Positions 1 through 64,000 of a stretch of 64,000 nt of DNA are shown here, piece after piece; within the stretch, counting starts at the first letter, position 1; every line of letters begins with the position of its first letter. Source of the stretch: Candidatus Thalassospirochaeta sargassi (lineage in GTDB: Bacteria; Spirochaetota; Spirochaetia; UBA9216); NCBI GenBank assembly GCA_028532855.1, contig JAQQAL010000044.1, positions 78,334 to 142,333 on the forward strand. The letters are read 5' to 3'. The notes below the pieces were generated by a model, which was given only the letters and a program-made list of their open reading frames with translations, ran no database searches and was not told where the DNA came from. Both the position numbers and the translations under genes were made by a program.

Positions 1-531
1 ATGGGAGCAGGTCCAATCGGCAACCTTGTTGCCCAGACTGCTAAGGGCATGGGCGCCAATGCCGTAATGGCTGCTGACATTAATTCCTTCAGGCTTGAGA
101 AGGCTGCTGAATGCGGAATCGATTACACCCTTGATTCTGCAAAACAGGATCTTGAAGCTGAATTGAAGAGCCGCTTCGGTGAAGAGAAGAAGGCTGATGT
201 AATATTCGAATGTACCGGCGTACAGCCCGGACTTGAGGCCGTTATCAAGAGCGCCCGAAAGGGAACCGACATTGTTGTTGTCGCCGTTTACGGCAAGGCT
301 CCGACGGTTGATATGGCAATGGTCAACGAGGCCGAGCTCCGGCTTATCGGTACGGCCCGTTACAACATCGATGATTTCAGAACCGCAATTGATCTGGTTA
401 ACGACGGCAAGGTGAAGCTTGCTCCGCTTGTAACCGATACCTTTGATTTTGCCGATTACGATGAGGCGTATCAGAAGATAGCAAAAAGTCCTGAAACAAC
501 CATGAAGGTGATGATCAGGGTTAATGATTGA
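1..531 (+). CDS. Zinc-type alcohol/polyol dehydrogenase, C-terminal part (cut by window edge)
   Basis: The visible 176 residues are the NAD-binding half of a medium-chain dehydrogenase/reductase. They open on a Rossmann glycine motif (GAGPIG). An Asp about 20 residues later (AADINS) would hold the ribose of NAD rather than NADP. The catalytic zinc-binding half lies upstream of the window, so the Met at base 1 is almost certainly internal. The family oxidises polyols or secondary alcohols. The xylulokinase-like gene 80 bases downstream suggests a polyol such as xylitol, sorbitol or arabitol, oxidised to a ketose that is then phosphorylated. The substrate is an inference from the neighbour and not visible in the sequence. 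Confidence 0.85.
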   Translation: MGAGPIGNLVAQTAKGMGANAVMAADINSFRLEKAAECGIDYTLDSAKQDLEAELKSRFGEEKKADVIFECTGVQPGLEAVIKSARKGTDIVVVAVYGKAPTVDMAMVNEAELRLIGTARYNIDDFRTAIDLVNDGKVKLAPLVTDTFDFADYDEAYQKIAKSPETTMKVMIRVND

Positions 532-610
532 TTTTTATTGACATTTTCCGTCTGCAGGTAGAAGCTGTATTGAATAATAAAACTGAATAACGTGTTATTT
601 GGAGGCATCG

Positions 611-2104
611 ATGAAATATATACTTGCACATGATCTGGGAACAAGCGGAAACAAGGCGACCCTTTTTGCTGAAGACGGAAAGCTGGTAAAGAGCGTTACA
701 AAGTCCTACGATACAGTTTACAAAAACGGCAACTGGGCTGAGCAGAATCCTGAAGATTGGTGGACGGCCGTCTGCCAATCATCGAACGAGCTGCTTGACG
801 GCGTTGATACATCAAGCCTTGCATGCGTAGCATTCAGCGGGCAGATGATGGGCTGTCTCTGTGTTGATAAAGACGGAACCCCGCTGCGTCCCCACATCCT
901 CTACTGTGATCAGCGTGCCGAAACTGAGACCGAGGCCCTTGTAAATAAGCTTGGAGCTGATGCTGTCTATGAAATATCAGGTCATAGGCCAAGCGCCTCC
1001 TATATTATTGAGAAACTCATGTGGGTTAAGAACAATGAGCCCGATATCTACGCGAATACCGCAAAGATTCTGAATGCCAAAGACTACATGAATTACAGGC
1101 TGACGGGGCGAATGGTTACTGATTATAACGATGCAAGCGGTTCTAACGCCTTTGATCTTAAGGCCCTCGACTGGTCTGGAACGATAATTGATGCTGCGGA
1201 GATTGAGCCTGATATATTCCCTGAGGCAGTACCTTCTATCGAAATAATCGGAACCATCACAAAGGCAGCCTCAGAGGCCACGGGAATCCCTGAAGGTGTG
1301 CCGGTTGCCGCGGGCGCCGGCGACGGCGGATGCGCCACCGTTGGTGCCGGTTCGGTAAAGCCCGGAGCAACCTACTGCTACCTCGGTTCTTCATCATGGA
1401 TATCCACTACAAGTACCGCACCAATACCCGATGCTGAAAAGAAAACATTCACCTGGGCTCATCCGGTTCCGGGATATTACCAGCCCTGCGGGACAATGCA
1501 GACGGCCGGTTCATCATACGCCTGGCTGCGCGACCAGCTTGCCGGGGGCGGGGCCTACGAGGATATCAATAAAATTATGGCAGGCTCTCCCGCGGGGGCC
1601 AACGGTGTGATATTTCTGCCGTATATGCTCGGCGAGCGGTCCCCGCGCTGGAACCCTGATGCAAGAGGTGCCTTTATCGGCATGAGCCTCGAAACTAAGC
1701 AGGCGGACATCTATCGCTCGGTTCTTGAGGGTGTATCGATGAACCTCGATATTATTCTGAAGGTTATGCAGGCCGGTATAAGGATAGATGACATCCTGCT
1801 GATAGGCGGGGGGGCAAAGGGCGCGCTCTGGCGTCAGATCCTCGCCGATATTTTCGGCATACCCGTCAAGGTGCCGGCTTACCTTGAAGAGGCCACCAGC
1901 ATGGGGGCGGCGATTATCGGCGGTGTGGGCGCCGGCGTATTCAGCGGCTTCGACGCTGCCGAGCGCTTTGTCCGGATTACGGGTATAACCGAACCTGTTG
2001 CCGCAAACTCAGCGGTGTATGAAAAGATTAAACCAGTTTTCGATATGAGCTACACATCGCTTGAATCAGGCGGTGTGTTTGATGAGATTGTAAAGCTTGG
2101 CTGA
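611..2104 (+). CDS. xylB: FGGY-family carbohydrate kinase, probably xylulokinase
   Basis: A 497-residue sugar kinase that would phosphorylate a ketose, most likely D-xylulose, with ATP in the cytoplasm. The N-terminal phosphate-binding motif (DLGTSGNKATLF) is at about residues 7-18. The second FGGY domain opens with GAGDGG, where Asp238 is the likely catalytic base. The adenosine-binding GGGAKG lies near residue 400. Length is normal for xylulokinases (480-510). The ATG at 611 follows a GGAGG Shine-Dalgarno at 601-605; a TTG at 599 is in frame but lies upstream of that site and is rejected. It follows the dehydrogenase in what is probably one polyol-use operon. Other FGGY specificities cannot be excluded. 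Confidence 0.85.
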   Translation: MKYILAHDLGTSGNKATLFAEDGKLVKSVTKSYDTVYKNGNWAEQNPEDWWTAVCQSSNELLDGVDTSSLACVAFSGQMMGCLCVDKDGTPLRPHILYCDQRAETETEALVNKLGADAVYEISGHRPSASYIIEKLMWVKNNEPDIYANTAKILNAKDYMNYRLTGRMVTDYNDASGSNAFDLKALDWSGTIIDAAEIEPDIFPEAVPSIEIIGTITKAASEATGIPEGVPVAAGAGDGGCATVGAGSVKPGATYCYLGSSSWISTTSTAPIPDAEKKTFTWAHPVPGYYQPCGTMQTAGSSYAWLRDQLAGGGAYEDINKIMAGSPAGANGVIFLPYMLGERSPRWNPDARGAFIGMSLETKQADIYRSVLEGVSMNLDIILKVMQAGIRIDDILLIGGGAKGALWRQILADIFGIPVKVPAYLEEATSMGAAIIGGVGAGVFSGFDAAERFVRITGITEPVAANSAVYEKIKPVFDMSYTSLESGGVFDEIVKLG

Positions 2105-2134
2105 TTCTTGATTGCGTAAACTTTCAATCAAGAA
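2105..2134 (+). terminator. Perfect 10-bp hairpin after xylulokinase
   Basis: TTCTTGATTG (2105-2114) pairs perfectly with CAATCAAGAA (2125-2134) across a 10-base loop, starting at the first base after the stop codon. No T-run follows, so it is either a weak or factor-assisted terminator or an mRNA 3' stabiliser. Confidence 0.5.
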
Positions 2135-2148
2135 TTAACCCTTAAAAA

Positions 2149-2178
2149 TTGACTTCGGTACAAAGGATTCTCTATACT
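2149..2178 (+). promoter_or_regulatory. Sigma-70-like promoter for the binding-protein/kinase pair
   Basis: TTGACT at 2149-2154 and TATACT at 2173-2178 are separated by 18 bases. A GAGG at 2186-2189 could serve as ribosome site for the ATG at 2196, so the leader would be about 10 bases. Confidence 0.55.
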
Positions 2179-2195
2179 TAATTATGAGGTTTTGA

Positions 2196-3344
2196 ATGCC
2201 GAAGAGTCACCTTTTAATAGTAATCTTTATAATCTCAGCCTCCATGCTTCCGGCGGACAATATGCTGCGTGTAGGCTGCTCCTTGTCACTGAGCTCCGGT
2301 AATATAGGGCCGTCTGAAATGCTTCGAAACGGCTATAGGCTCTGGGCCGACAAAATCAATGAGGAAGGCGGACTATTAGGCCGGCAGGTTGAGTTGCTGA
2401 TTTATGATGATGAAGGGGACCCTGATAATGTCCGTTTCTATTATGAGAAGTTGATAAATGAAGACGGTGCGGAGCTTCTGCTTGCACCCTATGGAACCCC
2501 GCTGACTCTAACTGCATCAGAGGTTTCCGAGGCTGCAGGAATGGTTATGATTACCTCAGGCGCAGCAGGCAACGCGCTTTTTGAACGCGGGTACAGGTAT
2601 ATCTTTGGAATGTATGCGCCGGCTGAGCGTTTTTCTATCGGTTTTCTCGATATCTGTGCCCGAGAAGGCTTTGAAAGGGTTGCCGTCGTTTATGAAACAA
2701 GCCCTTTTCATGATGATGTAGCCGATGGAGCAAGGAAGTGGGGTGAGAGGTTCGGCATGGAAATTGCTCCTGCCATCCCCGTAGTGCCTGGTGAAACGGA
2801 TTTAAACCAGCTTGTCCAGCGGCTGATGAGGGATGCGCCTGACGCTCTGTTTGTCAGCATGTATCCAGAAACAGGCTTGGAAATCCTTTCAGAAATTAAA
2901 ACGCTCTCATACGAACCCTCTGCAATATGCATGACGATACTGCCAACTCTTCCAGATTTTCTGCATAAAGCAGGTCCTGCTTGGGGTAATATGTATGCTC
3001 CGTCCCAGTGGGAACCCCGAGGAAGGATACCCTATCCGGGAACCGTGGAGTTTATCAATGACTACGAAGAAGCGTATAATACGCAGCCGTCATATTATTC
3101 CGGGTCAGCATACGCATCCTGTCGAATTATCAGCGATGGTTTTAAGCATATAGGCAGTCTTAATCATGATATGCTTCGGATGTATATTTCACTGCTTGAT
3201 ACTGTAACTATAGTCGGACGTTTTAAGACCGACTCAAGCGGAAAGCAGATTGGGCATAATCCTTTACTCATACAGTGGCAGAATGGAAAAAAAGAGATAG
3301 TGTATCCGAGGTCTATGATGACAGCTGACCCTGTCTTTGAATAA
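2196..3344 (+). CDS. Periplasmic ligand-binding protein, branched-chain amino-acid (LivJ/Peripla_BP_6) fold
   Basis: A 382-residue exported protein with a short signal peptide (hydrophobic residues 5-20), followed by the start of a type I periplasmic binding fold. The pattern of VGCSLSLSSG, then GGLLGRQVELLIYDDEGDP at about residues 65-83, is typical of LivJ-like proteins, and the length fits. No permease or ATPase genes are nearby; instead a histidine kinase starts 14 bases downstream. I infer that it presents an extracytoplasmic ligand to that kinase rather than to an ABC transporter. The ligand is unknown; small amides, amino acids and related molecules are bound by this family. Confidence 0.85.
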   Translation: MPKSHLLIVIFIISASMLPADNMLRVGCSLSLSSGNIGPSEMLRNGYRLWADKINEEGGLLGRQVELLIYDDEGDPDNVRFYYEKLINEDGAELLLAPYGTPLTLTASEVSEAAGMVMITSGAAGNALFERGYRYIFGMYAPAERFSIGFLDICAREGFERVAVVYETSPFHDDVADGARKWGERFGMEIAPAIPVVPGETDLNQLVQRLMRDAPDALFVSMYPETGLEILSEIKTLSYEPSAICMTILPTLPDFLHKAGPAWGNMYAPSQWEPRGRIPYPGTVEFINDYEEAYNTQPSYYSGSAYASCRIISDGFKHIGSLNHDMLRMYISLLDTVTIVGRFKTDSSGKQIGHNPLLIQWQNGKKEIVYPRSMMTADPVFE

Positions 3345-3358
3345 ACGGAGCTGCTTTG

Positions 3359-4738
3359 ATGTATAACAGGGTGCCATGGTGCAAATCAATTACATTTAAT
3401 ATCCTTATCATTGTAAATCTGCTTGTAATAGGCGGAACTATACTCTTTACTCAGTTGGCAAGCAAAAGAATTATTGTTTATTTCGATCAGAGAAACACTG
3501 CAGATTTACAGCTTGCGGCCACAATGGGAATCCAGCACTGTGAAGATAGATTTGAGGAACTACTGCATCTGAGGCTTTCCGATGATCAGCCAATGGTTCA
3601 GTCAATGAGAGCTGATGCTCTGAACAGTCTGAGGCAGCTTCCTGAAGAGTTTGCGTTTGTGGAAATTGTAGTTGTTGAAAACGGAAATCAGCTTGTCCTT
3701 TCGACACTGGAGGAGGCTGAGATTGATCCGGGGCTTTATAATCTGCCAAAGAAATTTCCGGATGAAACTCCGGTTTACAGACTTGATAACGGGCTTCAGA
3801 TTAAATGGGTATATTTTCCATTCTGGCGGTGGCATATAATCGCTGCCATTTCGGCTGAGAATGCCTTTGTGCCGATAGCCTTTGTGCAGCATACAATATT
3901 TTATATACTCCTTGGTATTCTTGTTGTTTTTTCACTTTCTCTCGCGTTGGTTTTTAATCGCAGGTTAAGACGTCCTTTGAAGCGGATGGCCCTGACTGCT
4001 GATGAAATAAAAAACGGCAGGATGCTGAAAACCGGTATAAAGCAAAGAGATGAGATAGGGATCGTCGCAGAGGCTTTTGATGAAATGGTTGACGGTCTTT
4101 CCGGGTCAATGACTAAATTGAAAGAAACGGCGGAACAGAAAAATCTGCTTTTGATGGAGGTACATCATCGTGTGCGCAACAACCTGAATGTGATTATCAG
4201 CCTGCTTAACCTCAGGGCTGCGGCTGTTTCTGATAATGAAGAGATTGAGAAAGCCTTTGAGGACAGCAAGAATCGTATAATGACAATGGCGATGATTCAT
4301 GGTCAGCTTTATGACAGCGGTGATTTCGGCAGTCTTGATATCAATGTGTTTTTTTCTGATTTGACTGGTATGATCAAAGGCATCTATGATTTGTCCGACA
4401 GGATAAAAATTGAATACCGGCTTGATCCGGGGAGACTGGAGTTGGACAGAGCAGTTACTCTTGGTCTGCTTGTGAATGAGATTCTAACAAACGCCTTCAA
4501 GTATGCCTTTCCAGACGAGCAGGAAGGCTGTATCTATATCAGTTTCAGGTTCCTTGAAGAGGTGTCTGTTCTTGAAATATCGGATAACGGTATTGGCGCT
4601 GAACCGGATGTTCTTACTGGAGAAGGGGGGGCGTCACTGGGGATGAAACTGATCCATCAGCTGGTAATTCAGCTTCAGGGTAATATAGAAATAGATTCTG
4701 CACGGGGTGTCGCGATTAAAATTTCCTTTCCTTTATGA
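3359..4738 (+). CDS. Membrane sensor histidine kinase, HisKA_2 (HWE-like) class
   Basis: A 459-residue kinase. Transmembrane helix 1 spans about residues 11-32, an extracytoplasmic sensor region about 35-175, and helix 2 about 178-199. A HAMP-like linker follows to about 250. The HisKA_2 box HHRVRNNLNVIISLLNL has its phospho-acceptor His at about 270. The ATPase domain shows an N box (NEILTNAFKYAF), DNGIG and a G2 box (GASLGMKL). The ATG at 3359 has GGAG at 3347-3350; an overlapping TTG at 3356 is less likely. It is coupled to the binding protein upstream. No response regulator is adjacent, so the partner must be encoded elsewhere. Confidence 0.9.
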   Translation: MYNRVPWCKSITFNILIIVNLLVIGGTILFTQLASKRIIVYFDQRNTADLQLAATMGIQHCEDRFEELLHLRLSDDQPMVQSMRADALNSLRQLPEEFAFVEIVVVENGNQLVLSTLEEAEIDPGLYNLPKKFPDETPVYRLDNGLQIKWVYFPFWRWHIIAAISAENAFVPIAFVQHTIFYILLGILVVFSLSLALVFNRRLRRPLKRMALTADEIKNGRMLKTGIKQRDEIGIVAEAFDEMVDGLSGSMTKLKETAEQKNLLLMEVHHRVRNNLNVIISLLNLRAAAVSDNEEIEKAFEDSKNRIMTMAMIHGQLYDSGDFGSLDINVFFSDLTGMIKGIYDLSDRIKIEYRLDPGRLELDRAVTLGLLVNEILTNAFKYAFPDEQEGCIYISFRFLEEVSVLEISDNGIGAEPDVLTGEGGASLGMKLIHQLVIQLQGNIEIDSARGVAIKISFPL

Positions 4739-4758
4739 GCAAAAGAATCTCGGCAATA

Positions 4759-5571
4759 TCACTGAATCTTAATTTCAGCCGGATTCAAATCCGTATGATT
4801 AATAAGCAGATTGTAGATCTGCTGAGCATTCTGAACCGCACTGGCTTTATGGTGGTTGTTGAATGCTATAAGAAGACGTTTTACCTTCGCAGATATGTCA
4901 TCTATACGGCAGAGCCAGGAATGCAGTTCGTGTTCGTTATACAGATAATCATAGCGGCTGACATTGTCACCTTTCCACCAGTTTTCAGCGTTTCGCCCGT
5001 GAAAACGGATGTAGCCTGTCTCTGAGGTTGCGGCAGCTGTCGGCAGAGGGAGGTTGTCCAGCTCAGGGTTGTCGGTCTGTACATAGCTTATTCCTCGGTC
5101 TCTAAATCCGTCATAAACCCGTTCAAGCATCCATTCTCGGTTGCGGAACTCTACGGCAAGAGGCAGGCCTTCAAGCGGCTTCAGAATTTCGCCCAAATAT
5201 CTTCGGTTTTCGAGTGTATAGTGAAAACTGTAAGGGAACTGCAGAAGAACTGCGGCAAGGCGTCCTTCGTCCAGCATGGGGTGTAGCGCATGGTAAAATT
5301 CTTCGGCCTCTGATGTTGAGGTTGCACCGCGTTCGTGGGTTATCCCCCTGTAGGCTTTGACGGCAAATTGAAACTTGTCGGGGGTGTTCTGCATCATTGA
5401 GATAAGACTGCTTCGCAAAGGCATTTTGTAATAGCTGAAGTTGAGCTCACAGAAAGGAAAGCACCTGCTGTAGTATTCGAGAAAGTGGTCTTTTCCAGTT
5501 CCCGGCGGATAAAACGGGCCTACCCAGTCTGGATAGTAATAGCCGGATGTTCCAATTAATACCTCGGTCAT
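4759..5571 (-). CDS. DUF72 (YecE-like) family protein
   Basis: A 270-residue cytoplasmic protein of the DUF72/YecE family, a TIM-barrel-like group of unknown function. It begins with the family signature IGTSGYYYPDWVGPFYP and carries the later FAVKAYRGITH and VEFRNREW blocks and the near-terminal FNNHHKASAVQNA block. Full length for the family. The gene is convergent with the kinase gene and divergent from the unknown gene at 5641. A TATAAT-like -10 sits only 6 bases upstream of its ATG and no Shine-Dalgarno is visible. No specific reaction can be assigned. Confidence 0.88.
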   Translation of the reverse strand: MTEVLIGTSGYYYPDWVGPFYPPGTGKDHFLEYYSRCFPFCELNFSYYKMPLRSSLISMMQNTPDKFQFAVKAYRGITHERGATSTSEAEEFYHALHPMLDEGRLAAVLLQFPYSFHYTLENRRYLGEILKPLEGLPLAVEFRNREWMLERVYDGFRDRGISYVQTDNPELDNLPLPTAAATSETGYIRFHGRNAENWWKGDNVSRYDYLYNEHELHSWLCRIDDISAKVKRLLIAFNNHHKASAVQNAQQIYNLLINHTDLNPAEIKIQ

Positions 5572-5577
5572 ATAGCT

Positions 5578-5583
5578 ATTATA
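5578..5583 (-). promoter_or_regulatory. Candidate -10 box close to the DUF72 start
   Basis: Read on the minus strand this is TATAAT, ending 6 bases before the ATG at 5571. The region at the -35 distance is poor (TATAAA-like). The surroundings are very AT-rich, so chance is a serious alternative. Confidence 0.35.
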
Positions 5584-5640
5584 ATGGATATTTTCCTATA
5601 TTTATAATATATTCTAATCATATTTTAATCTTGAGGTAGT

Positions 5641-6507
5641 ATGAAATTCGGGACACTCTCTGAGCAGCAGATAAAAGAAGCGGCCGGCGGTAAGCTTGAT
5701 AAACTCATTGCGTTATGGCATGCAGATATCAAAAAAAAATACGGTAAACGGGTTGATATTGTCCTTGGCAACAGACGGGACAGTTTAAGCCCTGTTCGGG
5801 GCGGGATTTTAACAAATGCCGTTATAGAAATGAAGGGCGAAGATTCAAGGCTGATGATCTGGTATGATCCCCTTGAGCTCTACTATGAGGCAAGAATCAG
5901 CGAACTAGGATATGACGGCGGTGTAATCGAAGAGATAACCGCGATGCTGCGTGATGATAGTGACCCTGGAATGGATTATGATCCTGTTTCAAATCCGGAT
6001 AAGCTTGATATCAACAGTATAGCGGTGCAATTGGGGCGATGGCTGATGAAGATAAGAGGTTTTGCTAAGCTTGCAAATGAAAATCCGCGTTATTATGAGC
6101 TTGAAACCTTTCTGAACTCCGAATGTGGTATTCCGGTTCTTTACAACCTTTTTAATGAGGCGGACTACAGTTATGCTGAAACGGAAGAGAAACGACTGAT
6201 TGAGGTTTATGAAGGTCTGCGTAATATGGACGAGCCGAAGCGCAGAGTCGATATAGCGCTGAACGCGCTTAGAGTCTCAAATATTCTCGCGTTCAGTACT
6301 GATTCAGAGGTTAAAAGCAGTCTTCAGGAGCTTCTGAAAGACCGTTTTGAGCGGATAATGAGAGTCAGTACCGAAATTGACAAGTTGAAATCCGGCTTTG
6401 AACTCAGCTCTCCAGACGGTTTGTCGAAATTTATGAAAAAACTAGTTCTGCAGTATCATCTGCCGGGCAGCTGGGTGACCGTAGATGAGACAACAGGTGT
6501 TTTTTAA
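5641..6507 (+). CDS. Conserved-looking protein of unknown function, 288 aa
   Basis: I do not recognise the family. It is soluble, has no signal peptide or membrane segment, and is mixed alpha/beta with a charged C-terminal helical half. An acidic stretch near residues 100-120 (LRDDSDPGMDYDPVSNPD) may link two domains. GAGGTAG just before the ATG at 5641 can act as a ribosome site. It lies between the divergent DUF72 gene and the EF-G gene; a promoter at 6528-6556 separates it from EF-G, so it is probably a single-gene unit. Codon use matches the neighbours, so it is probably a resident gene. Confidence 0.7.
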   Translation: MKFGTLSEQQIKEAAGGKLDKLIALWHADIKKKYGKRVDIVLGNRRDSLSPVRGGILTNAVIEMKGEDSRLMIWYDPLELYYEARISELGYDGGVIEEITAMLRDDSDPGMDYDPVSNPDKLDINSIAVQLGRWLMKIRGFAKLANENPRYYELETFLNSECGIPVLYNLFNEADYSYAETEEKRLIEVYEGLRNMDEPKRRVDIALNALRVSNILAFSTDSEVKSSLQELLKDRFERIMRVSTEIDKLKSGFELSSPDGLSKFMKKLVLQYHLPGSWVTVDETTGVF

Positions 6508-6527
6508 GGACATTTCAAGACAGTCTA

Positions 6528-6556
6528 TTGCATTACAGGACTTGAATTTATATAGT
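6528..6556 (+). promoter_or_regulatory. Sigma-70-like promoter for EF-G
   Basis: TTGCAT (6528-6533), a 17-base spacer and TATAGT (6551-6556). This gives a leader of about 95 bases before the EF-G ATG at 6660, long compared with other leaders in this window and a possible place for translational control. Confidence 0.5.
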
Positions 6557-6659
6557 TTTTTTAATACACTGCCATTCCATATATAAATGAGCGGATCACG
6601 GAATTGAATCCGTGTTTTCTATTGAGTATAATTACTTTGAGAGGTTTAAATATACAATT

Positions 6660-8741
6660 ATGACACTAGAGAAAATGAGAAACATTGGTATCTCTGCGCA
6701 CATCGATTCAGGAAAGACAACTCTTACTGAGAGAATCCTGTATTACTGTAACAAAATTCATGCTATTCATGAAGTGCGCGGCAAAGACGGTGTTGGTGCC
6801 ACTATGGACTCTATGGAGCTGGAAAAAGAGCGTGGAATTACAATCGCTTCAGCAGCTACAAACGTTGAATGGAAAGAGCATCCAATAAATATTATTGACA
6901 CTCCGGGTCACGTTGACTTCACCATTGAGGTAGAAAGATCACTGCGTGTTCTTGACGGAGCAATTCTTGTTCTCTGTTCGGTTGGCGGTGTACAGTCACA
7001 GTCAATCACAGTAGACAGACAGCTTAAACGCTATAAGGTTCCAAGACTTGCATTTGTCAACAAATGTGACCGAACCGGTGCCGACCCTCTGAAGGTCTGC
7101 GGTCAGCTCAGAGATAAGCTCGGTCTTAACTCTGTTATGGCTCAGCTTCCAATCGGCCTTGAAGAAAAACACGAGGGTGTTATTGACCTCGTTACAATGA
7201 AGGCCGTAACTTTCAAGGGCGATAATGGAGATGAAATTGTCATCGGGGATATTCCTGCCGCCAGATTGGCTGAGGCTGAAGAGGCACGTGAAACTCTTCT
7301 TGATGCTGCATCAATGTTCAGTGATGAACTGATGGAAGCCATGATGGAAGAAAATGTAACCGAAGAGATGATTCACGATGCAATCAGAAAGGGTACAATT
7401 GCAAACGAGCTCTGTCCTGTATTTCTCGGTTCTGCATATAAGAACAAGGGTGTTCAGTCGCTGCTTGATGCCGTTGTTAACTACCTGCCTAATCCTACTG
7501 AAGTAGAAAACATTGCTCTCGACCTGGATAATGATGAGAAAGAAGTAGTTCTTCCCTCGGATCCAAAACTTCCCCCTGTTGCGCTTGCGTTCAAGCTTGA
7601 AGACGGACAGTACGGCCAGCTTACCTACATCAGGGTTTATCAGGGCCAGGTTAAGAAGGGTTCTGAACTTTATAATACAAGATCCAAAAAGAAGTTCAAG
7701 GTCGGGCGTCTAATCAGAATGCATTCCGACCATATGGAAGATATCAATGAGGCAGGATGCGGTGATATAGTTGCACTTTTCGGTATTGAATGTGCATCAG
7801 GTGATACCTTCTGTTCAACTGAGTTTAATTATTCAATGACTTCAATGTATGTTCCGCCTGCAGTTATTTCACTGGCAATTGAGCCGATAGACAAAAAAGC
7901 CGCAGATAACATGGGTAAGGCTCTTAACCGATTCACCAAAGAAGACCCGACTTTCAGAACCTACGTTGATCCTGAATCAAATCAGACTATCATTCAGGGT
8001 ATGGGTGAGCTTCACCTCGATGTTTACATCGAGAGAATGAAGCGTGAGTACAAGGCTGAGGTTGAGACCGGAATGCCTCAGGTTGCATATCGTGAGGCAA
8101 TCGGCAGAATGGCTGAGTTCAACTACACTCACAAGAAGCAGTCTGGCGGTTCGGGACAGTACGGTCGTGTGGCCGGTTTTATCGAACCCCTTGAAGAGGG
8201 CGAATACGAGTTTGTAAACAATATAAAGGGTGGTGCTATTCCTACTGAATACATACCTGCCTGTGATAAGGGTTTCAGGCAGTCACTTGCCAAGGGCTCG
8301 CTCATCGGTCATCCGATTGTAGGGGTTAAGGTAACCATCAATGACGGTCAGTCTCACTCTGTTGACTCCTCTGATATGGCATTCCAGCTTGCTGCTATCG
8401 GTGCTTTTAAAGAAGCATACGCCAAGGCAAAGCCGCAGATACTTGAACCTATAATGAAGGTTTCTGTCGAAGGTCCTACAGAGTTTCAGGGTAATATTTT
8501 CGGCAGTATTAACCAGCGCCGTGGAGTAATCATCAGTTCACAGGAAGAGGGCGCATATTCAACAGTTGATGCTGAGGTTCCCTTAAGTGAGATGTTCGGA
8601 TACTCAACTACACTGCGCTCACTTACCCAGGGTAAGGCTGAATACACAATGGAGATGCTTAAGTACGGTAAGGTTCCCCAGAGTATTTCTGAAGAACTGA
8701 TTAAAGAATATGAAGCAAAAAAGAAAGAGCAGAATTCGTAA
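6660..8741 (+). CDS. fusA: Elongation factor G, spirochaetal/mitochondrial EFG1 type
   Basis: A 693-residue GTPase that moves tRNA and mRNA through the ribosome. GTP-binding motifs are AHIDSGKTT (G1), RGIT (G2), DTPGH (G3) and NKCD (G4). Translation-factor domains II-V follow, with the domain [17 protein letters not shown] block. The sequence around [19 protein letters not shown] and [15 protein letters not shown] matches mitochondrial EF-G1 and the spirochaetal spdEFG1 group rather than the classical AHIDAGKTT form. In Borrelia that group does translocation while a second factor recycles ribosomes. The ATG at 6660 matches the usual N-terminus; an in-frame GTG at 6612 is rejected. GAGAGG at 6639-6644 is 15 bases upstream. 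Confidence 0.95.
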
Positions 8742-8753
8742 GGAGATAAGATA

Positions 8754-9455
8754 ATGGTAAAATCAGAACTTAATAAACGAAGTCCTCTTCGTATTTTTGA
8801 AAATTCTATAAACGGCGGCGTAGGAAAGGGCAATATTGGTGTTCTTGCCTCACGCAAGGGTGTTGGTAAAACAGCATGCCTCGTTCACATAGCGATGGAT
8901 AAACTGTTTCGTGGGCGCCATGTAATTCATGTGTCTTTTTCTTCAAAGGTTGATCATATTTCAATGTGGTACGAAGATATCTTCAAAGAGATAGCCAAGA
9001 AGCGAGAGCTTGAGAATGCGGTTGATGTACATGATGAAATTATTAAAAATAGAGTTATAATGAATTTCAACCAGGATGGTATTGAGACTGAAAAGATTCT
9101 TAAAAGTATTTCAGCTATGATTGAACACGGCCATTTTGCAGCCGATGCTGTTATTATTGACGGTTACGACTACGCAAGAGCCTCGCATGAAGATCTTTTG
9201 GCCCTTCAGTCTTTTGCGAAAGAAACCAACCTTGAAATCTGGACTTCTGTTTCACTTCAGAAAGATGAGCCCTATGATGAAAACGGTATGCCAATAGTAC
9301 TGAAAGACTATGTTGACAGTCTTGCTGTTGTGGTTACCCTTCAGTATGAAGGAGATTACGTTCATTTGAAGGCTGTAAAGGATCATGATGATCTTTCTCC
9401 GAAAGAGATGGAACTAAAACTTGATCCCAAATCACTTCTTATTGCAGAAATGTAA
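8754..9455 (+). CDS. P-loop ATPase of RecA/DnaB-like fold, function unknown
   Basis: A 233-residue protein with a Walker A-like segment at about residues 27-36 (ASRKGVGKTA) and a hydrophobic Walker B-like segment VIIDGYD near 138. The first Walker A position is Ser instead of the usual Gly/Ala, but GVGKT is intact. The layout resembles stand-alone RecA/KaiC/DnaB-type ATPase cores without DNA-binding domains. It starts 12 bases after EF-G with AAGGAG upstream, so it is co-transcribed, and a strong terminator follows. A role linked to translation is possible from context only. I do not know a named family for it. Confidence 0.75.
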   Translation: MVKSELNKRSPLRIFENSINGGVGKGNIGVLASRKGVGKTACLVHIAMDKLFRGRHVIHVSFSSKVDHISMWYEDIFKEIAKKRELENAVDVHDEIIKNRVIMNFNQDGIETEKILKSISAMIEHGHFAADAVIIDGYDYARASHEDLLALQSFAKETNLEIWTSVSLQKDEPYDENGMPIVLKDYVDSLAVVVTLQYEGDYVHLKAVKDHDDLSPKEMELKLDPKSLLIAEM

Positions 9456-9479
9456 TTTTATAATTCGCAGAATATTACG

Positions 9480-9511
9480 GCCGTCGGTTTTTAAATTGAC
9501 GGCTTTTTTTT
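9480..9511 (+). terminator. Rho-independent terminator of the EF-G operon
   Basis: GCCGTC (9480-9485) pairs with GACGGC (9498-9503) and is followed directly by eight T residues. It sits 25 bases after the ATPase stop codon. Confidence 0.85.
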
Positions 9512-9531
9512 GTTTAAAAAATATTCAGTAC

Positions 9532-9560
9532 TTGCGATTCAAACATAGCCGGATTATAAT
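9532..9560 (+). promoter_or_regulatory. Sigma-70-like promoter for the chemotaxis receptor
   Basis: TTGCGA (9532-9537), a 17-base spacer and a perfect TATAAT (9555-9560). The leader would be about 58 bases, with GGAGGA at 9615-9620 as ribosome site. Chemotaxis genes often use sigma-28; this is a housekeeping-type promoter. Confidence 0.65.
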
Positions 9561-9625
9561 TAAAGCAATTAAAACTAAACCATGTCTAATTATCTAATTT
9601 TTCAACCGATTTCTGGAGGATTTCT

Positions 9626-11674
9626 ATGCTTATTGGTAAGAAGCTTAATCTGCTGATTATAGGAGTAATTAGCGCCATCTTTGTTTCAATTGCAGTATTT
9701 GCTGCTGTCTATATCCCCGTTGTCGAGATGCGTGATGAAAAAGATTCTATGCTTTCACTCGATTCTGCAATTATAGATTTAAGAGCAGAAATTAATAAGC
9801 TGGGTATTGCAAGTTTTTCAGAACAGATTATTGTGATTAAGGAAAAAAGTGATGTCTTAGTAGAGCAGTTTAACAAGCTTGAACATCTGGACAGGTTGAG
9901 CAGCGATGAGGAGATAGCCAGATCTCTGAAGATTATCGGAAGACTATACGGTCTCTATGAAGAAAACTACGAAGAATTAATTTCTATCGCGGAACCCCTT
10001 ATAATACAATTTGAGAAGATTTTTCTCTCGAGCCGAATACGGCTTGATGAAATTAATCAGTCTATGATCTACCGACGGGCGGATAATATCGAAGAAGTTG
10101 AGATGTCCATTGATAGTGTTAAAACGTCAATAACAGTTCTCGACAGTAATCTGATTTCCACACATACTGTTGTGGATGAACAGTTTCATGAAATTGATAA
10201 TCTGATAGATGCCCGTGAGCGGGCAGCCTATATATCAGGTATTATTCTTGTAATTATGGTAGGTATAATTGCATTTATTTTTGCTGTTACTATAGCATCT
10301 CGCATAGTAAGAGACCTGAGAATAGCCGCAAGCGGTATAAAAAAAATGAGTGATGGGGATATTACGGAATCTTTCAGCGTTAAATCCAGGGATGAGATAG
10401 GGCAGCTCTGCGATAACCTCAATGTTTTAAGTGACAGTCTTAAATCCGCATTCAGATCGATGAAAGCAAGTTCATTCAAGGGTATTGAGGTAAAAGAGGA
10501 GCTTATAACTTCAGCTGAACAGACCTCAAGTGCTTCCTCCGAGATTGCAGCAAATTCTCAGGCAATAAGCCGGCAGTTCAGCATGCTCAATGAGCGTGTA
10601 GAGGGTGCTGCTGAAGTCAACCGGATTATGATGTCCAGCTTACAGTCACTTGAAAGCTATGTGCAGGATCAGACTGCGATGGTTGAGGAATCAACCTCTG
10701 CTGTAACCGAAATGATTAGTTCGATAAACAATGTTAACGATATAACATTGAAAAAACGGGCTGCAACTGACACGCTTGTTAAAACAGCTGAAACCGGCGG
10801 TAAAAAACTGACTGGTACAATCAGGGTTATTAATGAAATAAACGAGAGCCTTGATCAGATAAAGGGTGCTGCCACCATTATTCAGCAGATCGCAAGTCAG
10901 ACCAACCTGCTTGCAATGAATGCTGCTATTGAAGCCGCTCATGCAGGCGATGCAGGCAGAGGTTTTGCGGTTGTCGCAGACGAGATTAGAAAGCTTGCCG
11001 AGGCTTCATCTGTTAATTCCAAACAGATTAACGGTGTTATCAAAGAGGTTGTAAACCGGATTGAAGTTGCATCCGCATCAGGACATGAAACTGAAGAAGC
11101 TTTTGTTGAGATTGATCGCGAAGTAGAGGGCGTAGCTGAATCTCTCGATGAAATCAGCTCAAGTATGGGTGAACTGAATGTAGGCGGTAAGCAGATACTT
11201 GAGGCTATGACAGGGCTGCAGGATGTCTCAGTCAACGTCAATCAGGGCAGTAAACAGATGGCGGAAGCTTCCGACAAGGTGACCGATGCCATTGAGGTAG
11301 TTTCAAGAATTACAAATGAGGTTTCAAGCAGCGCCGGGGAAATTACCGTTGGAATTACCGAGGTCAGCGGAGCTATGATGCTTGTTACTGAACTCTCCGG
11401 AACTCTCGGCGAGATAACCGCTTTGCTGGAGACGGAAGCGGGAAGGTTCAGGACAGATGATAATGAAATATCGCCCGCGCATACTGACGAAAATTGTGAA
11501 GTCCTTGAAGAGAATGACTCTGCTGAAGCGAATAATCTGAGTGCCGAGAGCACCGGAACCGAAGCTTCTGGGGCTCCTGGTGGTAAAAATACAGTATCCT
11601 CCGGTGATGCAACAGGGGTGACGATATCAGGTGATGATACAGGCCTCGAGATTGAATCAATAGACGAGGAATAA
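9626..11674 (+). CDS. Methyl-accepting chemotaxis protein
   Basis: A 682-residue transmembrane receptor that would control CheA and flagellar rotation. Helix 1 spans about residues 8-30, then an about 170-residue, mostly helical extracytoplasmic sensor, helix 2 at about 200-222, a HAMP domain and a long coiled-coil signalling domain. The conserved hairpin tip ([21 protein letters not shown]) is intact, followed by [15 protein letters not shown]. The last about 70 residues are a Ser/Gly/Glu/Asp-rich tail without a recognisable CheR-docking pentapeptide. The helical sensor has no fold I can name, so the ligand is unknown. No other che genes are nearby. Confidence 0.93.
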
Positions 11675-11676
11675 AC

Positions 11677-11694
11677 AGCCGCTCAGCGGCTTTT
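11677..11694 (+). terminator. Terminator of the receptor gene, embedded in the end of nth
   Basis: AGCCGC (11677-11682) and GCGGCT (11686-11691) form a 6-bp stem with a 3-base loop, then T residues. The loop TCA (11683-11685) is, on the other strand, the TGA stop codon of nth. The right arm and T-run are the last codons of nth. Confidence 0.75.
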
Positions 11695-12333
11695 ACCCAC
11701 ATCGATACGTTTACAATGTCCAGTAATCACGCATTCTGAGCAGTGCGGCGACTGGGGGGTGCAAACCTTCTGCCCGTAGCTGACTAGTATCTCATTCAGT
11801 GGAATCCAGTACTTTTCAGGAAGTATCTTTTCAAGCGCAAGCTCTGTATCGTCGGGCGTCTTCGTGTTGACCCAGCCTGCCCGGTTGGAGATTCGGTGAA
11901 CGTGGGTGTCTACGCATATGGCGTTAATTCCAAAGCCTAGGTTAAGTGTGAGGTTTGCTGTTTTTCGTCCGACTCCGGGCAGTTTTAAAAGTTTATCACG
12001 GTCGCCGGGTATATTCCCGCTGTATTCGTTGAGCAGGATGGCTGCGCATTTCTTCATCCCCGCAGCCTTGTTGCGGTAGAATGCTGCGGGATAGATTAGT
12101 TCGGCAATCTCTGCCTCGTCAGTTTCCATCAGCGTCTGAAGATCCGGGGCGCGCTCAAAAAGGCGATGTGAGGCGGACAGGGTTACCTCGTCGCGTGTTC
12201 GCAACGATATTATTGTTGAAAAAAGCACCCTGTACGGGTCTGCATTATCCTCGGCAATCTGAGAGATGGACGGGAGTTCGTTGTCTTCAATAAATTGTTG
12301 CAGTAAACTGAAAATCTTCGCCCATTCAGGCAT
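11683..12333 (-). CDS. nth: Endonuclease III (DNA glycosylase/AP lyase)
   Basis: A 216-residue base-excision-repair enzyme that removes oxidised pyrimidines and nicks abasic sites. The helix-hairpin-helix LPGVGRKTAN carries the catalytic Lys, and VDTHVHRISNR the catalytic Asp. Four Cys at the C-terminus in the spacing C-x6-C-x2-C-x5-C (CTPQSPHCSECVITGHC) bind a [4Fe-4S] cluster. It is the last gene of the carD-ispD-ispF-nth operon: its ATG overlaps the ispF stop codon as ATGA (12331-12334), so the two are probably translationally coupled. Confidence 0.95.
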   Translation of the reverse strand: MPEWAKIFSLLQQFIEDNELPSISQIAEDNADPYRVLFSTIISLRTRDEVTLSASHRLFERAPDLQTLMETDEAEIAELIYPAAFYRNKAAGMKKCAAILLNEYSGNIPGDRDKLLKLPGVGRKTANLTLNLGFGINAICVDTHVHRISNRAGWVNTKTPDDTELALEKILPEKYWIPLNEILVSYGQKVCTPQSPHCSECVITGHCKRIDVGKSR

Positions 12334-12806
12334 CAGTACTCCTCCGTCAGCACTACCGCGATGGCTTCAACCGCACGGCCTGCACCAAGCTCGCCTATGC
12401 CTTCAGCAGTCTTTGCCTTTACTGACACTGCCCCGGGTGCAAGACCCGCAGCAGCAGCGATGCGTTCCCGCATTGAATCAATATAGGGGCGCAGTTTGGG
12501 TTTCTGCAGAATTACTGTTGAATCTATATTTACGAGGCGCAGCCCTGCAGCAGCAGCCGTATCGACTGCGTGTTTCAGCAGTTTAAGGCTGTCTGAATCC
12601 TTCCATTGAGCTGATGTATCAGGAAAATGGCTACCTATGTCGCTGGCAGCAGCAGCCCCGAGGACGGCGTCAATAATTGCATGGGCAAGTACATCCCCAT
12701 CGGAGTGGGCAACCGGACCGTATTGTGATTCAATCAATGTGCCGCCGATTATCAGTTTGAGCCCGGGCTCCATCCTGTGAACATCCCAGCCCTGTCCAAT
12801 TCTCAC
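12333..12806 (-). CDS. ispF: 2-C-methyl-D-erythritol 2,4-cyclodiphosphate synthase
   Basis: A 157-residue enzyme of the non-mevalonate isoprenoid pathway that closes the cyclodiphosphate ring with loss of CMP. The zinc ligands are visible in GWDVHRM (Asp, His) and in the HSDGDVLAHAI block. Length is normal and the C-terminal KAKTAEGIGELGAGRA block is present. It starts with GTG, whose first G is the last base of the ispD TAG stop, a one-base overlap. Independent IspD and IspF proteins are encoded here, not the fused IspDF seen in some bacteria. Confidence 0.95.
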   Translation of the reverse strand: MRIGQGWDVHRMEPGLKLIIGGTLIESQYGPVAHSDGDVLAHAIIDAVLGAAAASDIGSHFPDTSAQWKDSDSLKLLKHAVDTAAAAGLRLVNIDSTVILQKPKLRPYIDSMRERIAAAAGLAPGAVSVKAKTAEGIGELGAGRAVEAIAVVLTEEY

Positions 12807-13519
12807 TATTTAATATCTCCTGCATAGGTGATTTTTTTATTCTCTACACTGCCGGGTACGGTAAATACATCGCCCTCATAGCGGCTGAAAATCTCAGTGT
12901 CGTCTATATAGTGTCTGCCGTCTGCCGCAGCCCGTCTATGGGCTGCTAGAATCTCATTGAAAGCAAAACCCTGGGGAGTCTGTACGCCCATTGTTTCTTT
13001 TCGCGGTAGGTGACCGGTGATGATGCCGTTTTCATTGACTTCTTTCATGGCATTGACAGACGGGATTACAGGCGCGCAAGCGGCACGCAGCAATGTGGTT
13101 TCAGCAACCTGTTCAACAAGTTCGGTTGTAATCCAGGGGCGTGCCCCGTCATGAATAAGCACACATCCGGATTTCTCCAGATTCGGGCAGCAGCTGTTAA
13201 GATGCTCGAGGCCAAGTCTTACAGATTCCTGTCGTTCCCTGCCGCCTTCGCAGAAGAGCAGGGGGATGCTTAGACCTGTATCTTTGTCAAGTACGTCAGC
13301 GAGCATGGATTTAGCTTCAGGTATTGAGCCGGATTTGCAGGTAATTAATCCGTAATCAAATAATCCGGTTTTAAGAAAGGTTTCAAGGACGAGGCCAAGT
13401 ACTGGTTTTCCGTTAATAGAGCGGTATTCTTTTTTTATACCGCCGCCCATCCGGCTGCCGGAACCGGCTGCCGTAATCAAGAAGGCAAGCGGACGGTTTC
13501 CGGCAGAAGACTTTCTCAT
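12806..13519 (-). CDS. ispD: 2-C-methyl-D-erythritol 4-phosphate cytidylyltransferase
   Basis: A 237-residue nucleotidyltransferase that joins methylerythritol phosphate to CTP. The N-terminal AAGSGSRMGGGIKKEY is the CTP-binding signature with its catalytic Arg and Lys; HDGARPWIT and GVQTPQGF are the later family motifs. Its ATG overlaps the carD stop as ATGA (13516-13519), and its own stop overlaps the ispF start. Translational coupling across all four genes is likely. Confidence 0.95.
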   Translation of the reverse strand: MRKSSAGNRPLAFLITAAGSGSRMGGGIKKEYRSINGKPVLGLVLETFLKTGLFDYGLITCKSGSIPEAKSMLADVLDKDTGLSIPLLFCEGGRERQESVRLGLEHLNSCCPNLEKSGCVLIHDGARPWITTELVEQVAETTLLRAACAPVIPSVNAMKEVNENGIITGHLPRKETMGVQTPQGFAFNEILAAHRRAAADGRHYIDDTEIFSRYEGDVFTVPGSVENKKITYAGDIK

Positions 13520-14022
13520 TCTTCAGTTTCAAGTTTGCTGAAGATCAGCTGTTCGACTTCAGGTTTTGTTTTACCCAGAGAAAAAGATACCTCATCAGTG
13601 AGAAGCTTCAGAGCGCTGTCGTAGAGTTTTCTCTCAAGAATAGGCAGCTCTTTTACCTTACTTCTATGGTAGAGGGTTTTAACTACAGTAGCTATATCGG
13701 TTACGCTTCCGCTTTTTAAGAGGTCGAGGTTCATCTGGTAACGCATTTTCCAGTCAGCTGTAACCGGTTCGTAATCTTCAGAAATAAGCTGAAGCGCTTT
13801 CTTAGATTCCACCTCGCTTACTATAGCTCTTATTCCCAGTCCTTCCGCTTTGTCCGTCGGTACCATGATGGTCATATCTGATACTTCAAGATAGATGATG
13901 TAGTATAGAACATCCTCTCCCTTGAACTTCTTATCTTCAATACTCGTTATTTTCCCTACACCCTGAAGCGGGTATACGACTTCCTGATTAACCTTAAAGG
14001 TTGTTGATTTGCTATTGGCCAT
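13516..14022 (-). CDS. CarD/CdnL-type RNA polymerase-binding regulator
   Basis: A 168-residue protein with an N-terminal CarD/TRCF Tudor-like RNA polymerase interaction domain (FKVNQEVVYPLQGVGKI at about residues 9-25) and a helical C-terminal DNA-binding domain. CarD proteins bind the polymerase beta subunit and stabilise open complexes at housekeeping promoters. Length is typical (about 160). It heads the carD-ispD-ispF-nth operon. Its promoter places the -10 box 8 bases before the ATG, so its mRNA may be nearly leaderless; an AAGG between them could be either promoter or ribosome site. Confidence 0.92.
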   Translation of the reverse strand: MANSKSTTFKVNQEVVYPLQGVGKITSIEDKKFKGEDVLYYIIYLEVSDMTIMVPTDKAEGLGIRAIVSEVESKKALQLISEDYEPVTADWKMRYQMNLDLLKSGSVTDIATVVKTLYHRSKVKELPILERKLYDSALKLLTDEVSFSLGKTKPEVEQLIFSKLETEE

Positions 14023-14030
14023 ATATCCTT

Positions 14031-14059
14031 ATTATAGCTTATTTTACTAAAATAGTAAA
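14031..14059 (-). promoter_or_regulatory. carD operon promoter overlapped by a 7-bp inverted repeat
   Basis: On the minus strand: TTTACT, a 17-base spacer, TATAAT, then 8 bases to the carD ATG. A perfect inverted repeat, TTTACTA-AAA-TAGTAAA (14043-14059), covers the -35 box and half of the spacer, the position expected for an operator. Confidence 0.6.
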
Positions 14060-14090
14060 TATCGTCTAAGGATGCAGAAACAGTTCGATG

Positions 14091-14166
14091 AAGAACGTAA
14101 AGCGTAAAAAACTACAATAAAAATACGAAAAACGTAGTTAAAGCTTGACTAAGAATGTGAAGCGTA
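14091..14166 (+). repeat. Pair of 16-base direct repeats upstream of ald
   Basis: AAGAACGTAAAGCGTA (14091-14106) recurs as AAGAATGTGAAGCGTA (14151-14166), 14 of 16 bases identical and starts exactly 60 bases apart. The second copy lies between the -35 and -10 boxes of the ald promoter. An AACTAC/GTAGTT inverted pair lies between the copies. Candidate binding sites for the Lrp-type regulator encoded after ald. Confidence 0.55.
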
Positions 14167-14173
14167 TTATAAA
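14145..14173 (+). promoter_or_regulatory. Sigma-70-like promoter for ald
   Basis: TTGACT (14145-14150), a 17-base spacer and TATAAA (14168-14173). The start codon at 14204 is preceded by GGAG (14194-14197), giving an ordinary leader of about 24 bases. Confidence 0.65.
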
Positions 14174-14203
14174 TATCTAAAACTAATGAAATCGGAGTAT
14201 GCA

Positions 14204-15322
14204 ATGAAGATAGGAGTTGCAAAGGAAATAAAAAAGCATGAATACCGGGTGGGGCTTACCCCGGCCAATGCGAAGACATACATCAATGCCGGCCACGTGG
14301 TGATGGTTGAAAAAGGAGCCGGAGAGAACGCAGGTTTTCCTGACCAGGCATACATTGACGCCGGTGCCGCTATAGCGACTGATAAAAAGAAGCTTTTTGA
14401 TGATGCTGAAATGATAATCAAAGTGAAAGAGCCTCAGCCCTCCGAGTATGATCTGTTTCATGAAGGACAAATCTTATATACATATCTTCATCTTGCCGCC
14501 GATGAGCCGCAGACAAAGGCTCTGATGGAGAAGAAGGTTAAGGCTGTAGCATATGAAACCATTGAAGAATTAGACCGGTCGCTGCCCTGCCTTACGCCTA
14601 TGTCTGAGATCGCCGGACGACTTTCAGTCCAGGAAGGAGCAAAATTCCTTGAAAAACCATTTGGCGGTCGCGGAGTCCTTCTCGGCGGTGTGCCGGGTGT
14701 TCCCAGAGGTAAGGTAGCCATCCTCGGCGGCGGAGTTGTCGGAACAAATGCCGCAAAGATGGCTATAGGCCTTGGAGCTGATGTTACTGTTCTTGATATC
14801 AGTGCTAAACGCCTCGGTTATCTTGACGATATCTTCGAGACGAGAATTACTACGCTTTACAGTAATGAAGAGAATATTGAGATGGTCCTGAAGGAATGTG
14901 ATCTTGTCATAGGTGCTGTACTGATCCCCGGAGCAAAGGCTCCTCATCTTATAAAACGGGAGCATTTAAAGCTTATGAAATCTGGTGCTGTTCTTGTAGA
15001 TGTTGCGGTTGATCAGGGTGGATGTATTGAAACAACTCATGCAACCACCCATGATGAGCCTATTTTTGAGGTAGATGGAATTGTTCACTACTGTGTGGCT
15101 AACATGCCGGGTGCTGTAGCGCTTACCTCCACTCTTGCATTGACGGGAGCTACCCTGTCTTACGGTCTTGAGATAGCAAATAAGGGACTTGAGAACGCTT
15201 TGCTGGATAATCCTGCAATCAGAAAGGGGCTTAATACTTATAAGGGCGCCTGTGTTTATAAACATGTGGCCGAAGCATTTAATATAGTTTATACTCCTGT
15301 TGAAGATATTTCCGTAGTATAA
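14204..15322 (+). CDS. ald: Alanine dehydrogenase
   Basis: A 372-residue NAD enzyme that interconverts L-alanine with pyruvate and ammonia. The start MKIGVAKEIKKHEYRVGLTP is the family hallmark. The catalytic His lies in YLHLAADEPQT, and the NAD site is GGGVVGTNAA with an Asp in VTVLD. Length matches known alanine dehydrogenases (about 370). The ATG at 14204 has GGAG six bases upstream; an in-frame ATG at 14186 has none and is rejected. The Lrp-type regulator starts 13 bases downstream, as in other bacteria where alanine catabolism is controlled by an Lrp/AldR protein. Confidence 0.95.
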   Translation: MKIGVAKEIKKHEYRVGLTPANAKTYINAGHVVMVEKGAGENAGFPDQAYIDAGAAIATDKKKLFDDAEMIIKVKEPQPSEYDLFHEGQILYTYLHLAADEPQTKALMEKKVKAVAYETIEELDRSLPCLTPMSEIAGRLSVQEGAKFLEKPFGGRGVLLGGVPGVPRGKVAILGGGVVGTNAAKMAIGLGADVTVLDISAKRLGYLDDIFETRITTLYSNEENIEMVLKECDLVIGAVLIPGAKAPHLIKREHLKLMKSGAVLVDVAVDQGGCIETTHATTHDEPIFEVDGIVHYCVANMPGAVALTSTLALTGATLSYGLEIANKGLENALLDNPAIRKGLNTYKGACVYKHVAEAFNIVYTPVEDISVV

Positions 15323-15335
15323 AGGAGTGAGGGGC

Positions 15336-15770
15336 ATGCAGTTAGACGCTTTAGATTGGAAGATAATCGATATTCTTCGAGAGGCCAATGTCCCGAATTC
15401 TTCTATTGCCCGTGAACTTGATTTATCCGAGGGGGCCATCAGGCAGAGGCTTAAAAAGCTGAAAGACTCCGGAGTGATGATAGTCCGCGGGCTGATAAAT
15501 CCAGATATCCTTGAAAATCAACAGATTGCAATGGTGGCAGCAACGGTTGCCGAGTCGTCTTTTCTTGAAACCAAGGCCCGTGAGATTGCTGAACTTCTCA
15601 ATGTTCAATCAGTGAACATAACTACCGGCCGCTATGATCTTATGATTGAGGTCCTTGTTGACTCCAACAAGGGTCTTGTGAAATTTCTTACCGAAGAGCT
15701 CTCGAAGGTACATGGTATTGCCTCGACCGAGAGCTTTATAATGCTAAAGGGCTATAATAAGTATATCTAG
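15336..15770 (+). CDS. Lrp/AsnC-family transcriptional regulator, probable ald regulator
   Basis: A 144-residue regulator with an N-terminal winged helix-turn-helix (LDWKIIDILREANVPNSSIA, then LSEGAIRQRLKKL) and a C-terminal RAM-type amino-acid-sensing domain. The ATG at 15336 has GGAG at 15324-15327; an in-frame GTG at 15327 overlaps that site and is rejected. Co-transcribed with ald, so alanine is the likely effector and the repeats at 14091-14166 likely targets; both are inference. Its TAG stop is shared with the opposing aminotransferase gene in one CTAG (15767-15770), leaving no room for a terminator. Confidence 0.88.
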   Translation: MQLDALDWKIIDILREANVPNSSIARELDLSEGAIRQRLKKLKDSGVMIVRGLINPDILENQQIAMVAATVAESSFLETKAREIAELLNVQSVNITTGRYDLMIEVLVDSNKGLVKFLTEELSKVHGIASTESFIMLKGYNKYI

Positions 15771-16864
15771 CCGAAGAAATCCTTTATCTCATTCACTACA
15801 TTTTCTATTTGCCCGACAGTCCAGTACGGATTAATTGTCAGGCATAGAATCTCATCCTGAGCCCTTTCACTTTCAGGGAAATCCCCGCGGCTGTGTCCAA
15901 GATAGCCGAAAGCCTTCTGCAGATGGATAGACAGCGGGAATGCTACGCTGCATTTAATGCCCTTTCCCTGCAGAACATCCAGCAGTTCGTCGCGGCGGTC
16001 TGTCCGGATTGTATAGAGGTTGTAATTATGCCGGACACCAGGCTGTACATGCGGGATTATGATGTCGCCTATACCGGACAGCTCTTGGTTTAAAACCGCT
16101 GCATGGTCTCTGACGGCGTCAATTTTGGAATCAAAATATTTAAGCTGGGTCAGCAGAACTGCCGCCTGTATGGTATCAAGCCGACTTGAGCAGCCTATCT
16201 CATCATGGTAGTAGCGTTTCCTGCTGCCGTGGTTGCGCAGCATCCTGATTTTTTCAGCAAACGCGTCGTTGTTTGTCGTAAGCATACCCGCGTCGCCGTA
16301 TGCGCCGAGGGGTTTTGTGTGAAAGAACGAGAAAGCTGCAAACTGTGATTTACCGCCAACCATGGAATTGTCGGGCAGCATGGAGCCGAAGGCCTGGCAG
16401 GCGTCTTCTATTACTGCAAGGCCGTGCTTTGCTGCAATGTTATTTATGGACGACATGTCAGCCGGGTGGCCGTACATGTGAATTGGCAGTATGGCCTTTG
16501 TTCGAGGTGTAATTGCTGCTTCAACTGCCGCTGGACTGATGTTGAAGCTGTAAGGATCTATGTCTGCGAAGACAGGGGTTGCTCCCTCAAGTGCAATCGC
16601 CTCGGCATTTGACACGAAACAAAATGGAGAGGTTAAAACCTCGTCACCGGCACCGATTCCCAGAGCCATGAGTGCAAAGCGCACTGCGTCTGTGCCCGAG
16701 TTCAGGCCGAAGCAGTGTTTTGCGCCTAGGTATTCACTGCAGGCTGCCTCAAAGGTGTAGCTTTCTTTTCCAAGAACGAAGTCGCCGCGTTCGATGACGA
16801 TGTTAACAGCTTCCTGTATTTCCGATTTGAGGTGTTCTTCTGTGGGTAAAAAACTATGTTTCAC
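15767..16864 (-). CDS. DegT/DnrJ/EryC1/StrS-type PLP aminotransferase
   Basis: A 365-residue aminotransferase of the family that usually aminates keto-sugars for surface glycans, antibiotics or sialic-acid-like sugars. The PLP Lys is in SFFHTKPLGAYGDAGML, and the cofactor-binding Asp in IEDACQAFG. LNSGTDAVRFAL binds the phosphate. Full length. It starts 14 bases after the oligopeptide-binding protein on the same strand and could be the last gene of that operon, though no functional link is obvious. No sugar-biosynthesis genes are nearby, so the substrate is unknown. Confidence 0.88.
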   Translation of the reverse strand: MKHSFLPTEEHLKSEIQEAVNIVIERGDFVLGKESYTFEAACSEYLGAKHCFGLNSGTDAVRFALMALGIGAGDEVLTSPFCFVSNAEAIALEGATPVFADIDPYSFNISPAAVEAAITPRTKAILPIHMYGHPADMSSINNIAAKHGLAVIEDACQAFGSMLPDNSMVGGKSQFAAFSFFHTKPLGAYGDAGMLTTNNDAFAEKIRMLRNHGSRKRYYHDEIGCSSRLDTIQAAVLLTQLKYFDSKIDAVRDHAAVLNQELSGIGDIIIPHVQPGVRHNYNLYTIRTDRRDELLDVLQGKGIKCSVAFPLSIHLQKAFGYLGHSRGDFPESERAQDEILCLTINPYWTVGQIENVVNEIKDFFG

Positions 16865-16878
16865 GGTGCTAATGTAAC

Positions 16879-18492
16879 TCAGTATGAGCTAAGGTGCAAG
16901 TCCGAAGGAGCCTCTACTACACCCCGAGGCAGCTCCGGTTTCAGAAGATACATGTACTTGAAGGGGTGAATGTCCAGGACGTTAGGGTACCAGCCCTGTA
17001 GTATATCAGTATTGACGGCATTGAAAGCCGGATAATTTTCAATTGGTAGCACCAGAGCGCCATTTATAAGACGACCCTCAGCCTCAGCCATCAGTTCATA
17101 GCGGGTTTCAGTATCTTTCTCCTTTACGGCTTTGTTTAGAAGTGCATCGTAAAGCGGATCGTTGAATCCTGAATCGTTCAGATTGCTGCCGGCGGTCCAC
17201 ATCTGGAGGAACGTCAGCGGATCGGCATAGTCGCCTATCCATGAGGTGGTTCCCATCGAGTAGTCGCTTTTTTTCAAGCTGTCGAAATAATCTTCAAACG
17301 GAAAGACCTCAATCTCAACCTCGATGTCGAGAAACTTTTCCCACTCGCTCTTCATTGTTGCTGCTACAAACATACTGTCACGGCTTTCGGGTATTCTTAT
17401 TTTTATGGGGTTGATTCCCCTGCCTTTTGTATAGCCTGCCTTGTGCAGCAGCTGCAGTGCCTGTTGCATGTCGCGTTTGTTAATTCCTTCAAGATCGGGA
17501 TATCCCGGAATTGACGGTACAAGTGTGTCCGAAGGTAAAAAGAAATTCTGCGTATTGCGAATCCTGTCCCAGGGAAGAATCAGGCTCAGCCCTCGGCGGA
17601 CATCAGGATCAGCAAGGGCTTCATCAAAGGCTGTGAAGTAGAAATAAGTGGTGCCGAAGAGTGGATTTGTTACAAGGTTCTCGCTTCGTTCCAGGGCTCC
17701 AAGGTAGATGCCTGTCGGCGCCCAGTGAATTTCTCCGCTGTTGAAGCGTTCGGTATTTGTTTCAGCAGAATCTGAAAATTGTATATGAATTGCATCGAGT
17801 TTAACCCGTTCCGCATCCCAGTACAGCAGGTTTTTTCGAAAAACCGCTAGCTCCTCTGTTCTTGAATATAGATAAAAGGGGCCGTTGCCTACAGCTGAAG
17901 GTCCATGTTTCCATCGGCCTTCGTCGAGGTTAAGAGGGTTAACAGGTGAAAATGTATGATGACAGATAAGTTTAAGAAAGTATTCCGCGGGTTCTTTGAG
18001 TTTTACCTCAAAAATCAGCGGACTGATTACCCTGATCCCGACATCCTCCATATTCGATGTCTGACCAGTTCTGTATTCATAGGCGCCTTCTATTATATCA
18101 AGCATGAATGAATATTCGGCATTTTCTTCCGGGTTTATCAATCTGAACCAGGCTGCTGCAAAGTCGGTTGATGTAACTGTTTCTCCGTTCCAGTACTTTC
18201 CCTCGGGCCGCAAAAAGAACGTGTAGGTGCGGCCGTCGGGTGATATAACCCATCGCGAAGCTGCTCCGGGCATTGGTTCAAGCGTCAGCGGATGCGGGCT
18301 TACAAGACCCTCGTATATTGCCGAGTACAGCTGGGCCTCGGTTGTTGTATATGAATGCGCCGGATCGAGCTGGAAATCGCCTGTCGAAAAATTAATCAGC
18401 AGAGTACTTTCATCAGCTTCGGAAAATAAAGCTGTTGCGGAAAACAGAATAAGCAGGACCGCAATAGCGGCCCTTGTAATGTTGTTTTTCAA
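16879..18492 (-). CDS. Extracellular oligopeptide-binding protein (SBP_bac_5, OppA-like)
   Basis: A 537-residue solute-binding protein with an N-terminal signal peptide (about residues 1-26). The family 5 pattern is clear: LDPAHSYTTTEAQLYSAIYEGL, then WVISPDGRTYTFFLRP and WNGETVTSTDFAAAW. Length matches OppA (about 540). It lies 9 bases after the ATPase gene of a polar amino-acid ABC transporter, whose permease is of a different class and would not normally use a family 5 binding protein. It probably serves an Opp/Dpp permease encoded elsewhere. Oligopeptides are the expected ligand. Confidence 0.9.
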   Translation of the reverse strand: MKNNITRAAIAVLLILFSATALFSEADESTLLINFSTGDFQLDPAHSYTTTEAQLYSAIYEGLVSPHPLTLEPMPGAASRWVISPDGRTYTFFLRPEGKYWNGETVTSTDFAAAWFRLINPEENAEYSFMLDIIEGAYEYRTGQTSNMEDVGIRVISPLIFEVKLKEPAEYFLKLICHHTFSPVNPLNLDEGRWKHGPSAVGNGPFYLYSRTEELAVFRKNLLYWDAERVKLDAIHIQFSDSAETNTERFNSGEIHWAPTGIYLGALERSENLVTNPLFGTTYFYFTAFDEALADPDVRRGLSLILPWDRIRNTQNFFLPSDTLVPSIPGYPDLEGINKRDMQQALQLLHKAGYTKGRGINPIKIRIPESRDSMFVAATMKSEWEKFLDIEVEIEVFPFEDYFDSLKKSDYSMGTTSWIGDYADPLTFLQMWTAGSNLNDSGFNDPLYDALLNKAVKEKDTETRYELMAEAEGRLINGALVLPIENYPAFNAVNTDILQGWYPNVLDIHPFKYMYLLKPELPRGVVEAPSDLHLSSY

Positions 18493-18501
18493 CCTTGTAC
18501 C

Positions 18502-19236
18502 TTACAGAATGTGCTCAAGAAAGGTTTTTGTTCTGACTTCTTTCGGACTGTCGAACACCTCAGTCGGAGTGCCTATCTCAATTATTTCGCCTTCATCCAT
18601 GAATACAACCCTGTCGGCTGCAGCCTTGGCGAAGCCCATCTCATGGGAAACAACCATCATTGTCATTCCTTCTTTTGCAAGGTCAAGCATTACGTCCAGT
18701 ACTTCCTTGATCATCTCGGGATCCAGGGCTGATGTCGGTTCATCAAAGAGCATCACTCTGGGGTTCATTGCAAGTGCGCGAGCTATTGCTACACGCTGCT
18801 GCTGGCCGCCTGAGAGCTGTCCGGGGTAAGATTTTTCTTTATCTGCAAGACCTACGCGGGCTAGAAGTTTTTTCCCTATTTCGTCAGCTTCTTCTTTCGG
18901 AGTGTTTTTTACTGTAGTCAATGCAAGGGTGATGTTTCGAAGCGCGGTGAGATGACTGAATAGATTAAAATTCTGAAACACCATACCCACTTCTTCGCGG
19001 ATCTTTCTGATGTCTGATTTTGGATCTGTTACGCAGTCGCCGTCTACAAAGATATCTCCTGATGATAGAGTTTCAAGTTTGTTGACGCATCGCAGCATTG
19101 TACTTTTGCCGCTCCCCGATGGTCCAATGACCAGCACAACCTCGCCGGCCTCGATATTCAGGTTAGCGTTTTTCAACGCCTTTACCTCACCATAATTTTT
19201 GCAGGCGTCTTTTATCTGAATCCTATACTCTGCCAT
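18502..19236 (-). CDS. Polar amino-acid ABC transporter, ATP-binding protein
   Basis: A 244-residue GlnQ/HisP-type ATPase. Walker A is GPSGSGKST, the signature LSGGQQQR, Walker [15 protein letters not shown] and the switch His in VVSHEMGF. It powers uptake through the permease gene whose end it overlaps by 14 bases (19223-19236), a strong sign of one operon. Confidence 0.95.
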
Positions 19237-20014
19237 TAATCTTCAACCTTTTTTCCATGTAAGCAACTATTCTTGATAGAAACAGTGTAATAATCAGGTA
19301 TATAAGTGCAACCACCGTGTATGTCTCAAAATACAGGAATGAAGTAGATGCAAACTCACGTCCACGTCTAAGCAGATCGGATACCGCAAGAATTGATACA
19401 AGTGATGAATCCTTCAGAAGGGCGATGAATTCATTTCCGACCGGCGGCAGAATAATTCTGAACGTCTGCGGAATAATTACCTTCCATATAGCCTGCGAGC
19501 GCGTCATGCCCAGAGCAAGAGCTGCCTCCATCTGTCCCTGTGGAACACCCTGTATCCCTGCGCGGAAGATTTCGCCCATGTAGGCTCCGTAACAGAACGT
19601 CATTGCTATTATGGCTGACGTCATGCGAGGCAGCTGAACGAGCTTTCCCAAAGCGTAGTAGATGTAAAATAATTGAACAAGCAGCGGAATGCCGCGTACA
19701 ACCTCAACATAGATTGTTGCGATTCTGTTAATTATCTTGACACGTGAGAGTCTGCCGAGCCCTGCGAAGAGTCCGACGATGAGAGCAAATATAATTGACA
19801 GAACAGTAACCTGAAATGTGGTGGCAATGCCGTCAGGAATAAACAGCAGGATGTCTTTATACGGATCCGGCGACAGAATAGGAAGCAATATTAGAATTAT
19901 AATGGCGCCGAAAAAAGAAATATTCCAGGCGGAGAAGATTGACTTCTCCGCACTGTCTGGAATCAAGGCACCGTCGGTTACCTCAATTCTGGATTCTTTA
20001 ACTATCTCAGCCAC
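19223..20014 (-). CDS. Polar amino-acid ABC transporter, permease
   Basis: A 263-residue inner-membrane protein of the His/Glu/Gln/Arg family with about five to six helices. The EAA loop that docks the ATPase is [20 protein letters not shown]. It carries an N-terminal hydrophilic extension of about 28 residues before the first helix. It overlaps the binding-protein gene by 13 bases and the ATPase gene by 14. It is probably a homodimer, since only one permease is encoded. Confidence 0.94.
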
Positions 20015-20754
20015 TTGTCTTCCAGTTCCTTGTCGATGCCCTTATCCTGAACAGCATTGATGCCCTGGTTGATAAGATCGAGAAGTTCTGTATTGCCTTT
20101 TTTGACTGCGATACCGTAGAACTCATCAGTAAAAGAATCACCGACTATCATCAGCTTGCCTTTGTAGGTATCATTCTGAAGAACATAATCAGCTGCAATC
20201 GGTGTATCAGCTACAACACCTTCTATTCTTCCGTTTGCAAGATCTTCGATTGCAAAACCGAGCTCATCGTAAGTTTTGAGTTCTGCTGCAGAATTGTCAA
20301 TTTCAATAGCGCCTGTAGTCCCAATCTGAGCACCTACTTCCTTGCCGGTAAGATCAGCAAGTGTCTTGGCAGAACTTGAAGAAGGAACTATAAGAACCTG
20401 ACCGGCATTAATGTAGGGCAGTGAGAAGTCCATAGTTTTTTTTCTTTCCTCGGTGATGGTTACTGATGATATAACAGCATCGCTTTCGCCGTTTGCGAGG
20501 CTTGCGAAAATTCCGTCCCATGCAGTGTTCCTGATCTCAATATCAATGCCTGCTTCCTTGGCTACTGCATTAATGAAGTCTATGTCGTAACCGACCATTT
20601 CTTTGTCTGAGTTAATGAACTCCATCGGAGGCCATGTACAGTCTGAAGCAATAATGTAGGTTTTTGATTCAGCTGTTTCCTCTTTTTTAGAACAGGATAC
20701 GAAACTTGCAAGTACAAGTACTGCTACAAGAGCAGCAATTAGAGTTTTTTTCAT
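20002..20754 (-). CDS. Polar amino-acid ABC transporter, substrate-binding lipoprotein
   Basis: A 250-residue family 3 binding protein. The signal peptide ends in the lipobox SFVSC (Cys21), so it is membrane-anchored. Binding-fold blocks include WPPMEFINSDKEMVGYDIDF and WDGIFASLANGESDAVISS. The start at 20754 is preceded by AAAGGGGA; a more upstream ATG at 20787 would spoil the signal peptide and lacks a ribosome site. It heads the transporter operon. Substrate (glutamine, arginine, cystine or another) cannot be told from sequence. Confidence 0.93.
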   Translation of the reverse strand: MKKTLIAALVAVLVLASFVSCSKKEETAESKTYIIASDCTWPPMEFINSDKEMVGYDIDFINAVAKEAGIDIEIRNTAWDGIFASLANGESDAVISSVTITEERKKTMDFSLPYINAGQVLIVPSSSSAKTLADLTGKEVGAQIGTTGAIEIDNSAAELKTYDELGFAIEDLANGRIEGVVADTPIAADYVLQNDTYKGKLMIVGDSFTDEFYGIAVKKGNTELLDLINQGINAVQDKGIDKELEDKWLR

Positions 20755-20789
20755 GTCTTTCCCCTTTGATATGATTTGTAGTTGCATAA

Positions 20790-20819
20790 AGAATAGCAGG
20801 ATTTTTTAAGAATGTCCAA
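20790..20819 (-). promoter_or_regulatory. Sigma-70-like promoter of the amino-acid ABC operon
   Basis: On the minus strand: TTGGAC, an 18-base spacer, TATTCT, giving a leader of about 30 bases that contains the AAAGGGGA ribosome site. An ordinary leadered promoter, in contrast to many others in this window. Confidence 0.5.
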
Positions 20820-20879
20820 CAGGTTTAGGTCTGGCCGGGCTTTGCCGACAGTTGTATGCTTTATGATGATTCATACTTC

Positions 20880-20908
20880 TTGAATAAAGACGTCGAATGA
20901 AGTATCAA
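20880..20908 (+). promoter_or_regulatory. lysO promoter with -10 close to the start codon
   Basis: TTGAAT (20880-20885), a 17-base spacer, TATCAA (20903-20908), then 8 bases to the ATG at 20917. No Shine-Dalgarno lies between. Predicted leaderless or nearly so. Confidence 0.45.
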
Positions 20909-20916
20909 TATCAGCA

Positions 20917-21897
20917 ATGGCTGCATTGATATCTATTCTTACACTCTTTATTTTTCTGGGTTTGGGATTTGCCGCTGCCCGGCTTCACTCAATACGTGAA
21001 AATCCGATGACAGAAAGCTTATCTGCCTGGGTTCTGTATGGGCTTTTATTCTTCATGGGATTCCGAATAGCTGTTAATACAGGATCAGACAGGCTTCTTG
21101 AGATCGGAGTTTTATCGGTTGTTTTTGCCGTCTCTTCAGTTGGCGGTACAGTTGTAATCCTGCTGCTTATGTATTCGGCTGTAGAGCGCTTGTTTCGCAG
21201 AAAGATTCTGACTTCAGCCGTCAGTGCTCCAGACGGATTAAGGACCGGTGACGCTGAAGATACGACAGGCGGGGGAGCGGATGATTTCTCGCATTTCGCA
21301 GCCTTGCGTGAACCGCTGAAGCTGCTGCTTATAGTTGTCGCGGGTTTTACAGCAGGATGGTTCATACATATTCCGGGCTTTACCGGAGAGGCTGTTTCAG
21401 GCTGGATGCTGCGCTTTCTGCTTTTCTCCATCGGCATTGACATGGTGAAAAGCGGAGTCAATCTGAAAGCCGCGCTTGCAAAACCCGAGACCATTTATCT
21501 ACCTTTAGGCGTTATTATCGGTTCCCTGCTCGGCAGTCTTATTCCTGCCGCCATCTTCGAAATTGAGCCGGGTAAGTCGCTTGCTGTTGCTTCCGGTTTC
21601 GGCTGGTATTCACTCTCCGGAGTATTAATCACCGATATGGGGGACCCCATCCTCGGTTCCGCTTCATTTGTTTCCAATATCCTGCGCGAGACAATAGCCC
21701 TGCTGTCAATTCCTCTGATCAGCCGCAGCCGGTTCCCGCATATTGGCATCGGTGTAGCCGGAGCGACTAGTATGGATGTTACCCTTCCTCTAATAGAAAA
21801 AAGCTGCGGTCCTGACTCGGTTCCGGTATCAATTACAAGCGGTGCAATACTGTCACTGCTTGTACCGGTTCTTGTTCCGCTGTTTTTTCAAATATAG
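20917..21897 (+). CDS. lysO: LysO-family L-lysine exporter
   Basis: A 326-residue inner-membrane protein of the LysO (YbjE, formerly DUF340) family, which exports lysine and the toxic analogue thialysine in Escherichia coli. About eight helices are visible. The C-terminal half has the family block ASGFGWYSLSGVLITDMGDP and SFVSNILRE. A hydrophilic loop at about residues 105-135, rich in Gly, Asp and Thr, separates two halves. It is divergent from the amino-acid ABC importer, a natural pairing of uptake and relief. No lysine riboswitch fits, because the promoter is next to the start codon. Confidence 0.88.
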   Translation: MAALISILTLFIFLGLGFAAARLHSIRENPMTESLSAWVLYGLLFFMGFRIAVNTGSDRLLEIGVLSVVFAVSSVGGTVVILLLMYSAVERLFRRKILTSAVSAPDGLRTGDAEDTTGGGADDFSHFAALREPLKLLLIVVAGFTAGWFIHIPGFTGEAVSGWMLRFLLFSIGIDMVKSGVNLKAALAKPETIYLPLGVIIGSLLGSLIPAAIFEIEPGKSLAVASGFGWYSLSGVLITDMGDPILGSASFVSNILRETIALLSIPLISRSRFPHIGIGVAGATSMDVTLPLIEKSCGPDSVPVSITSGAILSLLVPVLVPLFFQI

Positions 21898-21982
21898 TCT
21901 ATTCCTTATATCGTTCCGGAATAAACCTGACTAAAATACTCAAGATGATGATATTTTAATAAGCAATAAAAAAGGGGAAGCC

Positions 21983-22342
21983 ATGTTAAAAAATAACATT
22001 CAAATCCTTGTTGTTGCAGGGGTCAGGGGAGCCGAATTTTTTATGTCCTACGGCAGAACAATTGATGAATCACCGGATATCCGGCTTTGTGTTAATGAAG
22101 GCAGTGTCGAAGTAAATGTACCGGCTACTGGTGACTCTGTTCTAGTCAGAGAGCGGGAAGGTATCAGCATCCTTGACGGAGAAAACCTGACGGTTCCTGA
22201 ATTTTATCCCTGGACCGGGGAGCTGTATAATCTCGATACCGGGAGTTTTGACCTCAGTTTGGGATTTATATTAAAACCCCGGAGCAAACGGGCGCAGCAG
22301 ATTATAGCCATCAGAAAGCTGACTGCGTCACAGAACATATAA
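21983..22342 (+). CDS. Short FecR-like fragment, possibly a pseudogene remnant
   Basis: A 119-residue reading frame with a good ribosome site (AAGGGGA) before its ATG but no signal peptide. The block VAGVRGAEFFMSYG followed by NEGSVEV and a later Gly-rich LVREREGISILDG resembles the core of FecR domains (compare VMGVRGTEF and CVEGKVAC in the exported protein at 46587-47756). The N-terminal export signal and the first FecR strands of full-length relatives are missing. It may be a shortened gene that gained a start, or a small cytoplasmic variant. Function unknown. Confidence 0.5.
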   Translation: MLKNNIQILVVAGVRGAEFFMSYGRTIDESPDIRLCVNEGSVEVNVPATGDSVLVREREGISILDGENLTVPEFYPWTGELYNLDTGSFDLSLGFILKPRSKRAQQIIAIRKLTASQNI

Positions 22343-22617
22343 CCCTTCTTGATAACACATCATAAACTTGCGTATAAAAGCTGTTCGGGCTTTCTTTCTT
22401 TTCAATCGTCAATCGAACAATAAATATGTAAAATTTGCTCTGAATTGAGGGGTGTGAACTTGATCTTTTATGCCCTATGGGGCAAATTCTTCCTGCAATT
22501 ATTACAATAAGTAGACAAAATAACTAAATAGACATAATAAATATCGCGGTCTCATTTTTATAAGCAGCTTCTTTTTCACCGCGGATGTTTTCAGCTTCAA
22601 TATATAAGGAGACAGTT

Positions 22618-23406
22618 TTGAAGAGCTCATTTCCCAGGCAGCTGAGTATTTCGGCGGCAGTTCTGGTTTTATCGCTCATACCGCTTTTATATGCAGGTGT
22701 AGCGGATGATAAGAATACCGAAACTTTTACGGATATTTACGGGATCAGCGATAAGGCGGCTGATTTTACAATTTATTCTACTATAGAAAAGATGGATCTC
22801 TATTCTCCCGAAGATTTCATCAGGACAGTTGTCGTTTCTGACCTTCACGATATTGGCTATGTTCTCTACGATGATGATATTTTCAGAGATCAGATAATCA
22901 GTTACTATGCAGCAGTTTCAGGATCATATGAAATTGCCGAGGCGGTTCTGAGAAATGCGCATAAAAATGATATTTCGTTCGGTTTGGCCTTTTCTCTTAT
23001 GTGGGCTGAAAGCAGTTTCAATCCGGATGCGTACAACAGGAATGTTGTCAGCATCGACAGGGGACTTTTTCAGCTTAATTCGGAATCCTTTCCACAGCTT
23101 AGCAGGGATGATTTTTACGATATAGAAACCAATGTAAGCAACGGGCTCGCTTATCTGCGATACTGTCTGGACCTTGGAGAAAACGAGATTGTGGCCCTCG
23201 CTATTTATAATGCAGGACACGGTAGGGTAAGCGGAAGGGGTGCCCCGCTTATGACGCTTGAATATATATCGAAAATTCTTGAATACAAATCCGAACTTGA
23301 GCGAGATTTTGAACGGTATATTTCCCAGAACGGTAAAATCAGGGCCGATAAAAAGTCAGGTAAGAACCTTATCCCGGTGGTTGACACTAGGAAGACTCTT
23401 AAATAG
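22618..23406 (+). CDS. Exported lytic murein transglycosylase (SLT domain)
   Basis: A 262-residue protein with a signal peptide and a C-terminal SLT/lysozyme-like domain. The catalytic Glu is in LMWAESSFNPDA; the supporting motifs are DRGLFQLN and ALAIYNAGHGRV. Such enzymes cut peptidoglycan glycan strands to leave anhydro-muropeptides. I chose the TTG at 22618 because AAGGAGA lies 5 bases upstream and the product then begins as a normal signal peptide; an in-frame ATG at 22585 lies before the ribosome site. The C-terminal 40 residues are basic. The aromatic-pathway gene follows after 9 bases. Confidence 0.88.
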   Translation: MKSSFPRQLSISAAVLVLSLIPLLYAGVADDKNTETFTDIYGISDKAADFTIYSTIEKMDLYSPEDFIRTVVVSDLHDIGYVLYDDDIFRDQIISYYAAVSGSYEIAEAVLRNAHKNDISFGLAFSLMWAESSFNPDAYNRNVVSIDRGLFQLNSESFPQLSRDDFYDIETNVSNGLAYLRYCLDLGENEIVALAIYNAGHGRVSGRGAPLMTLEYISKILEYKSELERDFERYISQNGKIRADKKSGKNLIPVVDTRKTLK

Positions 23407-23415
23407 AGTTTACCC

Positions 23416-25326
23416 ATGATTATAATACTAAACAGAGATATCAAGGCTGAGCATAAGCTTAATATAACTAACTGGCTTGAAGACAAGGGCTTCAAGGTTA
23501 AAGAAATCGTCGGAGAAGAAGAAACCGTATTGGGAGCTGTCGGCGCGGTTGCGGTTGATCCGCGGTCGGTTGAACTTCTTGAGGGTGTGAAATCCGTAAT
23601 CCCGATTTCTAAGCCGTACAAGCTTGCATCGCGTGAGCTGAAGAAAGAAGATACGGTTATAACGGTAGGCAATGTTAAGATTGGCGGCCCCCGTGTGGCA
23701 GTCGTGGCCGGTCCCTGCGCAGTTGAATCCAAAGAACAGATTATGGCCGCTGCAGAAGCGGTATACAATGCCGGTGCAGTTATCCTGCGCGGCGGTGCAT
23801 TCAAACCCAGAACCTCACCATATGCCTTTCAGGGTCATGGCGAGAAGGGGCTGAAGTGGCTGAAGGCTGCCGGTGAGAAATACGACATGCCTGTTGCCAC
23901 AGAGATAGTCTCTCCTTCACACATAGATATCATGCGTGAATATGTCGACATCTATCAGATAGGTGCGCGAAACATGCAGAACTTTGAGCTACTTAAAGCT
24001 GTCGGCGAGCTTGGTAAACCGGTAATTCTAAAGCGCGGTCTTTCCGCGAAGATAGAAGAATGGCTGATGGCAGCAGAATATCTGCTTGCGCACGGTACCG
24101 ATAACGTTATTCTCTGTGAACGCGGCATCAGAACATTTGAAAGCTATACAAGGAATACCCTCGATATTTCCGCAATACCAATTATCAAAAAATTAAGCCA
24201 TCTCCCGATTATTACTGATCCGAGCCACGGAACAGGTCTTCGCGGAAAGGTTCACCCAATGGCGCTTGCCGCCGTTGCCGCGGGAACCGACGGCCTTATG
24301 ATAGAGGTTCATCCCAAACCGGAAGAGGCCTTGTCGGACGGACCGCAGAGCCTGTACCCTGAGCAGTTTGATAAACTGATGAAGGATATTGAGGCGCTAT
24401 CCCCGGTTATAAGTAAGGAGATAGAACGTCCTTTGCGTCAGGGTTTCGCTGTCCACAGACTGTCGACCGAAAACATGACCAGAGCAGATAAAACTGAGGG
24501 TAAGCTCAGGGTTGCGTATCAGGGCGAACCCGGAGCATACAGTGAAAATGCCGCCGGCCGTCATTTCGGTGAACAGCCGCTTGAGTTTGTTCCGTCTAAA
24601 AGTTTTGAGGCTGTATTTGATTCAGTACTCACCGGCAGTTCTGATTATGGCGTAATTCCTGTTGAGAACGCGCTTACAGGTTCAATTCATGAATGTTTTG
24701 ATCTCTTTCTGCGCTATCCGGATATTAATATAGTCGGTGAAAAACAGATACGCATCAGGCATAACCTTATAGCTCTGCCCGGTGCAGATATATCAAAAAT
24801 TAAAAAGGTTTACTCTCACCCGCAGGGACTAATGCAGTGTGAACGCTTCCTCGACGGTCTTGATGTTGAACGCATTCCTTATTACGACACTGCAGGCTCA
24901 TGTTCCCTGGTTGCTCAGAAGAATTCTTCCGAAATCGCTGCTATTGCAGGTGTCCATGCAGCGTCCTACTACGGACTTGAGATTCTTAAAGAAGGTATTG
25001 AAACAAACCCGTCTAACTTTACAAGGTTCTTCATAATTGCCCGCTGTGAACATCCAGAACCAGAGCAGGTTGATAAGGCCACAGTTGTATTTTCTGTTCC
25101 TGATAAAAAAGGAAGTCTTGTCAGCGTTCTGCAGGTAATGAATGAAAACGGGCTGAACATGAAGAAGCTCGAATCACGGCCTATCCACGGTAAGCCATGG
25201 GAATATATGTTTTACTCCGATATTGAGCTCCCCGCAAGGGATGATTTTCTCAGTGAGGGTATTAATCAGCTGAAGAAGGTCTGTGAAGATTTCAGGCTTC
25301 TGGGTATTTATAAGGCCGGGATTTAA
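23416..25326 (+). CDS. Fused DAHP synthase / prephenate dehydratase with ACT domain
   Basis: A 636-residue fusion of the first enzyme of aromatic amino-acid synthesis with the phenylalanine-branch enzyme. Residues 1-75 are a ferredoxin-like regulatory domain and 85-335 the type I DAHP synthase barrel (VAGPCAVES; RGGAFKPRTSPYAFQG; TDPSHGTG). From about 364 the prephenate dehydratase begins (YQGEPGAYSENAA), with PVENALTGSI, the SNFTRFFI catalytic block, then an ACT domain from about 552 with the Phe-binding ESRP near 585. All key motifs are intact. Phe sensed by the ACT domain could affect both activities. No ribosome site is clear; it follows the transglycosylase by 9 bases. Confidence 0.93.
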   Translation: MIIILNRDIKAEHKLNITNWLEDKGFKVKEIVGEEETVLGAVGAVAVDPRSVELLEGVKSVIPISKPYKLASRELKKEDTVITVGNVKIGGPRVAVVAGPCAVESKEQIMAAAEAVYNAGAVILRGGAFKPRTSPYAFQGHGEKGLKWLKAAGEKYDMPVATEIVSPSHIDIMREYVDIYQIGARNMQNFELLKAVGELGKPVILKRGLSAKIEEWLMAAEYLLAHGTDNVILCERGIRTFESYTRNTLDISAIPIIKKLSHLPIITDPSHGTGLRGKVHPMALAAVAAGTDGLMIEVHPKPEEALSDGPQSLYPEQFDKLMKDIEALSPVISKEIERPLRQGFAVHRLSTENMTRADKTEGKLRVAYQGEPGAYSENAAGRHFGEQPLEFVPSKSFEAVFDSVLTGSSDYGVIPVENALTGSIHECFDLFLRYPDINIVGEKQIRIRHNLIALPGADISKIKKVYSHPQGLMQCERFLDGLDVERIPYYDTAGSCSLVAQKNSSEIAAIAGVHAASYYGLEILKEGIETNPSNFTRFFIIARCEHPEPEQVDKATVVFSVPDKKGSLVSVLQVMNENGLNMKKLESRPIHGKPWEYMFYSDIELPARDDFLSEGINQLKKVCEDFRLLGIYKAGI

Positions 25327-25529
25327 TTCCGGTCAAGCCCTGTAATCAAGGCCGCTCCTGTACGCCTTGGGCAGTCGATTTCTATATTGTTCAAATCAAG
25401 TTAAATCCTGCCATTACTCCACGCATTGAATCTTCTGTATATTAAGGTTATAAAACAGTGAGAATTCCGCAAGTAACAATTTGTCCTGCGGAACATTCAT
25501 CCGTCCAACCGGGCCAGCGGAGGAAAAGC

Positions 25530-26057
25530 ATGGGAGATATAAATAAATTTCAGGAAGAAAACCTGATTATCGGTGTATTATCTACTCTAAACGGCATCGA
25601 ACCGCAGCTGCGTTCGGTACTTGAAGAGCATTTCGGCCCTGTGGATTTTTCAACGGATTCCCTGAGCTTTACCTACACTTCATACTATGACGGCGAGATG
25701 GGCGAGGGGATAAAGCGCTGGTTTTATTCATTTAGAAAGACGGTGCAGCCTTCAGAGCTGTCGCGGATAAAAATATTGACTAATGAGCTGGAAGAACGCT
25801 GGGCTGTGGATGGAAACAGGAAAGTTAATCTTGATCCCGGGCTTCTGGACTTGAACAGGCTGATTCTGGCAACTACCAAGAATGTTGGACACCGCATTCC
25901 TCTTCAGAACGGGATATATGCCGAGGTCACTTTAATGTATATGAAGAAGGATTTTCATCCCCTGCCCTGGACCTATCCTGATTATCAGAGCGGTGAATAC
26001 ATTGCAATCCTCAAAGAAATAAGAACCCTGTATCGGGAAAAATTGAAGCAGCATTAA
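25530..26057 (+). CDS. DUF4416 family protein
   Basis: A 175-residue soluble protein. The family pattern is visible in FGPVDFSTDSLSFTYTSYYDGEMG near the N-terminus, then VNLDPGLLDLNRLILATTKN and the C-terminal LPWTYPDYQSGEY. DUF4416 is found in spirochaetes and deltaproteobacteria and has no known function. The ATG at 25530 has GGAGG at 25519-25523; upstream in-frame codons lack such a site. The lipoprotein gene at 26079 follows closely. Confidence 0.8.
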   Translation: MGDINKFQEENLIIGVLSTLNGIEPQLRSVLEEHFGPVDFSTDSLSFTYTSYYDGEMGEGIKRWFYSFRKTVQPSELSRIKILTNELEERWAVDGNRKVNLDPGLLDLNRLILATTKNVGHRIPLQNGIYAEVTLMYMKKDFHPLPWTYPDYQSGEYIAILKEIRTLYREKLKQH

Positions 26058-26078
26058 AAAACCGCGTTATAGTAATAT

Positions 26079-26939
26079 GTGGCGCGGAAGAAAATCAAAA
26101 CACCTTTACCTCTACACATAATTTATGTTAGCGTATTTACATTGCTTGTGTTTTTCCTTCTCTGTTCTTCCTGCGGATTCAGCGGCAGGAGTCCTGTTGT
26201 GATTAACATGCCTGTCTGTCCTGCCCCGAAAGCTGTTGCCTGGAGAATTGAATACCCCGAATCAATTGATAATGGGCGCCCCCAGTATATTACCGAACTG
26301 ATTGCCGCTGAGGAAGTGTGCTCCGGCGTTTTGATCCGGATTGCCTGTGGAAGTAATTTACCTGTTTTTGCCTGGCCCGTATACAGTTGCGGTCGAACAG
26401 GGGGTTTTCCGGCAGCTGCAATATATCCCGCTGATATCTCCGGTGGAAAAATGGCAGTTTCCTTTGAGGACGGCTTTGCCTGCAGCATCCTGCGCAGCTG
26501 CATCCTGAACTCGGAGGTAATCAGGGGCTTTGACACCCTGACTTTCAGGGAGGCCGTCAGCCTGAATGCTGCGGAGCTTGTCGATGATAACGGCCGGCCG
26601 CTCCCCGGCGGCGCATGGTGCCTTGATCCGGTTCCAATAATTGCACGGCTGGGTTACGGGTTGTTTCGTGAATCTTCAATAACTGCCGCTGAAACCCTTG
26701 AGTTTTCTATCCCGGCGGCAAAAGGAATCTGGTATTCGGATAATCCCCTTTACAACCCGGCCGAAACCGTTTACAAGTCTGAAACCGATATGTTTGAGTT
26801 AACCCCTGTTATTCCTGTGAACAGTAAAACAGTCTTCTATAAGGACGGTTCGGATGAGTTCATTGAGGTCTTTTTTAACGACCGTATCTGGTGCTGGTCT
26901 AATCCGGTTACCGGAGCATCACAATCCGGGAGGATGTGA
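26079..26939 (+). CDS. Putative lipoprotein of unknown function
   Basis: A 286-residue protein, GTG start. It has a basic N-terminus, a hydrophobic stretch at about residues 14-28 and a possible lipobox LLCSSC (Cys32), so it is probably an envelope lipoprotein. The mature part is Cys-rich for a lipoprotein (about eight Cys) and beta-rich, with no family I recognise. A TATAGT at 26068-26073 lies 5 bases before the GTG and no Shine-Dalgarno is present, so either leaderless or read-through translation from DUF4416 is possible. Its end overlaps the opposing M24 peptidase gene by 32 bases. Confidence 0.65.
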   Translation: MARKKIKTPLPLHIIYVSVFTLLVFFLLCSSCGFSGRSPVVINMPVCPAPKAVAWRIEYPESIDNGRPQYITELIAAEEVCSGVLIRIACGSNLPVFAWPVYSCGRTGGFPAAAIYPADISGGKMAVSFEDGFACSILRSCILNSEVIRGFDTLTFREAVSLNAAELVDDNGRPLPGGAWCLDPVPIIARLGYGLFRESSITAAETLEFSIPAAKGIWYSDNPLYNPAETVYKSETDMFELTPVIPVNSKTVFYKDGSDEFIEVFFNDRIWCWSNPVTGASQSGRM

Positions 26940-28044
26940 GTGCTATGGCTCCCTTTTCGGTCATCAGATAATCGTTTTCAAGTCTTACACCGCCGGCCTC
27001 GGCATCGTATAGCCCCGGTTCAATTGTGAAAATCATACCAGGCAGAATGGGCTGGTCATAGATGGGGTGGTTTTTAAGCGTCGGTGCCTCATGTACGTCC
27101 AGGCCTATTCCGTGTCCCAGGCTGTGTGGCATTGTCCATCCTGCTGCGGCGAAAACTTCGTCGACGGCTGAGGCAACAGCTTTGGCGCTCACCTGCTGTA
27201 TGGTTCCGGCCTCCGCACCGATTGCGTGCGCCCGGCTGACAAGCTCAACCATCTGGTGCTGCTTGTCGCTCAGTTCACCGCAACAAATAGTCATGGTAAT
27301 GTCGGTTGCATAACCATCCACATTCAGGCCGCAGTCAATTATCGAAAGCCCCCCTGAGCCGTCGGAGGCTGCACAGCCAATCGGCCCTGCGCTGTAGGCC
27401 GGAATACAATGAATACCCCAGGAGCGGGTGGGCCCTGCTGCAAGGGTTTCGAAGCTTGAGCCCTCTGCTCCGAGGCGTCTTGATTCGGCTTCAACAAACA
27501 TTGCTGCATCCGTCTCGGTTTTTATACTGCCATCCCTGAAGCCGCCTTCAAGTGCATCGATCAGCTTGTCGGTCATTTTTCCGGCCCGTTTATACAGATT
27601 TATCTCTTCTTTATCTTTGACGGCCCTCATATTCATGAGTTTTTCAGCGACGCCGTCGGCACGGCAAACAATCTCAAAACCCTTCATTGCCGCAGAAATC
27701 TCGGAATAAAGCAGATAAGGTGTCTGTGATGACAGCTCAATTCTTCCGCCGAGCAGATTGTCTGCGCAGACTGAGCTGACGGCCTTGACCGGGTTACGTT
27801 CGAATTCTGAAAAGGCGATTATTTTATCCGCCCTGGCGGTTTTTTCGGCCTGAATTATATCCCAGGGCATTAGAATTGTTGTTTTATCGGAAAATACAAC
27901 AAGAACCGCATCTGAATGCATGCCTGTGAGGTAGCGGAGATTCTTTGATCTCCGGTTTTCGGCATCCTCAATAACCACTGCGTCTATATGATTGCTGTGC
28001 ATCCACTCGCAAAGAGTATCTATTCTTTTTTCGTATGTGTTCAT
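26908..28044 (-). CDS. M24-family metallopeptidase (Xaa-Pro aminopeptidase-like)
   Basis: A 378-residue cytoplasmic peptidase that would remove the N-terminal residue from X-Pro peptides. The C-terminal pita-bread domain has the metal ligands in order: Asp in IIDCGLNVDGYATDITMT (two), His in HSLGHGIGLDVHE, Glu in FTIEPGLY and Glu in GGVRLENDYLM. The N-terminal creatinase-like domain spans about residues 1-130. The ATG has AGGAGATCAC before it. It complements the peptide-uptake and PepT genes in this window. Confidence 0.92.
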   Translation of the reverse strand: MNTYEKRIDTLCEWMHSNHIDAVVIEDAENRRSKNLRYLTGMHSDAVLVVFSDKTTILMPWDIIQAEKTARADKIIAFSEFERNPVKAVSSVCADNLLGGRIELSSQTPYLLYSEISAAMKGFEIVCRADGVAEKLMNMRAVKDKEEINLYKRAGKMTDKLIDALEGGFRDGSIKTETDAAMFVEAESRRLGAEGSSFETLAAGPTRSWGIHCIPAYSAGPIGCAASDGSGGLSIIDCGLNVDGYATDITMTICCGELSDKQHQMVELVSRAHAIGAEAGTIQQVSAKAVASAVDEVFAAAGWTMPHSLGHGIGLDVHEAPTLKNHPIYDQPILPGMIFTIEPGLYDAEAGGVRLENDYLMTEKGAIALTSSRIVMLR

Positions 28045-28077
28045 GTGATCTCCTGAAATTACCTGTTGGTATAGATA

Positions 28078-28086
28078 ATTATAGCA
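28078..28086 (-). promoter_or_regulatory. Extended -10 promoter for the M24 peptidase
   Basis: On the minus strand TGCTATAAT, an extended -10 (TGn before TATAAT). The -35 region is poor. A leader of about 28 bases carries the AGGAG ribosome site. Confidence 0.45.
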
Positions 28087-28210
28087 TAACCGCTAAAAGA
28101 ATGGCATGGTTTTTAAGTTTCATTGGCTTTTGGCTGTGATAAAGAGAATTTGTTGATGAAATGTACTATGGTGATGAAAAGACCATCGTTTCAAGTGATA
28201 TAATAGCACC

Positions 28211-28239
28211 TTGTTTCCGCTCTTACTATAGACTACACT
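28211..28239 (+). promoter_or_regulatory. MFS promoter with -10 close to the start codon
   Basis: TTGTTT (28211-28216), a 17-base spacer, TACACT (28234-28239), then 7 bases to the ATG at 28247, without a Shine-Dalgarno. An upstream extended -10 (TGATATAAT, 28196-28204) is an alternative that would give a leader of about 36 bases. Confidence 0.4.
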
Positions 28240-28246
28240 TCTCACA

Positions 28247-29470
28247 ATGAAAAGTTTGTTGAAACTGACGGAGCCATATCGTGGACTTCGACGAGAAATC
28301 TATATTGTCGTTCTTTCGAAGACGATCAATGCCATGGGTATGCTTATTTTTCCTTTCATGGCACTGCTGCTAACACGTAAGATAGGATTATCCAATACTG
28401 AGGCCGGACGATATGTCGCGGTAATGGGACTGTTATGGATGCCTTCAAGTCTCATCGGCGGAAAGCTGTCAGACACCTTTGGTCGAAAAAGAATTCTTAT
28501 CACCTTTGAAATGCTTGCAGTTACAGCTTATACACTCTGCGTCTTTGTTGAACCATCGATTAAAATGATATGGATACTGATGACCGCATCTTTTTCTTTC
28601 GGCGTGGCGGGACCATCACATGATGCCATGACAGCTGATCTGACTACTAAAGAGCAGAGGGAAGGGGCATATTCTTTAGGATACCTCGGTTTCAATGTTG
28701 GGTTTGCTGTTGCGCAAATATTGGCGGGAATTTTGTTTGAAACCCACTTTCATTTAATGTTTCTTGTAGATGCTACTACAGCTTTTATTGCTCTTTTAAT
28801 GATTGCATTTTTTGTAAGAGAACCCCTTGGTTCGGAATCATCGCTGGAGGATGATGATATTAACACTGAAAACGATGAATCGAAGAAAACGATTGTCTCT
28901 GTACTGCTTTCAAGGCCCATTCTGATTGCTTTTGCGTTAGCTGTTTTCGGGTACAGGTTTGTCTACTCTCAATGGTCATTTCTTATGCCGCTGCATGCGG
29001 AACATAACTTCCCTTCCGAGGGAGCAAAGCTTTATGGTATGCTGGGCTTTTTAAATGCCGTTACAGTTGTTACTTTAACACCTATCCTGACTGCAGTATT
29101 TAAGTCTCGAACCAATATACGGCGGGTTTTCTATGCCGGCATACTCTTTACCTTTGGTTTCGGAATGCTGGGGGTTATCTCATTCCGTGCAGCTTTCATT
29201 ATTTCAGTCTTTGTTTTCACTATCGGAGAAATATTGGAAGCTGTAAGTACTATGCCCTTTATCATGAACCATACTCCAGCCTCCCACAGAGGACGAATGA
29301 GTGCAGTGCTGCCAATAATCATGGGGGCTGGATTCTCAATAGGTCCGCTGGTCTGCGGTGCTGTACTTGATATAATAGGTTTCAGATTCACCTGGGGGCT
29401 GGCCGCATCCGTGGTTGCAGTTTCTGCTGTTATAATGAGGATTCTAGATATCAAGGATAGTAAAAGGTAA
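28247..29470 (+). CDS. Major facilitator superfamily transporter
   Basis: A 407-residue inner-membrane protein with 12 predicted helices and a charged central loop (residues about 198-218, rich in Glu and Asp). The MFS loop 2-3 signature is GGKLSDTFGRKRILI, and the matching N-half motif is near GPSHDAMTADLT. It probably exports a drug or metabolite, but the substrate cannot be read from sequence. It stands alone between divergent and convergent neighbours. Confidence 0.9.
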   Translation: MKSLLKLTEPYRGLRREIYIVVLSKTINAMGMLIFPFMALLLTRKIGLSNTEAGRYVAVMGLLWMPSSLIGGKLSDTFGRKRILITFEMLAVTAYTLCVFVEPSIKMIWILMTASFSFGVAGPSHDAMTADLTTKEQREGAYSLGYLGFNVGFAVAQILAGILFETHFHLMFLVDATTAFIALLMIAFFVREPLGSESSLEDDDINTENDESKKTIVSVLLSRPILIAFALAVFGYRFVYSQWSFLMPLHAEHNFPSEGAKLYGMLGFLNAVTVVTLTPILTAVFKSRTNIRRVFYAGILFTFGFGMLGVISFRAAFIISVFVFTIGEILEAVSTMPFIMNHTPASHRGRMSAVLPIIMGAGFSIGPLVCGAVLDIIGFRFTWGLAASVVAVSAVIMRILDIKDSKR

Positions 29471-29552
29471 AAAAACTGTGGAGGGTAGATGCTAATCGAC
29501 CACAAATTTTTACCGCACACCTATACGTACTATCTGTTTGAGGATATAAATT

Positions 29553-29586
29553 AAAAAAGGGAATTGACCAATTCTGGACAATTCCC
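29553..29586 (-). terminator. leuS terminator
   Basis: GGGAATTG (29559-29566) pairs with CAATTCCC (29579-29586); one mismatch and three more pairs extend the stem inward to a short loop. Read on the minus strand the stem is followed by six T residues. It lies about 70 bases after the leuS stop codon. Confidence 0.8.
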
Positions 29587-29658
29587 GGTTTCTCTAAGTA
29601 GGATTCAATGCAATAATCATTAAACTCTAGGTTAAATCATTGCGCTAACTGGACTTGA

Positions 29659-32169
29659 TTATTTAACAACAATATTCACAAGCTTGTCCGGCACGGCAAT
29701 AACTTTAACAACAGTCTTACCGTCGGTGAAGTTTTTGACCTTTTCGCTTGCGAACGCAAGTTTCTCCATTTCAGCCTTGTCGGTACCGCGGGTAAGCTCA
29801 AGCTTGTCGCGGAGTTTGCCGTTAACCTGGATAACAACCGTAACATTGTTTTCAATGCACATGGCCTCATCATAGCTTGGCCACTCCTGTTTACAGACAG
29901 ACGGCTCATTGCCGAGCTTTTCCCACAGCTCTTCTGCAATATGCGGGGCGTAGGGTGCAAGCAGCAGAAGAAAGCGCTCCCAGACCGATTTATACAGCTT
30001 GTCGATCTTGAACTGCTCGTTGATGAAAATCATCATCTGACTGATTGCCGTGTTGAACTCAAGTTCTCCTGTGTCGTGGCTTACCTTCTTTATAGTCTTA
30101 TGCAGCAGCTTCTCAAGCGCCTCGGGTGCGGCCTCATCAACCAGTGGTTTTTCGGCGGCACGCCATACGCGGTCGAGGAATCGGTGAACGCCGGTAAGTC
30201 CCTTCGTCTGCCATGGCTTCGACACCTGCAGGGGGCCCATGAACATCTCGTACATCCTCATCGCATCCGCGCCGAACTCTGCGATAATATCATCGGGGTT
30301 TATTACGTTATGAAGACTCTTCGACATCTTGGCAATTACCTGTTCAACAGCATCTCCGGTCGCCTTCTCTACGTATTCGCCCTCGGTCCTCTCCTCAACT
30401 TCATCTACAGGTACAAGTGATTTGTTCGGGCGCTGGTATGCAAAGGATGTAATCAGGCCCTGGTTTATAAGGCGCTGAAAGGGTTCCCGGGTTTTAACAA
30501 CACCCAGGTCATAAAGTACCTTGTGCCAGAATCGCGCGTAGAGCAGGTGGAGAACAGCGTGTTCAGCACCGCCGACATACAAATCGACCGGCATCCAGTA
30601 GTCTTGAGTAGCCTCCGACGCAAATTCACCGGTGTTTTTCGGGTCGAGAAAGCGCAGGTAGTACCAGCAGGAGCCGGCCCACTGAGGCATTGTGTTAGTT
30701 TCGCGTTTCGCAGGTTTACCGCAGACGGGACAGGTTGTGTTCACCCATTCCTCAATTCGTGCAAGCGGAGACTCGCCAGTGCCCGAGGGTTCGTAGCTCT
30801 CTACAGCCGGCAGCTCAAGCGGCAGCTGATCTTCGGGCAAGGGGACAATTCCGCAGTCCGGGCAGTGTACCAGGGGGATCGGCTCGCCCCAGTATCGCTG
30901 GCGGCTGAAAATCCAGTCGCGCAGCTTATAATTTACGGCGGCCTTTCCAAGCTTCTGGCCCTCAAGCCATGCCGTGATTTTATCAATTGCTTCCTGCTTG
31001 CCAAGACCGTCGAGCGGTCCGGAGTTTACATGCGGGCCATCCCCGGTAAAGGCTTCCTCGTTTACATTGCCGCCCTTGAGGACTTCAATAATCGGAAGAC
31101 CGAATACCCTGGCAAACTCCCAGTCACGTTCATCGTGTGCCGGAACAGCCATTATAGCTCCAGTTCCGTAGCTTATCAGAACGTAGTCGGCAACCCAGAC
31201 AGGAATCTTCTCATCGTTTACAGGGTTAATCGCGTAAGAGCCGCTGAAGACACCGGTTTTTTCCTTTGCAAGGTCTGTCCTCTCAAGATCCGATTTCAGT
31301 GATGCCTGACGAATATAATCCTCGACTGCCGCACGGTGTTCATCCGTAGTCAGTTTTTCTACAAGGGGGTGTTCAGGTGACACAACCATGTAGGTGGCGC
31401 CGAAGAGGGTGTCTGGCCGGGTGGTGTAGACGACCAGCTCCTCATCCATTCCATCTATCTTAAAGGTAACGTCTGCTCCGGTTGAGCGGCCAATCCAGTT
31501 GCGCTGCATAGCCTTGATAGAGTCGGACCAGTCAAGATCGTCCAGCCCATCAAGAAGCTTGTCGGCATACTCGGTAATCTTCAGGATCCACTGTCGGATG
31601 TTCTTCTTCTCAACCTGGGCTCCGCATCTGTCACAGGTGCCGTCGTTGACCTCTTCGTTTGCAAGGCCTGTCAGGCATGAAGGGCACCAGTTAATAGGTG
31701 CCTGTGACTCGTAAGCCAGCCCCTTCTTATACAGCTGCAGAAAAATCCACTGAGTCCAGCGATAGTATTCAGCAGTGTGGGTCTTAATCTCACGGCTCCA
31801 GTCGTAGCTGAACCCGAGACTTTTTATCTGTTTTGTGAAATGCTCGATATTTGTTTCGGTAGTCGCCTTCGGGTGAGTACCTGTTTTAATAGCGTAGTTT
31901 TCGGCAGGCAGACCGAACGAATCGTAGCCCATTGGATGCAGTACATTGTAGCCGTTCATTCGCAGGTATCTGCAGTAAATGTCGGTTGCCGTATAGCCCT
32001 CAGGATGACCAACGTGCAGTCCCGCACCAGAGGGATAGGGAAACATATCCAGCACGTACATCCGCTTTTCGGGCGGGAATGAAGGGTCTTCCTCGACCCT
32101 GAAGGAGGCGTTTTCCTCCCAGTATTTTTGCCATTTAGGCTCTATTTCAGAAAAAGGATATTTGCTCAT
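29659..32169 (-). CDS. leuS: Leucyl-tRNA synthetase
   Basis: An 836-residue class I synthetase that charges tRNA-Leu. The HIGH-type motif is in [17 protein letters not shown] (about residue 50) and KMSKS in [13 protein letters not shown] (about 620). Zinc-binding Cys pairs occur at about residues 160-180 (CPSCL, CDRCG) and in CPDCG and CPVCG farther on. The editing domain has the threonine-rich [12 protein letters not shown]. Full length and intact. The start [17 protein letters not shown] is canonical but has no Shine-Dalgarno; the promoter -10 lies 6 bases upstream, so the mRNA is predicted to be leaderless. Confidence 0.97.
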
Positions 32170-32170
32170 G

Positions 32171-32210
32171 CGCGTATGATACAGGAGAGAAAAATTATTA
32201 TCAATACGCG
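32171..32210 (-). promoter_or_regulatory. leuS promoter inside an inverted repeat, predicted leaderless
   Basis: On the minus strand: TTGATA (32204-32199), a 17-base spacer, TATCAT (32181-32176), then 6 bases to the ATG. Arms CGCGTAT (32171-32177) and ATACGCG (32204-32210) form an inverted repeat that extends into both hexamers with one extra base, so one symmetrical protein could cover the whole promoter. No T-box leader is possible. Confidence 0.55.
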
Positions 32211-32282
32211 AAATAGCCTATGATTTTTCGTCCGTTAACAGACACTTGAATCTACCGTGGAAGACGTCTTCGATTTAAAATA

Positions 32283-33050
32283 ATATCAATTTCAATTATC
32301 TTATTCCCTTCCGCACCGAACTGCCCGGTGGTGCTGTCTGGTCTGATGACGACTCAGGAATACTTTACTACAGACTTGGGTATTGGAATCAGAATTCCTT
32401 GCAATTGATACAACTTCAAAATGGAATCCCTGGTTTGAGCTTTACACGGTAAACGCCGTTGGAAGCGGGACCACAGCTCTGGATGTTCGTTGTGAGGCCT
32501 GGCCGTCGGATCTTTATTATATGAAGAATGCCGATTTTATCATATTCGGTTATTACTTTGATAATCAGCGTGTCGGGGAGATCTACCATTATAAAATATC
32601 AACGGGGAAAGAGACCCTCCTGATCACCGATGTTGATACTTTTGATCGGGACAACCCTGCGGTCATTCCTTCTCCCGGGGGGGGGATTATCTATCGATTA
32701 TACAAACTCAAACTGAAGAAGTCTCTGACATTCTTGCTATACCCCAAATAATTCTAACTATTTCCATTCTCAACTCAGAGACTCTGTCTGATGTCTATAG
32801 CTGGTCAGCTGCGTTTGAAGAATATTTCAATTATTGGTGGATTGATAATGATCTTCTTCTGATTCGGGATGAAGCTACCTGGAATGAATCAGCAGGTACC
32901 TGCCAGGGGTATATGCATGATCTATCTGTAAAAAGCGAAGTCTATACAGAGGCTCCGAATGTTGAAAATACAGATTTCACTTCAAGCGGTAATGAGTCTT
33001 CAGCGGGGGTAAGCCTATATATTGATGAATCAGGGCTGAATTTCTATTGA
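32283..33050 (+). pseudogene. Decayed gene with a frameshift at a nine-G tract
   Basis: Coding potential continues across this region in three frames. A hydrophobic, signal-peptide-like stretch (ISISIILFPSAP) begins near 32283 in one frame, then ELPGGAVWSDDDSGILYYRLG from 32318 in a second. The frame at about 32380-32676 reads up to nine consecutive G residues (32677-32685). After the tract the sensible frame is shifted by one (QTEEVSDILAIPQIILT and onward) and runs to a TGA at about 33048. Seven or ten G would join the last two parts. The content suggests an exported beta-rich or beta-propeller-like protein, but I recognise no family. No start codon is clear. Confidence 0.6.
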
Positions 33051-33072
33051 TTCCCGTGTAGAATTAAATGAT

Positions 33073-33537
33073 ATGGAATTAATTAAGCGTGCAGTCATCG
33101 CAGTACTGCTTCTCCCGGTAATTTTTGCCGGTATAATACCAGTAGTCCTTATAATTATCGATCCGCGCCGTCAGCCGTTCTTCTGGCCGGGGCTTCTCGT
33201 TCTGGCTGCAGGTGCCAGCCTGTTGGTTCTTTGTATCCGCGATTTTTATAAGCGCGGCGGAGGAACCCTTGCCCCCTGGGATGCTCCGGCTGAACTTGTT
33301 GTTACCGGGCCGTACCGTTTCTGCCGCAACCCTATGTATATAGGTGTTCTTCTTACAATAGCGGGCTTTGCCCTGATGTTCACCTCCCCCCTGGTCCTTC
33401 TGTATAATATAGCGGCAGCAGTCCTGTTTCATCTTCGGATAGTGAAATATGAAGAACCCCGCCTGGCTCAGCAGTTCGGTAACCGCTGGGCTCTCTACGC
33501 TGCGATGACCAACCGCTGGCTGCCAAAAATCAGATAA
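33073..33537 (+). CDS. Isoprenylcysteine carboxyl methyltransferase-like membrane protein
   Basis: A 154-residue integral membrane protein with four predicted helices and the ICMT/phospholipid methyltransferase signature VTGPYRFCRNPMYIGVLL near residues 76-93, then EEPRLAQQFGNRWALY. Bacterial members are mostly uncharacterised and may methylate lipids or small thiols using S-adenosylmethionine. A TAGAAT (33059-33064) lies 8 bases before the ATG, with only a weak -35 (CTGAAT) 17 bases farther up. It is followed after 17 bases by the DJ-1/PfpI gene. Confidence 0.8.
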   Translation: MELIKRAVIAVLLLPVIFAGIIPVVLIIIDPRRQPFFWPGLLVLAAGASLLVLCIRDFYKRGGGTLAPWDAPAELVVTGPYRFCRNPMYIGVLLTIAGFALMFTSPLVLLYNIAAAVLFHLRIVKYEEPRLAQQFGNRWALYAAMTNRWLPKIR

Positions 33538-33540
33538 ATT

Positions 33541-33549
33541 TGATATAAT
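33541..33549 (+). promoter_or_regulatory. Extended -10 promoter 5 bases before the DJ-1/PfpI gene
   Basis: TGATATAAT (TGn plus a perfect TATAAT) ends at 33549; the ATG is at 33555. No Shine-Dalgarno. A start site at the usual distance would coincide with the ATG. Confidence 0.5.
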
Positions 33550-33554
33550 AATCT

Positions 33555-34127
33555 ATGAAGAAAATATTCGGACTGATTTATAACGACATGGCTGAGTTTG
33601 AGACGGTTTTTGCGCTCAATATCCTTGGTTACCACCCCTCGCTTGAAGTTGCTCTTGTTGCAGAGAGCCGAGACCCTGTACTCAGCAAAGCCGGCTTGAC
33701 CTTTGTTCCTGACTACAGCTTTAATGAGGCTGCAAAACTTGCCGATGTAGAGGGGCTGATAATTCCCGGTGGCTGGAATGACCAGCAGAGTCCCGCTTTA
33801 ACGAGGCTGATTCAAAAGCTTGATGCTAAAGAAGCCCTGCTTGCTGCTATCTGTCGCGGTCCCCGGTTTCTTGCATGCGCCGGGGTACTTGAGGGGGTTA
33901 AATACACAACAACATATTCTCCCGAGGCCGCAAAAGCTGCGGGTGAGGAAGACCCCTTTGACAGGGAAAATTTCGTCGATGAAAAGGTTGTTGTTGATGG
34001 GCGCTTCATAACGGCCATAGGTTCGGCCTTCGTTGATTTTGCTGTGGAAATAGCTGATTACTTCGATATGTTTGATGACGAAGAGGATAGGGAAGTATTC
34101 AGGCTTGAACACAAGGGCCTAGGCTAG
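33555..34127 (+). CDS. DJ-1/PfpI family protein
   Basis: A 190-residue member of the DJ-1/PfpI/ThiJ superfamily. The nucleophile elbow with its reactive Cys is AICRGPRFLACAGVL at about residues 96-110, and the upstream acidic partner is probably in GLIIPGGWND. Such proteins are glyoxalases/deglycases, chaperones or thiol-stress proteins; which one cannot be told. Full length and cytoplasmic. Strong promoter signal directly before the start codon. Confidence 0.88.
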   Translation: MKKIFGLIYNDMAEFETVFALNILGYHPSLEVALVAESRDPVLSKAGLTFVPDYSFNEAAKLADVEGLIIPGGWNDQQSPALTRLIQKLDAKEALLAAICRGPRFLACAGVLEGVKYTTTYSPEAAKAAGEEDPFDRENFVDEKVVVDGRFITAIGSAFVDFAVEIADYFDMFDDEEDREVFRLEHKGLG

Positions 34128-34284
34128 TTGTATTACCAAGACTCGGCAGATGTGAGAAGATTTTCCTGTTGGTGCTTTCGGCTGTTTTTTCGGACGGTAT
34201 CGGAGATCCTCTATGGTTCCTAAAGAATGACAAGATGAGGCTTAAAGAATTATAAACACAGAGGGGCCATAAAGAAAATTTAAA

Positions 34285-34311
34285 ATATCCCCAATTCGGG
34301 GGATATCTTTT
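34285..34311 (+). terminator. Terminator-like hairpin downstream of the DJ-1/PfpI gene
   Basis: ATATCCCC (34285-34292) pairs with GGGGATAT (34299-34306), followed by CTTTTT. It lies 158 bases after the stop codon, in the 314-base gap 34128-34441 that holds no convincing reading frame. Confidence 0.7.
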
Positions 34312-34400
34312 TGATTACTCAGCGGGTAGAATTACAAATCATTAAAATTGTTGATATAAAAAAGTGTGCCTTATTTTTACTTCCTGCCTGGCTGCCCGAT

Positions 34401-34432
34401 ACTGCTGTTGCGTTAACCCACGGCAGTTTTTT
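34401..34432 (+). terminator. Second plus-strand terminator-like hairpin in the same gap
   Basis: ACTGCTGT (34401-34408) pairs with ACGGCAGT (34420-34427), one G-T pair, followed by a T-run. It points towards the convergent HAD gene and lies 95 bases after the first hairpin. Either a backup terminator or the end of a short separate transcript. Confidence 0.55.
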
Positions 34433-34441
34433 ATTAAATAT

Positions 34442-35197
34442 TTACTTAAAGTAATCAAGAAGATCTTTAAGATGTACTTCGTTTCCAGGCTTAAACCTTC
34501 TGTCGGCTTTTATAATTTTAACAGGCTCCGTTTTATCACCGAGGGAACTTAGTACAAGATCCGCATTTTGCATATCTTCCTCATATGTATAGTCTGTAAG
34601 CGTCGCCGTTACATTTAAGCCAGCCTTTTTTGCAGCAGTTGTTCCTATGTTTGAATCTTCAATTACCAGCCCTTCCTCCGGGGCAATCTTCAGCAGTGAA
34701 ACGGCTTTCAGATATATCTCAGGATCCGGCTTTTTATTTTTAACGCAGTCTCCGGCAAGTATAAGCGAGACATTTATTTCAGGGAGCAGGGTGTTGAGGA
34801 TTGCTCTTGTGTTCTGTTCATTTGAGGTCGTGCATACTGCAACAGGTATTTTTGCTGCCTGAGCTTCTTTCATCAGTCGCCTTATTCCGGATCTAAGCGG
34901 TAAACCCTTGTTGCGGATTATTTTTATGAATTCAAGGGTTTTTCGGGCGTGCAAATCAGCTGTAAAACTGCTTAACTCATCAGCACTCATGTTCTTGTAT
35001 TCCTTCTGTTCTGCGAAATACAGTTTCAATCGTTCCTTGCCTCCGCCAACCCTCAGCAGACTGTAGTATTCTTTTTCGTCCCAGTAGATATCCAGGTCTT
35101 TTGCTTTAAAGGCATTGTTGAATGCTGTTCTGTGACCATGACGCTCGGTATCGACAATAACACCATCCTGATCAAACAGCAGTGCTTTTACAGCCAT
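34442..35197 (-). CDS. HAD-superfamily phosphatase/phosphoglucomutase-like hydrolase
   Basis: A 251-residue HAD hydrolase, subfamily IA. Motif I is LFDQDGVIVDTE, with the nucleophile Asp and general-acid Asp, motif II VCTTSNE, motif III Lys in VKNKKPDPEIY and motif IV EDSNIG. The cap domain is of the helical beta-phosphoglucomutase type. Substrate is probably a sugar or short-chain phosphate. I chose the ATG at 35197 with GGAGAA upstream; the open frame runs on to 35596, but that extension overlaps the divergent Nudix gene and shows no domain. Confidence 0.88.
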   Translation of the reverse strand: MAVKALLFDQDGVIVDTERHGHRTAFNNAFKAKDLDIYWDEKEYYSLLRVGGGKERLKLYFAEQKEYKNMSADELSSFTADLHARKTLEFIKIIRNKGLPLRSGIRRLMKEAQAAKIPVAVCTTSNEQNTRAILNTLLPEINVSLILAGDCVKNKKPDPEIYLKAVSLLKIAPEEGLVIEDSNIGTTAAKKAGLNVTATLTDYTYEEDMQNADLVLSSLGDKTEPVKIIKADRRFKPGNEVHLKDLLDYFK

Positions 35198-35305
35198 TAG
35201 TATTCTCCATACCGGAAAGTTTACCGTAAACCCCTGAACAAAAAAAGTCCCGGGGGCTGGGAAAATGAGCCTCTTGATATATAATGTTCCTGATAAGGTG
35301 TGGTG

Positions 35306-35698
35306 ATGATAAAAAATGTTGCGGCTGCAGTTGTTTTTCATGACGGGAAGGTTCTTATCTGTCGTCGGGCGTCCGGGGAAAAGCTTGAAGGATTCTGGGA
35401 GTTTCCCGGAGGTAAGCTTGAAGCTGGCGAGAGCATGTTTGATTGTATTGAGCGTGAGCTTTTCGAAGAACTGGGTGTTAAGGCCCGAGGAAGAGAGATT
35501 CTCGCTGTAAGTTTTTATGCATATGAACACAGTGAAATTAGACTGACTGGAATTCTGACGGAGCTTTTTTCTGATGAAATCAGTCTGACGGTGCATGATG
35601 CCTTTGATTGGGTTTATCCAGTAAGTCTGTCAGAATATAAACTTGCACCTGCGGACATCCCAATTGCTGAGGCTGTGGTCAAGTACGGCATTGATTAA
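35306..35698 (+). CDS. Nudix hydrolase, MutT-like
   Basis: A 130-residue Nudix protein. The box GGKLEAGESMFDCIERELFEELGV fits G-x5-E-x7-REUxEExGU exactly from residue about 36. The preceding GFWEFPGGK and N-terminal AAAVVFHDGKVLICRR are typical of 8-oxo-dGTP diphosphatases (MutT), so it may clean the nucleotide pool, which fits the presence of nth. ATG at 35306 chosen over two in-frame GTG codons just upstream because AAGG (35295-35298) is well spaced. Divergent from the HAD gene. Confidence 0.88.
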   Translation: MIKNVAAAVVFHDGKVLICRRASGEKLEGFWEFPGGKLEAGESMFDCIERELFEELGVKARGREILAVSFYAYEHSEIRLTGILTELFSDEISLTVHDAFDWVYPVSLSEYKLAPADIPIAEAVVKYGID

Positions 35699-35719
35699 GC
35701 TCGCAAAGGCTACTAATAT
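35691..35719 (+). promoter_or_regulatory. Promoter ending 6 bases before the next gene
   Basis: TTGATT (35691-35696) overlaps the last codons of the Nudix gene; a 17-base spacer and TAATAT (35714-35719) follow, then 6 bases to the ATG at 35726. No Shine-Dalgarno. One of the clearest leaderless candidates. Confidence 0.55.
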
Positions 35720-35725
35720 ATTCCC

Positions 35726-36175
35726 ATGACTGTACTATCAATTGCTATAATCGTTTTCATTCTGTTTGAGAGTCTTAATGTGTTAATGCTCTATTTTAAA
35801 CCCGGGTCGCGGATGGGAAACGGCATAGGGGTTTTTAATGCCTATGAAAAATCAAAATCTGATCCTGAAATCCATGCCCTAGTCAGCTATATGATCAACT
35901 GGGTTGCTGGAACCAAGCTCATTTTTATCGCACTGCTGATTGTAATAGTAATTACAGGAACTTCCACCACCAGAATACTTGCTGTTGTTGCCATGATTCT
36001 ATCTATTGCTTCATATTACTGGCGCCTGCATCCTGCAATAAAAAAGATGGATGAAGCAGGCTGGATTACCCCGAAGGGCTATTCAAAAATTCTTGGTTTC
36101 ATGATTATGGGGTTTATGATAATTTTCGCAGCAGCACTTATTGTTTCACTTGTAATCACTGCGGGAAGGGGCTAG
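35726..36175 (+). CDS. Small integral membrane protein of unknown function
   Basis: A 149-residue protein with four hydrophobic segments (about residues 4-25, 58-78, 82-100, 122-146) and a conserved-looking hydrophilic loop with KPGSRMGNGIGVFNAYE. I recognise no named family with confidence. It has its own promoter signal directly before the start codon. The end faces the convergent RND gene, 58 bases away. Confidence 0.75.
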   Translation: MTVLSIAIIVFILFESLNVLMLYFKPGSRMGNGIGVFNAYEKSKSDPEIHALVSYMINWVAGTKLIFIALLIVIVITGTSTTRILAVVAMILSIASYYWRLHPAIKKMDEAGWITPKGYSKILGFMIMGFMIIFAAALIVSLVITAGRG

Positions 36176-36233
36176 GCTGTCGCCGGTATTGGTCTGATTT
36201 CGGATTGTGGTGTCTACTCGAAAATCGCCTAGT

Positions 36234-38531
36234 TCAGGCCGGCTTTTTGTTGAGTTTTTCAGCAGAAGGCTTATTCCCGGGCAGAAAGGAAAGCAGGCAC
36301 GGAAGCAGTATGAGTGAAGACAACGAGGTTGTAAGCATCGTAAGTGCTATTATCCACCCCATATCGTTTATGATTCTATAGGCTGAAAGCAGCAGAATCA
36401 GAAACCCGACTCCCACCGAGGCGGCGTTGGATATTATCCCCCTGGCTGATTCTGTCGCTGAGTTGACTATACAGCTTCTGGGGCTTTCCCCGCGCTCCCG
36501 AAGCAGTCTGAGGCGGGAATAAATGTGTATTGAGTAATCAATTCCGACTCCCAGACCAACAGCTGCAATAATAGCTGTTGCCGGGTTCAGCGAGACCTTC
36601 AGTAGCCACATGACGGCAAAATTGAAGAGGACAGCAATTACAACCGGCATTGATACTATGAGGCCATGAAGCAGCGAACGATAAATAATCGATAAAACTA
36701 TCAGTATAATCCCCAGGGTTATTGTAAGACTCAGAACCTGGCTCTCGACAATTATTCTGCTGTTTGAAACCCGCAGGTAATCTCCTGCAAACCCGACTGA
36801 CAGGCCGCGAGTCCGAAATACATCGAGGTCACTGTCGATATCCGACAACAGTTTTTCCAGTACCCTTGTGTTTGAATCGGTAATGCGAATCATTATTCTT
36901 GCCCTGCTGAAATCATCATTTACATAGGTTGAGAGCATTGAAGATCTATCCTCTTCACCGCTATTGGAGATCAGGAGAAGTCTGTTGATGAAATTCTGGT
37001 TGTCTGGTATCTCAAAATAGTCAACACTCCGGCCCCTCATAAGGTAATACATGTAGCTGACCGTATCAGCTAGTGAGACTACGCTGCTTACCTCCGGTCG
37101 TGCAGAAATTGTTTTTTGAACCGTCTCCATGTCTCTGAGTACGGAAAGTTCCCTGAAGCTGTCTTCTTGGCCTTCAAGTATAATCTGCAGCATGCTCAGA
37201 CCGCCCATCTCTGTTTCTATGAGTTCAGCTGTCTGCCTGATAGGGTTTCCTTCCTTGAAGTAACGAATCTCATCCGTGTCCGTATTGATATTCATCATAC
37301 CGAATGCTGAAAGGCCTAGTACTATAGCCGCAATCACGATGATTACAAGCCTCCATCGAAGGAAGAATTCCGTTGCATGCTCAATTAACTTAAGCAGTTT
37401 AAACTGCCTCTTGTAATGGCTTCGGTTTTCATGCTTTACAGTCGGTTTATACCATGAAAAAAGTACGGGGATAAAAAACAAGGAAAAAATCATTGCCGTT
37501 ATAACCCCGAAGGCAAGAAACAGCCCCATGTTGCGAAGTGATCTACCGCTTGAAAAAATGAATGAAGCGAAACCGAGCGCTGTTGTCAGGCTTGTCAGGG
37601 TTACAGGTTTCCACAGGTCGCCGATAGTTCTGACTATTGCCGTTTTTGAATCCATGCCGTGATGCATGAAATGAAATGCTTCGCTGACTATATGTATCCC
37701 GTCGGCACAGGAGATAGAAATAAGAATTACAGGAATGACGGTTTCGGTTATTGTAAGGGGAGAGTGTAGAAGGCCCTTGAGACCAAAGGTCCATATTACC
37801 GACATCAGGGTTATGACCAGGGGGATCAGCATTCCCCTGAGGCTCCTGAGGATCAGCAACAGCATTAGAGCCACAGCTGTAATTGCAATCGGAAACAAAA
37901 GATAGAGATCGTTTGCCATCTTATCCATAATTTCAGCATTAACAACAGGGTGACCAGATAGCAGGATTTCGAATCCAGAATGTGCCACTCTGGCTTTTTC
38001 GACGATCTGTTCAAGCTCCCTTACAAGAGCTCTTAACTCTTCATCCTCCATCGAGATCTCCCCGGATACAGGTGCCAATATCATTGTTGTTTTTCCGTCG
38101 CTGCTGTTTATAGTTCCGGCTGCCAGGGGGTCATTTCTCATAAAGTTTTCAAGCTCTGCAAGCTGTTCAGTCTCCCCTGACTGTTGAGGTGAATTGAAGC
38201 CGTAAAGGCTGACCATGTCGATGATCCGTTCGCCTTCTATCTCACTGATATCAGCAAGCGCTTCAGACAGTCCGGTTATTAATTCAGTTGTCTCTCTGCT
38301 GTAAATGCCGTCGTCATTACTTATCAGAATGATTATTTCATCAGCCGAACCGAATTCTTCTTCTATCGACTGATTAAATAAAAAATCGGGATCGCTTTCG
38401 GGAAGAACCGAGGTGAAGCCTCCGTCTATTCGCAGATTGACGAGATTTAAGCCCCAGAAGAGAGTCAGTATAATAGCGAGTGTTGTTACTATTTTTCTGT
38501 GGCTTATGAGTTTTTCAGTGAAGGCTTGCAT
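36234..38531 (-). CDS. RND/MMPL-superfamily exporter
   Basis: A 765-residue inner-membrane protein with the two-fold RND layout: one helix, a large periplasmic loop, five to six helices, then the same again. It has the family segments VLPESDPDFLFNQSIEEEFG near the N-terminus, PVILISISCADGIHI and the second-half GLGVGIDYSIHIYSR with the proton-relay Asp. This is the hydrophobe/lipid exporter-like branch, without adjacent membrane-fusion or outer-membrane partners. The ATG at 38531 has GGAG eight bases upstream; an upstream in-frame ATG at 38579 has none. Cargo is unknown; lipids or hopanoids are typical for relatives. Confidence 0.88.
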   Translation of the reverse strand: MQAFTEKLISHRKIVTTLAIILTLFWGLNLVNLRIDGGFTSVLPESDPDFLFNQSIEEEFGSADEIIILISNDDGIYSRETTELITGLSEALADISEIEGERIIDMVSLYGFNSPQQSGETEQLAELENFMRNDPLAAGTINSSDGKTTMILAPVSGEISMEDEELRALVRELEQIVEKARVAHSGFEILLSGHPVVNAEIMDKMANDLYLLFPIAITAVALMLLLILRSLRGMLIPLVITLMSVIWTFGLKGLLHSPLTITETVIPVILISISCADGIHIVSEAFHFMHHGMDSKTAIVRTIGDLWKPVTLTSLTTALGFASFIFSSGRSLRNMGLFLAFGVITAMIFSLFFIPVLFSWYKPTVKHENRSHYKRQFKLLKLIEHATEFFLRWRLVIIVIAAIVLGLSAFGMMNINTDTDEIRYFKEGNPIRQTAELIETEMGGLSMLQIILEGQEDSFRELSVLRDMETVQKTISARPEVSSVVSLADTVSYMYYLMRGRSVDYFEIPDNQNFINRLLLISNSGEEDRSSMLSTYVNDDFSRARIMIRITDSNTRVLEKLLSDIDSDLDVFRTRGLSVGFAGDYLRVSNSRIIVESQVLSLTITLGIILIVLSIIYRSLLHGLIVSMPVVIAVLFNFAVMWLLKVSLNPATAIIAAVGLGVGIDYSIHIYSRLRLLRERGESPRSCIVNSATESARGIISNAASVGVGFLILLLSAYRIINDMGWIIALTMLTTSLSSLILLPCLLSFLPGNKPSAEKLNKKPA

Positions 38532-38618
38532 GATGAGGGCTCCTGAATTAATTATCATGCAAACTCTGTAGTTATTCAACTACGGCGGGGGAAATTATGC
38601 AAAAACTAACAAAGAAAT

Positions 38619-38647
38619 CCCTGCCGGCTGCTTCAGAATCGGCAGGG
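38619..38647 (-). terminator. Terminator after the DUF5692-like gene
   Basis: CCCTGCCG (38619-38626) and CGGCAGGG (38640-38647) form a perfect 8-bp stem directly after the stop codon at 38654. On the minus strand it is followed by a T-rich stretch; on the plus strand TTTAAATTATTTTT follows, so it may work weakly both ways. Confidence 0.7.
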
Positions 38648-38653
38648 TTTAAA

Positions 38654-39583
38654 TTATTTTTCAGCAAGAACGTTTTTATAGACTTCTGTATCTTTGTAAA
38701 TCTCATCCCTGACGGGGTTGAGTTTCAATTTTCTGATTCGAAGCAGCTGGTATACAGCAAGTGCAACATTTGCAATCAGAGCCAGAAGACTGAGTGTGAA
38801 AAAGGCTTTTGGATTATGTGTCGTAGGCACGGGTGCAATCCTGTCTGCGAAAGACGGTACGGTCATTACGAACATTATCCACAATGCAAGGGTAGAGGCC
38901 CTATGCTGCAGCCATGCTCCCTTTTTGATGAAGAAAGCGGGTATGGTACAGGAAAGCAGAAGGGTGAGGCCGCAATAAAATGAATGATCAGCAATGCAGT
39001 TGTATGTGTATGCAAAATTCCATAAGTCGTATGCAATTATCCATGCCCAGATCATATCCGGCCATAACATATCCTTAGTCCGTTCTTTGGAAATTACAAT
39101 TCCGAGCCATCCGCAGATTGTCAGAATATTAAGGAGACCTGCAATTCCGTTCATGATATTCCACGGTCCGGACATAACCCAAAGGTTGTCGACGAAAGTA
39201 CCGTTCCATGCACCGTAGGTAAATACCTGAAAGTCACGGATACACGCTTCAAGAATGTTCAGTGCAAGAATAAGCGGTGGGAACGCAAGCGCCCACTTCT
39301 TTTTCTGCAGCGACGGAATATATCGAATCGCCATGAATCCAAGGCAGCCTGCGAGTGCAGAATATGTTTTAACCCAGTTAAACCAGGTTCCTGTTCCATA
39401 TTCATTACCGGGTGCTGCCGTCTCCGGCCAGACAAAGATTGTCATAATAATCGGTATAATAAGAAAAAGTACAATTCCGCCCCATTTAGTAGTGCGTCCG
39501 AGTTCATTGAAAGCCATCAGTGCAAAAAGCACGAAAAGCATTATTGCCCAGCCTGTAAGGCCGGGGACTGCGTAAAGTCCCAT
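38654..39583 (-). CDS. Multi-pass membrane protein, probably DUF5692 family
   Basis: A 309-residue membrane protein with about nine hydrophobic helices, many Trp, and a short charged C-terminal tail (RIRKLKLNP onward). The opening MGLYAVPGLTGWAIMLF and central WPDMIWAWIIAYDLWNFAY recall the DUF5692 family, of unknown function. GGAGGG lies 8 bases before the ATG. It lies upstream of the RND gene on the same strand, but a hairpin at 38619-38647 separates them. Family assignment is from memory and should be searched. Confidence 0.7.
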   Translation of the reverse strand: MGLYAVPGLTGWAIMLFVLFALMAFNELGRTTKWGGIVLFLIIPIIMTIFVWPETAAPGNEYGTGTWFNWVKTYSALAGCLGFMAIRYIPSLQKKKWALAFPPLILALNILEACIRDFQVFTYGAWNGTFVDNLWVMSGPWNIMNGIAGLLNILTICGWLGIVISKERTKDMLWPDMIWAWIIAYDLWNFAYTYNCIADHSFYCGLTLLLSCTIPAFFIKKGAWLQHRASTLALWIMFVMTVPSFADRIAPVPTTHNPKAFFTLSLLALIANVALAVYQLLRIRKLKLNPVRDEIYKDTEVYKNVLAEK

Positions 39584-39754
39584 TGAGGTCCCTCCGTTAT
39601 TTTTGCGTGGATATTAACATAGTTTCAGTCTCTCTCTACAGTGTTATAAAAGCGATATAAATAATAAAATATCAATAAATTTGACAGATCGGTTAAAGTG
39701 TATAAAAAAAGAGTCAGCTGCGAGTACAACTGCTACGTAAATAACAGCTTTTAA

Positions 39755-39784
39755 TTGACTGAAAAAAACAGAACACTGTAATAT
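39755..39784 (+). promoter_or_regulatory. Promoter of the quinone-reductase/DUF1295 pair
   Basis: TTGACT (39755-39760), an 18-base spacer and TAATAT (39779-39784). A leader of about 20 bases contains AGGAG before the ATG at 39810. Confidence 0.55.
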
Positions 39785-39809
39785 AATGACCTGATACAGG
39801 AGTACTAAT

Positions 39810-40400
39810 ATGAAAGCAAGTGTGGTACTGGCTCACCCTTACCATGGAAGTTTTAACCACGCAATCTACAAGCAGATAATGGATTCACTTACCGTTGCCG
39901 GGATAAAAATCTTCGCCCATGATCTTTACGTCGAAGGTTTCAATCCCGTTATGACTGTCGGAGAACTCGGGAAAGAGCCGTCGGAAGATCTGCTTGTGCA
40001 GCAGTATGCTGATGAAATGATGCAGTCCGACCTGCTGTTTTTTGTTCATCCCAACTGGTGGGGGCAGCCGCCTGCAATCCTCAAAGGCTGGGTGGATCGG
40101 GTTGTCAGGCCTCCCTATGCCTATGACTTGCCTGAAGGAGCCCTTAGCGGCTTACCTGTACCGGGACTCGATGGGAAATACGCTGTAGTTTATAATACTT
40201 CGAACACGGAAGAAGAGCGTGAGGTCGGATACTTCGGTGACCCGCTTGAGAACATCTGGAAGCAGTGTATCTGTGGGTTTTGCGGGATTGAAAAGTTTCA
40301 TCGCAGAATGTTCAGAATAGTTTCTGAAAGCAGTGAGACTGAAAGAAACGACTGGCTGTCCCTCGTTGATGAAGATGTTAAAAGAATAGCGGGAGAATAA
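39810..40400 (+). CDS. Flavodoxin-fold NAD(P)H:quinone oxidoreductase (KefF/NQO1-like)
   Basis: A 196-residue flavoprotein of the Flavodoxin_2 family. VVLAHPYHGSFNHAI near the N-terminus binds the FMN/FAD phosphate, and VHPNWWGQPPAILKGWVDRV is the conserved isoalloxazine-binding block. Relatives reduce quinones or regulate KefC potassium efflux. No Kef gene is nearby. It is co-directional with, and 8 bases from, the DUF1295 gene; a shared role on quinones or sterol-like lipids is only a guess. Confidence 0.88.
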   Translation: MKASVVLAHPYHGSFNHAIYKQIMDSLTVAGIKIFAHDLYVEGFNPVMTVGELGKEPSEDLLVQQYADEMMQSDLLFFVHPNWWGQPPAILKGWVDRVVRPPYAYDLPEGALSGLPVPGLDGKYAVVYNTSNTEEEREVGYFGDPLENIWKQCICGFCGIEKFHRRMFRIVSESSETERNDWLSLVDEDVKRIAGE

Positions 40401-40408
40401 ATACGATT

Positions 40409-41260
40409 ATGAATAGTTTAACTATAACATTATGGGTACTGGCAGCTTCAATTCTGCTGTCGTTTTTTTATGGACTGTTCACCAGGAATTATTCTACGGT
40501 TGACCGTCTCTGGTCGGTTCTTCCGGTGGTTTATGTAATAATATGGCTTCCGGATTTTATCGCAAATCCGCGTTACATTATCGCGGTTATACTGGTTCTT
40601 CTCTGGGGGGCAAGGCTTACAACGAATTTTGCTATTAAAGGCGGCTATGCATTTTCGTTCAAAAAGGGGTTTACCGGCGAGGATTACCGCTGGGAGATCC
40701 TCAGGAAAAAGATTCCGAACAGATTTCTGTTTGAGCTCTTCAATCTCTCTTTTATCAGTGCTTTTCAGCTGATTCTGATTTTCATGTTCACCCTGCCTCT
40801 TTATTACTACGGCGCAATTACTGCGCCAATCAGCGTGCTTGAGATTATACTCTACGCACTTCATCTACTGCTGCTCAGCTGTGAACTCTGGTCCGACATT
40901 CTCCAGCTTCGTTTTTACAGACGCAGATATATCGAACCGTGGAATACTGAAAGGCGGTATATGCTCGGCTTTAATACCTTCGGACCCTGGAAGTACTCGA
41001 GACATCCGAACTACGTCTGCGAGATGGGGCAGTGGGTTGTTATTTTTCTTCTGTTGGCGGCGGCTTCTGGCGGACTCCATTTCAGTGGAATCGGCGCAGC
41101 TGTTCTGATAATTCTTTTTGCGGGAAGTACTGTTTTTGCCGAATCTATAACATCGCTTAAATACGGGGAGTATAAAACATGGCAAAAACTGAGTTCAGCC
41201 TGGCTGCCCCTGAAGCCGGTAGACTCCGGCCGCAGGAAGGCTTTTTTAGATCTGGATTAG
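40409..41260 (+). CDS. DUF1295 / steroid 5-alpha-reductase-like membrane protein
   Basis: A 283-residue integral membrane protein with six to seven helices. The C-terminal block WKYSRHPNYVCEMGQWVVIF is the steroid-reductase/ICMT-type cofactor motif seen in DUF1295, and NYSTVDRLWSVLPVVY near residue 30 is also typical of the family. Bacterial DUF1295 proteins are largely uncharacterised NAD(P)H-dependent reductases of lipids. It shares an operon with the upstream flavoprotein. Confidence 0.82.
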   Translation: MNSLTITLWVLAASILLSFFYGLFTRNYSTVDRLWSVLPVVYVIIWLPDFIANPRYIIAVILVLLWGARLTTNFAIKGGYAFSFKKGFTGEDYRWEILRKKIPNRFLFELFNLSFISAFQLILIFMFTLPLYYYGAITAPISVLEIILYALHLLLLSCELWSDILQLRFYRRRYIEPWNTERRYMLGFNTFGPWKYSRHPNYVCEMGQWVVIFLLLAAASGGLHFSGIGAAVLIILFAGSTVFAESITSLKYGEYKTWQKLSSAWLPLKPVDSGRRKAFLDLD

Positions 41261-41293
41261 AATCGGCTTAACAGCTGTAGCTTTAATCCGGCA

Positions 41294-43159
41294 TCATCCT
41301 AAAAGGCTAAGCGAGAAAAACGGCACATAGGTTATAAGAAGAACCATTGCCAGAAGCACCAGGAAGAAAGGAATGACACCCCTGTAAATTTTTGCAAGAG
41401 GTGTCTCGAAGGCATATGACGCCAGAAAGAGGTTCAGGCCGACAGGCGGGGTAAGGTACCCTAACTGCAGGTTGGCCAGGAATATTATTCCGAGCTGTAC
41501 CGGGTGGATACCGTACATTTCGCCCAATGGTATTATCAGCGGTGCAACAACCATAATTGCAGAGAAAATATCCATCAGACAGCCGGTGATAAGAAGCACA
41601 ATATTAAGTAGAAGCAGGAAGACCAGGGGTGAGTTTACATGAGTGCTGAAAAAGCTGGTCAGGTACATCGGGATTTCAGCGTCGACAATGAAATATGACA
41701 GGCCCTTCGCCATAGCAATTATCATGAGAACGCCGCCGATTACAGGGATTGTTTTACCGATAATTCTGCTGAGCTCTTTTAGTTTCAGCTTTCTGTAAAT
41801 GAAAACTTCAAGTATGATTGAATACACTACAGCAACCGCCCCGGTTTCAACAAGAGTGGTTATCCCGCCGAAGTACAGTACAAGGATAATTACCGGCAGC
41901 ATCAAATCGCCTGAAGCTCTCCTGAGCGAGCCTAGTCTATCCGGAATCTGCGACTCATCGATGTGGCCTCGGCCGGCCATGCGGGCTTTACGTGCATGGA
42001 AAATTCCCATTCCAGAGAGGGCGGCAACGAGGATGACGCCTGGAATAATTCCGCCTAAAAACATGTCCTTGATACTTATTTTTGCCTGGATACCATACAT
42101 GATAATCGGCAGGCTGGGAGGAAACAGCAGTCCTATGCTGCCCGCGGAGGTTATGTACCCCTTCGTGAACTGATCAGAGTATTCTCCGCTATTCAGCATA
42201 ATGTATGAAAGCAGACCTCCAAGTGCAAGAATTGTCACCCCTGAGGCTCCGGTAAATGTAGTAAAGAAGGCGCATACAAGCACCGCCATTATAGCGAGTC
42301 CGCCGGGCATCCTTCCTATGAAGGCTCTGAACAGATTCACGAGTCTTTCGCCGCTATTGCCTTCGGAAAGAACAAATCCTGTTAAGGTGAACAGAGGTAT
42401 CGCCGGAATGGCCGTTCCGGTCAGCAGGTTGTAGATCTCGTTCGGTATTACTTCAGGTACGCTCCATGTTCCTGCAAAAAGAATGTAGGCAGCGCCTCCA
42501 AGCAGCAGGAAAATCGGCAGTCCGAATACAGCAAGAACTATAAGCAGGATGACTAATATAATGTCGGCTGCTTCGAAAAATATGTAGTATACACTAAGCG
42601 CATCTTCAAGCCAGATCGGAGGCATGAATGGTGTCATGTACATTATATTAATAATAGTCGGTAGACCAAGGATGAGTCCAATAATGATCCCGGCCGGAAG
42701 AAGCCCCTTTTTCCGGTTTTCTACCGAGGTGATGAATCTTATTCCTGTTACCGCGAATGACAAGGCTATTATTGCACTGAGAATGTTCAGCGAAATAAAA
42801 CCTATCTTCTGGTTAGCATCGAAACCGATTATTGAAAATGAGAGGGCGGCCAGTGCAGTCGCTATTGAAATAGCGCTTCCGGAGACAAGGATAATGCTCT
42901 CAATTGCAGTTCTAAAACGACCCTCCGGAAGATTCTCATTGAAGCCCAGGCTGATGTGCTGCCTATCACGGGTTGTAGCCATTCCGGCAACCAGGGCGGT
43001 CCAGAGTGTTAAATGCTTAATCAGCATGTCATAGTCCGGGATATCGGCTGAAAAAAGAACCCTTATCAACATCTGCAGGCATGGGATAAGTGCAAGAGCC
43101 AGCAATATTATTTCCGCCGCCCTCTTTTCTACAAGTCTGAACAGTTTAGTTGTTTTCAA
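41294..43159 (-). CDS. TRAP transporter, fused small (Q) and large (M) permease subunits
   Basis: A 621-residue inner-membrane protein. Residues about 1-170 correspond to the four-helix DctQ subunit and about 195-620 to the DctM subunit, with the family segments LTGFVLSEGNSGERLVNLF, GASGVTILALGGLL and the C-terminal LGYLTPPVGLNLFL. The fused QM form drives sodium- or proton-coupled uptake of an organic acid or other ligand handed over by the binding protein encoded just upstream (3-base gap). Same arrangement as the fused QM subunit of the Treponema pallidum TPAT transporter. Confidence 0.92.
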   Translation of the reverse strand: MKTTKLFRLVEKRAAEIILLALALIPCLQMLIRVLFSADIPDYDMLIKHLTLWTALVAGMATTRDRQHISLGFNENLPEGRFRTAIESIILVSGSAISIATALAALSFSIIGFDANQKIGFISLNILSAIIALSFAVTGIRFITSVENRKKGLLPAGIIIGLILGLPTIINIMYMTPFMPPIWLEDALSVYYIFFEAADIILVILLIVLAVFGLPIFLLLGGAAYILFAGTWSVPEVIPNEIYNLLTGTAIPAIPLFTLTGFVLSEGNSGERLVNLFRAFIGRMPGGLAIMAVLVCAFFTTFTGASGVTILALGGLLSYIMLNSGEYSDQFTKGYITSAGSIGLLFPPSLPIIMYGIQAKISIKDMFLGGIIPGVILVAALSGMGIFHARKARMAGRGHIDESQIPDRLGSLRRASGDLMLPVIILVLYFGGITTLVETGAVAVVYSIILEVFIYRKLKLKELSRIIGKTIPVIGGVLMIIAMAKGLSYFIVDAEIPMYLTSFFSTHVNSPLVFLLLLNIVLLITGCLMDIFSAIMVVAPLIIPLGEMYGIHPVQLGIIFLANLQLGYLTPPVGLNLFLASYAFETPLAKIYRGVIPFFLVLLAMVLLITYVPFFSLSLLG

Positions 43160-43162
43160 GTG

Positions 43163-44161
43163 TTATCGACTCCTGAATTCCTCAAGCATCGAATAAACTT
43201 TATTGAAGCTTTCTGTTGATACAAGAGCGTTATCACCTACGAGTAGAGAAAAATCGGTGCCCATCATTGCCCGCCAATTGCCCCAGGTTTCAGCAGAAGG
43301 CCGGTTGATGTTAAGACCGTTGTCTTTCATAACCCTCAGAGCCTCGCGTTCTATTACCACCGCTTCATCATAAAAATGGGCTGATAGGTTATCAGCCGCG
43401 CTAATAAGTTCCTCTTTGTATTTAGACGGAATCTTTCTCCATGCTCTTTCGCTGATTACGATTCCGCCTAATACAGGCGCTACCTTCAGGTCGAGCATTT
43501 CATCAGCAATTCCGAACCACTGGTAGGATGCCGCAGCCATTGTCGGCGCGTAGAAGGCTTCAACCATACCGCTTTGAAGCGCCATGAGCATATCGGGGGT
43601 ATCAATGCTGATAATGTTCATCCCCATTCTACGAAAAGTGTCGGCAAGTTCGGGCTGAGTGACAGAGCCCGCAAACTTCATCTCCATCACGTCAGCGGGT
43701 TCAATCATTCTGTCTTTTGAGAAAAAATTAACCCATCCTGATTTAGACCAGGTAAGCATTACAAAGCCCTTGTCAAGAAAATCCTGATCAAAAAGGGGCG
43801 TTACCTCTTCAACTATGAAATCCAGTTCTTCTTCGGTCTCAACCATGAAAGGCATGCTCATCGCGAATGTATCAGGCAGAATAGCTGCAATTCCTACCTG
43901 GGTCAAAACCGCCATGTCTATCTGGCCGATTCTCATCTTTCTGATAACGTCAGATTCACCGCCGGCTATTCCACCGGGATATATCTTGACATTAACCCTG
44001 CCTTCGGAGATTTTTTTCCATTCTGAGGCCATTTCTTTCAGGGCATTGTCCCATTCTGAACCTTCAGGCAGTATGCTGGCCATTTTCAAGTTGACCGCAC
44101 TAAGCTGAAAAACAGCAGAGAGCAGCAGGATAATCGTAAAAAGCAAAAATTGTTTCTTCAT
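43163..44161 (-). CDS. TRAP transporter solute-binding protein (DctP/TatP-like)
   Basis: A 332-residue exported binding protein with signal peptide (about residues 1-22, cleavage after the SAVN region). DctP-family features are VKIYPGGIAGGESDVIRKMRIGQIDMAVL and the ligand-binding Arg region WRKIPSKYKEEL. Co-transcribed between the T lipoprotein (2-base gap) and the QM permease. In the treponemal relative the ligand is thought to be hydrophobic and passed from the T protein; that is the working guess here too. Confidence 0.92.
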   Translation of the reverse strand: MKKQFLLFTIILLLSAVFQLSAVNLKMASILPEGSEWDNALKEMASEWKKISEGRVNVKIYPGGIAGGESDVIRKMRIGQIDMAVLTQVGIAAILPDTFAMSMPFMVETEEELDFIVEEVTPLFDQDFLDKGFVMLTWSKSGWVNFFSKDRMIEPADVMEMKFAGSVTQPELADTFRRMGMNIISIDTPDMLMALQSGMVEAFYAPTMAAASYQWFGIADEMLDLKVAPVLGGIVISERAWRKIPSKYKEELISAADNLSAHFYDEAVVIEREALRVMKDNGLNINRPSAETWGNWRAMMGTDFSLLVGDNALVSTESFNKVYSMLEEFRSR

Positions 44162-44163
44162 AT

Positions 44164-45180
44164 TTATTCCTCTAAAGTGATAAAAAAGTCTTCTGCATGT
44201 TCAAGCATCCATGCCGCCTTTTCCTGATAAATAGAAATGACAAGTTCGTTTTCAGGATAATCGGCAGGATTTATCTCAAGCGCTTTTTCAAGCAGGGATT
44301 TGTATTCTTTATAATTCTGTTTTTTAACCGAGACTGATGATGCATAGCTGCAGTAGGTACCGGGATTTGTGCCTCCGGAGAGTTCAAGTGAGGTATTGAA
44401 GTGATGCATCGTCTTCTTTTCAAGGCTGTCGGCAATGCCGAGGCTTCCGTAATATTCATTGTTAAATTTTGCAGTTGTTTCCGGAGCTGATTCAGCAGCC
44501 TTCAGAATGTGTGAATACGGTAGACTGCTGTATATCTGGATAAATACGTCGTGAATTGCCCCGTTGCTGAAACCTCCGTCTAGCTCAAGTGCGCGCAGCA
44601 GCATTGCTGACGGTACGTAGAGGCTGCTTGCAAGCTCGAAATCAAAGGGATCGCAGCTGTATGCGCCAATCCAGGCACTTGCAGCCCAGTACAGCATGGC
44701 CGCATCTTCAGGCTCTTTAAGCATTGAAACAGCATCATCGAGCCGGTTGTCATCCACAGCCGTGATAAACCCGGGGTGATTGAGTTCAATGCCGTCAATG
44801 ACGTAATCCCTGCCCCTGAGATACATTCTCTTGGCCCTTGCAAGCATTACTTCCTGTTTAAGGTATTCATCGTCGGGCAGCATGCCGGCAGGGGTCTGGA
44901 TAAAAGCGTTTGCATACATGATGAAGTTTTTACCCGTAGCGTACTGCATTGCGGCATGCTCCGGATTGGAAGCCAGTACCATTTCGTAGAGCTTCATTGC
45001 AAGCGGCAATGCATCGGCAATAAGTTCCGGGTCATCATCCATTGTAAAAATATTAGCTCCTCCTGAATCGGATGAAAGCATGTTGGCGGCCGATCTCATT
45101 GCGATATCCTCGATGGATACACAGGAAAATAACGACAGCAGAAGCAGGACTGCCATAAGGACAGCGGATATTCTTTTCAT
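44164..45180 (-). CDS. TRAP transporter TPR lipoprotein (T component, TatT-like)
   Basis: A 338-residue lipoprotein (LLSLFSC, Cys20) made of TPR-like helical repeats. The N-terminal DALPLAMKLYEMVLASNPEHAAM and the later AKRMYLRGRDYVIDG match the TRAP-associated TatT family (Treponema pallidum Tp0956). The C-terminal TPR includes YKSLLEKALEINPADYPENEL. TatT forms a trimer that binds the solute-binding protein and probably feeds it ligand. Promoter signal TTTAAA-17-TATAAT ends 8 bases before the ATG. Confidence 0.88.
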   Translation of the reverse strand: MKRISAVLMAVLLLLSLFSCVSIEDIAMRSAANMLSSDSGGANIFTMDDDPELIADALPLAMKLYEMVLASNPEHAAMQYATGKNFIMYANAFIQTPAGMLPDDEYLKQEVMLARAKRMYLRGRDYVIDGIELNHPGFITAVDDNRLDDAVSMLKEPEDAAMLYWAASAWIGAYSCDPFDFELASSLYVPSAMLLRALELDGGFSNGAIHDVFIQIYSSLPYSHILKAAESAPETTAKFNNEYYGSLGIADSLEKKTMHHFNTSLELSGGTNPGTYCSYASSVSVKKQNYKEYKSLLEKALEINPADYPENELVISIYQEKAAWMLEHAEDFFITLEE

Positions 45181-45188
45181 AAGTACCG

Positions 45189-45217
45189 ATTATATACTCT
45201 AGTCCTGCTAATTTAAA
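45189..45217 (-). promoter_or_regulatory. TRAP operon promoter, -10 eight bases before the start
   Basis: On the minus strand TTTAAA, a 17-base spacer, perfect TATAAT, then 8 bases to the ATG at 45180. No Shine-Dalgarno is visible. Confidence 0.55.
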
Positions 45218-45285
45218 GGTATTTAACCAAAAACTCATACAATGGTAATTTCTGTTTTTATTTTAAGGGGGCGCCCGTACTCAAG

Positions 45286-45314
45286 TTGACTTCACTTACG
45301 GCAGGGAGTATCAT
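45286..45314 (+). promoter_or_regulatory. pepT promoter, -10 six bases before the start
   Basis: TTGACT (45286-45291), a 17-base spacer, TATCAT (45309-45314), then 6 bases to the ATG at 45321. A GGGAG in the spacer would lie upstream of the predicted start site and so not be in the mRNA. Confidence 0.55.
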
Positions 45315-45320
45315 GACGCC

Positions 45321-46559
45321 ATGAAAGAATTACTTGAACGCTTTGTCCGCTATGCGGAGATTACAACCACTTCGGACATTCATAAGGACATCTGTCCGTC
45401 CACAGAATGTCAGTGGGACCTGCTTCGACTGCTTGAGCAGGAATTAGAGGATCTGGGGCTGTCTGATATCAGTCTTAATGAAAATGGTTATCTGATTGCC
45501 CGTCTTGAATCAAATACAACGGAGGATGTTCCGGTAATCGGACTTATGGCACACGTTGATACAGCTGCTGATGTTTCCGGCACCGATGTAAAACCGCAGA
45601 TTCATAAGAATTATGACGGCAGTCCGATTGTCCTGAAGGACGGCACTGTTATTGACCCGGCCGAAGACAGTCATCTGGGTAAATACAGGGGTGAGACTAT
45701 TATCACATCCGATGGAACAACCCTTCTCGGCGCCGACGATAAGGCCGGAGTTGCTGAGATTATGACAGCGATTAAGTATTTTGTTGAAAACCCTGAAGAA
45801 AAACACGGAACAGTAGAGATTATTTTTACCCCCGATGAAGAAACTGGTAAGGGTATGGATCGTTTTCCGCGTGAAAAGCTGAAATCCGTATTCTGCTACA
45901 CCCTTGACGGAGGGGAAGAGGGCGAAATTGATTCCGAATGCTTTAATGCATACGGTGTCGATGTTCACTTTGAGGGGCGTGCAATACACCTCGGTGATGC
46001 TCGCGGTCGTCTTGTTAACGCCGTAACCATGTCCTCTTCATTCATAGGCATGCTTCCACAGGCAGAGAGTCCTGAAGCTACTGACGGTAGATTCGGATAT
46101 TACTGTCCGTTTGAGGTTACAGGCGGTGTGGAAAAGGCTGATCTAATGCTGTTTCTGAGGGATTTTGAGCTTTCTGAGCTTAAAAGACGAATTGAAGCGC
46201 TGAAAACTCTTGGGAAGGCTGTTGAAGCTATGTTTCCTGGTGGAAGGGTCTCCGTATCGGAGAAGAAACAGTACCTTAATATGCGTGAACATATGGATAA
46301 AATACCGGAAGGTATGGAATATCTTCTGAAGGCAGCTGCGGCAGCAGGTGTTGTGACTACCTCGGAAATAATACGCGGTGGAACCGACGGGGCAAGACTT
46401 TCTGAAATGGGTATTCCTACTCCGAATATATTTACAGGCGGACATAATTACCACAGCAAGAAAGAATGGGCCGTACTGAGCACAATGGAAAAATCCTGCA
46501 TGACGGCTATCAACCTTGTGAAGTTATGGGCCGGGCAGGAAGTCCGGACCAGTGTGTGA
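45321..46559 (+). CDS. pepT: Peptidase T (tripeptidase)
   Basis: A 412-residue M20-family zinc peptidase that removes the N-terminal residue of tripeptides in the cytoplasm. Zinc ligands are in MAHVDTAADVSG, GADDKAGVAEIM and DEETGKGMD, the last with the catalytic Glu; a later Asp lies in LDGGEEGEID, and the final His in TGGHNYHSKKEW. The lid domain is present and the length is normal. It fits with the peptide uptake and M24 peptidase genes as part of peptide catabolism. Confidence 0.95.
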   Translation: MKELLERFVRYAEITTTSDIHKDICPSTECQWDLLRLLEQELEDLGLSDISLNENGYLIARLESNTTEDVPVIGLMAHVDTAADVSGTDVKPQIHKNYDGSPIVLKDGTVIDPAEDSHLGKYRGETIITSDGTTLLGADDKAGVAEIMTAIKYFVENPEEKHGTVEIIFTPDEETGKGMDRFPREKLKSVFCYTLDGGEEGEIDSECFNAYGVDVHFEGRAIHLGDARGRLVNAVTMSSSFIGMLPQAESPEATDGRFGYYCPFEVTGGVEKADLMLFLRDFELSELKRRIEALKTLGKAVEAMFPGGRVSVSEKKQYLNMREHMDKIPEGMEYLLKAAAAAGVVTTSEIIRGGTDGARLSEMGIPTPNIFTGGHNYHSKKEWAVLSTMEKSCMTAINLVKLWAGQEVRTSV

Positions 46560-46586
46560 TATATTTTAGACGAAAAGGCGGACAAA

Positions 46587-47756
46587 ATGAAAACGACAAT
46601 TGTTACAGTATTGTTTACGGTTTTAATGTGTTTTGTTTCAGCAGCGGCTTTTGCAGCAGAACCGATTGGTCAGATAGTTTATATAGAGGGAATAGTTGAT
46701 CTTCAAAGAGACGGTGAGATTCTTGAGCTCTGGGATTCAGATATCGGGCTTGAGGTATATAACTATGATCTTATAGAAACCGGATACGACGGTTTCGCAG
46801 AAATTGAAATAACAAGTCATAGAACCCGTGGAACACTGGTTAAGGTTGATAGTGATACTGCATTTTACTTTGATTCAGCAAAAATGAACGGTGCATCAAA
46901 GACAAATATGACCATGATGTCCGGTTCTCTCTCCTTCAAGGTTCAGAAACTCACCGGTAACGAAGAGTTGAATGTAAGAACTGAAAGTGCGGTAATGGGT
47001 GTGCGGGGGACGGAATTCAACATACAGAGAGCCCCTGAGGGGTCGGTTCTTGTAACATGTGTTGAAGGAAAGGTTGCCTGTGAAGACGACAGGAGAATGG
47101 AACGATATGCTATGCCGGGTTCTGTTGTCGAAAAACGCTCCGGAAGTTCACTTTCAAGGGTTGATATTGATGTCGGCGATGAAAACCTCTACGGGGCATA
47201 TTGGATTGGAAAGCGTGAAGAGATCTTCCGCTCCGGAGCCGATACCTTTATTAAGGGCTATTCAGCGCAGTATAATAACTATCTTCCTCGTTTTCTTGAA
47301 GCCTATGATAATCTTCTTGCTGTTAAAAGCCAGCTTGAAACCTACGGTCTTGAAGAAAACCAGGGTGGCGGCGGGTTTTCCTCAAAGATGATAACCGTGA
47401 AAGCTGAGACCTCTGACGAGATGATAATGATGCGGAGTATACTCCCGCTTTTTGAGCATTCCTACTATGCTGTTCAGGTGCTTGAGAGATATCACCAGCA
47501 GGGAATAGGCCGGACAATGATTGATAAAAACTATTCATCAGATGATTTTTTCGAGGAATTTTCCAGAAGAAAGCTTGAAATTAAGAATAAACTTGCTGAT
47601 GTGCGCTACTGCATAAAGCTGTATATGAATATAAGCAGGGCAGCAAACCCTGGCGGTTTAGATGCACCTTCATTCTTCGATGATATGATGATGGGAGCTA
47701 ACCCCCTGGGTGCAGGTTCGATGCCGGAGTCCAGTATGCCTGCAAGTAGATTCTAA
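46587..47756 (+). CDS. Exported FecR-domain protein
   Basis: A 389-residue protein with a signal peptide (cleavage after AAAFA, about residue 23) and a FecR domain at about residues 30-170. The core is VRTESAVMGVRGTEFNIQ followed by CVEGKVAC. The C-terminal 200 residues are helical and Glu/Arg-rich, of unknown role, ending in a Met/Pro-rich tail. In spirochaetes stand-alone FecR proteins are periplasmic and not linked to iron signalling; none of the sigma factor or receptor partners is nearby. AAGGCGG before the ATG is a plausible ribosome site. The stop overlaps the alr stop (CTAA, 47753-47756). Confidence 0.82.
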   Translation: MKTTIVTVLFTVLMCFVSAAAFAAEPIGQIVYIEGIVDLQRDGEILELWDSDIGLEVYNYDLIETGYDGFAEIEITSHRTRGTLVKVDSDTAFYFDSAKMNGASKTNMTMMSGSLSFKVQKLTGNEELNVRTESAVMGVRGTEFNIQRAPEGSVLVTCVEGKVACEDDRRMERYAMPGSVVEKRSGSSLSRVDIDVGDENLYGAYWIGKREEIFRSGADTFIKGYSAQYNNYLPRFLEAYDNLLAVKSQLETYGLEENQGGGGFSSKMITVKAETSDEMIMMRSILPLFEHSYYAVQVLERYHQQGIGRTMIDKNYSSDDFFEEFSRRKLEIKNKLADVRYCIKLYMNISRAANPGGLDAPSFFDDMMMGANPLGAGSMPESSMPASRF

Positions 47757-48880
47757 TCGAATATTCTAGGCACCCGTTTTGAGATGCTGCAAAGCAGTTC
47801 GTATGGAATTGTTTTTGTCACGGCAGTGAGGTCTGCGGCTGTTTCAGCCCCTTCTTCGCTGCCGAACATTATTACCTTGTCATAGAGATTTACTTCAAGT
47901 TCAGTTCCCAGATCAACCATAAGCTGATCCATGCATACCGTTCCTGCAACCGGATATTTCTTCCCGTTTATCAGAATCCCGGCTCTGTTTGTAAGGCTTC
48001 TTGTGTATCCATCTGCGTAGCCGGCCGGGATGGTGCCTATCCAAGTCGCCTTTTCGGTACGGAATCGTCTGCCGTAGGAAATACTGCTTCCTGCCTCAAC
48101 CTTTTTTATGTGCATGAGTTTTGACTCAAAACTCATTACCGGTTTTGGCAATAGCTCAGCCGGCAGCTCCTGAAACAGACCTTCTCTGCCGCCGGGCAGG
48201 TAGCCGTAGGCCAGAATTCCCGGGCGGACCATATCGAAGTAGGATTCAGGGTAATTCAGTATCGCACCTGAGTTTGCGGCGTGAATGATTCCCGGGTTTA
48301 TTCCGGCCCTTCTGATTGAATCAACCGCTGTGTTGAAAATATTTATCTGTTTTTTTGTATATTCAATATCATCAGGTGCGCTGCTGTCGCTTACCGGGAA
48401 GTGGGTGCACAGGCCGGCAAGCTCAATTCCGGGGGTTTTTGTTATAATTGCGGCAAGTTCAAGTGCCTCTCCGGGGTTGCAGCCGATTCTGCCCATGCCG
48501 GTGTCAATTTTCAGATGGACGGCCGCTTTTTTTGTGCCTGATGTCGATGAAAGTCGTTCAATCTCTCCTGTGGTTGAAACTACCGAATCAAGGTTCAGTG
48601 AATAGAGCGTTTCAAGTTCTTCAGGCAGGACCGGGCTTAGTACTATTATCGGAATGGTGATACCGTTTTCACGAAGCTCCTCAGCCTCACTGATGGTTGC
48701 GACGGCAAGATAGTCCGTTCCCGCATTGACCGCGGTTTCGCTTATACCTACCGCTCCGTGTCCATATGCGTCAGCTTTTACGGCAAGACAGAGTTTTACC
48801 CCCTCTCCGGTGAGTTTTTTTATCGCGGAAAGATTATGCCTGAGGTTTGCAGTGTGAATTAATGCCCTTGTTGCTCTCAT
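47753..48880 (-). CDS. alr: Alanine racemase
   Basis: A 375-residue PLP enzyme making D-alanine for peptidoglycan. The PLP Lys is in AVKADAYGHGAVG (about residue 36), the catalytic Tyr in the SISYGRRF block, and VCMDQLMVDLG is the conserved C-terminal motif. The ATG at 48880 gives the usual start MRATRALIHTANLRHNL; a TTG at 48916 is in frame but lies within the -35 box. No Shine-Dalgarno; the predicted promoter -10 ends 7 bases upstream. Convergent with the FecR-domain gene. Confidence 0.95.
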   Translation of the reverse strand: MRATRALIHTANLRHNLSAIKKLTGEGVKLCLAVKADAYGHGAVGISETAVNAGTDYLAVATISEAEELRENGITIPIIVLSPVLPEELETLYSLNLDSVVSTTGEIERLSSTSGTKKAAVHLKIDTGMGRIGCNPGEALELAAIITKTPGIELAGLCTHFPVSDSSAPDDIEYTKKQINIFNTAVDSIRRAGINPGIIHAANSGAILNYPESYFDMVRPGILAYGYLPGGREGLFQELPAELLPKPVMSFESKLMHIKKVEAGSSISYGRRFRTEKATWIGTIPAGYADGYTRSLTNRAGILINGKKYPVAGTVCMDQLMVDLGTELEVNLYDKVIMFGSEEGAETAADLTAVTKTIPYELLCSISKRVPRIFD

Positions 48881-48887
48881 GAAACTG

Positions 48888-48916
48888 AGTTTAACCTGTA
48901 TCGATTTTCTTGACAA
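48888..48916 (-). promoter_or_regulatory. alr promoter, -10 seven bases before the start
   Basis: On the minus strand TTGTCA, a 17-base spacer, TAAACT, then 7 bases to the ATG at 48880. Confidence 0.45.
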
Positions 48917-48972
48917 CGATCTTTATCGTTCTGAATTAAGGCATTTTTAGGGCTGAATTATCTTTATTTAGT

Positions 48973-49001
48973 TTGAAAAGCTGTATAAAAAGAGTTATAC
49001 T
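48973..49001 (+). promoter_or_regulatory. Promoter of the four-gene envelope cluster
   Basis: TTGAAA (48973-48978), a 17-base spacer, TATACT (48996-49001), then 14 bases to the ATG at 49016. The leader would be only about 8 bases and lacks a clear ribosome site. Divergent from the alr promoter. Confidence 0.55.
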
Positions 49002-49015
49002 AAACTAGTAAAAGT

Positions 49016-50938
49016 ATGCGTAAATTGTTGTTTTATACTACTTTAGCTCTCCTCGTTGCCCTGAGCGGCTGTACCGAATTTTCTTCATCCGGAACCGGAG
49101 CGGAAGATCTGGCAGTAGAGCTTGAGACCGTTGCGCGCGGCGATGTTGTGCAGCCGGGCGGAAGTATAGAACTCGAATATTCTTTTCTTGAAACCGGAGA
49201 AATAGTAAATATTCTAAATATTGTGCTTACCGGTCCGGATTCTGAGGTGATTGAGGAAATTCAGATTGAGGAAGAGCCGCTTCCGGGTTGGGCAGAACCC
49301 ATTGAGCTTCCGGAGGACGCTGATGAAGGCCTTTATTCTCTTCGATTTGATTTTTATTCCGATGAAGAACTGTTTTATACTGAAGAGCGTGAATTCTTTG
49401 TCTCAGTACCTATGGGCGGGATACGCAGAATAGAATCATATCCTCCAGTTCTTTATCCGGGCGGTGGTGGGCTGTTTAACGCGGAAATAGACTGCAGCAT
49501 GGATAAATGCTGGCTGCGATGGAGCCTTGATGATGAAGTAATAAGCGCAGGTGCAGCAGCAGACGGATTCGAAAGTATTGAGATAGTAGCCCCCGATGAA
49601 GAGGGTGTGTATGAATTGAAACTTGAGGTCTTTCCATTTCAACCGCAGGATGAAGAGGACTATGATTTCGAATCAGGCATAATCAGAGAAATACCCCTGT
49701 ACGTGAACAGGGAGCAGAAATCAGGAGTAAATGAATTCGAATCAGCAGAGGATTTTCATTCTCTTTTTCATTTCCGGGGAAATCTCATTAATTCGGCTGA
49801 TACCGGACTAACGGGAGTAGAAGAACTTATCCCCTCGGGCAGACCGGTATTGTCAGTGCGCAGCGGCACGTTCGGTTATTACCTCGATTCTTTTTCGGCT
49901 TTTGAAGCGGACAGTTTCATGCTGCCGGTGTCGGACGGTGTATTGCAGAGTTTTTCTCTGATGATGTCGATGATACCATTCGGGCTGGAAAGCAGCGGCG
50001 AGGAATCAGCCGAGCTTTTTTATACTGAGAGCCTTGACGGTACCTCTTTTTTTGCTGGACTGTTTCCTGACGGCAGGATTACGGCGGAGCTTAAAACTGA
50101 AGATGGTGTTTTTGAGTTCACCTCGCCTGAACCCGTAGTCTTTGAAAATATATATACCTCAACAGCGCTTTCGGTACAGATTGAAGAATCCGGGCTGACT
50201 GTAACTCTTTATGTTGATGGAATCCTCCTTGCTGAATCAGTTTATTATTTTGATAATGACACAGCTCTAATGATTAATTCCGGTAATGAAGAACTCTCCG
50301 GTTTTACAAGATTAGGCACCGAAGTGGAGATGTTGCTTGATGAGGCCGGCGTCTATTACAGTCAGAAGTTAGGTGGTGCTGTAATAGACCCTCTTCAGTT
50401 TAGAAGAGCAATGGAGATGGAGTACGGGAAATTTCTTATGTATGCAGAGGGTTTTGATGGAGATATCAGTGAATTGATTGTCAGTTCCGCAGAAACCCGT
50501 ATCGAAAACAGCAGTCTGATAATACCGCCCTTATCAGATGTTGAATTCCCCTTTCTGTATCCCGGGTATGAAGAGCTGGAATTCAGGATTGTAACGGGCG
50601 GTTTAGCAGAGGGAGATGCTGAAGCTGTATTTTTTGTAGACGGTTTTCAAGACGATATTGCAGAAGTTGATTTCGGCTCGATTATTGAATCGAACGGCCT
50701 TGTATCATTCAGTCTTATATTTCTGAAAGATTCCGTTAATCTTGCAGGCAGTGGTGATGAAGCTGTATTTGCCGGAGATTTCAGCGGAGTAGGTTATAGA
50801 ATAAGGAACAACAGCCCTGAAACAGTGATTGAAATAAAAAGTATATTGGTTATAAGAAAGAATATCAGCGTGTCTGATAATTCCGCAGAATCAGATTTTC
50901 CTGTGAAGCAGCAGACACAAGATAATATCAGAAGTTAA
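49016..50938 (+). CDS. Large lipoprotein, probable LamG/concanavalin-like domain
   Basis: A 640-residue acidic lipoprotein (lipobox ALSGC, Cys19). Residues about 30-240 read as two or three beta-sandwich domains of Ig-like type (VQPGGSIELEYSFLETGEI; YPPVLYPGGGGLFNAEI). Residues about 245-460 look like a LamG/concanavalin-type lectin fold (FHFRGNLIN, then FPDGRITAELKTEDG and LYVDGILLAES). The remainder is beta-rich. No named family is certain. First gene of a cluster of four exported proteins, 9 bases before the next. A surface-binding or scaffold role is inference. Confidence 0.7.
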   Translation: MRKLLFYTTLALLVALSGCTEFSSSGTGAEDLAVELETVARGDVVQPGGSIELEYSFLETGEIVNILNIVLTGPDSEVIEEIQIEEEPLPGWAEPIELPEDADEGLYSLRFDFYSDEELFYTEEREFFVSVPMGGIRRIESYPPVLYPGGGGLFNAEIDCSMDKCWLRWSLDDEVISAGAAADGFESIEIVAPDEEGVYELKLEVFPFQPQDEEDYDFESGIIREIPLYVNREQKSGVNEFESAEDFHSLFHFRGNLINSADTGLTGVEELIPSGRPVLSVRSGTFGYYLDSFSAFEADSFMLPVSDGVLQSFSLMMSMIPFGLESSGEESAELFYTESLDGTSFFAGLFPDGRITAELKTEDGVFEFTSPEPVVFENIYTSTALSVQIEESGLTVTLYVDGILLAESVYYFDNDTALMINSGNEELSGFTRLGTEVEMLLDEAGVYYSQKLGGAVIDPLQFRRAMEMEYGKFLMYAEGFDGDISELIVSSAETRIENSSLIIPPLSDVEFPFLYPGYEELEFRIVTGGLAEGDAEAVFFVDGFQDDIAEVDFGSIIESNGLVSFSLIFLKDSVNLAGSGDEAVFAGDFSGVGYRIRNNSPETVIEIKSILVIRKNISVSDNSAESDFPVKQQTQDNIRS

Positions 50939-50947
50939 GGATATTAG

Positions 50948-52264
50948 GTGAAGAAGTATCTCGTTTCAGTTTTATACGTCATAGTAATACTTATAGCTGC
51001 TTCGGCTCAGGAAGTGTCCGGGAAACAGGAGATTGCTGTATTTTCTTTGAGTTATTCCGACTGGTCCACTCCTTCCGGTGCCCTGGGTATTGTTGATCAG
51101 CAGATTATCGAGGTCCTTTCCAATATCGGCCGTTTCAATGTTCGCGGACTTGATCTAAGACTGAAAGCGGAGGATGTTGCCGAGTTTACCTCTATGGTTA
51201 GAGATGTGAATGAAGCAAACCTGGTAATCGATGACAAATACAGGCTTGGGGAGGCTGTTTTCACCGAAGCTGTTTTTGAAGAGCTTGTTGGTTCATTTAT
51301 AATTGTTATACCATCTTTGACGCATTATGATTCGCTGGTGGAAGCCGTCGATTCGGGTGCCCTGTGGCAGGTTGAACTTCAGACCTCCTTTTCATTTGTT
51401 CTTGTTAAGGATTCGTCCACTATTGCCCAGTTTTCAATCAATACCTACGGAAGCGGGGATACTCAAAGGGCCGCCACTCTTGATGCTGCAGCTGCGATAT
51501 CAGGACAGCTGCAGTTTGAGCTGAAAAAGATTGATCAATTCAGATTGAAATCCGGGATAATCGAAGTGCTTCCCCGAGGGAGGGTTATAATAGAGCTTGG
51601 AGAAGAGATGGGGGTTGTTAAAGGCGATGAGTTTTCAATCGTAACCACAGAAACCCTTGAATCCGGCCACGTTATCCAGAATAATTCTGGCCTCCTGGTT
51701 GTTTCGGATGTCAAGCAGGATGTCTCTTTTGGAAAGATTCTATACAATGACGGTGTGCCTGAACCTGGAGCGCAGTTGGCGGAGGTGCCGAGATTAGGAA
51801 CAGAGCTGTCGCTTTACGGTAATCTTCTTTTTGATATCGACTATCTTGATCTCTGTGGCGGTATTGTTGGAGTGAAATCGGTTTTTTCCCGGGGCTTCTA
51901 TGATTTCCGCCCAATTGCCGGCATTGAAATACCTTTTGTGGATGAAGCTACCGACAGCACTTGGCCTGGAATTCCGGTTTCAATCTACGGCGGTGGTGAA
52001 CTATTGTGGTATTTCGGCCGTTTTCAAATAGAACCTTCCCTGGCTCTGGGGGTTACCGGGCTGATACCGGTGGATGAATACGACGTTTTCGACGTTACTC
52101 ATTTCGGAGGTCGTCTTGAGCTGGCTCTTAACTGGATGGCAAGCGATAATTTTAAAATTTTCCTTAATGGAGGATATACATACTGGTGGGCCCCCACCGC
52201 AAGTACAACCGTCAGTTCTTACGGCGGGATTTTTGGCGGCCTTGGTGGTACATTTAAATTATAA
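50948..52264 (+). CDS. Exported CsgG/FlgT-like protein with C-terminal beta-barrel-like domain
   Basis: A 438-residue secreted protein (signal peptide to about residue 20, ASA/QE). An N-terminal CsgG-like part (EIAVFSLSYSDW, GIVDQQIIEVLSNIGRFNV) is followed by a small domain with GRVIIELGEEMGVVKGDEFSIV and a closing LVVSDVKQDVSFGKIL, the pattern seen in FlgT C-terminal and CsgG-associated domains. From about residue 285 alternating hydrophobic strands, rich in Gly, Tyr and Phe and ending GGIFGGLGGTFKL, suggest an outer-membrane beta barrel of about eight strands. GTG start with AAGGA upstream. Combination unusual; see findings. Confidence 0.65.
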   Translation: MKKYLVSVLYVIVILIAASAQEVSGKQEIAVFSLSYSDWSTPSGALGIVDQQIIEVLSNIGRFNVRGLDLRLKAEDVAEFTSMVRDVNEANLVIDDKYRLGEAVFTEAVFEELVGSFIIVIPSLTHYDSLVEAVDSGALWQVELQTSFSFVLVKDSSTIAQFSINTYGSGDTQRAATLDAAAAISGQLQFELKKIDQFRLKSGIIEVLPRGRVIIELGEEMGVVKGDEFSIVTTETLESGHVIQNNSGLLVVSDVKQDVSFGKILYNDGVPEPGAQLAEVPRLGTELSLYGNLLFDIDYLDLCGGIVGVKSVFSRGFYDFRPIAGIEIPFVDEATDSTWPGIPVSIYGGGELLWYFGRFQIEPSLALGVTGLIPVDEYDVFDVTHFGGRLELALNWMASDNFKIFLNGGYTYWWAPTASTTVSSYGGIFGGLGGTFKL

Positions 52265-52277
52265 ACAGGAGTATTTA

Positions 52278-53648
52278 GTGATAACCGGAAAAAAAATGAT
52301 TAGTGCCGTTTCTGCGGCGGCTTTGACAGCCTTGATATTAATTTTCTCTTCCTGTGCAACTATAGAACAGACACCTTCCGGCGGAACTGCAGAAGTTTCT
52401 GGTTCATCCGAACCTCTTTTTTACGCAACAGGAAGCGGAGAAACTTCGATACAGGCAATAAACAACGCGGCCCGGAATGCGGTCAGAGCTGCTGCTGAGG
52501 ATCTTTTAGGCGGCGCAGCGTCGGACGGTCAGCAGACGGAGCTTGAAGACTTTTTTATCTCCGTCAAAGATATTGAACCCTTTATTGTAAGCGGGAGTCA
52601 GGAGACGCTAGAGAGCCGAAGTGAAAACGGGTTTTATTATCATATGGGATTCAGGATTAACCTTGACGTGCTTGCGTTGAGGTTGGCTGATGCGGATATA
52701 CTCGGGGGTCAGATAGACGGACGCGAAGGAATCAGCTATCGGCTTGATGATCAAAAGCGACCGGCTGTAAAGTCGGCGGCTGAGAATAAAACTTCGACAC
52801 CTCAACCTGTCGCGGAACAGACACAGCAGGTACCTGTAGAAGAGCTTATTCCTGAGGTGACTGCTGAAGAACTCAGTATTATAAGGGATTATCTCGATTC
52901 TTTAACATATATGGTTTTTTATAATACCGATACTGAAACCGATGCTTATCTTTCGCGAACTGCGGTTCTTTCGGCTAATCGCTATCTTGAAGAGCAGGGA
53001 GCTGAATATGTCGATCTTTCACAGATAGAAAGAATCAAGGAAGAGCAGCGGATTGTGTATGAGGAAGAAACCGGAGAGGTTGTCAGCATGATTCAATGGA
53101 TAGCCCATAAGTTGAATGCTGATGTTTATATTGAGCTTTCCCTGAATACAAGTAGTCGTGCGGAAGACCGAAAATATTACGGTAGTGCGTCCGTAACGCT
53201 TAACTCCTATAATGCATCCACTGCACAGGGACTGGGATCTTCAACTTATCAGACCATTCCTCCTGCTTTCAGTCGTGTGTCCGAGGAAGATGCGCTTTCG
53301 AATGCTGTGTCATCGGCCGTTTTCAATGCGATGGATGATATTGTAGACAGTGTTGAAAATGAGACTGCGAAGGCTGCATCGGAAGGTTTTAAATACAATC
53401 TGATTTTGATGAATACTGAAGATTCAAAACAGATACGTGATTTTGAGAAAAAACTTGAAAAAAGGACCAGGAATGTTAAAAGGATTTCATATTCTCGTGA
53501 AGAGAGCGTTTTTGAGGTTTATCTTATCGGAGATATATCCGACCTGGAAGATCTTGTCTACGATACGACCGAAACAATACCCGGTTTAGAGGGAATCCTG
53601 CTTGTAATGCAGAGAGGTAATTCGATTATTTTTGATACAGGGATGTAA
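52278..53648 (+). CDS. Lipoprotein with LPP20/CsgG-like features, unknown function
   Basis: A 456-residue lipoprotein (LIFSSC, Cys26). Residues about 45-135 (ATGSGETSIQAINNAARNAV) resemble the LPP20/FlgT N-terminal pattern in which an exported protein repeatedly uses an Ala-rich helix over a sheet. Residues 190-330 carry a CsgG/TolB-N-like alpha/beta segment (YLEEQGAEYVDLSQIERI; LNADVYIELSLN). The end (ISYSREESVFEVYLIGDI) is another small alpha/beta domain. GTG start at 52278 chosen because AGGAG (52267-52271) is well spaced; the open frame extends upstream into the previous gene. Third gene of the cluster. Confidence 0.68.
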   Translation: MITGKKMISAVSAAALTALILIFSSCATIEQTPSGGTAEVSGSSEPLFYATGSGETSIQAINNAARNAVRAAAEDLLGGAASDGQQTELEDFFISVKDIEPFIVSGSQETLESRSENGFYYHMGFRINLDVLALRLADADILGGQIDGREGISYRLDDQKRPAVKSAAENKTSTPQPVAEQTQQVPVEELIPEVTAEELSIIRDYLDSLTYMVFYNTDTETDAYLSRTAVLSANRYLEEQGAEYVDLSQIERIKEEQRIVYEEETGEVVSMIQWIAHKLNADVYIELSLNTSSRAEDRKYYGSASVTLNSYNASTAQGLGSSTYQTIPPAFSRVSEEDALSNAVSSAVFNAMDDIVDSVENETAKAASEGFKYNLILMNTEDSKQIRDFEKKLEKRTRNVKRISYSREESVFEVYLIGDISDLEDLVYDTTETIPGLEGILLVMQRGNSIIFDTGM

Positions 53649-53650
53649 GT

Positions 53651-55105
53651 GTGAAAAAAGGACTTTTGATGCTGATAATTCTGGCAGCTGTATTTTATTC
53701 CTCATGTTCGACTACCCCGGAACAACAGCGCCCGGAATGGACTGTAAGTCCGCCCGCGGATAATGCTGAATATACTTATTTTCTCGGTATTGGTTCGGCT
53801 TCATCCGGCGATGAAGGAGCAGCCTCGGCTGAGGCGGAATCTTTAATAATTTCTGATATTACAAAGTATCTGGGTGTTCGGGTAACTTCTGATACAACGA
53901 CCACAGCGAGGGATGCATACGGCAAATTTGAATCCGGTATAGAATCTGCAGTTAGGGAAAAGTCCTCCGCAAGAATCAGCGGTCTCAGGCTCATTGAAAG
54001 ATGGGTTGAGCAGGTTGAATCCGGTGTAACTGTTTACATCCTTGCGGAATATGATACAGCTGAGCTGAAGGCTGAAAAGATCAGGTTGACGGAACTTTTC
54101 AAAGAAAAGCAGGAAGCTGTATCGGTTCCGGAAAAAGAAGGAGACAGCTTAGCGCTTGAGAAGCAGCACTACAGGGCGTCTGTTGCCTACATCAATGCTG
54201 CGCTTGCGGCATCTTCATCCGACCTTGAAAATGCTGATTTGAAATTTGAACGTAATATCACCAAGGCTCGGGAGTCAATTGAAAAGTTAAGTGTTGAAGC
54301 CGTATCCGGCCCGGTGTCGACCTATGTCGGTGAAGGTTTTAATCAGGACTTCATTGTTAGAATCCTGTCAGATGGTAATCCGGTGGAGGGGCTGCCTGTA
54401 ACCATAAATTATAAGGAATTGCTGGAGAACGGAAGAAAGACTGTTCGTACCCAAACCGTTTTAACTGGTGTCGACGGCCTGGCATCAATGAGGCCGCCTG
54501 CACCCGGCTGGGTAGGCTCAGAAAAGATCACATTCTTTCTTGATTTGCGGGCGGTTATTGAGCCGCTTGAAGAGGTTAGTTTTAAGCTTCTTCAGTATGT
54601 AGACGGTCTTGAGCAGGCTGTAAATGCAAAAAGAGTCTCATTCAGCTTTGATGTAATGTCGCGGGCGGTTGAAATTCCCACCTGTATTATGGTGATGGAT
54701 GTGGATAGAAGCGGTAATCCGCTTAATAAAACCGATACCGCGTCAGGGCTGCTTTCTGAGCTTTCAGAGGCCGGTTTTGATGTTTTTTTACTCCCGGTTG
54801 ATTACCGTATGACTGCAGTCTCGGATATCGAGCTTATAGAACTCGTACGGTCGCAGTACGGAAACATCTATGATAGATTTATCTTCGGAACCGCCGAAAT
54901 CAGCAGCTTTGAGGAAAGTGGAACCTCGGTTATTGTTAAAGTCACCGGTAAAATAAAGGCAGTCGAGCTGGATTCCGGTCGTATTCTCTTTTCCGGCTCC
55001 GAACAGAAGCGGGCTCGTGGTGGAAATAACGCCGCGACAATATCCGCCGCTTTCACAAGTCTTGGAAAAATGTACGGTGAAAAACTAGTTACTGATCTTC
55101 CCTAG
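53651..55105 (+). CDS. LPP20-domain lipoprotein
   Basis: A 484-residue lipoprotein (FYSSC, Cys19). Residues about 28-145 are an LPP20-type domain (PEWTVSPPADNAEYTYFLGIGSA, then an Ala-rich helix and VYILAEYDTAELKAE). A helical stretch follows at 150-220, then an Ig-like domain at about 225-310 (GNPVEGLPVTINYKEL, GVDGLASMRPP), and a C-terminal CsgG/LpoB-like alpha/beta domain (SGLLSELSEAGFDVFLL; SGRILFSGSEQKRARG). GTG start, 2 bases after the previous stop. Its TAG stop is shared with the opposing phosphodiesterase in one CTAG (55102-55105). Confidence 0.75.
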   Translation: MKKGLLMLIILAAVFYSSCSTTPEQQRPEWTVSPPADNAEYTYFLGIGSASSGDEGAASAEAESLIISDITKYLGVRVTSDTTTTARDAYGKFESGIESAVREKSSARISGLRLIERWVEQVESGVTVYILAEYDTAELKAEKIRLTELFKEKQEAVSVPEKEGDSLALEKQHYRASVAYINAALAASSSDLENADLKFERNITKARESIEKLSVEAVSGPVSTYVGEGFNQDFIVRILSDGNPVEGLPVTINYKELLENGRKTVRTQTVLTGVDGLASMRPPAPGWVGSEKITFFLDLRAVIEPLEEVSFKLLQYVDGLEQAVNAKRVSFSFDVMSRAVEIPTCIMVMDVDRSGNPLNKTDTASGLLSELSEAGFDVFLLPVDYRMTAVSDIELIELVRSQYGNIYDRFIFGTAEISSFEESGTSVIVKVTGKIKAVELDSGRILFSGSEQKRARGGNNAATISAAFTSLGKMYGEKLVTDLP

Positions 55106-55848
55106 AACAGTCCACCAGGGTCATTTGAAATAATACCGTTAACCCCGGCCGCGATAAGCCTTGCAGCTTCGGCCGGTTCATCCACTGTCCACGGCAGTAC
55201 AGGACGTTTACCGCTTATTCTGTTAAAGAAATTGAACGCTCCGTTAATTTTAATATGCTCGGGTTTAAGGATATCTGCTGATGCTATCCACCGGCCTTCG
55301 CCGTTGCGCAGATACCACGGCACTTCCGAATTACTGCAGTAGATTATTGCTGTTGGAATATGCGGCGCAATCTCTTTGAAATACTTAAGCGGCATCGGAT
55401 TGAAGGATGACACAATACACCGCTCCTGAAGTCCGCGGGATTTGATCAGTCTGTATAGCTTTTCCTCAATTCCCGTTCTATCCGTTCTTCTGCTCTTTAT
55501 TTCAATATCATAATAAAGCCTGTCCCCTACAAGATCAAACAAGTCTTCCAGCAGCGGGATTTTTTCTCCGGTATATTTTTCCCCCTTCCAGCTTCCGGCA
55601 TCAAGATTGCGGATATCAGTATAGTCAAGTTCTTCAATAATTCCGTCGAAGCCGGTAACCCTTTTCAGGTTGTGGTCGTGGGTGACGACGAGTTCTCCGG
55701 AACGGCACAGGTGGATATCAAGCTCTAAGCCGGGAATACCGCGGTTCATAGCTTCACTGAAAGCGGGTAGTGTATTCTCAGGTGCAATGCTGGAATATCC
55801 GCGATGTGCAAAAATATAGGGTTCTTTCTCGTCAGGGTAAATTTTCAT
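55102..55848 (-). CDS. Glycerophosphodiester phosphodiesterase (UgpQ-like, cytoplasmic)
   Basis: A 248-residue GDPD-family TIM barrel that hydrolyses glycerophosphodiesters to glycerol-3-phosphate and an alcohol. The catalytic HRGYSSIAPENT, the metal ligands in ELDIHLC and the acid-base His in VTHDHNLKR are all present. No signal peptide, so it acts on internal phospholipid breakdown products. Promoter TTGCCT-17-TATTCT ends 6 bases before the ATG; divergent from mnmE. Confidence 0.93.
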   Translation of the reverse strand: MKIYPDEKEPYIFAHRGYSSIAPENTLPAFSEAMNRGIPGLELDIHLCRSGELVVTHDHNLKRVTGFDGIIEELDYTDIRNLDAGSWKGEKYTGEKIPLLEDLFDLVGDRLYYDIEIKSRRTDRTGIEEKLYRLIKSRGLQERCIVSSFNPMPLKYFKEIAPHIPTAIIYCSNSEVPWYLRNGEGRWIASADILKPEHIKINGAFNFFNRISGKRPVLPWTVDEPAEAARLIAAGVNGIISNDPGGLF

Positions 55849-55854
55849 GTGAAA

Positions 55855-55883
55855 AGAATAGCATTTGAGTATATTTCAGGCAA
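55855..55883 (-). promoter_or_regulatory. Phosphodiesterase promoter, -10 six bases before the start
   Basis: On the minus strand TTGCCT, a 17-base spacer, TATTCT, then 6 bases to the ATG at 55848, no Shine-Dalgarno. Confidence 0.5.
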
Positions 55884-55912
55884 TCACCGGGAGCTGTAAA
55901 GGTTCTGACTGA

Positions 55913-55941
55913 TTGAAAAGTAACTGAAATTTCATTATTCT
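55913..55941 (+). promoter_or_regulatory. mnmE operon promoter, -10 seven bases before the start
   Basis: TTGAAA (55913-55918), a 17-base spacer, TATTCT (55936-55941), then 7 bases to the ATG at 55949, no Shine-Dalgarno. Same -10 sequence as the divergent promoter; the two -35 boxes are 29 bases apart. Confidence 0.55.
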
Positions 55942-55948
55942 GTCAGCA

Positions 55949-57343
55949 ATGAAAGAGCTTACATATAATACAGAAGACCCGATTGCCGCCCTTGCTACCG
56001 GATGGGAAGAAAGCGCAATAGCTGTAATAAGGACAAGCGGCAGTGACGCGATCGGACTTGCTTCAAATATATTCTCAAACAAAGGCGGTCTGCAGAAGGC
56101 TGAGGGTGGAACAATAGTATATGGTTACGTTGTCGATCCTGAAACAGGTGAACGTGTTGATGAGGTGCTTGCCGCCGTGTTCAGGGCTCCGAAAAGTTAT
56201 ACTGGTGAAGACAGTGTTGAGTTTTACTGTCACGGGGGCATACCTGCAGTTTCAGTTGTGCTGTCAGCCCTTAAAAAGGGCGGGTTCAGAGATGCCGCTC
56301 CCGGGGAGTTTACCATGCGTGCTTTTATTAACGGCAAGCTGGATTTAACACGGGCTGAGGCTGTTCATGAGATCGTTACAGCCCGGACAGCAAGGGCGCA
56401 TTCCCTGGCCCTTAACCGTCTGTCCGGTGGGCTTGAAAAACGGATAGACGGTTTGAAAAAACGGTTGCTTGATATGCTTTCGTCGGTTGAACTGCTTCTT
56501 GATTACCCCGAAGATGAACTTGACGGTCAGGCAGGTGAGTATCCGCTGGATGCAAAGGCTGTTTCAGAACTCTGTGCCGATATCGGTAGACTTGCCGAAA
56601 GTTTCAAGGCTGGAAAGGTGTTTCGTGACGGGGTTCCTGTTGCGCTTGCAGGTCGGACCAATGCAGGAAAATCATCTCTATTTAATCTCCTACTTCGTGA
56701 GGACCGTGCGATAGTTTCCGAAGTACACGGGACAACCAGGGATTACATCGAATCATGGATAACCGTAAAAGGCATTCCTCTTAGGCTGTTTGATACGGCT
56801 GGTCTTCGTGCTTCGGATAATCCTGTTGAAGCCGAGGGCATTAAACGCAGCGGCGAGGTGATTGCCGAGGCAGGAATTGTTCTGTACCTGGTTGATTCAA
56901 CCGAGGGACTGAATGAGGAAGATGAGGCCTTTATCTCGGGTTTTGAGGATGCCGAAAGGTTGATAAAGCTTTGGAGCAAGATTGATACCGTGCCGGCGGC
57001 CGGAGAGGAGAATGATGCGGATATCCCCGAGGGGTTTATTCCTGTGAGTTCGGTCAGTGGAAAGGGGCTTAATGATCTTGAAGACGCATTATCTGAGGCA
57101 GCTCTCGGAAGAAAGGGGCTTGAAGATGACGTGGTTATAGATTCAATGCGTCAACGCGATCTGCTGAGCAGGGCCAAGGAAGCCCTTGTAAATACCGCAG
57201 CAGCAGCAGCTGAAGAAGCCCCCCTTGATGCAGCGGCGATGGAGCTCAGAGACGCACTCGACGCACTCGGAGAGATAACCGGTGAAGTGAGCTCGGCGGA
57301 CATACTGAATAATATTTTTTCAAATTTTTGTGTAGGAAAATGA
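55949..57343 (+). CDS. mnmE: tRNA modification GTPase MnmE
   Basis: A 464-residue GTPase that with MnmG adds the aminomethyl/carboxymethylaminomethyl group to wobble uridine 34. The N-terminal tetrahydrofolate-binding domain starts DPIAALATGWEESAIAVIRTSG; the embedded G domain has GRTNAGKSSLFN, DTAGLR and a G4-like LWSKID; the protein ends in the essential FSNFCVGK with its Cys. Length normal. First gene of mnmE-mnmG-rsmG, with a predicted leaderless mRNA. Confidence 0.97.
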   Translation: MKELTYNTEDPIAALATGWEESAIAVIRTSGSDAIGLASNIFSNKGGLQKAEGGTIVYGYVVDPETGERVDEVLAAVFRAPKSYTGEDSVEFYCHGGIPAVSVVLSALKKGGFRDAAPGEFTMRAFINGKLDLTRAEAVHEIVTARTARAHSLALNRLSGGLEKRIDGLKKRLLDMLSSVELLLDYPEDELDGQAGEYPLDAKAVSELCADIGRLAESFKAGKVFRDGVPVALAGRTNAGKSSLFNLLLREDRAIVSEVHGTTRDYIESWITVKGIPLRLFDTAGLRASDNPVEAEGIKRSGEVIAEAGIVLYLVDSTEGLNEEDEAFISGFEDAERLIKLWSKIDTVPAAGEENDADIPEGFIPVSSVSGKGLNDLEDALSEAALGRKGLEDDVVIDSMRQRDLLSRAKEALVNTAAAAAEEAPLDAAAMELRDALDALGEITGEVSSADILNNIFSNFCVGK

Positions 57344-57344
57344 C

Positions 57345-59231
57345 TTGAGTAATACAGATTTTGATGCCATTGTGATTGGCGGAGGCCATGCGGGAATTGA
57401 AGCCTCACTGGCGCTTGCAAGGCTTGGTTTTGAAACAATGCTGATAACCCAGAGCCTTGATACAATAGGGAGGCTTTCCTGCAACCCATCGATAGGCGGG
57501 CTGTCCAAGGGGAATATCGTGCGTGAGATAGATGCGCTCGGTGGCGAAATGGCTCAGCTGATAGACAAATCTATGATACAGTTCAGAATTCTCAACCAGC
57601 GGCGCGGTCCTGCTGTACAGGCTCCCCGCGCGCAGGCTGATAAATTTCTTTATAACCGGCTTGCAAAGGAAACGGTTGAGGGGCAGAAACATCTTCAGCC
57701 CTTCCAGGATACTGTGACTGATTTCATTCTCGATCATGACAGCCGGAATATTAAGGGCGTTGTGACCGAGCGCGGAAGACGTTTTACGGCCAGGACGGTT
57801 GTAATGACTACCGGGACTTTCATGGAGGGGAAGATTTTTATCGGCGATTATGAATCACCATCAGGGCGCATCGGCGAACCTGCTGCAATAGGTCTTGGCT
57901 CATCACTCAGGAGACTTGGGTTCAGGGTTGCAAGGCTTAAAACAGGAACTCCGGCCAGGGTTTCATCTGCATCAATTGACTACAGCAGAATGGAAGAGCA
58001 GCCCGGCGACCCTGATATCATCCCGTTCTCCTTTGCGAACGAAACGGTGGACAGACCTCAGGTTCCGTGCTGGATAACCTACACGAATGAGAAAACTCAC
58101 GATATTATCCGTGCAAATATGGATAAATCACCCCTTTACGGCGGGAAAATTGTAGGTACAGGTCCGCGATACTGTCCGTCGATTGAGGACAAGGTTGTAA
58201 GATTCCCCGACCGCGACCGGCATCAGATTTTTGTCGAACCGGAGGGACTCGGCTCGGACGAGATGTACCTCAACGGCATCTCTTCATCCCTGCCTGAAAC
58301 AGTTCAGGAATCATTTATCCGGACCCTGCCCGGCCTCGAGGATGTAAAAATCATGCGGCCGGGATATGCCGTAGAATATGACTTCATTGATCCCCGGCAG
58401 CTGCTGCCGTCGCTGATGACGAAGCAGATATCCGGGCTGTTCAGCGCCGGACAGACAAACGGCACTTCAGGATATGAAGAAGCCGGCTGCCAGGGGCTTT
58501 TAGCCGGAATTAATGCAGCCATGTACATGCTCGGCCGCGATCCGCTGATTTTAAGCCGTTCTGAAGCCTATTCGGGGGTTCTCGTAGATGACCTGGTGAC
58601 GCTCGGCACAAAGGAACCATACAGAATGTTTACATCCAGAGCCGAATACCGGCTCTGTCTCCGGCATGATACGGCCGATATCAGGCTCAGCGAAAAAGCA
58701 GCCTATGCCGGGCTTCGAACGCCTGTAGCTGCAGAAGCCCTTGCCATGAAGGTTAAGGGGCTTGATGAAATCAAGGATCTACTTGCTTCCCGCAGGGTAG
58801 GCAAAAAGGAGCTTGAAGCAGCCGTCGGCCGGGTTGACGGAATTGAACAGCGGCTTGGCGAAAGCTTTGAGAAGCTGATGAAGGTTCCCGGTTTCAGTGC
58901 TGCCGATCTGCTGGTGCTGGATCCTGAGCTTGAGAACAGGAACCGCAGATGGCTTGAACAGGCTGCAATTGATATCAAATATGAGGGTTACATCGGGCGT
59001 CAGGAGAAGCAGATTAGACGGTTTAAACGGATGGAGAATCTTAAGATACCTGTAGACTTCAACTATGATACAATTAGCGGAATCTCGGTAGAGGCAATAG
59101 AAAAATTCAAGGATATAAAGCCTCTCTCGGTGGGGCAGGCATCAAGAATTTCCGGAGTGCGCTCCTCCGATATAGCTGTGCTGCTTGTGGCTCTCGGACG
59201 GGGTGCGGGGGTGTCTGAAGATGATGAATAA
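57345..59231 (+). CDS. mnmG: tRNA uridine 5-carboxymethylaminomethyl modification enzyme MnmG
   Basis: A 628-residue FAD protein, partner of MnmE. The dinucleotide fold is IVIGGGHAGIEASLALARLG, followed by the GidA block CNPSIGGLSKGNIVREIDALGG and the FAD-binding AGQTNGTSGYEEAGCQGL. The C-terminal helical domain is present. Start is TTG at 57345, one base after the mnmE stop, with AGGA upstream. Confidence 0.97.
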   Translation: MSNTDFDAIVIGGGHAGIEASLALARLGFETMLITQSLDTIGRLSCNPSIGGLSKGNIVREIDALGGEMAQLIDKSMIQFRILNQRRGPAVQAPRAQADKFLYNRLAKETVEGQKHLQPFQDTVTDFILDHDSRNIKGVVTERGRRFTARTVVMTTGTFMEGKIFIGDYESPSGRIGEPAAIGLGSSLRRLGFRVARLKTGTPARVSSASIDYSRMEEQPGDPDIIPFSFANETVDRPQVPCWITYTNEKTHDIIRANMDKSPLYGGKIVGTGPRYCPSIEDKVVRFPDRDRHQIFVEPEGLGSDEMYLNGISSSLPETVQESFIRTLPGLEDVKIMRPGYAVEYDFIDPRQLLPSLMTKQISGLFSAGQTNGTSGYEEAGCQGLLAGINAAMYMLGRDPLILSRSEAYSGVLVDDLVTLGTKEPYRMFTSRAEYRLCLRHDTADIRLSEKAAYAGLRTPVAAEALAMKVKGLDEIKDLLASRRVGKKELEAAVGRVDGIEQRLGESFEKLMKVPGFSAADLLVLDPELENRNRRWLEQAAIDIKYEGYIGRQEKQIRRFKRMENLKIPVDFNYDTISGISVEAIEKFKDIKPLSVGQASRISGVRSSDIAVLLVALGRGAGVSEDDE

Positions 59232-59850
59232 ACTAAACGAAGGAATAAAGCAGCTTGGTCTTGAGGTATCGGATGAAGAATCAGGAAAGCTTGAGATTTA
59301 CATCAATGAACTCCTGATTTGGAATGCAAAGCTTAACCTTGTATCAGCGCGTGACGGTGATCAGCTGATTGTCCGTCATATTCTGGACTGTCTTGCAGGT
59401 CTTGAATATATTCGCAGCTTAGAGGGGGAGCATGTCGGTGATTTAGGTTCCGGGGCAGGCCTTCCCGGGATGATTATGGCCATATTTATGAAGGACCGTC
59501 GCTTCACCCTTGTTGAGCGGTCCGGAAAGAAGGCCGGTTTTCTTCGAAGCACTGCCGCTCTGCTCGGGCTCGTAGACAGACTTCAGGTTGCTGATACTGA
59601 TTTAAGGAATATAAAGACTGAGTTTGATATTGTAACGCTCAGGGCTTTCAGGGATTTCGGTGATTTTTACGGCGAAATTAAAAAGGTAACTTCAAGAAAC
59701 GGCTGTATAGCTGCATATAAGGGACGTGTGGCATCTATCAGATATGATCTTGATTCTGCTAAACTAAGTTCCGATGCTGCCGAGATAAGGCCGCTCAGGG
59801 TGCCTTTTCTTGATGAAGAGCGTCATATGCTGATTATTCATCCGTGGTGA
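59221..59850 (+). CDS. rsmG: 16S rRNA (guanine-527-N7)-methyltransferase
   Basis: A 209-residue methyltransferase acting on 16S rRNA G527. The S-adenosylmethionine site is HVGDLGSGAGLPGMIMA and the upstream NLVSARDGDQLIVRHILDCL is the RsmG signature. The ATG at 59221 overlaps the end of mnmG by 11 bases (a second ATG follows at 59224); the open frame begins farther upstream, but that part lies within mnmG. Conserved mnmE-mnmG-rsmG order. Ends 3 bases from the convergent TPR gene; a T-run just downstream has only a weak stem. Confidence 0.95.
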   Translation: MMNKLNEGIKQLGLEVSDEESGKLEIYINELLIWNAKLNLVSARDGDQLIVRHILDCLAGLEYIRSLEGEHVGDLGSGAGLPGMIMAIFMKDRRFTLVERSGKKAGFLRSTAALLGLVDRLQVADTDLRNIKTEFDIVTLRAFRDFGDFYGEIKKVTSRNGCIAAYKGRVASIRYDLDSAKLSSDAAEIRPLRVPFLDEERHMLIIHPW

Positions 59851-59853
59851 CAA

Positions 59854-61224
59854 TCAGCCGGTTGCTTCAATTTTTTTTAGCAGTTTTACCAGATCTTCTT
59901 TTTCAATAAGATCAATAAGCCTTGCTTCTACAAAGTTTTTTGCTCCTGATGAGAATGCGCCTGCTGAAATACAGATGCCGCGACCTGCTTTGACTTCCTT
60001 GATTTTCCCATAGAGATCACGAACTATCAGCTCTCCAACCTGTCCTGTGGAACGGATAAATCTGAAAATAATAACGTCTTCCCATTTCGAGGAACTGATA
60101 TCAACAGTCATGTCAATGTAATCACTCTGCTGTGATGCAACCTCCAGCACCTTGATCCTTGTGCCGGGGAATTGCAGTGAGATTAATTTACGGCACATGT
60201 TGATAAAACGGCTTTTATCTCCCATTAGAAATATTTTCAGGTTCAGGTTGGTGTCCAGTTCACCGTATCTTCTCAGCAGTATTGCGGCATCCTTATAATT
60301 CTGATTTTTAGCAACAATGTATTCTAGAGGTCCGATTGCATTGGAAATTTTTTCTGCCTTTATGTAGCAGGTTGCAAGTCTGTACTGGAGTTCGAGTTTC
60401 ATCTCAAGTCTGTTGTTCGGATTTTTTAGCCCCAGCTCGAAGTACATGGCGGCTTGATCATAGTTTCTGAATTTCATTGAAATAGTACCCGAATATATAC
60501 ATGCATGCGCGCCGTATCTGGCATCATTACGAAGTGAAGCGAACATTTTTAATGCTGCGTCGGATTGTCCCAGGTTATACAGGCATTCACCCTCAGCAAA
60601 AATAAGTTCCTTATTATCCGGATCCAGTTCAAGGGCTTTTTTAAGAGCCTCATGGGCATCGCTGTATCTATTCATCTTATAAAGACTTAAGCCCAGATAT
60701 TTATATGTAGAGGCATCTTCGGATTTCTGGTTTTTCGCCTGGTTCAGGAAACCTGCCGATTTTTCATAATTTTTTCTTAAATACTCAAGGTATCCAAGAT
60801 TATAGTTTATGGTAAAAAGATCGGGGTTTGTTGCTCTGGCAAGCATGAAGCTTTTATACGCTGCTTTGTACTGTTTTGAATTAATTGCACAGGTTGCGTG
60901 CTTCAGGGTTATGTCGAATTCATCAAGACTACTGTCGGTTGCGCATAGTTCAAGCAGTATATCAAAGAGCTTGAATGCTTTTTCGTAATCCTTTTCCTGG
61001 AAATGAAGTTCGGCAAGATATAGAAGAGCGGCAGGATCCTTCGGGTTCTGAGCGAGTCTTCTGTTTGCTTCCTTTATTACCGCATTTCTATCGGTGGCCC
61101 GGGCTTTTTCAAGTTTTGAATTTGATTTAGAATTCTTTCTACCTTTTATGACCAATAGGACGATAATAATAGCAATAACTGATGCAATAATTGGGATTAT
61201 TACGTAGGATTCCAAAATAAGCAT
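59854..61224 (-). CDS. Membrane-anchored TPR protein with a degenerate Mrr-like domain
   Basis: A 456-residue protein: one N-terminal helix (about residues 6-26), a basic linker, then about eight TPR repeats (about 50-320; clear ones include DAHEALKKALELDPDNKELIFAE). The last about 110 residues resemble the Mrr-type restriction endonuclease fold, with VRDLYGKIKEVKAGRGICIS, AGAFSSGAKNFVEARLIDLI and a closing DLVKLLKKI. In active Mrr proteins a Q-x-K strand carries catalysis; here the matching strand reads VIIFRFIR, so the Lys is missing. Probably cytoplasmic and scaffold-like. Promoter TTGACA-17-AATAAT ends 5 bases before the ATG. Confidence 0.75.
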   Translation of the reverse strand: MLILESYVIIPIIASVIAIIIVLLVIKGRKNSKSNSKLEKARATDRNAVIKEANRRLAQNPKDPAALLYLAELHFQEKDYEKAFKLFDILLELCATDSSLDEFDITLKHATCAINSKQYKAAYKSFMLARATNPDLFTINYNLGYLEYLRKNYEKSAGFLNQAKNQKSEDASTYKYLGLSLYKMNRYSDAHEALKKALELDPDNKELIFAEGECLYNLGQSDAALKMFASLRNDARYGAHACIYSGTISMKFRNYDQAAMYFELGLKNPNNRLEMKLELQYRLATCYIKAEKISNAIGPLEYIVAKNQNYKDAAILLRRYGELDTNLNLKIFLMGDKSRFINMCRKLISLQFPGTRIKVLEVASQQSDYIDMTVDISSSKWEDVIIFRFIRSTGQVGELIVRDLYGKIKEVKAGRGICISAGAFSSGAKNFVEARLIDLIEKEDLVKLLKKIEATG

Positions 61225-61229
61225 GGTTT

Positions 61230-61258
61230 ATTATTGTGTTTGCTAATGTAAATGTCAA
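61230..61258 (-). promoter_or_regulatory. TPR-protein promoter, -10 five bases before the start
   Basis: On the minus strand a perfect TTGACA, a 17-base spacer, AATAAT, then 5 bases to the ATG at 61224; no Shine-Dalgarno. The -10 is weaker than the -35. Confidence 0.45.
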
Positions 61259-61319
61259 GTTGATAAAAATTATTGACAAAATATTTAGTGGGTAATAGGT
61301 TTAACATAGAGGTATTGAA

Positions 61320-62489
61320 ATGGATAATTCTACAATAGGTATTAAAATAGCCGACGGGTCTTTTTTCCCCGTTCTTGAAGAGGACGCATCCGGGAAAAAG
61401 AAGCTTGTTCTGACGACCGTTAATGATGATCAGGGCAGTGTCCAAATCGACCTCTATAAAGGCAAGGGCGAAGAACTGCGAGATGCGCTTTATGTCGGAA
61501 GTCTTGTGATAGAAGACATTATGCCGGCGATGAAGGGTGAACCGGAAATTGAGCTGATAATCGGCATAGATGAGGAGGGCAATCTGAAGGCGGAGGCTGG
61601 GGATGCCGCAACTGCTGAACGTCAGAGCCTCAGTGTGAGTCTTGAATCACTTGATGAGGGTGATTTTTCAACCCCTAATTTTGAGCTTGATGATTCGGAA
61701 TTTGATGATTTGTCAATGGATGATATTTCAGAGGTTGATGAAATCATCAGTGATGAGCTTGCTTCAGACGATGAAGTTGAACTACCTGTTTTTGATGATG
61801 ATTTTTCGCTGGATGATGAAGAGGTTTTTCACGAAGAGGTCGCTCTTGAGGATGAGGCTGTATTTGATGAAGAGGTTTCACTTGAAGAAGATTCAGCCTT
61901 CGACGACAGCCTATCATTCGATGATGAACCTTCCTCCGTCGAAGTGTCGTCCTTTGATGATATGCCTGCATTTGACGAACCTGATGAACCGGAAGACGAC
62001 CGTTTTGATAAGAGGGAAACCTCTGAGGAACGAAAGCGTCGCAGTCCGCTGGCTGTTATTGTTTTGATAATACTTATTCTGGCCATTCTTGGATTAGGAG
62101 CTCTGCTTATTATCCGCGGAATGAACAGTGATTCTGTTCCTCCTCTTGAAGCTGATGATACTCCGGCCGTTACCGAGCCCGAGGTTGCAGCAGAACCCGA
62201 ACCTCTACCGCCTGAGCCTGAGGTTGTTGCCGAGGTAGTAGAGCCTGAGCCTGAGGTTGTCGCGGAACCTGAGCCGGTTATGGATGAGAAGGTCAGCTAC
62301 GACAGCCTTCCTCCGGAAGGTCACGGCGGCGGTGTCTGGTATCGTTTAAAATGGGGCGACACCCTTTGGGATCTGTCGAATTCCTTTTACCGGACCCCAT
62401 GGCTCTACGGCCTTATTGCTGTAGAAAACGGAATAAAGAATCCGGATGTAATTTACGCGGGAACCGATATCCTTATTCCAGAAAACTAG
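61320..62489 (+). CDS. Acidic membrane protein with periplasmic LysM domain
   Basis: A 389-residue single-pass protein. Residues 1-95 form a small domain of unknown type; about 100-236 are extremely acidic, with loose repeats of the kind EEVALEDEAVFDEEVSLEED; ERKRRS then precedes a helix at about 241-265. The basic side places the acidic half in the cytoplasm. Outside are a Pro/Glu-rich linker (about 275-325) and a LysM-like domain at about 338-388 (WYRLKWGDTLWDLSNSFY, ending IYAGTDILIPEN). LysM binds peptidoglycan. GAGG precedes the ATG; a TTGACA lies at 61273-61278 without a convincing -10. A transglycosylase-like gene follows. Confidence 0.8.
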   Translation: MDNSTIGIKIADGSFFPVLEEDASGKKKLVLTTVNDDQGSVQIDLYKGKGEELRDALYVGSLVIEDIMPAMKGEPEIELIIGIDEEGNLKAEAGDAATAERQSLSVSLESLDEGDFSTPNFELDDSEFDDLSMDDISEVDEIISDELASDDEVELPVFDDDFSLDDEEVFHEEVALEDEAVFDEEVSLEEDSAFDDSLSFDDEPSSVEVSSFDDMPAFDEPDEPEDDRFDKRETSEERKRRSPLAVIVLIILILAILGLGALLIIRGMNSDSVPPLEADDTPAVTEPEVAAEPEPLPPEPEVVAEVVEPEPEVVAEPEPVMDEKVSYDSLPPEGHGGGVWYRLKWGDTLWDLSNSFYRTPWLYGLIAVENGIKNPDVIYAGTDILIPEN

Positions 62490-62498
62490 ATTATACAT

Positions 62499-62504
62499 TA
62501 TACT
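62499..62504 (+). promoter_or_regulatory. -10 box seven bases before the last gene
   Basis: TATACT at 62499-62504, then 7 bases to the ATG at 62512. The hexamer 17 bases upstream (TTCCAG) is a poor -35. No Shine-Dalgarno lies before the ATG, which fits the other leaderless candidates. Confidence 0.4.
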
Positions 62505-62511
62505 CCGTCTC

Positions 62512-64000
62512 ATGCATCATCTCTTTCGAATCCTGTCTGCAGGTATAATTTTAATCCTGTTTTCATGTGCGGTTCCAGATCCTGAGATGACTGTCGCTGA
62601 CTTTGACAGGAGGCTTGACAGCTCCATCACTGCGGACAGCCTTCCCATGGAAAGTATAGAATTGCTAGAACCCTATGACTCATATTTTCTTGCCTTGAAA
62701 GCAGCTGAATTCGGCTACTATCCGGAAGCCGTGAAGCTTGCCCGGTACTGCTGGAAAAATGCTGGAGGATTTATCGGTGAGCGTGCGGCGGAACTATGCA
62801 TAGATCTTCATCTATCGAACGGGAACTATCCAGAAGCTGAGTTTACAGCCTGCCTTGCTTCAGCTGATTATCCCGACAGTTACAGGTTGTGGCGGGCAGT
62901 CGTTGAAGCGGAGTATTGGCAGCGAAAGGATGCTGATGTGCTTGATACCCTGAGCCAGTCAGATGGATACTCTGAGTCCGGGACTGATGGAGAGCTTCAG
63001 CTGTTCCGCGCTGTATCATCCTTTCGGCTGAAAACTGAAAACTGGCAGAATGAGTGGATCAAGTTATTTATTGATGTTCCTGCATCGGAATACACCAGGC
63101 GCGGCTGGGATTATCTTGAGGCGGCCGGAGAGGTTGCATTCAGTGATTTCGAATCCTTTGAACAGTTGTTCAGGGCTAAATATGCCCAGGCGACTGGCCA
63201 TCATGCCGGGGCTGTTGAAGCCTATGACCAGTGGTTGACGCAGACCCCGGGTCAGGATGTCACTTCCACTGTGCTCAATGATCTTGAAAGCCTGTTTGTC
63301 AGGGGCGGGGGAAGGCTAGAAGGTGCCAGGTTGCTGGAACGTCATGCCGGAAATAGAATGGATTTTATTGCGGCAGCTGCCAGGCTTTACCGACGTGCCG
63401 GCTATTATGCAGATGCTGAACGATGCATGTCGAAAGTTATAGATGCGCGGGAGGGTGAGTTATCCGATAGAGAACTCTGGTATTCCCTGGACATCAGGAT
63501 TCGGAGAAACCTGACTAATGCGATTGACTCGCTTGATTTTTACATTGAACGATGGAATGACCCTGATTATTTTGCCGACAGCCTTGATAGTCTTTGTACA
63601 GCACTTGTCGGTAGAAGTCGCTGGAAGAGTATATACGAAATTGCTCGTAAGCTTGAACATTCAGGCCCTGTTTCAGTTTATGAACGCTGCAGATATATAA
63701 GCATGCGTGCAGCGCAGCTGGGTCTTATTGAAGCAGCCGGGTTTGAAGGGGCTTTCAGCGATATTTATTACAGGATACTGACGGGAGATTCTCTATCCGA
63801 GTTGAGTAACAACAGTGATTTACAGCAGCTTTCTGTCGAATGTACCGATCCGCCTGTACCGGCAAATGAATCTGAAAAGTTTATAGACGGGATGATACGT
63901 TACGGCATCGGGAATATCCTTGATGAGGTAAGGACCTACAGGGATGATTTATCCGAGGATTTTCTGGTATATTGCGCATCAAAGCTGGCGTCTGACGGTG
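62512..64000 (+). CDS. Helical-repeat lipoprotein, probable N-terminal part of a soluble lytic transglycosylase (cut by window edge)
   Basis: An open frame of 496 codons without a stop to the end of the window. It begins with a lipoprotein signal (ILFSC, Cys19) and continues as paired helices of TPR/Sel1 style (FGYYPEAVKLARYCWKNAG; RLYRRAGYYADAERCMSKV). The last visible part, KFIDGMIRYGIGNILDEVRT, resembles the helical superhelix preceding the SLT domain in Slt70-type transglycosylases, where phrases of the kind 'Gly-Leu, then Ala/Glu-rich' repeat. The catalytic domain, if present, lies beyond the window. A plain TPR lipoprotein is the alternative. It follows the LysM protein by 22 bases. Confidence 0.7.
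   Translation, partial: MHHLFRILSAGIILILFSCAVPDPEMTVADFDRRLDSSITADSLPMESIELLEPYDSYFLALKAAEFGYYPEAVKLARYCWKNAGGFIGERAAELCIDLHLSNGNYPEAEFTACLASADYPDSYRLWRAVVEAEYWQRKDADVLDTLSQSDGYSESGTDGELQLFRAVSSFRLKTENWQNEWIKLFIDVPASEYTRRGWDYLEAAGEVAFSDFESFEQLFRAKYAQATGHHAGAVEAYDQWLTQTPGQDVTSTVLNDLESLFVRGGGRLEGARLLERHAGNRMDFIAAAARLYRRAGYYADAERCMSKVIDAREGELSDRELWYSLDIRIRRNLTNAIDSLDFYIERWNDPDYFADSLDSLCTALVGRSRWKSIYEIARKLEHSGPVSVYERCRYISMRAAQLGLIEAAGFEGAFSDIYYRILTGDSLSELSNNSDLQQLSVECTDPPVPANESEKFIDGMIRYGIGNILDEVRTYRDDLSEDFLVYCASKLASDG

Follow-up and report, generated by a model that had tools for sequence, protein, structure and literature searches.

The four tightly spaced genes A, B, C and D at positions 49016-55105 of the window (the whole 64,000-nucleotide stretch that was analysed) probably encode a structural complex of the outer membrane, hitherto unstudied, and not a part of the flagellum or of a curli-type secretion system. 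Three of them encode lipoproteins; the fourth encodes a secreted protein in which two domains of known ring-forming types appear to be fused to an outer-membrane barrel. The order of the genes is ancient, and a diverged form of the locus is kept in genomes with neither FliF nor flagellin. We lean, tentatively and at somewhat less than even chances, toward an outer-membrane-anchored periplasmic scaffold or ring that is neither flagellar nor a secretion channel; the domain architecture is well supported, and the function is what we infer from it.

The gene cluster and its signals

All four open reading frames are real and lie on the + strand, with gaps of 9, 13 and 2 bp between them. Gene A (49016-50938) encodes a beta-rich lipoprotein of 640 aa, while the other three start with GTG and encode a secreted protein of 438 aa (B, 50948-52264) and lipoproteins of 456 aa (C, 52278-53648) and 484 aa (D, 53651-55105). 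The start of C was taken as 52278, the mechanically called ORF from 52074 being over-long. Lipoprotein signal peptides were identified on A, C and D of the window and a signal peptide on B; by family, a lipobox pattern is present in 23/27 A, 34/37 C and 28/35 D proteins, in 18/18 products of an additional gene, X (see below), and in 1/43 B proteins. An earlier note, made from the sequence alone, had described these ORFs, gaps and export signals in the same way and had seen no curli or flagellar genes nearby; both descriptions hold, the latter for the neighbouring proteins scanned. It had also placed a single promoter ahead of the operon. A possible sigma-70-type promoter, TTGAAA-17-TATACT with 10/12 consensus matches, does lie upstream of A at 48973-49001 (+), but the region contains 17 such consensus matches against 11.3 +/- 3.9 expected, so that this site is not above chance.

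All Pfam matches of the window proteins on their own stayed below the curated cut-offs: FlgT_C in B (0.0038), LPP20 and DUF4198 in D (1.5e-4 and 5.7e-5), LPP20 in C (0.049) and Laminin_G in A (0.043). An NCBIfam scan of A-D gave nothing convincing. The domain assignments rest on the protein families.

Two other stretches of the window may be mentioned here. Upstream, at 46587-47756, lies the gene for a secreted FecR-domain protein, weakly similar to leptospiral Lsa33/LipL45, which adjoins the operon in many relatives too. Downstream, at 59854-61224 on the - strand, is a gene for a TPR-repeat protein whose C-terminal domain is Mrr/restriction-endonuclease-like, adjoining one at 61320-62489 with HSP70-like and LysM matches.

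Protein B

Protein B appears to be a three-part fusion, with a CsgG-like domain at about residues 25-200, a FlgT_C-like domain at about 200-280 and, at about 280-438, an outer-membrane barrel of about 8 strands that forms the C-terminus, an assignment that is well supported by family-level comparison and for which the decisive sequence evidence comes from distant homologues. Window B by itself has no PF03783 (CsgG) match, and its direct comparison with E. coli CsgG gave nothing, whereas the comparison of family with family, run with controls, did match. In hhalign, where pairwise E-values were read only relative to controls run alongside, the B N-domain scored 35-37 against 27 CsgG-type sequences from spirochaete genomes (23 control profiles at most 22.5) and 43-47 against the C-terminal domain of D (controls at most 22.5). 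The distant homologues L130, L131, L132 and L149 match Pfam CsgG above its cut-off, with E 6.7e-9 to 9.3e-11, and the first two match the Opacity porin above cut-off as well; OMP_b-brl was matched among them at 3e-3, and FlgT_C at 2.1e-5 in L149. Within the B family as such, FlgT_C is found in 26/43 members (best 1.9e-5). The FlgT_C region of B also aligns weakly (E 0.07) with TsaP, the LysM protein of type IV pilus secretins, but B has no LysM domain and no pilus genes lie beside it. The genome of the window contains five other CsgG-domain proteins (L001-L005), fused to other parts, one apparently with a formylglycine-type domain.

The barrel is indicated by several features of the C-terminal part. 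Over the last 150 columns of B the hydrophobicity alternation is 2.07, against 1.18±0.16 for shuffled sequences (0/2000 shuffles reach it, p < 0.0005); the alternation is absent from the N-half of B and from the C-termini of C and D, and a weaker effect is seen in the beta-sandwich parts of A. Residues 281-438 show about 8 alternating segments, and the C-terminal residue is F, L or Y in 19/19 proteins of a B alignment (A8). The best PDB match of the profile of distant homologues is NspA, an eight-stranded barrel (E 0.022). Single-sequence AlphaFold2 gave a pLDDT of 28.9 for B and 28.2 for the barrel part, and its models were not used. In the Opacity and NspA matches and in its C-terminal beta-signal, B resembles the eight-stranded barrels of the Opacity/NspA/OmpA type (PF02462, PF13505), but it differs in that CsgG and FlgT_C domains come before its barrel and no OmpA peptidoglycan-binding domain comes after it. 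The earlier proposal of a CsgG-like domain joined to a barrel is thus borne out by the family scores, the matches in distant homologues and the strand alternation.

CsgG itself is the secretion channel for curli, and the CsgG-type domains in B and D could be taken to suggest a CsgG-like secretion or surface-assembly channel. Protein A, exported, large and of beta-sandwich type with a LamG-like part, would then fit as its exported or surface-attached client. However, B leaves no room for the TM2 hairpin of CsgG. Counted as residues between conserved landmarks (STGEIL to AIETG in CsgG), the stretch at that place is about 46 residues in E. coli CsgG, 24 in L130 and 15 in window B; in the MAFFT alignment, TM2 of CsgG is wrongly placed against a helix of B. 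The shortness of this stretch makes a curli-type pore unlikely, as does the barrel of B, which is separate and, with about 8 strands, too narrow for protein export. Neither csgE, csgF, csgA nor csgB was found among the neighbouring proteins scanned, and A is missing from the loci, discussed below, where the rest of the set persists in diverged form. A curli-type secretion function, one of those suggested earlier, is therefore disfavoured, and we consider a channel with A as client very unlikely.

Lipoproteins C, D and X, and protein A

C carries an N-terminal FlgP/LPP20-like domain, a central CsgG-like (DUF6175) domain and a C-terminal domain. The best PDB matches of its profile over the N-terminus are the lipoprotein 9yec_Fa (E 0.0048) and FlgP (8z5n, E 0.084); the alignment to FlgP runs through the region that holds the FlgP ring-forming insert, from which ring formation by C might be suspected. 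DUF6175 is found in 24/37 C family members (best 4.9e-8). The core of C scored 33.6 against the C-terminal domain of D (controls at most 21.6) and, weakly, 24-26 against CsgG (controls at most 22.5), and is thus probably CsgG-like. D consists of an N-terminal LPP20 domain (in 22/35 family members), a middle DUF4198/Ig-like part (DUF4198 in 11/35) and a C-terminal CsgG-like domain, which scored 36-40 against the CsgG family (controls at most 22.5). The two lipoproteins with LPP20- and CsgG-like domains of the earlier note are therefore recovered, with the CsgG-like domain probable in C and a FlgP/LPP20-like domain in both. A literature search found no paper for DUF6175, nor for an LPP20 family lipoprotein with CsgG.

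In many Spirochaetia a further gene, X, lies between C and D and encodes an LPP20-type lipoprotein of about 225 aa (e.g., L057:11219-11893 and 17 other relatives, alignment A5); an X profile search of the window's own genome found nothing. X scored 58 against the N-terminal LPP20 domain of D (controls at most 20; 98%, E 1e-13) and is homologous to it, and the best PDB match of its profile is Helicobacter Lpp20 (E 0.011). A second cluster of LPP20 lipoproteins (L104:5993-8940) is present in genome G036, at a place not linked to the pepT-mnmE slot described below.

Protein A has an Ig/MG2-like N-terminal part and a Laminin_G/ConA-like part at about residues 334-415. Laminin_G_3 is matched in 7/27 A family members, with E 3.4e-5 at best, and the A profile gave a match to the PilC minor pilin 7oa8 at its LamG-like end (E 6e-4). 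It had been called lectin-like; its nature as a lipoprotein partner stands, and the lectin-like part is weak.

LpoB is a CsgG-like outer-membrane lipoprotein that activates PBP1b, and C and D, as CsgG-like lipoproteins, recall it. An LpoB-like regulation of peptidoglycan synthesis from the outer membrane would also fit the alanine racemase gene that is often the divergent neighbour of the cluster and the Pfam LpoB matches (E 8e-4 to 6e-3) of distant B homologues, the only proteins in which these are seen. Those matches are, however, weak and below the Pfam cut-off, with CsgG scoring better; the comparison of C and D with E. coli LpoB gave matches to the signal peptide only, and there is no PBP gene nearby. 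Judged from these sequences, such a role in cell-wall synthesis is possible, though quite improbable.

Conservation and gene order

The gene order A-B-C-D is ancient. It is complete in 27 of the fetched Spirochaetia neighbourhoods, with B-C-(X)-D in 9 more, and the cluster is nearly always flanked by pepT (accompanied by fecR, a divergent alr or both) on one side and gdpd-mnmE-gidA on the other. The median intergenic gaps across relatives are 16 for B-C and 14 for C-D (counted where X is absent), with a looser 67 bp for A-B. Protein B is present in 7/7 genomes of the window's order; among the 148 genomes of the class, a single-sequence search found it in 73 and a profile search in 83, with E <= 1e-20 in 76 of the latter. 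In other classes of the phylum, B-C-(X)-D is seen, whole or in part, in L134, L139, L140, L142 and L144. Among 198 phylum genomes, B was found in 58, C in 52 and both in 44, where about 15 would be expected if they were independent, a figure that is not to be read as a probability, the genomes being related. Homologues that are scattered and never occur together are clearly not what is seen, and the locus is, as had been proposed, a conserved multi-gene outer-membrane one, its order and tight spacing being kept among relatives. A search of one literature library found no paper describing the four-gene set.

The set is not always obligate, as indicated by five Spirochaetia genomes (L019, L077, L079, L082, L083) with only A and B in the fetched neighbourhood, without C or D, and by family f49, presumably Brachyspira, where B and C lie at unlinked places and the C match spans only the N-terminal FlgP-like domain. 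In L072, B is inverted and apart, and L075 is without C; the locus L013 covers C and D only. The genes might simply be co-transcribed, with the barrel protein and the lipoproteins each serving the envelope in its own way and not as one complex, and the independent loss of A, C and X in some lineages, like the unlinked B and C of f49, could be read in this way. Against this, the order B-C-(X)-D and the tight spacing persist over phylum-level divergence, and related CsgG-like domains are common to three of the proteins; separate roles are, in our estimate, unlikely.

Some other genes are found beside B. In two loci from other classes (L134:5381-7714, - strand, and L144:11216-13540, + strand) B and C have between them a gene for a GAF-PAS-histidine kinase-receiver hybrid, which hints that the set may be regulated. 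A gene for a Borrelia P13-like membrane protein (L136:11312-11851) is immediately downstream of B in another locus, and in f49 a conserved exported protein of about 200 aa with no family assignment is encoded directly behind it (L130:9760-10356, L132:10119-10721).

Loci in genomes without flagella

The domains found here are those of FlgP and FlgT. A periplasmic-flagellum device had been suggested earlier; in that reading, the set could be an analogue of the H-ring or basal disk (FlgO/FlgP/FlgT-like) adapted to periplasmic flagella. The likeness to the Vibrio FlgT/FlgO/FlgP H-ring and the Campylobacter FlgP basal disk lies in the FlgT_C-like domain of B, in the FlgP/LPP20-like domains of C, D and X (mostly below curated cut-offs) and in the presence of outer-membrane lipoproteins in one operon. 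On the other hand, no FlgT_N/FlgT_M order was recognised, and B carries a fused transmembrane barrel. FliF is found in 121/148 class genomes, and all genomes in which the full B profile matches strongly (E <= 1e-20) have flagellar genes, except for one draft, G141, which is 58% complete.

Ten genomes with neither FliF nor flagellin nevertheless carry D, and nine of the neighbourhoods are readable around it, that of L088 being a cut contig. Where covered, D lies between pepT and gdpd, with mnmE-gidA, and C adjoins it in five (L085, L086, L089, L090, L091). In place of B, nearly all have a readable secreted ORF, B', which is about 370-460 aa long (truncated where the contig stops in L090) and ends in ..VTFRL, ..VTFRW, ..VTYRL and similar. 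Profile comparison of eight B' ORFs with B gave 98.6% probability and E 1e-15 over B residues 126-438. Neither A nor X was found in the flagella-less loci. Genome G090 does not count as a case of an intact cluster without flagella: it has no FliF match, but flagellins are present.

Because the flagella-less genomes hold B'-(C)-D in the same slot, the locus is kept without a flagellum and the set, in diverged form, is not flagella-only. This retention, as read from the sequences, argues strongly against a dedicated flagellar role. In addition, the scan of the window proteins showed no flagellar gene next to the locus, and there are flagellated lineages without B, such as family f20. A flagellum-associated envelope device is thus disfavoured, and we regard it as quite unlikely.

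A proposed complex at the outer membrane

The scaffold or ring that we favour could be put together as follows. The C-terminal barrel of B would sit in the outer membrane, with the CsgG-like and FlgT_C-like domains lying in the periplasm. On this base the lipoproteins C and D, as well as X in genomes that have it, may dock via their own CsgG-like and LPP20/FlgP-like domains. A, a large lipoprotein of beta-sandwich type, would be an addition to this core in Spirochaetia. In known systems, domains of the CsgG-like and LPP20/FlgP-like types form rings or disks beneath the outer membrane, and the proteins encoded here may likewise bind one another. FlgP and FlgT have an SHS2-type fold in common with Lpp20 and form outer-membrane-associated rings (PMC12222027), and in Helicobacter the membrane barrier is protected by a lipoprotein ring close to the outer membrane whose gene shares an operon with flgP (PMC11756786). 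As a ring or scaffold, the assembly might make the outer membrane stiffer or link it to the periplasmic space; the tether version is weakened because no peptidoglycan-binding domain was recognised in A, B, C or D. A more specific arrangement, a stacked heteromeric ring of the CsgG-type domains of the barrel protein B and the lipoproteins C and D that would be phylum-wide and both older than and independent of the periplasmic flagellum, seems to us rather doubtful.

The outer membranes of spirochaetes are poorly understood, and the outer-membrane parts encoded at this locus would be an ancient set of non-flagellar kind whose domain layout is clear. The occurrence of CsgG-, FlgT- and FlgP-type building blocks together outside curli and flagella bears on the evolution of outer-membrane rings, and the operon supplies named genes for deletion in cultivable spirochaetes. 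Some flagellated lineages seem to have lost the set, namely f20 and most of f24, which are probably Borrelia and Treponema.
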